Assembly: GCA_030622955.1 (NCBI GenBank)
Contig: JAUXFM010000007.1
Coordinates: forward strand, 1-45,044
DNA length: 45,044 nt
Direction: 5' to 3'
Source: Lentisphaerales bacterium
GTDB lineage: Bacteria; Verrucomicrobiota; Kiritimatiellia; JAUXFM01
The position numbers were made by a program, and so were the translations under genes. The notes beneath the pieces are model-generated. The model did no database searches and was not told the DNA's origin. It saw only the letters and a program-made list of their open reading frames with translations. Each line of letters opens with the position of its first letter. The first letter of the stretch is position 1. Positions 1 to 45,044 of this stretch are shown here, one piece after another.

Positions 1-437
1 GAAGACTCGGTCCAGTCTGAGCCTTCACACGTTCGGCCTTTCCGGCGCACACCCGCACCCCTCGACAAGCTCGGGGCCTCCGGCTGAAACAGAAGTTCTT
101 CTGTTCCCTTGGCCGACTCTCACGGGCCTGGGCGGTGAGTGAAATCAATCGTCGTGGGTGATGCTGGGGGTCGCTTCGCAAAGAGAAATAAGGAACGCCG
201 GACACGTCAAGCAGCTTCACGAACCGTCTGCTTGTTTAGCAGCAGGGGAACCCCCATGACCCTGTTCCCCTGGGCCGCAGGCTTCAAGCTTCCGGCCCTT
301 CGACAAGCTCAGTGTCCTCAGCATCAAGCATGCGGCCAACCCTTCCCCCATAGCCGGCACGAAAAAATGCAGAGACATTGTTCACGCCAGCCCCTTTTTC
401 GGGCTCGCTACGCTCGCGGGAACTAAGCAAGAACTAA

Positions 438-645
438 GGGGGCAGCCCTTAGAATAAAGAATAGGGATTGACTGGGAGTGTGGTGGTTGCTGTGTTGCTG
501 CGGCATGGCCAGACAGCTTGGAATTGAATATGCTGGTGCGATCTACCACGGGAAGCTCGTGGCGAGAATTAAAAAAGGATCTCGGTGTCTTACAGAGAAA
601 CTCGACGTGAAAAGCTTATTCTCTATTCTAAGGGCTGACCCCTAG
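438..645. mobile_element. Probable non-autonomous element bounded by ~25-bp inverted repeats
   Basis: Left arm ggggcagcccttagaataaagaata (from ~439) is the near reverse complement of right arm tattctctattctaagggctgacccc (~617-642); encloses the transposase remnant. Confidence 0.5.
505..645 (+). pseudogene. Remnant of a RAYT / IS200-like (Y1) transposase, internally deleted
   Basis: Small ORF MARQLGIEYAGAIYHGKLVARIKKGSRCLTEKLDVKSLFSILRADP*; the N-terminus matches the typical RAYT start (MARxLRIExxGAxYH) but the catalytic body is missing. Confidence 0.6.
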
Positions 646-655
646 GCCCCCCCCG

Positions 656-1651
656 CTATTCGGTATTCCTTAGCTGAGAAGCAGTGTGCCAGAATGCTGA
701 GGGCGGGATGAGCTGGTTGGCGATCCCGCGTTTTGCACAACTCCACGACATCTTGATGGGGTCGTGGTCGTCGCTGACGAGGCTCTGGCCCTGGAAGTAC
801 TCGATCACCACAAGGTGTTTGCCATCCTTCAGCTTGACAGGCATTGACTTGCGTGTGGCTTTGGGTGAGCTCTCCCAACAAGCATGCCAGTCATTGATGA
901 CCTTCTTGCCGTCAATTGTCATGCGGCAGCCATCGTCGGCCAGTATTCGGAAAGAGTATAGCGCGCCCTTGTCCTTCTTGGCCCCATCGTCATTGGCTTT
1001 GTTGATCGTGCCGTTCTCGACTTCAATGTTGATCCACCACTGTCCCATTGCCCTGCCACGCTTGTTGATGCGATCATTGTAGAGCTTGACGGTTATGGCT
1101 GGGCCGGTGATGTCGTATGTCAGAGAATTGAGAATGAGGAATGACTGTCCGTTGACTTTCAGGCTGTTCTGATTGCCATTACCTTTTGGTCTGATGTGCA
1201 CGCTTGTGACGGTTCCGGTGTAGCCCTGGTATGTCTTGGTCAGGAGATCCCTGGTAATCCTCGATCCGTCGGGCAGAATCATCTCGAATTCGCAGGTTGT
1301 GCTGTTGTTCGGGTTGATGTTGATATTGCCCTTGATCGAAGTGTTCTTACGGCAGGGCGATTTGATGTTCAGATAGCCGATCCATCTGACGCTGAACCAG
1401 CCCTTCTTGATGAAGAGATGATTGACAGTAGGTTCCACGCGACTGTACTTGTAGTCAGTGAAGGTCCAGTTCTTTGCGGAGTCAAGAGGCTTGCTGAGCT
1501 CATCAGGCCACTGGCCATCCCAGTTGGTGGGGTCTTCAAAGTAGTGGGCAACAAGACCTCGGCGCCATTTGGGGGCCGAATCAGCATCGTCGGCATGCAC
1601 TGTGCCGATGCAGATGAGCGTGGCTACTGCGAGTAGCATCAGTTGTTTCAT
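656..1651 (-). CDS. Secreted protein with C-terminal PA14-like domain
   Basis: Signal peptide MKQLMLLAVATLICIGTVHA; SFRILADDGCRMTIDGKKVINDW and later HLVVIEYFQG resemble PA14; AGGAGG about 8 nt before the ATG at 1651. Confidence 0.65.
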   Translation of the reverse strand: MKQLMLLAVATLICIGTVHADDADSAPKWRRGLVAHYFEDPTNWDGQWPDELSKPLDSAKNWTFTDYKYSRVEPTVNHLFIKKGWFSVRWIGYLNIKSPCRKNTSIKGNININPNNSTTCEFEMILPDGSRITRDLLTKTYQGYTGTVTSVHIRPKGNGNQNSLKVNGQSFLILNSLTYDITGPAITVKLYNDRINKRGRAMGQWWINIEVENGTINKANDDGAKKDKGALYSFRILADDGCRMTIDGKKVINDWHACWESSPKATRKSMPVKLKDGKHLVVIEYFQGQSLVSDDHDPIKMSWSCAKRGIANQLIPPSAFWHTASQLRNTE

Positions 1652-1668
1652 TCTTCGTCCTCCTGCGT

Positions 1669-2208
1669 TCATGCTTCTGGGAATGCGTCGACTGTTAATT
1701 GTGGTACACCATTGATGATATCCGTAACCGTGATCGGGGCGGAGCCTTCGAAGGGACGTAGCTCGCCATTGGTGATTACGAAGGCTGAACCAATTGCATA
1801 TTCAGCATGAGCTGCCGGTTCAACGAATTCGATCTCACGAGGTGTTGTCGCTGCTACTGTTACAGGATCAGGATCCTCCGATCTGGGATGATATATGATG
1901 GCGCAGGCAGCAAGGAGCAGGCATGCGGCCGTAGCAAGTAACGGGCGCATCCATACGATCCTGGCAATATGCGGTGGGACAAGCTCCTCATCGGGTAACC
2001 TGGCCAGCACTCTTGCAGCGAAACCTTCTCTCTGGGCGGGGGGGGGCAACGTGGTCTTGAGCGCACGGTCAAGCGCATCGGCCTTACCCAGCATAGTTCT
2101 GCAGGCGCTGCAGAGGCCAAGATGCTCCGTTATTTGTTCTTCGGTCGCTTGATCGAGAGAATCTTCCCTGAAAAGATCAAGGTATTCGTTAACGGTTTTG
2201 CAGTTCAT
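1669..2208 (-). CDS. Putative zinc-finger (zf-HC2) anti-sigma factor, single TM
   Basis: MNCKTVNEYL...EHLGLCSACRTML (HxxxCxxC) followed by TM segment LLATAACLLLAACAII. Confidence 0.65.
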   Translation of the reverse strand: MNCKTVNEYLDLFREDSLDQATEEQITEHLGLCSACRTMLGKADALDRALKTTLPPPAQREGFAARVLARLPDEELVPPHIARIVWMRPLLATAACLLLAACAIIYHPRSEDPDPVTVAATTPREIEFVEPAAHAEYAIGSAFVITNGELRPFEGSAPITVTDIINGVPQLTVDAFPEA

Positions 2209-2254
2209 TAGTCTTCCGCACAATCATGGGTCAACTCAGTTTATGAGATAGGTT

Positions 2255-2488
2255 CTAGTTGATTCCGGTTTCATCTACTGATCGGAACATGTCCTCTGAA
2301 GATGTGGAAATGGCGCTGTCGACATCGCCGGAATCGGCGCCAAGTTCTGCTGCTGCACCACCGACAAGTGTGCGCAATCTATCACCAAAGACGCCGAACA
2401 CGGCTATGGCTGCGAGTGCAATGATCACCACGATAATAATGTATTCCACCATTCCCTGGCCGCTCTTGCTGCGTTTGTTCAATTTCAT
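2255..2488 (-). CDS. Flp/class III-signal type pilin-like protein
   Basis: SKSGQGMVEYIIIVVIIALAAIAVFGVFGDRLR: prepilin-type G|QGMVEY cleavage motif plus hydrophobic helix. Confidence 0.7.
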   Translation of the reverse strand: MKLNKRSKSGQGMVEYIIIVVIIALAAIAVFGVFGDRLRTLVGGAAAELGADSGDVDSAISTSSEDMFRSVDETGIN

Positions 2489-2601
2489 ATTATCGCTCCT
2501 TCGTGTAGTTTCAATATCTGCGAGGGTTTCGCTCTGGCTCTGTTTGAAAATACGTGCCTGTCGGCAGGTGGAAGTTGCAACTATTTGGCAAAAAAATGCA
2601 T

Positions 2602-3114
2602 TTAGAGCCTTTTCCTGAGGAGGAGCCGGGCCCTGTGGACACTTGATCGTGCAGTCGACTCGTTGATTTCCAGCATTTGGGCGATTTCGGCATATTTCAG
2701 GCCTTCCACGTAGTGGAGGGTCAGTGGGATCCTGTATTTTTCGGGCAGATCGGCAACGAGTGACAGGAGTCTTACTGCCTTGTCATCGGGCCCGGTGGCA
2801 ACATCAGGTCCTACGGAAGGCTCTTCGTTCAATTGCTGGCCACGAGATTGTTTCCTGGTCGCCTCTCGGGCCACGTTGACGGTGATGCTGCACAGCCAGC
2901 TCACGAACAGCATGGGCTTCTTCAATTTTTGTAGATCTCGATATGCGCGGAAGAAGGTTTCCTGGGCGATATCCTCGACCTGCGTGGGATTTCGGCAATG
3001 TTGGAATGCCAGGCCGGCAACCATGTTCTGGTGCGCGGTGACAAGCTCACCGAAGGCGTTCCTGTCGCCACTGATTGTCGATGTCACAAGTTGCGCGACT
3101 TTGTCGTGATTCAT
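2602..3114 (-). CDS. ECF-type RNA polymerase sigma factor
   Basis: Region 2 DIAQETFFRAYRDLQKLKKP and region 4 LPEKYRIPLTLHYVEGLKYAEIAQMLEINESTARSSVHRARLLLRKRL. Confidence 0.88.
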   Translation of the reverse strand: MNHDKVAQLVTSTISGDRNAFGELVTAHQNMVAGLAFQHCRNPTQVEDIAQETFFRAYRDLQKLKKPMLFVSWLCSITVNVAREATRKQSRGQQLNEEPSVGPDVATGPDDKAVRLLSLVADLPEKYRIPLTLHYVEGLKYAEIAQMLEINESTARSSVHRARLLLRKRL

Positions 3115-4043
3115 TTGCCTTTGCCAACGAGCCTGGTGCCCTGGCGATCCACGCCAGTAATGAGGCTGGTGGATTTGATGTCGAATTGTTTCAGTGTTCT
3201 TACCATGGCGTCTTCGATCAGTCGTGCTTTTCGCGTGTCATCAGTAATGGCGAATACGGCCGGGCCCGATCCGGAAATGGTCATGCCATCAGCACCAGCT
3301 TCGATGGCGACCTGTTTGAGCTGATCGAAGCCCTTGATGAGCTTTGATCTTATGGGTTCGATCACCACATCCTGTAGGCTCCGGGCGAACAATCCATAGT
3401 TGTTTTTTGCCAGTGCGACAGAGATGAGGCAGGCATTGGCCATGTTGCTCACGAAATGTTGGGTAGGCACCTTACCCGGAATAATCCTTCGTGCATCACG
3501 GGTAAGGATGGTGATCTTCGGCACAACGAGCACTATCTTCATCTTGTCGATGTAGCCTATCCGGGTAACATCAAGGGGGACCGACGACCTTGTGACGGTC
3601 GCACCGCCGAGCAGTGCAGGTGCCGTGTTGTCAGCGAAGAATCCACCGGAGACAGCTTCTTCCGCCTTGGTGGACGGGAGTATCAAGTCCATCTTCGTCA
3701 GGCAGTTACCATACAGGTAGTTGGTTGCATATGCAGCTGCGGTGGCAGATGAAGCACTGGAACCCAGGCCGGATCCTGCAGGGACCTGTTTCTTCAGCTT
3801 CAATTCGACACCGCCTTTTGCGCCAATTAGTTTGAGCACTTCTGCTGCGGCGATACCTGCCGTGTTCTTCTTGGGGTCCTTGGGGAGTTTCGTTACGCTG
3901 TCGATTGAGCTGATTTTGATTCCGCGATCGATCTTGCGTGCGGACAAGGTGTCTCCCAAGCCCTTGACGGCCATGCCTAAGACGTCGAAACCAGGGCCTA
4001 TATTGCCAATTGTGGCCGGTGAGAATACCTTGATCCATTTCAT
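3111..4043 (-). CDS. thrB: Homoserine kinase
   Basis: GHMP kinase: FSPATIGNIGPGFDVLGMAV, VPAGSGLGSSASSATAAA, TISGSGPAVFAI; ATGA overlap with the upstream thrC. Confidence 0.9.
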   Translation of the reverse strand: MKWIKVFSPATIGNIGPGFDVLGMAVKGLGDTLSARKIDRGIKISSIDSVTKLPKDPKKNTAGIAAAEVLKLIGAKGGVELKLKKQVPAGSGLGSSASSATAAAYATNYLYGNCLTKMDLILPSTKAEEAVSGGFFADNTAPALLGGATVTRSSVPLDVTRIGYIDKMKIVLVVPKITILTRDARRIIPGKVPTQHFVSNMANACLISVALAKNNYGLFARSLQDVVIEPIRSKLIKGFDQLKQVAIEAGADGMTISGSGPAVFAITDDTRKARLIEDAMVRTLKQFDIKSTSLITGVDRQGTRLVGKGK

Positions 4044-5416
4044 GATCGCGATGCCTTTCGGAGCAGGTACTTCCTGAATTCGGAGTAACTGTTCCGCAGA
4101 TAGTCGGCTTTTCCCTTGCGCCTGTCCAGCACTTTTAGTGCGGGCGGAATTGGTGGAGTGATCTTGAGTTCTTTCTTTACGACCTCAGGAAATTTGTAGG
4201 GTGCTGCTGTTTCGATGGATATTGCCAGCATTTGTTGATGCGTGCTGAAGTAACGTTCAAGCGCGGTTATTCCGACCGCTCCGTGGGGTTCGAGCACCAC
4301 CCCGGATTCATTGTAGATCTTCTTGATGGTCTTGACGGTTTCTTTGTCGGTGACGGGGGTGGAAAAAAGGTTCCCGCGCATTTCAGAGAGCCTGGGACGC
4401 TTGTGGACCACACCGTCTTTATCCAGTGTTCCGCCGTACAGATCGAAGTAACGGGCAAGGTTGCTGGGGTTGCCCACGTTCATTGCGTTCGAAAGACATG
4501 CCTTCGCTGGCTCTACCTTTCTGTAAGAACCTGACTCCAGGAAGCGAGGGAACTCATCGTTCTCGTTGGTTGCGACGATGAGGCGTTTGACGGGTAGGCC
4601 CATGCGCCTGGCGATCTCGCAGCCGAGCGAGTTTCCGAAGTTGCCGGAAGGTACGCAGAAGACAACCGGCTCGAAGTTCCTGGCAGTGTTCGCATAGGAA
4701 TAGAAGTAGTAAACGATTTGAGGAAGGATGCGTCCGATGTTGATCGAGTTGGCGGAGGTCAGGTTGAGTGATGCCAGTTCCGGGTCGGTGAATGCTTGTT
4801 TTACGAGTTTCTGGCAATCATCGAATTTGCCAGACACGGCAATTGCCTGCACGTTTTTGCCGATTCTGTTGAGTTGTTTCTTCTGTATGGAAGTTACCTC
4901 GGATTTCGGATACAGCACGAAGACCCTGAATCCTTTAAGGCCACGGTATGCTTCTCCGATAGCGCTGCCTGTATCGCCTGATGTGGCCACGAGTATGGTG
5001 ATTTGCTTGTTTGCAGGCCGCAACAGTTCCATCAATCTCGCCATGAGCCGTGCGGCGAAATCCTTGAACGATGCGGTCGGGCCACGATCGAGTCGGACGA
5101 GGTGTGTTGTATCGTCTAATTGCTCGATCGGCACATCAAAATCGTAGGCACCTTTCGTAATCCGTTGCAGGGCCCGGGCTGATAGATCTGAAGAGATGAA
5201 CTTCCCTAGTATGGTGCAGGCTACACGATGGTACGGTTTGCCTTTAAGAGCCATGATCTCTTTGCGTGTGATCCTGGGGATTCGAGTAGGCATGAAAAGG
5301 CCTTTGTCGGGCGCCTGTCCCGTGAAAAGGGCATCGGCGAGCGAAACAGATTTGCCGAACCCCTGAATGTCACCTGTCTTCAGTTTTCTGTTCGTGCTGT
5401 AGTATCTTATTGCCAT
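4040..5416 (-). CDS. thrC: Threonine synthase
   Basis: MAIRYYSTNRK...PTASFKDFAARLMARLM (PLP lysine region), VATSGDTGSAIGEAYRGL; adjacent to thrB. Confidence 0.9.
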   Translation of the reverse strand: MAIRYYSTNRKLKTGDIQGFGKSVSLADALFTGQAPDKGLFMPTRIPRITRKEIMALKGKPYHRVACTILGKFISSDLSARALQRITKGAYDFDVPIEQLDDTTHLVRLDRGPTASFKDFAARLMARLMELLRPANKQITILVATSGDTGSAIGEAYRGLKGFRVFVLYPKSEVTSIQKKQLNRIGKNVQAIAVSGKFDDCQKLVKQAFTDPELASLNLTSANSINIGRILPQIVYYFYSYANTARNFEPVVFCVPSGNFGNSLGCEIARRMGLPVKRLIVATNENDEFPRFLESGSYRKVEPAKACLSNAMNVGNPSNLARYFDLYGGTLDKDGVVHKRPRLSEMRGNLFSTPVTDKETVKTIKKIYNESGVVLEPHGAVGITALERYFSTHQQMLAISIETAAPYKFPEVVKKELKITPPIPPALKVLDRRKGKADYLRNSYSEFRKYLLRKASRS

Positions 5417-5434
5417 TGTTTACCTGTCTCTTTT

Positions 5435-6460
5435 TTAATTCTGGGGTTCGATAATGATCTTGAGCGAGTTGCTGGTGCCAGCCATTAACCTAAATCCTTT
5501 TTCGGTATCTGCAAGACCAAAGCGGTGCGTGATGAGTGGATTAACGTTGATCTTCTTCTTGCCCAGGTAATCGAGTGCCTCTGCGAGGTCAATGGGAGCT
5601 GCGGCGTAGGAAGATGTCACGGTTATGGAATTTCGCCAGAATTCATTTATCGGGACGGGCAGGTCGGTGCCGGGCGCTGTCGTTGCAAAACACAAGACAG
5701 TGCCCGCTCGATCCACCGATCGCATAGCCTGCTGGAATGCAGGAAAGGCGCCAGTACAGACAATTACGCGATCTGCGCCTCGGCCATTGTTCTTTTCGCG
5801 CAGCACCGAAGGTACGTCTTCTCGAGCGTCAATTACGGCATGTGCGCCCAGGCTGGCAGCCATCTCCAGTTGGAACCTGTTGACATCCGTAGCAATGATT
5901 TGTTCAACACCGATGGCCCGTGCTGCAAGAATATGGAGGAGGCCGGATATTCCGCTGCCCAGTATCAGCAGGCTGTGCTCGGGCTTGAGGTCGATGCTGC
6001 GTTGTCCCCGCAGGACACAGCCGAGCGGTTCGACAAAGGTGCCTTCATCAAAGGACACTGAGCAAGGCAGAACAAAGGTTCCGGATTCAACGTTGATAGA
6101 CGGGATCCTTATGAATTCAGCGAAGCCGCCGGGGTCGAAGTTCGTGTGATGCAACGTGTCGCAAACGGTGTGGTTGCCCGCCAGGCAATAGCGACATCTG
6201 TTGCAGGGCACATGGTGCGATACAAATACCCGGTCGCCCACATTGAGGTCTTCTACGCCTTCCCCAATCTCTTCAACAATGCCTGATATTTCGTGGCCAA
6301 GTACGATGGGTGCTTTCTTGATGCGATACCATTCCAGCACATCGCTTCCGCAGATGCCGCTGGCGACAACTTTCACAAGGATCTCGCCCTTATCGATGGT
6401 GGGGCGTGGACGCTCCTCAAGGCGCACGTCATTGTTGTTGTAGTAGACTGCTGCTTTCAC
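5435..6460 (-). CDS. Zinc-dependent medium-chain alcohol dehydrogenase (sorbitol/threonine dehydrogenase-like)
   Basis: GICGSDVLEWY, GHEISGIVEEIGEGV, CNRCRYCLAGNHTVC structural zinc cysteines, NAD-binding LGSGISGLL. Confidence 0.85.
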   Translation of the reverse strand: MKAAVYYNNNDVRLEERPRPTIDKGEILVKVVASGICGSDVLEWYRIKKAPIVLGHEISGIVEEIGEGVEDLNVGDRVFVSHHVPCNRCRYCLAGNHTVCDTLHHTNFDPGGFAEFIRIPSINVESGTFVLPCSVSFDEGTFVEPLGCVLRGQRSIDLKPEHSLLILGSGISGLLHILAARAIGVEQIIATDVNRFQLEMAASLGAHAVIDAREDVPSVLREKNNGRGADRVIVCTGAFPAFQQAMRSVDRAGTVLCFATTAPGTDLPVPINEFWRNSITVTSSYAAAPIDLAEALDYLGKKKINVNPLITHRFGLADTEKGFRLMAGTSNSLKIIIEPQN

Positions 6461-6483
6461 TTTGAAGATCCGGTTTTCGTTGG

Positions 6484-6553
6484 TAGGTTGTGCTGCTCGC
6501 CTCGGCCGCCTGCCCGAGCTAGGCGGCCGGGCGATCTGCGCAAGCGCAACCTA
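6484..6553. repeat. 70-bp nested imperfect palindrome
   Basis: Outer TAGGTTGTGC/GCGCAACCTA (one wobble), middle TCGCC/GGCGA, inner CGGCCGCCT/AGGCGGCCG with 9-nt loop; about 24 base pairs. Confidence 0.85.
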
Positions 6554-7336
6554 AGTCCGTTCTTGCTCAAACACATCAATCGCTTCCTGCGGCGTTGCCT
6601 TCTCGTGGATCACTGCACGCAGAGCTTTCATCATTGCGACTGGCTGTTCGTGTTGCCACACATTTCTGCCCAGGTTGATGCCGATGGCGCCTTTTTGAAG
6701 TCCGTCATGTACGAACTCCATTACCTCAAGCTCGGTCTCGCACTGTGGGCCGCCGGCCATGACGACGGGTACAGGGCAACTTTCGGTGACCTTCTGGAAA
6801 TCTTCGCACCAGTAGGTCTTCACAACGCTTGCTCCGAGCTCAGCGCAGATCCTGCAGCAGAGCGCAAGGTAGCGGGCATCGCGTTTCTCAAGTTCCTTGC
6901 CGACGGCAGTGACCGCCATGACGGGGATCCCATAGTCCTCACACTCATTTACCATGGTCGACAGGTTGTCCATGGTTTCTCTTTCATATTCGCTACCGAT
7001 GAAGACTGACACGCCTACGGCGGCGACATTGAGCCGGATGATCTCATCGATTGAGGTCGTGAGCATTTCATTGGCCAGGTCCTCGCCGATCACGCTGGTA
7101 CAGCCTGACACGCGCAGGATGATCGGTGCAGGACAGCGGGTGTCAATGCAGCTTCGGAGGACGCCGCGTGTTACGAAGAGACCATCAGCGTGTTTGATGA
7201 GTGGCTTGATGGTTTCAGCCGGCTTCTCGAGGCAGCTCGTGGGCCCCAGGAAGTAGCCATGGTCTATGGGCAGGAAGAAGCATCTGCCGTCAGGTTTGAT
7301 AAGTTGATTCAGTCTGTTCTGTTTTCCCCAATCCAT
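6551..7336 (-). CDS. Class I aldolase family, LsrF-like (3-hydroxy-5-phosphonooxypentane-2,4-dione thiolase family)
   Basis: FFLPIDHGYFLGPTSCLEKP, TRGVLRS, FIGSEYE, PVPVVMAGGP, QPVAMMKALRAVIH closely resemble LsrF motifs. Confidence 0.72.
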   Translation of the reverse strand: MDWGKQNRLNQLIKPDGRCFFLPIDHGYFLGPTSCLEKPAETIKPLIKHADGLFVTRGVLRSCIDTRCPAPIILRVSGCTSVIGEDLANEMLTTSIDEIIRLNVAAVGVSVFIGSEYERETMDNLSTMVNECEDYGIPVMAVTAVGKELEKRDARYLALCCRICAELGASVVKTYWCEDFQKVTESCPVPVVMAGGPQCETELEVMEFVHDGLQKGAIGINLGRNVWQHEQPVAMMKALRAVIHEKATPQEAIDVFEQERT

Positions 7337-7444
7337 GTTTACCTCCTCATCAGAGTTCAGACAATTACGTATCAATTGTGATCCGGTGATTATGACCGAT
7401 AAGGTCACGATTTGGAACTGCAAAGTTCCGGGTGGATCTGCGGG

Positions 7445-7657
7445 CTATGCTGGCTTAACTATCAAGTAACCCTGTTTGATGAGCCAATGATGGAACTCGT
7501 AGGTCGAATGGATGCAGTCAGTTTTGCATTGTGCGCGAACCTTTTGGTATTCCTCTTCGTTCCCTTCAAGCTCGTTGAGCTGTAGCTGGATGGGGCAGCT
7601 GATGTCCTTGCAGAATTCGCGTCGTTGGTAGTCTACACAACCTTCAATTGAGTTCAT
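7445..7657 (-). CDS. Small cysteine-rich hypothetical protein
   Basis: 70 aa, MNSIEGCVDYQRREFCKDISCPIQ...CKTDCIHSTYEFHHWLIKQGYLIVKPA; GAAAGGAATGTGAATG before the start. Confidence 0.5.
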   Translation of the reverse strand: MNSIEGCVDYQRREFCKDISCPIQLQLNELEGNEEEYQKVRAQCKTDCIHSTYEFHHWLIKQGYLIVKPA

Positions 7658-7780
7658 TCACATTCCTTTCTTCTGAACCATGGTGATCGGTTGAAAAGAA
7701 GTTAGAGCAAGTTGGTGTTTGTCGGCAAGCAGGTTCTCCAGTAAGATCAGGTAGAATTGTTAGGATGGGATCCAGTTATC

Positions 7781-8353
7781 ATGAAGATTCTCGCAGTGTC
7801 ATGTTCGCCTCGAAAAGAGGGCAACACAGAAACAATGCTCAAGGAAGCAGCGCAGGGAGCCCTGTCGGCAGGTGCGGGAGTTGAATTTATTCGATTGCAG
7901 GATATGGCAATTGAACCTTGTCGGGAATGTATGGCCTGCAGCAGGACGGGAAGATGTGTCATAGATGATGATATGCAGGCTCTTCAACGGAAGCTGATAG
8001 AAATGGACGGCATCATAATGGCTGCCCCGATGTTCTTCATGGGCATACCCGCGCGTGGCAAAGCGTTTATTGACAGATGCCAGCCATTCTGGGCTGCAAA
8101 ATATGTTCTGAGCGAGAGTCTGGTGGCGGGCGGGAAGGAAGGTCGGAAAGGCCTGTTCCTTTCAGTTGGCGGCACGGAGTTCAAGCATCTCTTTGATGGT
8201 GCGTTGAAAGTTGTCAAATCGATGTTCTCGGTTATTGACGTGGAACACTGCGGAGACGTGTTATTGCGGAAAGTCGATGAGAAGGGCGATATTCTCAAGC
8301 ATCCCGATGTCATGGCAAAGTGCCGCGAGCTGGGCGCGGGGCTCGTCCGGTGA
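7781..8353 (+). CDS. Flavodoxin-like NAD(P)H-dependent FMN reductase family protein
   Basis: MKILAVSCSPRKEGNTETMLKEAAQGAL...EPCRECMACSRTGRCVIDDDMQ...GIIMAAPMFFMGIPARGKAFIDRCQPFW. Confidence 0.87.
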   Translation: MKILAVSCSPRKEGNTETMLKEAAQGALSAGAGVEFIRLQDMAIEPCRECMACSRTGRCVIDDDMQALQRKLIEMDGIIMAAPMFFMGIPARGKAFIDRCQPFWAAKYVLSESLVAGGKEGRKGLFLSVGGTEFKHLFDGALKVVKSMFSVIDVEHCGDVLLRKVDEKGDILKHPDVMAKCRELGAGLVR

Positions 8354-8880
8354 TATGCGGCCAGTGACCGGGAATCTGACATCAATCTGCAACTTGTTCC
8401 TTCGCAGCGGCGAGCGCGTAGGGGCGCGGTGTGAAGGAGAATCTGCCATCCGAAATCCCCAATGGAAAGCATTGTTGACAAACTGTTTACAGCGAGGGTG
8501 TCTTTGGATGTGCTGTTGAGCTGATGATGAATCCTGTAGAAACGTGTCAGATCGGGTAGTGGTGTCTCATAACTGTCTTGTCAGCGGGTCCGGCACCCGC
8601 AGGGCAGCGGCGCGGGAGCTGCAAGACCTTGGCACGCAACGCGTTGCAAATATATTAAAACTCTATTTCTATGCTATGAATTTGATCAGGTGGGGCGCAA
8701 ATGCAGATTGATAAGGCATTCTGACGGGACATCGGTGTAGGCTCTTTGTGAGAAAACTGGCGGCACAAAACATTGATTTCCAATAGTTTTCGCCTGTTCA
8801 CAACGCCGAAGATCAGGAATGGCACGAATCTAGCGTGAAGGAAGAGGTAACATTACAGGTTTAGGATGGGAGGTTGAACT

Positions 8881-9678
8881 ATGGCGCGTAAGACGAGAAA
8901 GATTGTATCGATTGATGAAGACAAGTGCAACGGGTGTGGGAACTGCATAACTGCTTGTGCTGAGGGGGCCCTTGCTCTCGTGGACGGCAAGGCGAAGATA
9001 GTGAAAGAGATGTTCTGCGATGGTTTTGGGGACTGTATTGGCGAATGTCCTACTGGTGCACTGAAGATAGAGGATCGCGAGTCGGAGGAGTTTGATGAAG
9101 AAGCAACGAAGGAGCATATCCGGAGTACGGAGGGAGAAGATGCCGTGAAACGGATGGAGGCGACTGCTCAGGTGCATGAAGGGGGTGAACATCCGGTGCA
9201 TCCACCGGCAGGTGGCTGTCCCGGTTCCAAAATGCGTTTTGTTGCCAAGGACAAAGCCAAGTCTGCCGCGTCGGCGGGCGCTGGCCAGTTGATAGAATCG
9301 GAACTGCAGCAGTGGCCCGTACAGATCCATCTGGTTCAACCTGGCGCACCGTACTTCAAGGGCAGGGAGCTGGCAGTTCTTTCAACCTGTGCACCCGTGG
9401 CCAATGCAGAGATCCATCAACGTTTCATTCGAGGACGTGGTGTGGCAGTGGGCTGTCCGAAGCTTGACGACGCAGAAACATACGCAGAGAAGTTGGGTGC
9501 TATTCTTGAAGATTCAAGTATACCGAGAGTGATTATTGTGCGAATGGAGGTGCCTTGTTGCGGGGGATTGACAGCGATCGTAGCAGAGGCAGTGAAGCTG
9601 AGTGGGCGGACCGATCTAGAGGTCGAGGAAATAACTGTCGGAGTGGATGGGACGATCCATGGAGCCATGAAGATATAG
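8881..9678 (+). CDS. 4Fe-4S ferredoxin-domain iron-sulfur protein
   Basis: CNGCGNCITACAEGAL and CDGFGDCIGECPTGAL clusters; additional CxxG and EVPCCGG motifs. Confidence 0.88.
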   Translation: MARKTRKIVSIDEDKCNGCGNCITACAEGALALVDGKAKIVKEMFCDGFGDCIGECPTGALKIEDRESEEFDEEATKEHIRSTEGEDAVKRMEATAQVHEGGEHPVHPPAGGCPGSKMRFVAKDKAKSAASAGAGQLIESELQQWPVQIHLVQPGAPYFKGRELAVLSTCAPVANAEIHQRFIRGRGVAVGCPKLDDAETYAEKLGAILEDSSIPRVIIVRMEVPCCGGLTAIVAEAVKLSGRTDLEVEEITVGVDGTIHGAMKI

Positions 9679-9710
9679 GAGCGAGGCGAGCTTCGCGGAG
9701 GCGGGAACGG

Positions 9711-9897
9711 CGAACATCCAACATCCAACATCCAACGGCCAACATCCAACGGCCAACGTCCAACATCCAACGTCCAACATCCAACGTCCAACGGCCAACA
9801 TCCAACGGCCAACATCCAACGTCCAACGTCCAACGTCCAACGTCCAACGTCCAACGTCCAACGGCGAATGGCGAATGGCGAATGGCGAATGGCGAAC
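9711..9897. repeat. Tandem heptamer array (26 units in perfect 7-bp register)
   Basis: CGAACAT, then 21 x CCAAC(AT/GT/GG), then 4 x CGAATGG, ending CGAACTA-like; no indels across ~187 bp. Confidence 0.97.
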
Positions 9898-9969
9898 TAG
9901 AGAGGAGGCATGTTGGAATAATATGCTTCTATCGTGCAGGAGTAAAAGAATGAGAAATAGTTCTTGAGC

Positions 9970-9988
9970 TATACCCCCGTGGGGTATA
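9970..9988. promoter_or_regulatory. CsoR-type operator palindrome
   Basis: TATACCCCCGTGGGGTATA, perfect 8-bp arms with 3-nt centre, 48 bp before the permease ATG (10036). Confidence 0.82.
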
Positions 9989-10035
9989 TGGTATTGGTGT
10001 CGGATGGGAAAGGAATCTTTGACGGGAGGTGAACG

Positions 10036-11259
10036 ATGGACGCTGCAACAGAATTCATCGCACAATTCTGGTCAACGATTGGCGAGATGGCGCCGTATCT
10101 GCTCTTCGGGTTCATGATTGCCGGTATTCTTCACGTACTAATCTCGCCGCGGTTCGTTGAGACTCAGTTGGGGGGACCCGGTTTCTGGCCAGTGTTCAAA
10201 GCCTCGCTATTTGGGGTGCCTCTCCCACTATGTTCATGCGGAGTCATTCCTGTAGCCGCTTCACTCAGAAGGCATGGCGCCAGTAAAGGTGCTACGGCTT
10301 CTTTTCTTCTTTCTACGCCGCAAACAGGGGTCGACAGTATCTTTGTGACCTACAGCTTGTTGGGCCCTGTGTTTGCTGTCGTGCGTCCGATAGCAGCTCT
10401 GGTCTCTGGCTTATTGGGTGGTTCCATCGTTGGCCTTGGAGAAGGTAATGCTCCTGGATCGGACGGTCCCTCTCCGAAGCAGAAAGGAGACGATTCTTAT
10501 CCGCCTCTCAAGCGCGACTTTGCTGAGGTCATGCGCTACGCCTTCATCGTGCTGCCGCGTGACATAGCAAAGCCGTTGTTGATTGGCTTGGTGTTGGCCA
10601 GTGCGATATCTGTTTGGGTGCCTGAGAACTTTGTTGAGCAGACGATCGGGGCGGGGGTAGGGGCGATGTTCTTCATGATGTTGCTGGGGATACCGCTCTA
10701 CGTCTGCGCAACCGCTTCTGTGCCTATTGCCGCTGCCTTGTTGGCGAAGGACGCTGCGCCGGGTGCTGTACTGGTTTTCTTGATGACGGGGCCAGCGACA
10801 AATGCTGCAGCAGTTGCGGTTGTTTGGAAAACCATGGGTCGCAGAACTGCTCTTATCTACTTCATTACTGTGGTCGTTACAGCACTGGGTTTCGGAATGT
10901 TGCTGGATCATCTGCCTTTTGGCATTCGTGTGTTGGCTGGCGATGCGGCACAGTTGATGATTCCTGACGTGATCAAGATCGCCTGCGCTGTTGGGCTCTT
11001 TGCCATACTGGCCTATGCGATCTTCAAGCCGAAGAGGGCTGAAAAGTTGAAGATGGATGAGGGAATTGTCATAAAGATAGCGGGGATGAACTGTAGCCAT
11101 TGCGTAAACAGGGTTCAAAAGGTCCTTGAGGAATGTGATGGTGTTAAATGTGCGAGTGTTGATCTAGATGGCGGCCGGGCGATCATAGCAGGGCGCGACT
11201 ACAAGCTTGACGGGCTGACAGATGCGGTCAATCAACTTGGATATAGGGCAGAGTTATGA
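10036..11259 (+). CDS. Permease (SO_0444-family Cu/Zn efflux type) with C-terminal HMA metal-binding domain
   Basis: YLLFGFMIAGILHVLISPRFV, PLPLCSCGVIPVAASLRRHGASKGATASFLLSTPQTG; C-terminal VIKIAGMNCSHCVNRVQKVLEE (GMxCxxC). Confidence 0.85.
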   Translation: MDAATEFIAQFWSTIGEMAPYLLFGFMIAGILHVLISPRFVETQLGGPGFWPVFKASLFGVPLPLCSCGVIPVAASLRRHGASKGATASFLLSTPQTGVDSIFVTYSLLGPVFAVVRPIAALVSGLLGGSIVGLGEGNAPGSDGPSPKQKGDDSYPPLKRDFAEVMRYAFIVLPRDIAKPLLIGLVLASAISVWVPENFVEQTIGAGVGAMFFMMLLGIPLYVCATASVPIAAALLAKDAAPGAVLVFLMTGPATNAAAVAVVWKTMGRRTALIYFITVVVTALGFGMLLDHLPFGIRVLAGDAAQLMIPDVIKIACAVGLFAILAYAIFKPKRAEKLKMDEGIVIKIAGMNCSHCVNRVQKVLEECDGVKCASVDLDGGRAIIAGRDYKLDGLTDAVNQLGYRAEL

Positions 11260-12035
11260 AACATGGGAGGATACATCACAGGTTGGAGAAGCTTTACGGG
11301 AAGTATACGCATAGGGAATACGTGCATCCTGACCCGCTGGAATTTCTTTATGATTATCCTGATATTGAGGACAGGGAAATAGTGGGCTTCATTGCGTCGG
11401 CACTGGCATACGGGCGTGTCAACCAGATACTGAAGAGCGTACGTTTCGTGTTGGATCAACTTGGCGAATCTCCTTACGAGACGTTGGTCGAAGGATCAGG
11501 CAGGGCATTCGTGCCGAAGCTTCGGGATTTCAAGCATCGGTTCGCGACCGGCAAGGAAATGGTCAATATGTTCAAAGGCATTCGGCGAGTTGTCCGCAAA
11601 TATGGTTCATTGAATGCATGTTTTCTAAAGGGCCTGAGCAAGACTGATGAAAACATCATTCCTGCGTTGGAGTCCTTTGCGCATGAGCTGGGGGGCGGGG
11701 AAAGTCATCTGATCCCCTGTGCGGGCAGGGGCAGCGCTTGCAAGAGGCTGAACCTTTTCTTGCGTTGGATGGTGCGCGAGGATGTTGTGGACCCTGGTGG
11801 GTGGGAAGGAGTCTTGCCGTCAAAGCTGTTGATTCCACTTGATACGCACATGTACAAGTTTGGCAAGGCGCTCGGCTTTACTGAGAGGAAGACGGCAAAC
11901 CTGACAACGGCGCTAGAGATTACCAAAGAGTTCAAGGCGCTCTGTCCCGATGATCCGGTCAGGTATGATTTCTGTCTTACCAGAGTTGGTATTAATGGGT
12001 TGCCCGACTTCGAGGACCTGGTTTCAGAGGGTTAG
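11256..12035 (+). CDS. TIGR02757/DUF2400-family protein of unknown function
   Basis: RLEKLYGKYTHREYVHPDPLEFLYDYPDIEDREIVGFIASALAYGRVNQILKSV...LNLFLRWMVREDVVDPGGW; ATGA overlap with the permease stop. Confidence 0.8.
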   Translation: MKHGRIHHRLEKLYGKYTHREYVHPDPLEFLYDYPDIEDREIVGFIASALAYGRVNQILKSVRFVLDQLGESPYETLVEGSGRAFVPKLRDFKHRFATGKEMVNMFKGIRRVVRKYGSLNACFLKGLSKTDENIIPALESFAHELGGGESHLIPCAGRGSACKRLNLFLRWMVREDVVDPGGWEGVLPSKLLIPLDTHMYKFGKALGFTERKTANLTTALEITKEFKALCPDDPVRYDFCLTRVGINGLPDFEDLVSEG

Positions 12036-12145
12036 TTGATCTCTGTGCCGCGTAGAAGAAGGATCCCGGGTTGACTGAGCGCCGAACATCGAACGCTCCA
12101 GATCCAGCATCGAACTGCGGTGGGTAACGTTGTTTTATCTTGCCG

Positions 12146-12164
12146 TATACCCTGATGGGGTATA
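12146..12164. promoter_or_regulatory. CsoR-type operator palindrome
   Basis: TATACCCTGATGGGGTATA, 7-bp perfect arms, 13 bp before the csoR ATG; same arms as the 9970 site. Confidence 0.82.
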
Positions 12165-12177
12165 TCATGAAATCATC

Positions 12178-12465
12178 ATGAAGAAGAAATGTCATACAAC
12201 AAGGCATGACGAGAACCTTGCCAGGCTTGCACGACTCGAGGGGCAGGTGCGTGGTGTAAGGAAGATGGTCGAAGATGGGGGCTACTGCATTGACATCGTG
12301 ACACAGCTGCAGGCTGTGCAGTCGGCGGCAGCATCCGTTTCCAGGCTTGTCCTTGAAAAGCACATACGCACATGCGTCACCGATGCCATTCGCAGCAAAT
12401 CTGCGAAAGCGATGGACGGGAAACTTGAGGAGCTGATGAAGGTTCTCAAGAGATGCCAGCGATAG
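12178..12465 (+). CDS. csoR: CsoR/FrmR-family metal-sensing repressor, Cys-His-Cys type
   Basis: HDENLARLARLEGQVRGVRKMVEDGGYCIDIVTQLQAVQSAAASVSRLVLEKHIRTCVTDAI; ligand pattern C...HxxxC as in Cu(I)-sensing CsoR. Confidence 0.87.
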   Translation: MKKKCHTTRHDENLARLARLEGQVRGVRKMVEDGGYCIDIVTQLQAVQSAAASVSRLVLEKHIRTCVTDAIRSKSAKAMDGKLEELMKVLKRCQR

Positions 12466-12481
12466 TTGGAGAGGGCTTTCT

Positions 12482-13495
12482 ATGAGCTATGCTCTCAAAA
12501 TCTGTGCAGTGTCAATGTATCTTGCAGGTGCGGTCGCGTTTGCAGATGAATCCGCGCTTTACGGTGAGGTCAATCTGCTGTCCGGCTATTCTGAGAGCGA
12601 AGAGTGGATCGGCGAGAAGGGCAGGATGCTCAAGAACTCGGTGGGCTTCGAGTGGTATGGCAACTTTTCTGATGACTTTGGTGATTTCCTCACTGCGGAC
12701 CTGCAAGCACGATTAAGTTACGACTCCTCTGCTGATGCGGAGGACGAATGGGCTGTCGAGATCCACAACGCCTGGCTGGAATACAAGCTCGGATTGGGCA
12801 GGAACTTGAGGCTTGGCCATTTCTCGCCGGCATTTGGACTGGAATCCAGCCTGGACACGCATGGGACGTTGTTCCAGACACTCGCGGGACAAGACATCGG
12901 GTTCAAGAAGGATTGGGGAATTGGATACAGGGGGATTCTTGGTGGTTTCGATTACCAGGTGGCGGCTCAACTGGGATCTGGCATGGGTATCGAGCAGGAT
13001 GATGGCAGCTTTCTTGTTAGTGGCAGGATGGGGAGTCCACAGGCGGATAGCTTCCAATACGGATTGTCGCTTCTTTATGGCGAAGTGCTTATGGGTAAAC
13101 AGGCCAGGATCTTTCCGCGACCGGATATGGGTGAGAAAGCGACATTCAAGAGAAGGGCGGGAGTAGACGCACAATTCCTGCATGGATCTTTGGCATACAA
13201 GGGAGAATTGACGCTGGGTCGTAATGAAGCAAATGACGTGGTCGGGGCTCTTGTTCAACTGGACTATACGGTGCCGTCCCACCAGGAGTTTGGCGTGGGG
13301 CTGCAGGGGCGGGTTTGGTCTGATGATCCAAGCGATAACGATGCAGCAGCGTCAGAGGTCGGGATCAGGGCCCTGTACAAAGTTAGCAGGGATCTGGTCC
13401 TGAGGCTGGGTCTGTTCCAGGATGTTCAGAGACCGGGTGATGGGGAAGAAGTCCGTATTTTTGTTCAGTTGTATTATTTCGGGAAAGCCCTGTGA
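12482..13495 (+). CDS. Putative outer-membrane beta-barrel protein
   Basis: Signal peptide, alternating amphipathic strands (LRLGHFSPAFGLE, YQVAAQLGSGMG, EVRIFVQLYYFGKAL). Confidence 0.6.
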   Translation: MSYALKICAVSMYLAGAVAFADESALYGEVNLLSGYSESEEWIGEKGRMLKNSVGFEWYGNFSDDFGDFLTADLQARLSYDSSADAEDEWAVEIHNAWLEYKLGLGRNLRLGHFSPAFGLESSLDTHGTLFQTLAGQDIGFKKDWGIGYRGILGGFDYQVAAQLGSGMGIEQDDGSFLVSGRMGSPQADSFQYGLSLLYGEVLMGKQARIFPRPDMGEKATFKRRAGVDAQFLHGSLAYKGELTLGRNEANDVVGALVQLDYTVPSHQEFGVGLQGRVWSDDPSDNDAAASEVGIRALYKVSRDLVLRLGLFQDVQRPGDGEEVRIFVQLYYFGKAL

Positions 13496-13554
13496 TTTGG
13501 CATGAGAATTGCATCCTGTAATGATTAATAGAGGGCGTCTGAGGAGAATGCAGA

Positions 13555-14229
13555 ATGAAACCCGTTTTGACACTTTCTGTGCTGGCAATAGGGTGTTGCA
13601 TGGCTGTCAATGTCGCATCTGCGGCGGTTGGTTGTACACTCAATGATCCAGACAGAGATATTCGCAAAATTTTTCCTGGAGCGACCAACTACAAGACCGA
13701 ATTCTTGACGATCAGAGAAGAAGGCGGGCAGGAACTCTTGAAAGATATTGAATCGAAACTGGGCGCTGAACTTGATCCTGTATACGAAGCTGACGATGTA
13801 CCCTATGCCTATTACATTGTGCTCAAAGGGAAAGAAGTGATCGGAAGGGTGCATGGGATTAACCAGAAGGGCAAATATGGGGGAATGCAGCTGATTCTTG
13901 CGACGGACATTGAGGGTGTCATCGCAGCCTTCTACTACCAGAAGATTTCCTCGCCGGAAGCAAAGAAGTTTCGAGCCAGTGAGTTCACTGATAAGTTTAA
14001 GGGGTTGAGCCTGTTCGAGTTCTACCTGCACAAGAAAGCGGATATTAAGGAAAGAGCGAAGACGAAGGTTGGCATGATCAAGGATCCGAGCGAGAAGAGC
14101 GGCGTCGATTTCAAGGCTACGATGCGGGGAGTAATGAAGAACCTTATTCTTCTCGATGAGTTCAAGCTGGAGCAGAAACACTACAAGAAGATAGCTGAGG
14201 AGAAAGACAATGAAGACATTGACAAGTAG
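13555..14229 (+). CDS. Exported FMN-binding-domain-like protein
   Basis: Signal peptide; KGKEVIGRVHGINQKGKYGGMQLILATDIEGVIAAFYYQ and SGVDFKATMRGVMKNLIL are reminiscent of FMN_bind (RnfG-like). Confidence 0.5.
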   Translation: MKPVLTLSVLAIGCCMAVNVASAAVGCTLNDPDRDIRKIFPGATNYKTEFLTIREEGGQELLKDIESKLGAELDPVYEADDVPYAYYIVLKGKEVIGRVHGINQKGKYGGMQLILATDIEGVIAAFYYQKISSPEAKKFRASEFTDKFKGLSLFEFYLHKKADIKERAKTKVGMIKDPSEKSGVDFKATMRGVMKNLILLDEFKLEQKHYKKIAEEKDNEDIDK

Positions 14230-14584
14230 AACAGCGGTTGTTGTGACAATGCTGGTGATGGCATTCGTTTTCTCCGGTTGCGGGAAGCCGGTGCTGTATG
14301 GTGCTGCATCTACGGTAGCGGATATCACGTCTGCGGCAGATATTCTGTCGAACCCTGAAGACTTCGAGGGGAAGAGTGTGAAGGTAGAAGGCAGGATCGT
14401 CACAGAATGTCCTTCTGGCTGTTGGTTTGAGATCGAGGAAGGCAACGCACGTCTGTATGTTGATATTGCACCGTCGGGTTTGGCGATACCTCAGAAGGTT
14501 GGCAGCAAAGTTACGGTTGAGGGTGCGGTTACCGTTGAAGACAACAAGGCCAAGCTGATCGGTCGGGGGGTAGAGATAAAGTGA
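14210..14584 (+). CDS. Lipoprotein with OB-fold-like (DUF4920-like) domain
   Basis: Lipobox VFSGC; PEDFEGKSVKVEGRIVTECPSGCWFEIEEGNARLYVDI...VTVEGAVTVEDNKAKLIGRGVEI. Confidence 0.6.
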   Translation: MKTLTSRTAVVVTMLVMAFVFSGCGKPVLYGAASTVADITSAADILSNPEDFEGKSVKVEGRIVTECPSGCWFEIEEGNARLYVDIAPSGLAIPQKVGSKVTVEGAVTVEDNKAKLIGRGVEIK

Positions 14585-15765
14585 ATCTGTTCGCCATATC
14601 GTTCAAAACCTTGCGCCGCAAGAAGGTGAGGTCCGTTCTTACCGTTGGCGGAGTGGGGATTGCTGTGGCTGTATTGGTGAGCCTGCTAGGTTTTGACGCG
14701 GGCTATCAGCAGGCACTGGGGAACGACATCGACAAGATGGGTTATCAGGTTCTGGTAACGGCCAAAGGCTGTCCTTATGAGGCGGCCACATTGATGCTCA
14801 AGGGCGGCGGCGGGCTTCGCTACATGGAAGATGCCGTTTACGAGAAGATCATTAAGGATGAACGTATTGATAAGATAACCCCTCAGCTTGTTTCAACCGT
14901 GTACGACAAGGAAAAGGGCGGTGGACAAGGTGGCATTTCCATGTTCATGGGAGTTCTCGATTCCTATCTGGAGTTGAAGCCATGGGTGAGATTCAAATCC
15001 GGCGGATGGTTTAGCAGTGGAGCTGCGGACGAGGCCATAATGGGGTACGAAGCTGCCGAAATCGAGCAGCGTTCGGTTGGTGATGAGATCTTTATCGCGA
15101 AGCTGAACAAGGTTTTGAAGGTTGTGGGGATACTCGAGCGGACCGGGACGCAGGATGACGGCGTCATATTCCTTCCCATGAAGACGGCACAGAAGATATT
15201 CGATCTTCCGGGGAAGATCACGGGGATAGGCATCAAGCTCAAGGATTTCGGCCAGCTCTCTGCTTTTGAGGAGGACCTCTATAACGAACCCGCTATTCAA
15301 GTGGTCAGCATGGCGCAGGTCAAGGGCACGATATTCAATCTCATGGCATCCGCGAAGATCCTGGCAAATTCTATCGCTACGGTGGCAGTGATCGTTGCGC
15401 TAGTGGGTGTGATCAACACCATCCTCATGTCAGTCTTTGAGAGGACGAAGGAAATTGGTGTCATGAAAGCATTAGGCGCATCGCGGTCCGATGTGTTTCG
15501 CATCATCTGGATAGAGACCACATTAATCTGTGTGTTGGGCGGTTTGCTGGGCGAAATACTTGCTATTGTCGGCAGCGGCGCCGTCGAATACATACTAAAG
15601 AGGATTTTGCCATACGCGCCAAGTGGCAAGCTTGTATTGATTTCTATGCCATTGCTGCTGATTTCACTTGCGGGCGCAGTAGTCACTGGTCTGCTGGCAG
15701 GAATATATCCAGCATTCAGGGCGGCATCAATGCATCCGGTAGAAGCAATCAGGAACTCGGGCTAA
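14581..15765 (+). CDS. FtsX/MacB-type ABC transporter permease
   Basis: GTG start overlapping the preceding stop; ISFKTLRRKKVRSVLTVGGVGIAVAVLVSL, MSVFERTKEIGVMKALGASRSDVFRIIWIE, AGIYPAFRAASMHPVEAIR. Confidence 0.9.
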   Translation: MNLFAISFKTLRRKKVRSVLTVGGVGIAVAVLVSLLGFDAGYQQALGNDIDKMGYQVLVTAKGCPYEAATLMLKGGGGLRYMEDAVYEKIIKDERIDKITPQLVSTVYDKEKGGGQGGISMFMGVLDSYLELKPWVRFKSGGWFSSGAADEAIMGYEAAEIEQRSVGDEIFIAKLNKVLKVVGILERTGTQDDGVIFLPMKTAQKIFDLPGKITGIGIKLKDFGQLSAFEEDLYNEPAIQVVSMAQVKGTIFNLMASAKILANSIATVAVIVALVGVINTILMSVFERTKEIGVMKALGASRSDVFRIIWIETTLICVLGGLLGEILAIVGSGAVEYILKRILPYAPSGKLVLISMPLLLISLAGAVVTGLLAGIYPAFRAASMHPVEAIRNSG

Positions 15766-15769
15766 GATC

Positions 15770-16438
15770 ATGAAAGAAACAATCATAAAAGCAGAGAAGT
15801 TGACGAAGGCTTTCAAGATGCCCGCTGAAGAGATCGTTGCGGTTGATGCTGTTGATATCCAAATCGACGAAGGGGACTTTGTTTCCTTAATGGGTCCGTC
15901 AGGATCGGGAAAGACGACATTGCTTGATGTAATAGGATGCCTGGATTTTCTGACAAGCGGAAGATTGTTAGTATTTGGCCGGGATGTATCATCTGCCAGG
16001 GAAAGCGAGCTGGTGGCGAGGCGCAGAGGGCGAATAGGTTTTGTGTTTCAGGAGTTTCTTCTCCTTCCAGAGCTTACCGCCCTAGAGAATGTTGAGCTGC
16101 CGATGATCTTTGCCAGGATGAAGCCAGATCCCGAAAAGGCCCGGCAGTTGTTGGAAAAAGTCGGCCTGGGTGGCAGGGCGGATCATTTGCCAAAAGAATT
16201 GTCGGGAGGCGAGCGCCAGAGGGTGGCCGTGGCGCGATCGCTTGCGACATCGCCAAAACTGTTGCTTGCTGACGAGCCAACAGGTAATCTGGACACAAGG
16301 AACTCCCAGGAGATCTTCTCGTTGTTCAGGAAGCTAAACGAGGAAGATGGTCTGACAATTGTTGTTACGACCCACGACAGGGAGTTGGGTTCCCAGGCTG
16401 CCCGGACCGTTCGCCTGAAAGACGGTAAGATTGCCTGA
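15770..16438 (+). CDS. ABC transporter ATP-binding protein (LolD/MacB-type)
   Basis: Walker A GPSGSGKTT, signature LSGGERQRVAVARSL, Walker B LLLADEPTGNLD. Confidence 0.93.
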   Translation: MKETIIKAEKLTKAFKMPAEEIVAVDAVDIQIDEGDFVSLMGPSGSGKTTLLDVIGCLDFLTSGRLLVFGRDVSSARESELVARRRGRIGFVFQEFLLLPELTALENVELPMIFARMKPDPEKARQLLEKVGLGGRADHLPKELSGGERQRVAVARSLATSPKLLLADEPTGNLDTRNSQEIFSLFRKLNEEDGLTIVVTTHDRELGSQAARTVRLKDGKIA

Positions 16439-16454
16439 AGAGGGGCGTGCGGAC

Positions 16455-17399
16455 ATGCTGAACCATTCACAACAAGATCACGATCATTCGCATGGTAGTT
16501 TTGGCGAGTGCGATCACGGTGCGTCCAGTACGAAGGCGCTGAAGTTCGCGATCGGGCTTTTGGCCATTACGCTCATTGCCGAAGTCGCGGGCGGCCTCTA
16601 TGCCGGTAGTCTGTCGCTGCTGGCCGATGCAGGCCATGTCTTCATGGATCTGTTCGCGATGATCATCAGCCTGGTGGCGGTCATGCTGTCCGCCCGCCCG
16701 GCCTCGTCAAAGCGGACCTATGGTTGGCATCGTGCCGAAATACTCGCCGCCATGACAAATGGATTCCTGCTTGTCGGCCTGGCTATTGGTCTGTTCCACG
16801 AAGCGATAGGGCGACTGCATTCTGATAGCCCGGTGTTGGCGATACCGATGCTTGTTGTCGCTGTGCTGGGGTTGATCGTCAATATTGTCATAGCGTTCAA
16901 GCTGCACGCGCACCATGACGAAAGCCTGAACGTGAAGAGCGCCTATTTGCATGTGCTTGGTGATGCTGGTGCGTCGGTTGGTGTTGTTGTGGCGGCAGTC
17001 ATCATTCATTTCACGGGTTGGTACAAGGCTGATCTGATAATAACTGTTGTTATCGGGATCATAATATTGATCGGTGCGATTAGGCTGATCCTGAGGGCCG
17101 GTCATATTCTGCTCGAAAGCGTTCCTGAAGGTATGTCTCTGATAACCGTAGCTAAGGCGATCAGCGAAATCGAAGATGTTAACAATGTGCACGACGTTCA
17201 TATCTGGACGGTATGCAGCCATATCACCAGCCTGTCATGCCACATTAATATTGACTGGCAGACGGCAGAGGACCACGACAGGATTGTCCGGGCAGTATCC
17301 GAGATGTTGTGGAAGAAATTTACTATCATGCATTCGACAATACAGGTCGATTACAAGAACTGTAGCGATGAGATTGTTGGCCAGGATATGAAGCACTGA
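16455..17399 (+). CDS. Cation diffusion facilitator (CDF) transporter
   Basis: His-rich N-terminus HSQQDHDHSHGSFGECDHG; SLSLLADAGHVFMDLFAMIISL, HVLGDAGASVGVVVAA. ATG chosen; a TTG at 16431 is in frame. Confidence 0.9.
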   Translation: MLNHSQQDHDHSHGSFGECDHGASSTKALKFAIGLLAITLIAEVAGGLYAGSLSLLADAGHVFMDLFAMIISLVAVMLSARPASSKRTYGWHRAEILAAMTNGFLLVGLAIGLFHEAIGRLHSDSPVLAIPMLVVAVLGLIVNIVIAFKLHAHHDESLNVKSAYLHVLGDAGASVGVVVAAVIIHFTGWYKADLIITVVIGIIILIGAIRLILRAGHILLESVPEGMSLITVAKAISEIEDVNNVHDVHIWTVCSHITSLSCHINIDWQTAEDHDRIVRAVSEMLWKKFTIMHSTIQVDYKNCSDEIVGQDMKH

Positions 17400-17446
17400 A
17401 GAGAGGGATGAGGGCTGAGTGTGAAACCTGAATTCGGAACTGTGCT

Positions 17447-18487
17447 ATGAAGAAGTTGCTGGTAACTGGAAGCAGTGGATTGATCGGGTCCGAATGCGTC
17501 ATGCATTTTGATGCACAAGGGTGGATGGTGCATGGGCTCGACAATAACATGCGCCGCGACTTCTTTGGTGATGATGGTGATACCAGCTGGAATCTTGAAC
17601 GGCTCATATCAACTGCCGGCAACTTTACGCATCATTGCATCGACATTAGAGATCGAGCTCTTGTGTTGAACTGTCTCGATGAACTGAAGCCGGATTTCAT
17701 CATTCATGCGGCAGCACAACCGAGTCATGATCTTGCCGCGAGCCGGCCATTCGATGATTTCGATGTCAACGCGCTTGGCACGATGAACCTGCTTGAAGCA
17801 ACTCGACTGCATGTGCCCGAATCTGTTTTTGTATTCATGAGTACTAACAAGGTCTATGGCGATGCGCCGAACGAGATCCCGCTGGTCGAGCAGGAGACAA
17901 GGTGGGATTATGCGAACAAGGAAGACTATGATGGCATAGACGAGGGTATGCGCATCGACCGATCGACCCACAGTATATTCGGCGCCGACAAGGTTGCTGC
18001 GGACGTTATGGTGCAGGAGTACGGACGGTACTTCGGCATGAAGACGGCATGTTTCAGGGGTGGCTGTCTTACGGGGCCATCACATTCTGCTGCTGAGTTG
18101 CACGGTTTCCTCGCGTATCTTGTGCGATGTGCGAAAGAGGGGCGCAAATACAAGATCTTTGGATACAAGGGCAAGCAGGTCCGCGACAATATACATTCAT
18201 TCGATGTGTGTCGTGCCCTTGCGGAATTCTACAAGGCACCACGTTGTGGTGAGGTCTATAACCTGGGCGGTGGCCGGGTGAACAGTGTGTCAGTGTTAGA
18301 GGCGATCAAGATGGCTGAAGAAACTGTTGGCAAGAAACTCGAACATGAATATGTTGATGAGAACCGGGTTGGCGATCATATCTGCTACATTTCGAACCTG
18401 TCGAAATTGAAAAGCCATTATCCGGGCTGGGATGTCACGCGGTCGCTTGAAGACATCTTTGAGGATCTCGCACGTTCTGTTGTCTGA
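17447..18487 (+). CDS. NAD-dependent epimerase/dehydratase (CDP-paratose 2-epimerase-like)
   Basis: [60 protein letters not shown]. Confidence 0.82.
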
Positions 18488-18501
18488 CCCCTACAGGTCA
18501 G
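18484..18501. terminator. Short palindrome joining the stop codons of two convergent genes
   Basis: CTGACC-CCTACA-GGTCAG; includes TGA of the + gene (18485-18487) and TCA of the - gene (18498-18500). Confidence 0.4.
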
Positions 18502-19739
18502 GCTCGTGCAGATTCCAAGGGCAAGCCAATAGTGAAGGTCGTTCCCGAACCTTCCTTCGTCTCAAACGTTAGCAGGCCATCGTGTTTCTTGACGATATAT
18601 GAACGTGCCATTGCCAGGCCCTGGCCGGTGCCTTCGCCCGCCTTCTTGGTGGTGAAGAAGGAGTCGAACACCTTGCTTTTGATGCTCTCAGGTATTCCGT
18701 TTCCGGTATCCGAGATTGTGATGTACGCCCGGTGATCGTCGTATCGCGTGGCTATTGTGATCAAGCCCTTCTGCTTGTGGTCAGTGTCGGTGCTTTCAAC
18801 AATTGCATGAGCGGCATTCGTTATCAGGTTCAGAAGTGCTTGTTTAACATCCGTGACGAAACAGGGGACCATCGGAAGCTGGGGGTCCAGTCTCATTTCC
18901 AGTTCTGCAGCCGGTTTCCATTCGCTGGTGGCTATGATCAATGTGCTCTCGATGGCCTGGTTTATGTCGGCTGGTTCCTTGCTGCTACTGGTGGAGCCAA
19001 GATGGGAGAAGTCGCGAACGGCCGTGACAATCTTCTTGAGGCGCTTGATCTCTTCGATAGTCTGAGTTGCGGCACGCGGCGCTTCTTCTTTGAGAAGTGT
19101 GAGATTTGCCCGGTCTTCTGCGCTCTGTATGGAGGTGGCAACGTCCAGCCCTGGTTCATGCTGTGCCTGCTCAAGGAGTAGTTTGTAGGTGTCTATCAAT
19201 TGCAACATTTCTTCGGATGCCTTGCCGAGGAAACGAGCATTGTCACCGATCGCTTGCATGGGTGTGCGGATCTCGTGGGCTATCCCCGCGGCAAGTGCGC
19301 CAATTGATTTGAGCTTCTGTGCCTGGTCAAGTTGATGCTCGAGCATGTTCTGCTCGGATTCCACGATGCCGATATGAGCTTTCAGCCTTTCGACGAGGAT
19401 GTTCATGCATGCCTCTATTGCATGGATATCATCCTCGGCATTGGCAAAGATTACTTCTGCTGGGAGATCGCCCTCAACCATGTCTTCAAGGTACTTGCGG
19501 AGTTTTATGACGGTGACAGGATATGTGCTCAGCAGCCAGCAACCCAGCCCGATCAGCAACACCATGATTAGCAAGGCAGGCCAATATGAACTCAGGGCGG
19601 CGAGTCGGCCTATATCTTCCCTGGTCAGCAAGTAGTAGAAGGTAAGAAATGGAATGATGAGGATCAGTGCTATGCCGATCTCGAACTGGATACGTGCGCC
19701 GCGAGCCCCAGTATACATCTTCTTGTTGTATTTCCTCAT
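18498..19739 (-). CDS. Sensor histidine kinase (two TM, HAMP, HisKA, HATPase)
   Basis: AAGIAHEIRTPMQAI H-box, LLNLITNAAHAI N-box, ISDTGNGIPESI and KAGEGTGQGLAMA G-boxes. Confidence 0.92.
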   Translation of the reverse strand: MRKYNKKMYTGARGARIQFEIGIALILIIPFLTFYYLLTREDIGRLAALSSYWPALLIMVLLIGLGCWLLSTYPVTVIKLRKYLEDMVEGDLPAEVIFANAEDDIHAIEACMNILVERLKAHIGIVESEQNMLEHQLDQAQKLKSIGALAAGIAHEIRTPMQAIGDNARFLGKASEEMLQLIDTYKLLLEQAQHEPGLDVATSIQSAEDRANLTLLKEEAPRAATQTIEEIKRLKKIVTAVRDFSHLGSTSSSKEPADINQAIESTLIIATSEWKPAAELEMRLDPQLPMVPCFVTDVKQALLNLITNAAHAIVESTDTDHKQKGLITIATRYDDHRAYITISDTGNGIPESIKSKVFDSFFTTKKAGEGTGQGLAMARSYIVKKHDGLLTFETKEGSGTTFTIGLPLESARA

Positions 19740-19831
19740 CTGGTGCTATGTCTTAGCATCATAGTGGGATGTGAATCAATGCTGATGGCTGAACGATTCA
19801 ACTTGCTGCTCTTCTGGGACGATGTTTCGTG

Positions 19832-21088
19832 CTACTTCTGCCATGCGGAGATGCCGATCAATTGGCTGGGTTCACCTTCGTCTCTTTCGCCTGGCGCCAC
19901 GGGTTCGGAGTCCTCGTAAGCCATGAGATTCCAGCTACCTGTCTTGGTGAAGTTGCCAGCACAGATAATCGATCCAGTGAGATCGCCAGATCCGCTCTTG
20001 TCGAAATTGCCGGTCTTGGCATACAGCAGGCCATGCACGTTGCCACTGCCACTGTATTTGATGTCGTCGTCCCGGCTGATGAATGCCGGATAGTCGCCGA
20101 CCTTGATCTGATCGCCACTGCCGGAGATTTTTACTTCACCTGTGGCAATAACACATCCTGTGAGGTTGCCCGATCCACTTTTCTGAAAGTCGCCGTCAAC
20201 CCACATGATCCCGCCCGGGATGATTGTATCGTCAGAACCCATTATATGTTGGTCGCTGCTGTAAACCTGTCCGTTGGCGAGTGCTTCGTTGTAGTAGGGC
20301 GTCAGGTCAATATCTGGGATGGTAATAGGGTCAACCGTTCCCACGGTTTGTGTGCCAGTGATGTGGCCGCTTCCGCTTTCATTGATGGATGGTGCGGAGG
20401 CGTCGCCCTCTATGTCGCCGGATCCACGTTTCCATACTTCGACCGATGAGGATACAATTGCGGCGATGAGATCGCTCGAACCTGTTTTCTTGAGCTGGCC
20501 ATTGCAGTGCATCATGCCTGTCCCGGCGTTCATTGTTCCACTACCGGCCCATTTCATTGTCCCACCTGCGAGAATGGCGCATTCGTATGCTGGGGCACCT
20601 GTTCCTCCTTCTCCCTCACTGCCACCGCCAAAATCCTTGACGTCAAGGATTACCGATACGACGACACCGTTGTATGTTCCTGTGCAGTGAACAACAGCGA
20701 GGCACGTGTCGACCGCAACGACATCGGCATCGTATGTGCCATTGTCATAGGTGGTGAGCGGAAATGCGTCAGCATTTGTGCGGGCAGCAAAGTTGGTTAC
20801 GAGAACACTGTAAGCGTGATGCGCACCCGATTCTGCGAGCATCAGAGCTCTGGACTGGTCAGCCAGCCGCGAGGACATGTGCATTTGTTGGAGGCTACCT
20901 GATATCATCGTAGACAGCAGGCTGGCGACTACGAGGATTACAAGCATTACGGTGACAAGCGCCGAGCCTGATCTTCGTGGAATACCAGTGATTGTTCTCT
21001 TCATTTTGCTACTCCCTCTCTCCTGCGGTGTCCCAGCGCGTGTATATTGCATACGCCGTCGTGAAACAGCGGAAGTTGTTGCTCTCAT
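19832..21088 (-). CDS. PilX-like exported protein with repetitive GSG modules
   Basis: RRSGSALVTVMLVILVVASLLSTMISG prepilin-like helix then ~9 modules such as GDFQKSGSGNLTG. Start at 21088 or 21004 (both have SD-like sequence). Confidence 0.65.
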   Translation of the reverse strand: MRATTSAVSRRRMQYTRAGTPQERGSSKMKRTITGIPRRSGSALVTVMLVILVVASLLSTMISGSLQQMHMSSRLADQSRALMLAESGAHHAYSVLVTNFAARTNADAFPLTTYDNGTYDADVVAVDTCLAVVHCTGTYNGVVVSVILDVKDFGGGSEGEGGTGAPAYECAILAGGTMKWAGSGTMNAGTGMMHCNGQLKKTGSSDLIAAIVSSSVEVWKRGSGDIEGDASAPSINESGSGHITGTQTVGTVDPITIPDIDLTPYYNEALANGQVYSSDQHIMGSDDTIIPGGIMWVDGDFQKSGSGNLTGCVIATGEVKISGSGDQIKVGDYPAFISRDDDIKYSGSGNVHGLLYAKTGNFDKSGSGDLTGSIICAGNFTKTGSWNLMAYEDSEPVAPGERDEGEPSQLIGISAWQK

Positions 21089-21133
21089 GTTGCTGTGCTC
21101 CTTTGTTGGTGTCGTACCGACACGCGCATATAT

Positions 21134-21149
21134 TGCATATACCGTGCCT
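21134..21149 (-). promoter_or_regulatory. Sigma54 (-24/-12) promoter
   Basis: Minus strand AGGCACGGTATATGCA vs TGGCACGNNNNTTGCW: GG-N10-GC spacing, 10 of 12 consensus positions; next to an NtrC-family regulator gene. Confidence 0.65.
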
Positions 21150-21423
21150 ACAAATACCTGAATAGGGTTCATCCGCTCGTCAGATGCCGGGGAAGAGCGT
21201 TGCGGTGCAGTTGTAAAACCTGCATTAGGAAGGAGTTATGCTTATTTCGAAGCGCTTGAATTAATGAGCCGGACCAGCATATTTTTCATTCACCAGTAGA
21301 TCTGAGGGGGCATTGCTGTAGCCGATCGGAGACGTGCGGCGGGACTATTATGCGTAAGTGGTTTAACATCAAGATGATGCGGCTGCATCCGGGCGGGTAC
21401 ATGTATGTGTGCCGATTGTAGGG

Positions 21424-22767
21424 CTAACGAAGGTTATAGCGGGTAATAAGCCGGGCAAGGGCGGTACGGCTCATCTTCAGGAGTCTGGCAGCATCTGACA
21501 CGTTGCCACTGCATTTTGATAGTGCGAGCGAAACAGTATTGCGAGCCCAGGTATCAGAGACGCGTGCCCTGGCTTCCTTGAATGGGAGCTCAGGCAGATC
21601 TGCAGGGGAAGCCTGGAGACAATCGGCCTTGATAGTTATTGGGTCAGCAGCATTGTACCCAGAGGATTTCGTCAAGCTACTTGCACGGGCAACGGCTCGT
21701 TCGAGCGCATTCGCAAGTTCGCGCACATTTCCTTTCCATGAATGTGTTACCAAAATGGATACGGCCTCTGGTTCTATATCTATGTGGGAACAGGAAAGAC
21801 TGGTGGCCATTTTGTCCAGGAGCATTCTGGTGATTTGGACAATATCCTCAGGATGTTGGCGAAGAGCTGGCATGTTAACGCGTAACACGTTCAGTCGATA
21901 GTAGAGATCTTCCCGGAAAGAACCATTAGAAACTAGGCGTTCGACGTCAGCATTGGTTGCGGATATGATCCTTGCGTCGGACCTGTACGGCTTGTCAGCA
22001 CCAAGCCGCCAAATTTCTTTCTGTTCGATTGCTCGCAGAAGCTTGGGTTGCAGGTCGAGTGGCAGAGAATCTATCTCGTCGAGGAACAGGGAGCCGCCCT
22101 CCGCCAGTTCGAAACGTCCGCGTCTGCTTGCGTGGGCGCCAGTGAAGGCTCCTTTTTCGTGCCCGAATAACTCGCTCTCGACCAGGTCCCTCGGGAGTGC
22201 GCCGAGGTTGAGATCTATGAATGGTGCCGTTCTTCTCGAAGATTCCTCGTGGATAGATCTGGCAGCCAGATCTTTGCCAGTACCCGTTTCGCCAGTGATC
22301 AGTACTGGCGCCAACGAGCAAGCGGCAGCATCGATTTCACTGTAGGCGGCCTGCATCGGATGACTGCTGCCCACGAGATCGCCTCTACCAGCCAGCGCGG
22401 CAGTGATCTTGAGTTTTAGAAGTTTCTGGAGTTCGGTTATGTAGATGAGCAATTCATGAGTATCAAAAGGCTTGGTTAGGTAGCCTCGGGCACCTTCTCG
22501 CATGGCATCAACTGCGGAGGGTATAGTGCCAAATGCCGTCATTATAACGACCTCTAATCCGGGGCGGATCTTTCGTGCCTCACGCGCGAGCTCCACGCCG
22601 TTCATATTGGGTAGTTTGAGGTCACTGACGAGCAGGTCGATGTCCGCAATTACGGAAAGAGCTGCTTCTGCATCTGGTGCGGATTTGACGTTGAGTCCTT
22701 CCTGCTTGAGGGTTCTCGTGAGGCCCTCGAGGAGATTCGCGTCATCATCAACAATGAGTATGTTCAT
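21424..22767 (-). CDS. Sigma54-dependent response regulator (NtrC family)
   Basis: MNILIVDDDANLLEGL receiver, GETGTGKDL Walker A, GAFTGA, LFLDEIDSLPLDLQPKLLRAIE, Fis-type HTH at C-terminus. Confidence 0.94.
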   Translation of the reverse strand: MNILIVDDDANLLEGLTRTLKQEGLNVKSAPDAEAALSVIADIDLLVSDLKLPNMNGVELAREARKIRPGLEVVIMTAFGTIPSAVDAMREGARGYLTKPFDTHELLIYITELQKLLKLKITAALAGRGDLVGSSHPMQAAYSEIDAAACSLAPVLITGETGTGKDLAARSIHEESSRRTAPFIDLNLGALPRDLVESELFGHEKGAFTGAHASRRGRFELAEGGSLFLDEIDSLPLDLQPKLLRAIEQKEIWRLGADKPYRSDARIISATNADVERLVSNGSFREDLYYRLNVLRVNMPALRQHPEDIVQITRMLLDKMATSLSCSHIDIEPEAVSILVTHSWKGNVRELANALERAVARASSLTKSSGYNAADPITIKADCLQASPADLPELPFKEARARVSDTWARNTVSLALSKCSGNVSDAARLLKMSRTALARLITRYNLR

Positions 22768-22850
22768 AACATTTAGACGGCGTTGATCGTTGTAGATCAA
22801 GTCTACACCTATTCGGTTGTCCGACCAGACTCAAATTGGCCGAAAGCGGG

Positions 22851-23561
22851 CTATTCCTGACTATCGTCGCGCAGGAACTTGGGGTTGTTGCCTGCGATGA
22901 CAATTGTGACTTCGCCTTTTGTTTTTCCGTCGGCGAACTCGGTCAGGAGCTCACTCAAGTAGCCGCGATAGACGGTTTCAAACTTCTTGGTCAACTCGCG
23001 GCATACGGCTGCTTTGCGATCACCCATGATTTCGAGGGCCACCTGGAGCGTCTTTCCAACACGCATGGGTGATTCGAATATGATAATCGTGTGCGGCATG
23101 TCTTTCTCTTCTTCAAAGAAGCGCAGCATTGCTGTGCGCTTTTTTGGGGGATAGCCTTTGAAAGTATAGCTGGATGTCGGTAAGCCTGATTTCAGCAGAG
23201 CTACGGGGACAGCGCTTGCACCGGGTATGATGTCTGGCTCTATTCCAGCCTCGATGGCCGCGACGACCAGGCGATAGCCTGGATCACTTATGCCGGGATA
23301 TCCGCCATCTGTGCAGAGGGCGACGGTTTGACCTTCCTGCATGAGCTTCACGATGTATGCGCCAGTGTTTTCCTCGTTGCCCTGTCTGTAGGAGATGACC
23401 TTGGCAGGCTTAAGTATTTCGAGATGTGCGAGCAATGTTCTTGTACGCCTGGTGTCTTCGCAGGCAAGAACATTTGCGTCTTTCAGGGCGTCGATCATTC
23501 TTTTGCTCACGTCGCCCAGGTTGCCTATTGGCGTTGCGATTATATACAGCTTTCCAGTCAT
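22851..23561 (-). CDS. rsmI: 16S rRNA (cytidine(1402)-2'-O)-methyltransferase
   Basis: GKLYIIATPIGNLGDVSKRMIDALKDANVLACEDTRRTRTLL...CTDGGYPGISDPGYRLV. Confidence 0.93.
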   Translation of the reverse strand: MTGKLYIIATPIGNLGDVSKRMIDALKDANVLACEDTRRTRTLLAHLEILKPAKVISYRQGNEENTGAYIVKLMQEGQTVALCTDGGYPGISDPGYRLVVAAIEAGIEPDIIPGASAVPVALLKSGLPTSSYTFKGYPPKKRTAMLRFFEEEKDMPHTIIIFESPMRVGKTLQVALEIMGDRKAAVCRELTKKFETVYRGYLSELLTEFADGKTKGEVTIVIAGNNPKFLRDDSQE

Positions 23562-23621
23562 CCCGTTCAGAGTATGCGTTACTGTGTTTGAAGTTACAAT
23601 ACGCTATTCGTTTTGGCTTTC

Positions 23622-24746
23622 TTACTGTAACTGTACCGCGTCGCTGAAGCACGTGGCATGCTGGAAGTCGGGCTCGTATCCCTGTGGTGTTGACGCAGCT
23701 TTTCTCGTGGCCTGGATGAACGCGCCACTTGTGACCAGATCCCTGTCCGAGAGGGATTCAAAGCTGGATGCCAGGTGCTGCCTGCTGAGTGATGATTTTG
23801 TTTCAAGCGTTTTGTCGCATAGAACAAGAAAGCCTTCCTGTTCCAGCAGGGAGAGATGCACAGAATGAGGCAACCTGTTAATGAGAAAAGGTCGTCGTCC
23901 TTGAATCAATCGCCAGATAAAGTCAGGGTAGGTCCAGTGCCCATTCCACTCATGATCGATGCCGTGTGATTTGAAGTCGATCTGATGCGAGATGTAACCT
24001 GTTGGTTTCAGCCATCGGCGCATGGCCCTGTATGTGCCCGGCAGATCATTCACGTGCTCTAGAACTGCTTGGGAATAGACCATGTCGACCGTCTCCTCTT
24101 CCAGTGCGCTCGTGTCGCACCATGGGACCTTGTATTGGATGGGTGAACGGGGATCATGGTGATTGTTGATGGCGCGTCTGATTCTGGTCATTCGCGTCTG
24201 GTCCAATGCACGTCTCAATCTGTCATCGTCCAATAGATCTGAGGGGAAGTTGTAGTTGGTCAGATAAGGCTTTATTCTCGGGAATTCCTCAGCGTTCGGA
24301 ATGTCGGCTTTGTTTTCAAATAGTGCCACGAGATCGTCAAATACCTGCAGGTTCCGTTCTGATGTTGCATGCTCAACAACGTCAAATGCGAAGTATTGAT
24401 CGCTTCCTGAAAGCAATGCGGCCAGGCCAACGCCCAGTGAATCGCCTGGGCCCAGTTCTGCAACGATGCTTGGGCAGTGATTCAATCCATTGTTCTTGGC
24501 CATTACCAAATGTCGCAGCCACACAGAATAGCAGTATCTTGCGGAATCCGTGCCGCCGGTACCCCGCGTGCAGGGCCGCTGCATGCCGGGAAGATAGGTG
24601 GCAATGCCTGATATTATGCTTCTGTATCTCACTATGGCTCCTAGTGCGCGGTGCTCAATCCTGTATCTGTGCAAGTATATTGTTCGCAGGAATAGTAGGG
24701 CGAGCATAGCCAGAATCCGGAGAGAGTAAAGTCTGGGCCACAACAA
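23622..24746 (-). CDS. Putative SAM-dependent methyltransferase
   Basis: IVAELGPGDSLGVGLAALLSG, VDMVYSQAVLEHVNDLPGTYRAMRRWLKPTGYISHQID. Confidence 0.75.
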   Translation of the reverse strand: MLWPRLYSLRILAMLALLFLRTIYLHRYRIEHRALGAIVRYRSIISGIATYLPGMQRPCTRGTGGTDSARYCYSVWLRHLVMAKNNGLNHCPSIVAELGPGDSLGVGLAALLSGSDQYFAFDVVEHATSERNLQVFDDLVALFENKADIPNAEEFPRIKPYLTNYNFPSDLLDDDRLRRALDQTRMTRIRRAINNHHDPRSPIQYKVPWCDTSALEEETVDMVYSQAVLEHVNDLPGTYRAMRRWLKPTGYISHQIDFKSHGIDHEWNGHWTYPDFIWRLIQGRRPFLINRLPHSVHLSLLEQEGFLVLCDKTLETKSSLSRQHLASSFESLSDRDLVTSGAFIQATRKAASTPQGYEPDFQHATCFSDAVQLQ

Positions 24747-24868
24747 ACTTGCGTTATTCTGCTATGGTTCAATCAGTCCGGGTTATGTCGGGTGATGTAA
24801 GTGTATGGGTGGGATGACAGATTTGATGAGGGGCTCGCAGTCGAAGATGTGCGGCTTGAACTAGGTCA

Positions 24869-25966
24869 TTACATCTGATGCAGGTGCTCCGTGATCCGGT
24901 CTTTGACAATGACCAATCCCTGCCTCTTTGTTGCGGAGAGAGTAATGGCCCTGGGGTGTTCTAGAAGTAGATCATGGAGGGCGTTGCGTGCGGCCAGGTT
25001 GTCGCATTTATTCAGCAGAAGCAGGGACGGTACATTGTCTGCGCCGATTTCTTTTAGTGTCTTTGCAACTATCTTCAGGTGGTCGGCCACATGAAGATGT
25101 CCGGCATCGGCGACTATCAGTAACAGGTCAGATTCGCGGACTTCATCCAGGGTGGATTTGAACGATGCTACTAGACTGTGCGGGAGCTGCCGGATGAATC
25201 CTACTGTATCGGTTAGAAGGATCTTGTTGCCTTCGGACAGGTGGACGAGCCTGGTTTTTGTGTCAAGAGTTGCAAAGAGTCGATCATCAACGTAGGCCTT
25301 GGCCTCGGTGAAGGCATTGAGCAATGTTGACTTTCCTGCGTTCGTGTAACCGACGAGGGCGACCGATGGCCAGGGACGGCGGCCACGGGTTCTGTGCCGT
25401 CGCTGCTGGATTTTTGCGAGCTTGCGTTTAAGGTCCTTGATACGTTTGCGCATTGGCTCATTGCGAAGCTGGAACGGACTCTCGCCGGGTCCTTTCATTC
25501 CTATGCCGCCCTTGAACCGCTGCTGTTTTGCAGAAACAGGTATTCGCGAGACCAGGTATTCGAGCTGTGCGAGCTCGACCTGCACCTGCGCTTCTGATGA
25601 TTGCGCGCGCCTGGCAAAGATCTGAAGTATGAGTTCTGTACGGTCGATGACCTTGATGTTGAGGGCAATGTCGAGATTGTTGACCTGTACAGAAGATAAT
25701 TCGTTGTTGGAGATAACGAGGTTGGCATTGGCCCGTCGACAGGCCAGTTGTATTTCTTCGAGCTTGCCAGATCCGATGAAGAAGTTTGGAGTGGGGCGGT
25801 CCCTGTGCTGGGTTATTGAGCCAACAATTGTGGCTCCCGCTGTATTTGCGAGCCGTTCGAGCTCTGCAATGGAATCCTTTGTCTGTCGGCGATCCTCGTG
25901 CCCGATAGAGACGTGCATGATCAGGGCTTTTTCAATCTCTTCGTTCTGTATCCATTCGGCAGGCAT
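24869..25966 (-). CDS. hflX: Ribosome-associated GTPase HflX
   Basis: FIGSGKLEEIQLACRRANANLVISNNELSSVQVNNL, GYTNAGKSTLLNAFT, TLDTKTRLV, LTDTVGFIRQLPHSLVASFKSTLDE. Confidence 0.94.
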   Translation of the reverse strand: MPAEWIQNEEIEKALIMHVSIGHEDRRQTKDSIAELERLANTAGATIVGSITQHRDRPTPNFFIGSGKLEEIQLACRRANANLVISNNELSSVQVNNLDIALNIKVIDRTELILQIFARRAQSSEAQVQVELAQLEYLVSRIPVSAKQQRFKGGIGMKGPGESPFQLRNEPMRKRIKDLKRKLAKIQQRRHRTRGRRPWPSVALVGYTNAGKSTLLNAFTEAKAYVDDRLFATLDTKTRLVHLSEGNKILLTDTVGFIRQLPHSLVASFKSTLDEVRESDLLLIVADAGHLHVADHLKIVAKTLKEIGADNVPSLLLLNKCDNLAARNALHDLLLEHPRAITLSATKRQGLVIVKDRITEHLHQM

Positions 25967-25968
25967 GA

Positions 25969-26229
25969 TCAGATCCACCTCAACCTAGTCCGTGTGCCCT
26001 GCAGATTTCGTCCTTTTGGGAACGTGGTCTGTCTCAGCTCGTGCGGAGTTTTCACGTGCGCACTTTTCTGCCAGTATTCGAATTCACCGTGAAGCCTGGC
26101 AGAGCTTAACCCGGTACAGCACCGTTTGCCTTGCCATTGCTCGCGCGGGAACTCGAACGCCCAGCAATACTTGCCCAGGTTAAGCGGGCAGGTATAGCAT
26201 TTGTGAGTTGGTTTATTCGTGCGCTGCAT
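25969..26229 (-). CDS. Small cysteine-rich conserved-looking hypothetical protein
   Basis: HKCYTCPLNLGKYCWAFEFPREQWQGKRCCTGL; ends 2 bp before hflX. Confidence 0.5.
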   Translation of the reverse strand: MQRTNKPTHKCYTCPLNLGKYCWAFEFPREQWQGKRCCTGLSSARLHGEFEYWQKSAHVKTPHELRQTTFPKGRNLQGTRTRLRWI

Positions 26230-26392
26230 TTGGCTGCTTTTCTTTCTTTATATCACCGTTGTCTATAGAAATCTCGCAACATTGATAAAAATGCCTTCTA
26301 AATTGCTGGGCGGCCACAAATTCAAGATCCAAATGTCGAACTCCGAAACAAAGGGCTAGCAATCCCGACAACCTGAATATAGGATTTCATCC

Positions 26393-27439
26393 ATGCGCGA
26401 GGTGCGTTTAATAGTTTGTGATCTTGATGGGACCATTCTTGGGCCCGTGAGTGAATACAGTCTTTACGGTCATTTTGGTGAGTTAATCAACGACTTCAGG
26501 CGTCGCCATAATGCTGTTTGGGTTGTCTGTACCGGGCGCAGTATGAAGAGCTTCCGGAAAGTCTTCTCTCCCTTCAAGGCTCTGGACATAAGGCCTGACT
26601 TCATCATTGTAGAGCATGCGCATATTTACAGTGCAACAGGATTTGGCTATATGGCTCACTGGTTGTGGAATATACGTATCCGTTTTGCTGCGTGGCGGAG
26701 CAGGCGGGTGGTCAAGAAAGCGCTGACCGAGCTTGGCCAGAAAGTGCGGCCTCGGTTCCACAAGGTTAGATCCGTCAGCGTTGGGTCTGAGAGCATGCGC
26801 GTACGATGCCAGGATGGTGCAACCTGTGTTGAGGTGGCCGAATTCATGCGAAAGGAGATTAGTCGTCATCGGAATCTGAACGTCTTCGAGCAGCTGCTCG
26901 AAGTCGAAGTGAGGTCTGTGCCATTTACCAAGGGCATAGCAATTGGCGAAGTCGCTCGCCACCTGGAAGTGGGATCGGAAGCCATCATGACTATTGGTGA
27001 TGGTCACAACGACATAAGCATGTTGAATCCAGGGATAGCATGTATGTCTGGATGTCCTATGAATGCGGAGCCGGAGGTCATGGAGGCAGTTCGCGTGATG
27101 GCGGGACATATAGCGAGTAAGCCCGTGCTGGCCGGCACGGTTGAAGTGCTGGAAGCATACAGAGATGGCGAAGTGTCTTCTGAATTACCAGAAGGCTGGG
27201 AGCATCCGGCGCTGACGACCGCATATTCAGACAGAAAGCTACGCAAGCGCTCGCGTGGCGTGAAGATGCCTTGGCGGAGTATCGCAATCTTCGTTGCTGC
27301 GGTTTATGTCAGCCTGATGGCATTGAGCAAGTTTGGCATCCTGCCAGGTGCCGTTGGTGGGATCATCACGAAGCCATTGAATGTCATCATTGAGCTGATA
27401 TGGCCAAGTGCATCCGAGCCGCCTTTGCCTTCAACGTGA
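26393..27439 (+). CDS. HAD-superfamily (Cof-like) hydrolase with C-terminal membrane segment
   Basis: LIVCDLDGTILGP, VCTGRS, FTKGIAIGEVARHLEV, IGDGHNDISML; C-terminal SIAIFVAAVYVSLMALSKFGIL helix. Confidence 0.8.
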   Translation: MREVRLIVCDLDGTILGPVSEYSLYGHFGELINDFRRRHNAVWVVCTGRSMKSFRKVFSPFKALDIRPDFIIVEHAHIYSATGFGYMAHWLWNIRIRFAAWRSRRVVKKALTELGQKVRPRFHKVRSVSVGSESMRVRCQDGATCVEVAEFMRKEISRHRNLNVFEQLLEVEVRSVPFTKGIAIGEVARHLEVGSEAIMTIGDGHNDISMLNPGIACMSGCPMNAEPEVMEAVRVMAGHIASKPVLAGTVEVLEAYRDGEVSSELPEGWEHPALTTAYSDRKLRKRSRGVKMPWRSIAIFVAAVYVSLMALSKFGILPGAVGGIITKPLNVIIELIWPSASEPPLPST

Positions 27440-27460
27440 TGGGAAGCGCAGGCGGGGAGC

Positions 27461-28858
27461 CTATTCTTTGGTCGAATCCGGGGGTTCGATGTCGGGTGCG
27501 GCTGATGGAAGTTTTCGATAGAGGGTAGCCAGGCTGATTTTCAGGGCTCTCGCTGCTTTCTCCTTGTTGCCCCCAAAGCTCTCGAGTACCTGCTTGATAT
27601 AGTCCTCTTCCCTGGTGCGCAGGAAGGTCTTGAGAGACTTGCACTTGTGAAGATCGGAGCCGTCCTCGAAGCCTATGTCGCCCAATTCCACCGCTTTGAT
27701 TATCCGCGGGGGCAGCACATCGAGGGTGATCGTCCTGTCCCGTGCAAAGGTTATAGCATGCTTGAGCGCGTTTTCCAGCTCGCGAACGTTGCCGGGCCAT
27801 GTATATCGCTCGATGATCTTGCGTGCTTCAGTTGTCAGCTGGACTCCCTCGGCGGCATCGCCCATCTCTTGCTGGATCACATGATAGACAAGCGGGAGAA
27901 GATCATCAGGCCGGTCGCGAAGTGGTTTGATTTCTATTGGTATTACACTGAGGCGATAGTAGAGATCCTCCCGGAAAGTTCCCTGCTCGATCATCTCTTC
28001 GAGTCTTCTATTCGTGGCGGCAAGGATGCGGGCATCAATGGGTATGTTCTCGTTGCTGCCGACTTTGCGGATCTCCTTGGATTGAAGGATCCTGAGTAGC
28101 TTGCCCTGGATGCTGAGTGACATCGAACCAATTTCATCCAGCAGGATTGTGCCGCCATCTGCGGCTTCGAAGAGGCCTTTCTTATTGGCCGATGCCCCTG
28201 TGAAGGCGCCTTTAACGTGGCCGAACATTTCTGATTCAAGAAGTGGTTCTGGCAGTGCGGCGCAGTTCACGCCGAGGAATTTTTTTTCCTTTCTCTTGCT
28301 GTGAGCATGGATGGCCTTCGCAACGAGTTCCTTTCCGGTGCCGCTTTCACCATATATCAGGACGGTTGTGTCGGTGGGTGCGACTCGTTCTATCATGGCA
28401 CAAACATCGTGCATTGCCTGGCTTTCGGCAACGATGTTCTCGAATCGGTATCTTGTCTCAAGCTGGTTCTTCAGGTTCAGGTTTTCGGTTAGAGCGCGGC
28501 GGTATTCCAGGGCACGTTGCACTGTGATGAGCAGCTCATCAACCTTGAAGGGCTTTGTTACGTAGTCGAACGCGCCGAGCTTCATTGCTTCTATAGCGGT
28601 TTCTACCGAACCGTAAGCGGTCAGCATGATCACTGACATTGATGGCGCAGCTTTGCGCGTGGTCTTGAGGAGTTCCATTCCGTTGATAGGGGTCATGCGG
28701 ATATCAGAAATGAGGAGGTCGAATTCCTCTGTACTGATCATTTCCTGTGCCTTGGCCGCTTCTCGGACAGGGATGGCGTCATACCCCTCGGCCTTGAGCA
28801 GAGTGCTCAGAACGCTAAGGATATTTGCTTCATTATCAACTATGAGTATTCTTGCCAC
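27461..28858 (-). CDS. Sigma54-dependent response regulator (NtrC family)
   Basis: MARILIVDNEANILSVLSTLL receiver, GESGTGKELVAKAIHAHS, GAFTGASANKKGLFEAADGGTILLDEIG, C-terminal Fis HTH. Confidence 0.94.
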   Translation of the reverse strand: MARILIVDNEANILSVLSTLLKAEGYDAIPVREAAKAQEMISTEEFDLLISDIRMTPINGMELLKTTRKAAPSMSVIMLTAYGSVETAIEAMKLGAFDYVTKPFKVDELLITVQRALEYRRALTENLNLKNQLETRYRFENIVAESQAMHDVCAMIERVAPTDTTVLIYGESGTGKELVAKAIHAHSKRKEKKFLGVNCAALPEPLLESEMFGHVKGAFTGASANKKGLFEAADGGTILLDEIGSMSLSIQGKLLRILQSKEIRKVGSNENIPIDARILAATNRRLEEMIEQGTFREDLYYRLSVIPIEIKPLRDRPDDLLPLVYHVIQQEMGDAAEGVQLTTEARKIIERYTWPGNVRELENALKHAITFARDRTITLDVLPPRIIKAVELGDIGFEDGSDLHKCKSLKTFLRTREEDYIKQVLESFGGNKEKAARALKISLATLYRKLPSAAPDIEPPDSTKE

Positions 28859-29024
28859 CCGGATTCGTCCCTGCCTGGCCTAGTGTTCTCAGTATGGCGA
28901 AAATGAAGCGCCCGCTTCATTACATGATCAATCTATCCCCAGGTTCGCACTTTTGCAAGGCGAAAGAGCGGTAAGAGGCTCAAGCTGATGTCTGGTCCTG
29001 TCTGGCGACGTATTGTGCCGGGAA

Positions 29025-30185
29025 TCAGGCCTTCTTGGCTGCTGCTTCCTTTATCAGGTTGAGGGCAATGACTTCACGTTGTATCTGGTTGGTGCCCTCG
29101 TAGATCTGCGTGATCTTGGCATCGCGCATCATCTTTTCGACGGGGTATTCCTTCATGTAACCGTATCCACCGAAAATCTGCACGGCGTCAACGGTCACCT
29201 TCATCGCAACGTCAGAGGCATAGAGTTTGCACATTGCCGACATCTTGCTCACGTTCTTTGCGCCGCCATCGACCCATCGGGCTACCTGGTAGATCAGTGC
29301 CCTGGCTGCTTCCACCTGTGTTGCCATGTCGGCAAGCATGAATTGTACGCCCTGGAATGAACTGATTGATTTACCAAACTGACGACGTTCCCTGCTGTAC
29401 TTTACGGCTTCGTCAAGCGCACCGGCTGCAATGCCAAGGGCCTGTGCAGCGACGCCGGGGCGAGACTGGTCGAGCGTCTTCATTGCGATGATGAATCCCA
29501 GACCTTCTTTTCCGAGCAGATTCTCCTTTGGAATTCTACAGTCCTGGAAGATGAGTTCCCGGGTAACCGATGCCCTGATGCCCATTTTGTTTTCTTTCTT
29601 TCCAAAATCAAAACCGGGCGTGCCCTTTTCTACTATGAATGCGCTGGCTCCCCTGGGGCCTTTCGCTTTGTTGGTCATGGCAATGATGGTATATATGTCG
29701 GCTTCACCACCGTTGGTGATCCACTGCTTTGTGCCGTTCAGTACGTATTCGTCACCATCCTTGATCGCAGTTGTCTGGATCCCGGCGGCATCACTACCTG
29801 CATTGGCCTCCGTCAGGCCAAATGCCGCGAGAGATTGCCCGGAAGCAATAGGGGGCAGGAATTTCTTTTTCTGTTCGTCTGAACCGTGAATGATGATAGG
29901 GAAGGTACCCAGCGCGGTTGCTGCGACCGAGAGTGCGATGCCGGAACAAACCTTTGAGAGTTCCTCGACAGCAACGACGAGTTCCATTACTCCGCCGCCC
30001 ATGCCGCCATATTTCTCCTCGATATAGAGGCCGCAAAGATCCGACTGGGCGAAAAGATCGAAGATTTCGCGTGGGAATTCGCCCGATTCGTCGAACTGTT
30101 CGCGTACAGGTTTGATTTTCTCTTCAGAAATCTGCCTGCACATGTCTTGGATCATTACCTGTTCTTCAGTCAGTCCGTAGTCCAC
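29025..30185 (-). CDS. Acyl-CoA dehydrogenase
   Basis: DYGLTEEQVMIQDMCRQI, FGLTEANAGSDAAGIQTTA, QIFGGYGYMKEYPVEKMMRDAKITQIYEGTNQIQREVIA; GTG start with GAGGGGG upstream. Confidence 0.93.
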   Translation of the reverse strand: MDYGLTEEQVMIQDMCRQISEEKIKPVREQFDESGEFPREIFDLFAQSDLCGLYIEEKYGGMGGGVMELVVAVEELSKVCSGIALSVAATALGTFPIIIHGSDEQKKKFLPPIASGQSLAAFGLTEANAGSDAAGIQTTAIKDGDEYVLNGTKQWITNGGEADIYTIIAMTNKAKGPRGASAFIVEKGTPGFDFGKKENKMGIRASVTRELIFQDCRIPKENLLGKEGLGFIIAMKTLDQSRPGVAAQALGIAAGALDEAVKYSRERRQFGKSISSFQGVQFMLADMATQVEAARALIYQVARWVDGGAKNVSKMSAMCKLYASDVAMKVTVDAVQIFGGYGYMKEYPVEKMMRDAKITQIYEGTNQIQREVIALNLIKEAAAKKA

Positions 30186-30366
30186 GAGATACCCCCTCAC
30201 ACATTTGAAGAATTAGCAATTTGCATTAATGGATCGTGCCCATTCCGGATGGCATAAGCGATCACAATATGCAGATGAGGGTTGCTGGGCAAGGCAAAAA
30301 GGATTCTGCTTGTAAGATAAGGTGTTTATTGTAGAGTTGCAGGCCGTCAAGGGGGGGGATGGGATA

Positions 30367-31656
30367 GTGAAGGAAATCGGGCTAGGATTACTCGGATTCG
30401 GGATAGTTGGCGCGGGCGTGGTCGAGGGATTGCGGCGTGATGCTGACCTGATGGAGAAGCGTGCTGGCGTCAGGCTTGTACTCAGGAAGGTAGCGGACGT
30501 CGACATCGAAAGCGACAGGGGTGTCGAAATCGACAGTGGACTCCTGACGCAGGACGCTTATTCGGTGATCAACGATCCGGAAGTGCAGATTGTCATTGAA
30601 CTTGTGGGTGGCACGACATTTGCCCGGGAATTTACCTGTGAAGCTCTGAAACTGGGCAAACCCGTGGTAACGGCCAACAAGGCCTTGATCGCCAAGCATG
30701 GCAAAGAGATCTTCGAGCTTGCGCGAAAGAATAATACCAAGATCTATTTCGGCGCGAGTGTGGGTAGTGCCATCCCGATTATCAGGTCAATGCGCGAGGG
30801 GCTCTCTTCCAACAGGATGAGCAGTGTTTATGGGATTCTCAACGGAACCTGCAACTATATCCTGGCGCAAATCGAGGAGCATAAGCTGCCATTTGATCAG
30901 GTCCTCAATGATGCCCAGGAGAAGGGCTATGCGGAAGCTGACCCGAGTCTTGATGTTGATGGATTTGACACGGCGCACAAAGCAACCATCCTGGCAACGC
31001 TCGCCTATGGTTTTTGCGTGCCTCTTGAGGATGTCTACGTTGAGGGGCTCCGTGGCATCGCATCGGAAGATATTGAATATGCGATGGAATTAGGGTATCG
31101 GATCAAATTGTTGGCTACGATCAAGGAGGCGGGCGATGACATTGAAGTGCGCGTGCATCCGACTCTTGTGCCGCTAAGCCATATCCTTGCTTCAGTGAAC
31201 GATGTTTTTAACGCGATGGTGGTCGATGGCGACCTGGCAGGTGAAGTAATGTGCTATGGACGCGGAGCAGGAAGGTTCCCTGCGGCCAGCACGATTTTGA
31301 GTGATCTCGTTGATGTTGCTGGCCAGGTGGCATCGGGTTCATGGCGGGAGTTTCCCATAGAATGGCGGGGCAACGACCGCGCGGTGAGGAAGATAGAGGA
31401 TGTCGAGACCGCAAATTATCTCAGGCTGTCTGTTAAAGATCCAGAAGCGGGAGCAGCAGCGGCCAGGGACTTGCTTGCCGGGATGGGGATCTCCGTTGAC
31501 TCTTGCGTGACAAAAGCAGCGGGCGCTGATGGCAAGCCTTGCGTAGTGATTACTACTGGTTCGGCAAAAGACGGCATTGTGCAGAAATGCCAGGCCGAAA
31601 TTGACTGTTTGGACGTGGTCAATGCGCCTTCGATAAGGTTCAGGATCAAAGGGTAG
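30367..31656 (+). CDS. hom: Homoserine dehydrogenase
   Basis: GLGLLGFGIVGAGVVEGL, KPVVTANKALIAKHG, GILNGTCNYILAQI, AEADPSLDVDGFDTAHKATILATLA; C-terminal ACT-like region. Confidence 0.94.
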   Translation: MKEIGLGLLGFGIVGAGVVEGLRRDADLMEKRAGVRLVLRKVADVDIESDRGVEIDSGLLTQDAYSVINDPEVQIVIELVGGTTFAREFTCEALKLGKPVVTANKALIAKHGKEIFELARKNNTKIYFGASVGSAIPIIRSMREGLSSNRMSSVYGILNGTCNYILAQIEEHKLPFDQVLNDAQEKGYAEADPSLDVDGFDTAHKATILATLAYGFCVPLEDVYVEGLRGIASEDIEYAMELGYRIKLLATIKEAGDDIEVRVHPTLVPLSHILASVNDVFNAMVVDGDLAGEVMCYGRGAGRFPAASTILSDLVDVAGQVASGSWREFPIEWRGNDRAVRKIEDVETANYLRLSVKDPEAGAAAARDLLAGMGISVDSCVTKAAGADGKPCVVITTGSAKDGIVQKCQAEIDCLDVVNAPSIRFRIKG

Positions 31657-31658
31657 TG

Positions 31659-31680
31659 GCTGTCTGTTTTTTCGGACAGC
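31659..31680 (+). terminator. Stem-loop between hom and aspartokinase genes
   Basis: GCTGTCTG-TTTTTT-CGGACAGC, 8-bp stem with one T.G pair; no long T-run after it. Confidence 0.4.
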
Positions 31681-31762
31681 GGTTACTTGTTGTTGGATTC
31701 GATAAGTATGTCGATGTACGACTCGTAAAGTGCTTGAGTGACAGTAGCAGAGGAAGAGACAA

Positions 31763-33115
31763 GTGAAAGTTGTGAAATTTGGTGGTTCCTCGCTGGCTAA
31801 TGCCGAGCAGGTCAAGAAGGTATGTGAGATTGTCATGGCGGATGTTGACCGCCGTGTCGTTGTTGTGTCGGCGCCTGGAAAGCGACATGGCGGCGATACT
31901 AAGGTTACCGACCTGTTGATAGCCTGCGCCAATTGCAGGCAGGCAGGCAAACCCTATGAAGAAGCTCTTGCTTCTGTGGTGGCCAGATATGCGGAGATCC
32001 AGAAAGATCTCGATCTGCCTGAGTACGTTGTCGCTGAGATAGAGCGGGATCTCAGGCAGCGGATGGCTTCGGAAGAGCCAAGCAAGCACGTCTTCATGGA
32101 TCTCATGAAGGCTTCCGGCGAGGACAACAACGCCAAGCTGGTTGCGGCCGCATTGAGGAAGCGCGGAGTTGAAGCCAATTACGTGAACCCTAAGGATGTT
32201 GGGCTTCTGCTGAGCGATGAGTATGGGAATGCGCAGATCCTTCCGGAATCCTATGCCAGCCTGCGGAAATTGAAAGACGCGGCTGGCGTGACGGTTTTTC
32301 CGGGCTTTTTTGGCTATACCAAGGCGGGCCAGGTTGTGACATTTCCACGAGGCGGTTCAGATATTACCGGCTCCATACTTGCAGCAGCAGTTGAAGCCGA
32401 CGTCTACGAGAACTTCACAGACGTAGATTCAGTTTGCGCTGTAAACCCCTCTCTCGTTACTAATGTGAAGCCGATCTCCAAGCTGACATACAGGGAAATG
32501 CGCGAGCTTTCCTATGCGGGCTTTGGTGTGCTTCACGATGAGGCGATTCTCCCGGTTATCCGGGCTGGCATTCCGATCTGTATTAAGAATACGAACCAAC
32601 CTGAAGCGCCTGGCACAATGATCGTCCGGGAGCGTGAATATGGACTGGGCGAGGTCGTGGGTATTGCATATGACGTTGGGTTTTGCACGATCTTTGTCAG
32701 TAAGTATCTCATGAACAGAGAGCTCGGGTTCGGTAGAAAGCTTCTGCAAATCATTGAAGAAGAGGGCCTGTCATATGAGCATGCTCCTTCCGGCATAGAC
32801 AACATGTCTGTTATTTTGAGGGAAAGGGATTTCCCCAAATCGACTGAGGAACAGGTCTTGGCCAGAATCAACAATGAGCTGAATGTTGATAGCGTATTCG
32901 TTGAACATGGCATGGCAATGATCATGGTCGTGGGTGAAGGTATGCGGTATGCGGTTGGGAATGCGGCCACTGTGACCAAAGCTCTTTCGGATGTAGGTGT
33001 CAACATTGACATGATCAACCTGAGTTCTTCAGAGGTTAATATGATGCTTGGCGTGAAGGCAGAAGACAGCGAGAAGGCCGTTGTTTCGCTATACAACGCC
33101 TTTTTCGGGGAATAA
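31763..33115 (+). CDS. lysC: Aspartate kinase (monofunctional, C-terminal ACT)
   Basis: MKVVKFGGSSLANAEQVKKV, FPRGGSDITGSILAAAVEADVYENFTDVDSV, ALSDVGVNIDMINLSSSEVNMMLGV. Confidence 0.9.
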   Translation: MKVVKFGGSSLANAEQVKKVCEIVMADVDRRVVVVSAPGKRHGGDTKVTDLLIACANCRQAGKPYEEALASVVARYAEIQKDLDLPEYVVAEIERDLRQRMASEEPSKHVFMDLMKASGEDNNAKLVAAALRKRGVEANYVNPKDVGLLLSDEYGNAQILPESYASLRKLKDAAGVTVFPGFFGYTKAGQVVTFPRGGSDITGSILAAAVEADVYENFTDVDSVCAVNPSLVTNVKPISKLTYREMRELSYAGFGVLHDEAILPVIRAGIPICIKNTNQPEAPGTMIVREREYGLGEVVGIAYDVGFCTIFVSKYLMNRELGFGRKLLQIIEEEGLSYEHAPSGIDNMSVILRERDFPKSTEEQVLARINNELNVDSVFVEHGMAMIMVVGEGMRYAVGNAATVTKALSDVGVNIDMINLSSSEVNMMLGVKAEDSEKAVVSLYNAFFGE

Positions 33116-33268
33116 CCGGAACTTCCCATATCCCCTGATGGCCGCTTGCCCTCCATGGCCCCCCGAGCGTGCAAGGTCCCGGGTGCGAAGGATGGAAGCC
33201 TGAAATCCCAAATCCGCGTGCCATATCCATTTGCCTTAGATCGATGCTTTGGTATCATTACGTCGCTT

Positions 33269-34846
33269 ATGAACAGAAAGAAGATATCTATTTATGATTC
33301 AACCCTGCGCGACGGCGCACAGGGCGAGGGGATCTCTTTTTCCGGAAACGGAAAGATCAGGTTCGCAGAGCGCCTTGACGCGTTCGGGATCGACTATATT
33401 GAGGGCGGCTATCCGGGCTCGAACCCCAAGGATATGGCTTTCTTCAGGGAGATTGCCGGGGTCGAGTTGAAGCATGCGAAGGTTTCAGCTTTCGGTATGA
33501 CCAGGCGTGCGAGTTCTTCAGTTTCGGAAGATCCCGGGGTAACGGCCATGCTCGACGCAGGTACAGCTGTAGTGACGCTTGTCGGGAAGGCGTGGAAGTT
33601 GCATGTAGATGACGTGTTGAGGGCGTCGGAAGAAGAAAATCTGGCAATGATCTCTGATACTGTGCGTTTTCTCAAGGAGCAGGGAAAAGAGGTGTTCTTT
33701 GATGCGGAGCATTTTTTCGACGGATACAAGGATAGCCCTGTATTTGCCATGCAGGTCCTGAATGCTGCTGCGGCCGCTGGCGCTGATGCGGTTGTATTGT
33801 GCGATACGAATGGTGGCACCTTGCCGGATGAAGTGTTCGACATCACAACGACTGTTCTCGGCGAGATGCCGTTGCTGCTGGGAATCCACGCGCACAATGA
33901 TGCGGAATTGGCGGTGGCAAACAGCCTGGCAGCTGTCCGTGCCGGGGTTCAGCAGGTCCAGGGGACCATCAATGGATTTGGCGAGAGATGTGGGAATGCG
34001 AATATTTGTTCGATATTGCCGGCGCTGGAACTGAAGATGGGGTATTCAACTGTTGGCCAGGAGCAGTTGCGTGAATTGAGGCACCTTTCATTGTTCGCTT
34101 CTGATCTTGTCAACGTACGCCATGACCGGAAATCGCCTTACGTCGGCCGGAGTGCATTCGGGCACAAGGGCGGGATGCATGTTGATGCGGTGCAGAAGAA
34201 TCCCAGGACATATGAGCATGTTGAGCCGGACTGCGTCGGTAACGAGCGTCGTGTCCTTGTTTCGGAAAATTCTGGCAAGAGCAATGTACTGTTGAAGGCA
34301 ATAGAGCTTGGTGAGGGCGTAAAGAAGTCACCCGAAGAGGTTGGTGAGATCCTTCGTGCGCTCAAAGAGCTTGAGAGCCAGGGATATGCCTTTGAAGCGG
34401 CAGATGCGTCGTTCAAGATCCTTATACAGAAGGTCTTGAAGGAGCACAGGCCATTTTTTGAGCTTGAAGGGTTTCGCGTAATTGTCGAGAAGCGAGGCAA
34501 GGATGAGCCATGTGTCTCCGAAGCCACGATAAAGGTGCGGGTCAAAGATGATGTTGAGCAAACGGTTGCCGAGGGAGACGGTCCCATAAATGCTTTGGAC
34601 TCGGCGTTGCGTAAAGCGCTGGTACGCTTCTATCCCGGAATAGCGAAGGTATTGCTCACCGATTTTCGTGTCCGCATTCTTGACCCTGAGGAAGCCACTG
34701 CCGCGACGACGCGCGTCATTATCGAATCCAGTGATGGCGAAGAGACATGGGGTACGGTGGGTGTGTCTGAGAACATCATCGAAGCGTCCTGGGAAGCATT
34801 GGTGGACAGTGTCGAATACAAGCTGTTCAGGGAAGAGGAGCAGTAG
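33269..34846 (+). CDS. cimA: Citramalate synthase (2-isopropylmalate synthase family)
   Basis: MNRKKISIYDSTLRDGAQGEGISFSGNGKIRFAERLDAFGIDYIEGGYPGSNPKD, GIHAHNDAELAVANSLAAVRAGVQQVQGTINGFGERCGNANI. Confidence 0.88.
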   Translation: MNRKKISIYDSTLRDGAQGEGISFSGNGKIRFAERLDAFGIDYIEGGYPGSNPKDMAFFREIAGVELKHAKVSAFGMTRRASSSVSEDPGVTAMLDAGTAVVTLVGKAWKLHVDDVLRASEEENLAMISDTVRFLKEQGKEVFFDAEHFFDGYKDSPVFAMQVLNAAAAAGADAVVLCDTNGGTLPDEVFDITTTVLGEMPLLLGIHAHNDAELAVANSLAAVRAGVQQVQGTINGFGERCGNANICSILPALELKMGYSTVGQEQLRELRHLSLFASDLVNVRHDRKSPYVGRSAFGHKGGMHVDAVQKNPRTYEHVEPDCVGNERRVLVSENSGKSNVLLKAIELGEGVKKSPEEVGEILRALKELESQGYAFEAADASFKILIQKVLKEHRPFFELEGFRVIVEKRGKDEPCVSEATIKVRVKDDVEQTVAEGDGPINALDSALRKALVRFYPGIAKVLLTDFRVRILDPEEATAATTRVIIESSDGEETWGTVGVSENIIEASWEALVDSVEYKLFREEEQ

Positions 34847-34928
34847 GAAAACTGAGGGCGGAGACCCCGAAACAAGTCCGGGATGCAGGCACCTGGAACC
34901 TGAGTGGTCTTGAATCTGGAACTTGATT

Positions 34929-37628
34929 ATGGAAAAGAATTACGATCCCAAAACAATAGAAGAGAAGTGGTACAAGTGGTGCCTTGACAATAAGGTGTTC
35001 CACGGAGATCGAACCCGTGGCGGCGAGCCCTATTGCATTGTCATACCGCCGCCCAACGTCACGGGTGTGCTCCATATGGGGCATGCACTGAACAACACCA
35101 TTCAGGATATTCTCATTCGGTGGCAGCAGATGCAGGGCCGCAACGTTGTCTGGGTGCCTGGTACCGATCATGCAGGCATAGCCACGCAGAACGTTGTAGA
35201 GCGTTCTTTGCTGGAGCAAGGTAAGACGCGTGAGGATCTTGGCCGCGCGGCATTTCTTGAGCGTGTCTGGAAATGGCGCGAGGAATATGGTGGCACCATA
35301 ATTAATCAACTCAAGAAGCTTGGTTGCGCGTGTGACTGGGATCGTGAACGATTCACGATGGACGAAGGCTTGAGTGATGCGGTCGCCGAGGTGTTTGTGA
35401 GACTCTTTGAGAAGGGGCTGATCTATCGCGCGAACTACATCATTAACTGGTGTCCGCGTTGTCAGACGGCTCTGTCAGATGAAGAAAGTGAGCACGAAGA
35501 CGTCAACGGGAAGCTTTATTACATACGGTACGCCATTAAGGATGGTGGCCCGGATGACTTCATAACGGTTGCGACCACGCGTCCAGAGACACTGCTTGGC
35601 GATGTTGCTGTTGCGGTCAACCCGAATGATCCCCGGTACAGTGACCTACTCGATAAGACATTGATACTTCCGGCGCTTGGCCGCGAGATCCCGGTAATAT
35701 CTGATGAGTTTGTTGACCCCGAGTTCGGAACCGGCATGGTCAAGGTTACTCCTGCACATGATCCGAACGACTTCGAGATGGGACTCAGACACAAGCTTGA
35801 CCCGATCAATATCATGGATGAAGGCAGCATCATGAACGATGCGGCAGGGTCCTACAAGGGTTTGGACCGTTTCGAATGCAGAAAGAAATTGGTCGCCGAC
35901 CTGATTGAGGCCGGCCAGGTGGAGAAGGTTTTGGACCATCAGCATGCGGTTGGCCATTGCTACAGGTGTAGTACAATGGTTGAGCCGCGTCTTTCACGGC
36001 AGTGGTTTGTTAAGATGAAGCCGCTTGCCGAGCCGGCGCTGAAAGTCGTGAAGCAGGGCAAGATCAAGTTCGTGCCGGACCGATGGACAAAAGTCTATTC
36101 CGAATGGATGGAGAACATAAGGGACTGGTGCATCTCGCGTCAGATCTGGTGGGGCCACAGGATACCAGTCTTCTATTGTGACTCCTGCGACCACATGTGG
36201 GCACAGAAAGGTGTCGCAGAGAAATGTCCAGAATGCGGTGCAGATGATATTCGGCAGGACGAGGATGTCCTTGATACATGGTTCTCATCGTGGTTGTGGC
36301 CGTTCAGTACCTTTGGCTGGCCGGATGAGAATGAGAATTTGAAATTCTACTATCCGACGCATGACATAGTCACTGCTTCGGAGATTATCTTCTTCTGGAT
36401 TGCCAGGATGGTGATGTCCGGGCTGGAGTTCATGGGTGAGATTCCGTTCAGTACGGTCTATATTCATGGGACTGTCCGTGACGATCAGGGACGCAAGATG
36501 AGCAAGAGCCTTGGTAATGCCATTAATCCATTGGACATTATCGAGAACTTTAGTGCCGACGCTCTGCGGTACAGCCTGATTATGATTACGGCGACAGGCC
36601 AGGATGTCTACCTGTCGGATGACAAGTTCGAGATTGGTCGTAATTTTGGCACGAAACTCTGGAACGCCTCTCGCTTCATGAAGATGCATGAGGACCGGAT
36701 AACGGATGACAGAGGACAGAAGACGGTGGGAAGATCCTGCGAGTTCAACAAGGATCTTTTGACCAGTGATGATATGCATATCCTGGCGAAGTTGGACCAG
36801 GCGGTTACGGATTGCACCGATAACCTGCAGAAGTACCGCTTCAACGATGCTGCACATGTTCTCTACGAATTCGTATGGCACCAGTACTGTGATTGGTACG
36901 TGGAATACTCCAAGGAAGCTTTCTATGGTGAGGATGATGCCAGGAAGGAGCATGTTCTTGCCATTATGAATCATGTTCTCTCGAATAGCCTCAGACTGTT
37001 GCATCCGTTCATGCCGTTCATTACTGAAGAGTTGTGGCATGTCATGGGATTTGGTGCAGAGGATGAAACAATCATGCATGCCAGCTGGCCGGAAGCGCTG
37101 GGGCTGCTTGAGCTCGAGAAGAAGTGGGGTATAACCCCTGACATCGTAGAGTATGTTGACGATAAGCATGTGTTGATCCGTGCCGGCCGTACTATCAAGG
37201 CGGACTATGGCGTTCTGCCTACGGCGAAAACTGACTACATAATCAAGCCCGTGTCTGAGAAAGCACAGGGCCTGTTCGATGCCGACAAAGCTCAGATACA
37301 GACTCTGCTCCGTGCAGGTTCTGTAAAGATAGATGTTGCCTATGTTCCGGAGCAGGCTGTTCCGAGTATGGTGAGCAAGTTGGGCGTTGTCTATATGCCG
37401 CTCGAAGGGGCTATCGATCCGGAAGAGGAAGCGAAACGTCTTTCCACGCAGCTTGACAAGGTGGATGGGGATCTTCTGGGCGTATGCAGGAAGCTCGAGA
37501 ACGAGAACTTCGTTAACAGGGCACCTGAAGCGGTTGTTGAAAGGCAGCGCATTCTCAAAGTAGAGCTGACCGAGAAGTCTGAGAAGCTCAGGCTTCTACT
37601 TGAGAACGTGGCCGCAATGAGCAAGTGA
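34929..37628 (+). CDS. valS: Valyl-tRNA synthetase
   Basis: [65 protein letters not shown]-terminal coiled coil. Confidence 0.97.
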
Positions 37629-37654
37629 TTGTACCGGTAAATGAGGAGTCATCG

Positions 37655-39268
37655 ATGAAGCTGTCCGAGATGAAAGAGTGGCAGAGCCTGGAATTACATT
37701 GCGCCGACATGAGGGATTGTCATCTGCGCGAGATGTTTGCTGGTGACCAGGGCCGGGGCGAACGTTTGTCGCTGGAAGCTGCAGGACTGCTCCTCGATTA
37801 CTCCAAGAATCTTATCACAGACGAAACTATCGGGAAACTTCTTGAGCTTGCGGCTGCGTCAGGACTTGCGGGTGAGATCCAGAAGATGTTCACAGGCGAG
37901 CCAATCAATCGCACAGAGGGGCGATCCGTGCTGCATGTTGCGCTCCGCAACTGTTCAAACAGGCCTATCTTGGTCGATGGAGAGGACGTCATGCCGGGTG
38001 TCAATGCCGTCAATCGGAAGATGGCAGCGTTTGCCGACAAGGTCAGGTCCGGCAAGTGGCTTGGCCATACCGGGAAAAGGATCAGGAATATTGTAAACAT
38101 CGGCATCGGCGGATCGGATCTCGGGCCGGTGATGGCTTATGAGGCGCTCAAGCATTGCAGTGACAGGGAGCTCACGGTTCGCTTTGTCTCCAATGTGGAT
38201 GCGACGCATCTTGTCGAGCAGATTCGTGATCTGGATCCTGCCGAGACGCTTTTCATTGTTGCCTCAAAGACCTTCACCACGCAGGAAACGATGACCAATG
38301 CGCGGAGCGCCAGGGAATGGTGTCTGGCCGCACTTAGTGACGAAGCTGCGATCGCGAAGCATTTTGTTGCCGTTTCAACGAATGCAGAGGGAGTGGCCGA
38401 GTTCGGGATTTCTATAGACAACATGTTCGAATTCTGGGATTGGGTAGGAGGGCGATATTCGCTTTGTTCGGCGATTGGCCTACCATTGATGATCGCCATT
38501 GGTTCTCGAAACCACGGGGCGTTGCTCGAAGGGTTTCATGCCATGGATCGGCATTTTGTAGAGGCCCCGTTCGAGAAGAACATGCCCGTTCTGCTCGGAT
38601 TGCTGGGGATCTGGTACAACAACTTTTTCGGCGCGGAAACCTGTGCGATTCTTCCTTATGATCAGTACATGCATCGGTTTGCGGCTTACCTGCAACAGCT
38701 CGACATGGAGAGTAACGGCAAGAGTGTCGATAAAGAGGGCGACGCTGTTAAGTGGCAGACAGGCCAGGTGATATGGGGTGAGCCCGGCACTAATGGGCAG
38801 CATGCATTCTTCCAGTTGATTCACCAGGGCACAAAACTCATTCCTGCAGATTTCATTGGGTTCTGCAAGTCGCACAATGCTATTGGCGATCATCACGACA
38901 AGCTCATGGCCAATTTCTTTGCGCAGACTGAGGCGTTGGCCTTTGGTAAAACCGTAGAACAGGTGGAGGCCGAGGGCGCTGCAGAGGATATTGTCCCCTT
39001 TAAAGTGTTCGAAGGAAACAAGCCTACGAATACCATACTTGCTGATGAGCTGACCCCACAGGTACTTGGAGCCCTGATAGCCCTCTACGAGCACAAGGTT
39101 TTTGTTCAGGGCGTGATATGGGATGTTTACTCTTTTGATCAGTGGGGTGTGCAGTTGGGCAAGGTGCTGGCCGGTGCGATTCTGCCGGAGTTGAAGAATG
39201 AGACCACGATTCCCGGTCACGACAGCTCGACGAACGCTCTGATTGCGCGGTATTGGGAACGACGCTAG
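37655..39268 (+). CDS. pgi: Glucose-6-phosphate isomerase
   Basis: [68 protein letters not shown]. Confidence 0.97.
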
Positions 39269-39282
39269 TCTGTCTTCTTTGC

Positions 39283-39310
39283 GGACGGCTCGGCGATCCG
39301 TCCCTACCCA
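39283..39310 (-). repeat. REP-like GTAG-hairpin element, copy A
   Basis: Minus strand TGGGTAG-GGACGG-ATCGCCGAG-CCGTCC; perfect 6-bp stem; flank and loop identical to the 43424 copy. Confidence 0.7.
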
Positions 39311-39425
39311 GCGTGGAACCATTGGCGGCGAGTGATCCAGCAGTATGTCGATGCTCTTCTTGCCTGAACGCCGAAGCCACGCCGCCGCCGTGACAAGCTT
39401 GATACCTGAAACCGGTTCTGACGAC

Positions 39426-40298
39426 CTATGGCTTGCAGCCTTTCTTATGGTACATCAGCATCTTTGCGCCGAGCCGAGCGGCGGTGAATTGGGTGACCTG
39501 TGATCCTGGGATTGGCGCCACTTCGACGATATCTGCGCCAATGACATTGTGTGATTCGAAGACCTTGCGGAGCAGGGAGAGTAATCGGTGCCAGCCCAGG
39601 CCACCAGGTTCCGGCGTTCCCGTTCCAGGCGCGATTGAAGAATCAAGGGCGTCAATATCGATCGTGATGTAAACGTTCATGGACAGGCTGCTGACGATCT
39701 GGCTGTCGATCTCCTGATTATTGATCATGTCTGCGCCCCAGAAGACGGGCACCGATTCAGATTGAACGTAATCGTATTCCTCTGAAGACATGCTTCGTAT
39801 GCTGGCATGTACAGTTGGGTAGTCCAGTTCACGTAAGCGCCGCATGACGCAGGCGTGTGAGAGTTTGTTGCCCAGGTACTGGTCACGTAAGTCTGAATGT
39901 GCATCGATCTGGAGAATGGATACATCTGAGTGAATGGCATGAGCGGCTCTGACCAGTGGGAGCGTAACAGTATGTTCGCCACCCAGCCCCAGAAGGAAAC
40001 GACCGTCTGAAGCTGGAGCTTGGGCAGCTTTCTGAATTTCCGCAATTGCTTCTTCATCAGACGCTCCCTCAAGATCCATTGTGGGCAACGTCTGGACCGC
40101 AAGATCCATTGGCTCACGGTATTCCTCGTCGAAATCCTCAATCTCATGGCTTGCAATAAGAATTGATTCAGGCCCTTTTGCCGTTCCGGTCCCAAAGGTC
40201 ACAGAACGTTCATAGGGGATTGGCAGGACGGCGTAGGGCACAGTGGGGTCGGCCGCTGTTGCGGGATCGATGTCCAGAAAGAACGGTTGATGCTTCAT
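39426..40298 (-). CDS. speB: Agmatinase (ureohydrolase family)
   Basis: LLGLGGEHTVTLPLVRA, ILQIDAHSDLRDQYLGNKLSHACVMRRL, TIDIDALDSSIAPGTGTPEPGGLGWHR. Confidence 0.92.
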   Translation of the reverse strand: MKHQPFFLDIDPATAADPTVPYAVLPIPYERSVTFGTGTAKGPESILIASHEIEDFDEEYREPMDLAVQTLPTMDLEGASDEEAIAEIQKAAQAPASDGRFLLGLGGEHTVTLPLVRAAHAIHSDVSILQIDAHSDLRDQYLGNKLSHACVMRRLRELDYPTVHASIRSMSSEEYDYVQSESVPVFWGADMINNQEIDSQIVSSLSMNVYITIDIDALDSSIAPGTGTPEPGGLGWHRLLSLLRKVFESHNVIGADIVEVAPIPGSQVTQFTAARLGAKMLMYHKKGCKP

Positions 40299-40419
40299 AG
40301 GTAAATCCGAAATCACAATGCTCAAATGTTTCTAATCTATTCTTGTCTGTATCAACTGTGCGGTTTGGAGAATTAGAGTTTCGCGTTTGTTTCGGAATTC
40401 GTGCTTAGTGCTTCGAGTT

Positions 40420-42336
40420 TCATTTTTCAAAGTAGGTGTAGCCCTCCATGCCGTACTGGTAGGCATCGAGGATTTCCTGTTTTTCCTTTTCGGAGATAGA
40501 GCCGGCTGAGAGGGCCCGATTGGTTGATGCTTCGATTTGTTTCATTACCTCATCCGCATCATATTCCACATAGGAGAGGACTTTTGCCACGGTATCGCCC
40601 GCGATTTCCTCAACGTACTTGACCGTCTCGGTTTCCTGGTCAGCATGGACGAGCATGACATTGATATCTCCCAGAAGATTGTGCATATCGCCCAGGGTTT
40701 CCTGGTATGCACCGACCAGGAAGATGCCAACGTAGTAGTCGCTGTCATTGAGCTCATGAAGCGGTACCGTGTGACTCACATCATGAAGATCAATGAACCT
40801 ATCGACTTTGCCATCCGAATCACAGGTGATGTCTGCAAGGACAGCCTGCCTTGTGGGGCGTTCGTTGAGGCGATGGATGGGAGTGATCGGGAAGAGCTGG
40901 TCGAGAGCCCATGCATCGCTGATCGACTGAAAGACACTGAAATTGCCGTAGTATACATCGGCGATGGCCTGGTCCAGTCGCTCCATCTCGTCAGGAATGT
41001 ACTTTTGTCCTTCTATGAGCTTGGCAATGCGCCGGATAATGTGCCAGAAGATGGTTTCTGCCATGGCGCGTTCGCGCAGTGAAACATTGCCCTGCATGAA
41101 TGCAGCGCGAATCTCGTCACGGTAGTAGACGGCATCGTGGTACGCTTCCTGTGTATTGCGAGGATTGAGCGTGTCACAGACTTCTTTGATGTTGTGGAGC
41201 ATCTCGGGCGAATCCTCATCGAGTTTGCTGGGGATGGTTTGTGGATCGAACTTCCTTACATCCAGTATGTTGAAAATGAGCACCGAGTGATGGGCAACCA
41301 CGGCCCGTCCCGATTCGCTGACGATCATGGGGTGAGGGATCTTGCTTTCGTCGCACACGTTCATGATGACTTCCACAACATCGACCGCGTATTCCCTTGT
41401 TGAGTAGTTGCGGCTGCTAGGGAAGTTTGTGTGTGAGCCATCGTAATCGATTGCCAGGCCGCCACCGACATCGATAATGCCCATGGCTGCACCCTCCTTG
41501 ACAAGCGCGGCATAGAAACGTGCTGCTTCTGAGAGAGCGTTCCTTACCTTGCGTATGTCGGGGATTTGACTGCCAAGGTGATAGTGAAGCATCTGCAGGC
41601 AGTCCAACTTGTTTCGTTCGCGAAGATAGTCGACCATTTCGATTATCTGGGCCGAGTCCAGGCCGAACTTGCTGCGATCGCCTCCCGATGCATCCCAGCG
41701 ACCACCGGCTCGGCTCGAGAGTTTTGCCCTTACGCCGAGATTTGGCCTGACGTTCAGTAGTTCGGCGCGTTCAATGATCAACTCGAGTTCAGCCGGCATC
41801 TCGATGACAATAAGGACCTTCATGCCAAGCTTCTGGGTTTGGAGTGCAAGATCGACGAATTCTTCGTCCTTGTATCCGTTACAGATGAGGAGTGCTTGCT
41901 CGTCTTCCATGTAGGCGGCCGCTGCTATGAGCTCAGCTTTGCTGCCGACCTCGAGCCCATGGTTATATTCACGACCGAACTTGATGATGCTTTCGACGAC
42001 CTTGAACTGCTGGTTGACCTTTACGGGGTAGACGCCCCGGTATTGGCCTTTATAGCCGGCCTCGGAGATAGCCTTTCGGAATCGTTCGTTAACATGTTGG
42101 ATGCGTGTCTGCAGAATGTCGGGGAAGCGGATAAGGGCTGGCATGCCGATTTCACGTTTCTCCATTTCGGCCACGATATCCATGAGGCTGACGGTCATCT
42201 TCGAATTGCGACCGCCGGGCCGGACCAGCATTTCGCCAGTTTTGGAGACATCGAAGAAGTTTCGGCCCCAGTTGCGGACACCGTAAAGTTCGGAAGAGTT
42301 TTCGCTAGTCCATCGAGTAAGCGCTTCCTGCTGCAT
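40420..42336 (-). CDS. speA: Biosynthetic arginine decarboxylase
   Basis: YGVRNWGRNFFDVSKTGEM, YKGQYRGVYPVKVNQQFKVVE, LGSQIPDIRKVRNALSEAARFYAAL, IDVGGGLAIDYDGSHTNFPSSRNYS. Confidence 0.96.
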   Translation of the reverse strand: MQQEALTRWTSENSSELYGVRNWGRNFFDVSKTGEMLVRPGGRNSKMTVSLMDIVAEMEKREIGMPALIRFPDILQTRIQHVNERFRKAISEAGYKGQYRGVYPVKVNQQFKVVESIIKFGREYNHGLEVGSKAELIAAAAYMEDEQALLICNGYKDEEFVDLALQTQKLGMKVLIVIEMPAELELIIERAELLNVRPNLGVRAKLSSRAGGRWDASGGDRSKFGLDSAQIIEMVDYLRERNKLDCLQMLHYHLGSQIPDIRKVRNALSEAARFYAALVKEGAAMGIIDVGGGLAIDYDGSHTNFPSSRNYSTREYAVDVVEVIMNVCDESKIPHPMIVSESGRAVVAHHSVLIFNILDVRKFDPQTIPSKLDEDSPEMLHNIKEVCDTLNPRNTQEAYHDAVYYRDEIRAAFMQGNVSLRERAMAETIFWHIIRRIAKLIEGQKYIPDEMERLDQAIADVYYGNFSVFQSISDAWALDQLFPITPIHRLNERPTRQAVLADITCDSDGKVDRFIDLHDVSHTVPLHELNDSDYYVGIFLVGAYQETLGDMHNLLGDINVMLVHADQETETVKYVEEIAGDTVAKVLSYVEYDADEVMKQIEASTNRALSAGSISEKEKQEILDAYQYGMEGYTYFEK

Positions 42337-42355
42337 TGTTTAATGCCTCCTGGGG

Positions 42356-43204
42356 CTAAGCGCGTCGGTTACCTGAGCCAAAGATGTTTGTGAACGGGTT
42401 ATCGTCCCGTTCCTGGTGTACGTCGGCCTCGGATTTCTTCTTGCCGCCGTATGGTGGGGGGCCGATGATCACCTTGTCAACCGGTTCTTCGGGTTCCTGC
42501 GCAAAAAAGGGTGGCCAGCTTTTATGCCCCGGGTGTTTTGCGGCTTCTTGCATCTGTACCATTCTGTATTCGCGACCGGCAGAGAAGAAGACGAATATTG
42601 CGATGAAGATCAACCAAGGGTGTTGCAATTTCAGGCCGAATAGAGCCATGAGTACGGCAATGACCTTGCCAAGCCTCGCGGCGAAAAGCGTTGCACGGAG
42701 CCGCCCGAGTTTAGGTGTAAGCATCGCTCTGACGACACGTCCGCCGTCCATGGGGAAGGCAGGCATAAGATTGAAGACGGTCAGGGATAGATTCACGGCA
42801 CCAAGAAACATGATGATGTTAAAGCTGTAGGGCGGCTCCAGGATTAAGGGTAATGGTAAGTGGGGACCCACGAAGAGCCCCATCAGTCCTAGCCCGAGAC
42901 TAACGGCTGGTCCTGCTATCGCCATAAGGAATTCATCCAAGGGTTTTGTGGGGATGCGTTCCATTTGTGCCGCACCGCCGAGGAACATCAGAGTTATTTC
43001 CCTGACACGGCATCCCTTTCGCATGGCGACCAGAGAATGGCCAAGTTCATGGAGCGCTATGCTCACGAGCAACCCGATTGCGATCAATAGTCCGTGAATT
43101 GGTCCCCATTGGAATGCCAGGTAAAGCAGAAGGAGGACGAGGGAGATGTGTACCTTTATCGGGATTCCCCAGACCGTTGCTATCTTATAAGAGGCCTTGA
43201 ACAT
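42356..43204 (-). CDS. Site-2 protease family (M50) membrane metalloprotease
   Basis: SIALHELGHSLVAMRKGCRVREITLMFLGGAAQME (HExxH), NLMPAFPMDGGRVVRAML. Confidence 0.92.
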   Translation of the reverse strand: MFKASYKIATVWGIPIKVHISLVLLLLYLAFQWGPIHGLLIAIGLLVSIALHELGHSLVAMRKGCRVREITLMFLGGAAQMERIPTKPLDEFLMAIAGPAVSLGLGLMGLFVGPHLPLPLILEPPYSFNIIMFLGAVNLSLTVFNLMPAFPMDGGRVVRAMLTPKLGRLRATLFAARLGKVIAVLMALFGLKLQHPWLIFIAIFVFFSAGREYRMVQMQEAAKHPGHKSWPPFFAQEPEEPVDKVIIGPPPYGGKKKSEADVHQERDDNPFTNIFGSGNRRA

Positions 43205-43423
43205 GGCGAGATAATGTACAGGAATCGAGGCTCTGGTGTCCAGCGTATCCATCGCGGATTGCCACGTCGGCGACCGGGGCGACAAGTGGCCGCTTGGCCG
43301 CAGGCCGACGCGGCGGACCGCAGATTTGGGATTGCGGATTATCTGCCTTTGCAGACAGGCATGGAGGGATGATCTTCCGCGCGTTCACTGAAGAAGAAGC
43401 ACCCATACGCATTGAATTAGCGT

Positions 43424-43451
43424 TGGGTAGGGCGTGATCGCCGAGCGCGCC
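43424..43451 (+). repeat. REP-like GTAG-hairpin element, copy B
   Basis: TGGGTAG-GGCGTG-ATCGCCGAG-CGCGCC; 6-bp stem with one T.G; followed by a second hairpin CGCCCCC(51-57)/GGGGGCG(73-79). Confidence 0.7.
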
Positions 43452-43585
43452 GCCCCCTCGGCTGTGAAGTCTGGGGGCGCTCTTCCTGATCCCTTTCTGC
43501 CCCTCCTGTCCCACATACCGTCCCCCTTCCTCACATAGAGAATGCTTGTAGGTGTGTTAGTTTTGACGTTATAAATGAAGCTCTT

Positions 43586-44281
43586 ATGAAACTGTCTATT
43601 GTAATACCGGTCTATAACGAGAAATCCACGATTCACGCTCTCCTCGAGAAAGTGCTTGCTGAGGATGTCGGCCTCGAGAAGGAAATTATCCTGGTCGACG
43701 ATTATTCTACTGATGGGACCAGATCGGAAATAGAGAAGCTCAAGGAGAAGCATTCTGACTGGAAGTTTGTCTTCCATGAAAAGAATCAGGGCAAAGGTGC
43801 GGCGTTGCAGAGCGGGTTCGCTGCTGTGACCGGCGATGTCGTGCTGATCCAGGATGCTGATCTGGAATATGACCCGAAAGAGTATGGGAGATTGTTGGGG
43901 CCGATACTCGACGGGCATGCGGACGTTGTCTACGGCTCACGTTTCCTGGGTGGTGGCCCGCACAGGGTGGTGTATTACTGGCACTCAGTGGGCAATCGCC
44001 TGATCACCACATTTTCGAACATGATGACAAACCTGAACCTTACCGATGTTGAAGTCTGTTACAAGGTGTTCAAGAAGGAAGTGCTCAAATCAATCAAGTT
44101 GACAGAGAAGCGGTTCGGTATAGAAAATGAAATCACGGCCAAGATCGCGCGCGGTGAATGGCGGATCTACGAGGTGCCGATCTCCTATTACGGACGCAGC
44201 TATGACGAGGGCAAGAAGATTACCTGGAAAGATGGTGTCCGTGCCTTATGGTGCATTCTGAAATACCGGTTCTGTCGTTGA
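43586..44281 (+). CDS. Family 2 glycosyltransferase (dolichyl-phosphate mannosyltransferase-like)
   Basis: MKLSIVIPVYNEKSTIHALLEKV, ILVDDYSTDGTRSEI, NQGKGAALQSGFAAVTGDVVLIQDADLEYDPKEYG. Confidence 0.92.
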   Translation: MKLSIVIPVYNEKSTIHALLEKVLAEDVGLEKEIILVDDYSTDGTRSEIEKLKEKHSDWKFVFHEKNQGKGAALQSGFAAVTGDVVLIQDADLEYDPKEYGRLLGPILDGHADVVYGSRFLGGGPHRVVYYWHSVGNRLITTFSNMMTNLNLTDVEVCYKVFKKEVLKSIKLTEKRFGIENEITAKIARGEWRIYEVPISYYGRSYDEGKKITWKDGVRALWCILKYRFCR

Positions 44282-44336
44282 ATGTATTGATATTTAACGA
44301 GCTGTGCGGAGCGCAGCGCTTTTGAGCGATCATTAC

Positions 44337-44807
44337 ATGAAGAAGAAAATCATATTACTGTTTGCCACCGGGTTCGGGCTTGGCTATGCGCCCATAGCGT
44401 CGGGCACTTTCGGAACGCTGCTGGGGATACCGATTCTCTTTGCTACGGCATGGATGGATAACCTGTGGCGTGCTGTTGCGGCCGTGATCCTTGCTGTACT
44501 TGCAATCCCGATTTGCGATGTAGCTGAGAAACATTTTAAGACGAAAGATGATGGCAGGGTTGTTGCAGATGAGTATCTAACCTATCCCCTGTGCTTGATC
44601 TGGCTGCCCTGGGTCGAGGCGCCCTGGTTGCTGTTGCTGGCATTTCTCACACACAGGTTCTTCGATATTCTGAAGCCGCCGCCCGCGCGCGGCTCGCAGC
44701 GCATTGGCGGGGGATTGGGCATTGCAATTGATGACATCATCTCGAGCGTCTACGCTCTTCTGGCCAACCATCTCACATGGTGGTGCTACTTGACGTATCT
44801 TGCCTGA
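44337..44807 (+). CDS. pgpA: Phosphatidylglycerophosphatase A
   Basis: FGLGYAPIASGTFGTLLGIPILF, VVADEYLTYPLCLIWLP, FLTHRFFDILKPPPARGSQRIGGGLGIAIDDIISSVYALL. Confidence 0.92.
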   Translation: MKKKIILLFATGFGLGYAPIASGTFGTLLGIPILFATAWMDNLWRAVAAVILAVLAIPICDVAEKHFKTKDDGRVVADEYLTYPLCLIWLPWVEAPWLLLLAFLTHRFFDILKPPPARGSQRIGGGLGIAIDDIISSVYALLANHLTWWCYLTYLA

Positions 44808-45044
44808 ATACCATGCATGGCGACATCTCTTAATCTAGCCTGCATCAAGTGGTAGAGATCGTTGCGGGGGCCTTAACTGCGAACGTCCCTTTCAAATGGT
44901 AGTGACGTTCCGACGAATCCGGCAGGGATTGATATGCATAGCAGTTTTCACAAACTCAACGGCCTGTTGCCCAAATATCACGACCCTGCGAGGAGGCTAT
45001 TCTGAGATGATTGCAAGGCGACAGCAAAGAGACGATGCCAAAGC

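Follow-up and report, generated by a model that had tools for sequence, protein, structure and literature searches.

Two GTAG-tagged hairpins with a common centre

The window, i.e. the whole stretch of DNA analyzed here (45,044 nucleotides), belongs to a 2.65-Mb MAG of the class Kiritimatiellia (200 contigs, 90.6% complete). It carries two short hairpins preceded by GTAG (Table 1). Copy A is found between the convergent ORFs 37625-39268 (plus) and 39426-40325 (minus), 15 bp past the stop of the former, and copy B between the divergent ORFs 42356-43285 (minus) and 43586-44281 (plus), 135 bp upstream of the latter. They are separated by 4.1 kb and do not form a close inverted pair. The initial annotation had described a pair with identical flank and centre and a covarying stem; both copies were found at the places indicated, with identical GGGTAG flanks, and the three stem pairs said to be altered on both arms with pairing kept are pairs 3, 4 and 5, one of which becomes a G-T wobble. 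The DNA fold of the two copies is the same, ....((((((.((...)).)))))), with four unpaired nucleotides (GTAG), 6 bp, an A-G mismatch, 2 bp and a GCC triloop. The 9-nt loop described earlier is identical in both copies but is not a simple loop, as the mismatch, two pairs and the triloop lie within it.

The exact form, GTAG followed by a 6-bp stem and a 9-nt centre, is present at two sites in the window, copies A and B. First-order Markov shuffles of the window contained a mean of 0.55 such sites and two sites with one centre were obtained in 0/100 shuffles; a chance origin of the pair was rejected on this basis. With R1, a covariance model built from seven copies, A and B among them, the two copies scored 47-48 bits (E about 1e-8) and the next match in the window 11 bits.

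Table 1. Coordinates of the hairpins, their parts and flanks in the window, and of RAYT genes in other genomes.
Feature	Position	Strand	Sequence or remark
REP copy A	39283-39311	minus	CTGGGTAG-GGACGG-ATCGCCGAG-CCGTCC
Copy A, GTAG tag	39307-39304	minus	GTAG
Copy A, 5' arm	39303-39298	minus	GGACGG
Copy A, 3' arm	39288-39283	minus	CCGTCC
Copy A, A-G mismatch	39297/39289	minus
Copy A, inner 2-bp helix	39296-39295/39291-39290	minus
Copy A, triloop	39294-39292	minus	GCC
Copy A, 5' flank resembling spacer module	39312-39335	minus	..CGCCGCCAATGGTTCCACG; z about 7 vs shuffles
REP copy B	43423-43451	plus	TTGGGTAG-GGCGTG-ATCGCCGAG-CGCGCC
Copy B, GTAG tag	43427-43430	plus	GTAG
Copy B, 5' arm	43431-43436	plus	GGCGTG
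Copy B, 3' arm	43446-43451	plus	CGCGCC
Copy B, A-G mismatch	43437/43445	plus
Copy B, inner 2-bp helix	43438-43439/43443-43444	plus
Copy B, triloop	43440-43442	plus	GCC
Copy B, 5' spacer module	43390-43422	plus	GAAGAAGAAGCACCCATACGCATTGAATTAGCG; diverged form in about a dozen other REPs of the same genome
REP-flanked RAYT genes	L199, L216, L220, L222, L224, L227, L229, L231, L233, L234
priA + RAYT	L248 1262-4276 = Pontiella sulfatireligans F21 G030:C2:1422761-1425775	minus	1005-aa frame
leuS + RAYT	L251 874-4125 / L192 (G039:C64)	minus	between editing domain and remaining catalytic core
CCA tRNA nucleotidyltransferase + RAYT	L252 1363-3417 / L195 (G015:C42)	minus	between nucleotidyltransferase part and HD domain
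PglX-like methyltransferase + RAYT	L247 519-5030 (G006:C208)	minus	internal
B12/radical-SAM protein + RAYT	L249 858-3194 (G030)	plus	towards C-terminus
ThiD + RAYT	L250 652-2142 (G030)	plus	C-terminal fusion

The hairpin is dispersed in intergenic DNA of the same genome

A search of the MAG with R1 gave 33 matches, 25 of them at E<0.1 (seven being the training copies), and GTAG was present in nearly all. This copy number is below typical REP counts. Among the 30 best matches, 26 were outside ORFs, whereas ORFs represent 82% of the loci (binomial P 8e-16), and many copies sit just 3' of genes. Inverted pairs were observed on three contigs, with GTAG outward on C28 and inward on C48 and C53, and a head-to-tail pair on C45. 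The dispersed, structure-selected element suggested from the two copies was thus recovered, with 25 copies at E<0.1 in the genome instead of only two, a largely intergenic location and covarying stems. Its dispersal in this genome held true; its restriction to this genome did not, the element being spread through the phylum.

About a dozen of these copies, A and B probably among them, have a diverged spacer, GCAAGAAAGACACACCCACCACCATTGATTTCACGCTGG, in common. The significance of this spacer is biased upward because the consensus was read from some of the same flanks. A spacer-like site at 138-160 (minus) of the window has no recognisable hairpin and is within chance expectation. Inspection by eye is suggestive of REP and spacer having once formed a 62-64-bp unit.

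Stem pairing is conserved across the phylum

A scan of GTDB genomes with the exact pattern, in which only the two outer stem pairs were fixed, identified at least 119 stretches, with about 7 expected by chance according to our own estimate. Nearly all the matches listed belong to Verrucomicrobiota (Kiritimatiellales, Opitutales, Verrucomicrobiales) and Lentisphaerae. All six stem pairs are formed in 124 of the 140 matches listed, and these 124 comprise 25 stem types; those listed with four or fewer pairs come mostly from unrelated Proteobacteria and similar genomes. When 120 copies taken from 61 loci were aligned on the model, 98.9% of the cells were paired and 166 double-change cells were counted compared to 46 in shuffles. 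The covariation score was 0.585 (0.151 shuffled); as this alignment was fitted to the structure, partners were slid as a control, and the score then reached at most 0.112. Covariation between the arms, first noted on two copies, therefore holds on 120.

With the model, matches at E<=1e-4 were obtained under strict filters in 42 of the 241 genomes of a phylum sample, and some relatives carry at least 150 copies. Eight unrelated genomes, mostly GC-rich and picked for their chance pattern matches, gave zero model matches. Model matches were present in MAGs labelled Deltaproteobacteria, Bacteroidetes, Latescibacterota and Blastopirellula, which we ascribe to mislabelling, contamination or transfer.

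The centre is also paired. Its positions 2/8 and 3/7 covary across the REP family, and both pairs are kept in the centres ATCGCCGAG, ACCGCCGGG, ACTGCCAGG, CTCGCCGAG, TTCGCCGAA and CTGGCCCAG. Some centres additionally pair 1/9 and the A-G mismatch is then gone; one hairpin subfamily, with the CTGGCCCAG centre, is devoid of it.

Two kinds of variant were observed. The REPs of L234 and L244 (L205) carry GTGG in place of GTAG and their basal stem pairs are changed to AA/TT, which suggests that the tag and the foot of the stem vary in concert. The RAYT-side REPs of L227 (G006; 739-767, 1448-1476 and 2056-2084) lack two pairs in the register of the model; on visual inspection, an alternative fold places a tandem G-A/A-G mismatch in mid-stem, which recalls the bulge of E. 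coli REPs.

The hairpins flank one clade of short RAYTs

RAYTs were detected by whole-genome searches with PF01797 and NF047646 followed by R1 scans of the loci, PF01797 alone being too insensitive for many short RAYTs. Zero RAYTs were retrieved with phmmer from the 8-kb GTDB REP loci L049-L167, probably because the queries, the long RAYTs of the window's genome, were of the wrong type. Ten short RAYT genes, distributed over 8 genomes, are accompanied by these REPs at a distance of at most about 150 bp, in most cases on either side of the gene (Table 1). At L199, for instance, the RAYT gene lies between two REPs with GTAG ends outward, in about 518 bp overall. All ten belong to one 12-member clade (SH-aLRT 90), and the REP-flanked label changes 2 times on the RAYT tree versus 9.3 when shuffled; for the two further members, L197 and L198, no significant match to this REP was obtained up to 1.5 kb away. 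GTAG is kept on one strand in 33/38 distinct RAYT-adjacent copies. These results support the earlier reading of the hairpins as GTAG REPs mobilised by RAYTs, since the REPs directly flank RAYTs in eight relatives.

The REP-flanked clade corresponds to NF047646, with the motifs DHxH, WQx4[E/D]HxxR and Y…NP. The second motif is found in 10/10 REP-flanked RAYTs and aligns with WQPRFWEHAIR of E. coli TnpA_REP (4er8), a segment whose residues have been assigned to GTAG recognition (PMC6006769). The HUH and Y...NP core is present in the ten proteins, with equivalents of W94/Q95/E(D)100/H101/R104.

At L220 and L229 (G035:C3), two near-alike REP-flanked RAYTs were seen with regular REP arrays alongside, of about 162-bp and 221-bp period.

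Alternative origins of the hairpins

The hairpins might be transcriptional, conserved as terminators or mRNA 3'-end stabilisers for their function in RNA and with no tie to transposition. Such a function would agree with the many copies just 3' of genes, copy A included, with the G-T pairs found in stems and with the stabilisation of mRNA by REPs in other bacteria. However, A and B have no T-tract after the hairpin and no terminator-like site, which ruled out an intrinsic terminator, and a known Rfam RNA was ruled out with zero matches at E<=1. The one-strand conservation of GTAG beside RAYTs and the grouping of the REPs around one RAYT clade also argue against a purely transcriptional element, which we consider improbable; these REPs may nevertheless have a secondary role in RNA.

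A second candidate for mobilising the REPs is encoded in the genome of the window itself. The intact RAYT that the initial annotation proposed to look for was not recovered there, the assembly yielding long Y1 types only: eight full-length Y1_Tnp genes (335-357 aa) and two fragments (C175, C151), all of types other than the REP-flanked one. Neither the eight nor the two fragments are known to carry the GTAG-recognition residues or to adjoin these REPs. Two of the eight proteins have weak Bac_DnaA_C matches. The number of these genes and the missing short RAYT would designate the long transposases as the agents of dispersal in their own genome. Yet no R1 hairpin was found in their flanks (searched to about 1.5 kb, some being ended by contig ends), the GTAG-recognition motif WQ..[ED]H..R is absent from all eight, and they form a separate deep clade resembling subclass 2.1/2.3, whose members were reported without flanking REPs (PMC6006769). 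Mobilisation by the long Y1 proteins is thus very unlikely. Most improbable of all are sites bound by a host protein, either a nucleoid protein or gyrase, and propagated by recombination independently of RAYTs: REP roles of that kind are known elsewhere and the intergenic bias would suit them, but RAYT adjacency in eight genomes stands against them, as do stems free in sequence yet strict in pairing, which suggest that the folded strand is recognised rather than the duplex.

A model for dispersal by a short RAYT

Copies A and B are, with high probability, GTAG-tagged REPs, i.e. single-stranded DNA substrates dispersed by a short RAYT, and here they probably form a residual population. Each REP would be a non-autonomous single-strand substrate made of GGTAG and a 6-bp complementary stem of free sequence, beyond which an A-G mismatch, two more pairs and a triloop usually follow. 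The short RAYT, an HUH tyrosine transposase of 150-200 aa, would recognise, on one strand, GTAG together with the irregular hairpin, and by cutting and rejoining the folded strand would scatter copies into intergenic DNA; cleavage and transposition of these REPs are proposed by analogy with E. coli TnpA_REP. Selection on recognition of the folded form would hold the tag and the centre whilst the stems drift in compensating pairs.

As no cognate RAYT was found in the genome of the window, its copies are read as residual; the RAYT mobilising them would have acted in trans and would since have been lost, or else be encoded in the unassembled ~9%. The cognate RAYT is likely to be truly absent, the assembly being 90.6% complete, and we infer its loss; loss of REPtrons has been described in some strains (PMC3733652). 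A and B are now probably an immobile residue, or else a RAYT encoded in the unassembled part still acts on them. This genome thus provides a test case for the fate of REP copies deprived of their cognate RAYT.

RAYTs in frame inside host genes

RAYTs of a type other than the REP-flanked clade were observed in frame within host genes or, in two cases, towards or at the C-terminal end of the host protein (Table 1). In priA of Pontiella sulfatireligans F21, a complete RAYT domain separates the N-terminal part from the helicase, with zero frameshifts or stops, and this gene is the sole priA match above cut-off in that genome. The interrupted leuS is likewise the sole leuS above the family cut-off in its genome; a 29-nt inverted repeat with 93% complementarity delimits its insert (L192). 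The insert in the CCA-adding enzyme gene (L195) has inverted repeats at its borders, with 33-nt units encoding PVAQTPSPAEK-like peptides. Given the continuous frames, the transposase domain must either be tolerated by the hosts or be processed in some way. Intragenic insertions of REPs have been described (PMC3733652), and the open-access literature gave no account of an entire RAYT integrated in frame; the in-frame RAYTs of priA, of leuS and of the gene for the CCA-adding enzyme may be more novel than the REP family.

Comparison with known REP/RAYT systems

No literature on the present REP family or on REPs of Kiritimatiellia was found in open access. The superfamily of GTAG-tagged REPs (Di Nocera et al. 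2013) includes GTAG-20 of Opitutus terrae, a member of Verrucomicrobia (PMC3733652), and the present hairpins therefore represent a newly recognised family of a known kind of element. In both superfamily and family, GTAG marks one end of a 20-40-bp hairpin, stem changes between subfamilies are complementary, the repeats are intergenic and include dimers, and RAYTs are flanked by them. The O. terrae repeats carry mostly GTGG and the present family GTAG; the two consensus sequences may still coincide. In contrast to GTAG-20, the present family is common to many genera and several classes, with tag and centre unchanged.

The long Y1 transposases (subclass 2.1/2.3, 'TIRYT'), eight of which are encoded in the genome of the window, have the HUH-Y1 fold in common with RAYTs but neither these REPs as flanks nor the GTAG-recognition motif. 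A mechanistic parallel is offered by the E. coli REPtron (group 2 / subclass 2.2; PMC8266576, 4er8), in which GTAG and an irregular hairpin are read as single-stranded DNA: TnpA_REP cleaves single-stranded REPs, for which it requires GTAG as well as an unpaired region within the stem (PMC8266576). The present hairpins are likewise shaped, and W94, Q95, E100, H101 and R104 of the E. coli protein have equivalents in the present RAYTs. However, E. coli REPs have an AA/GC bulge, a longer stem and a free loop, whereas here one A-G mismatch lies above 6 bp and the centre is conserved, and the present RAYTs, judged by their motifs (DH[VLI]H, WQ, YIR.NP), seem closer to subclass 2.7/2.5 than to 2.2.

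The REP/RAYT system is thereby extended to a phylum that has been little studied, across which a defined family is paired with a specific clade of short RAYTs, and the conservation of one such pairing is unusually wide. The large covariation data set predicts the determinants of recognition, with tag and centre fixed and the stem free. The balance is even as to whether a single REP-RAYT code (GGTAG-GG, covarying stem, A-G mismatch and [T/C]CGCCG[A/G] centre) has been conserved over class-level divergence in Verrucomicrobiota and a few genomes carrying other labels, and not re-evolved in each species; if so, natural variation over hundreds of stems would define what the transposase reads.
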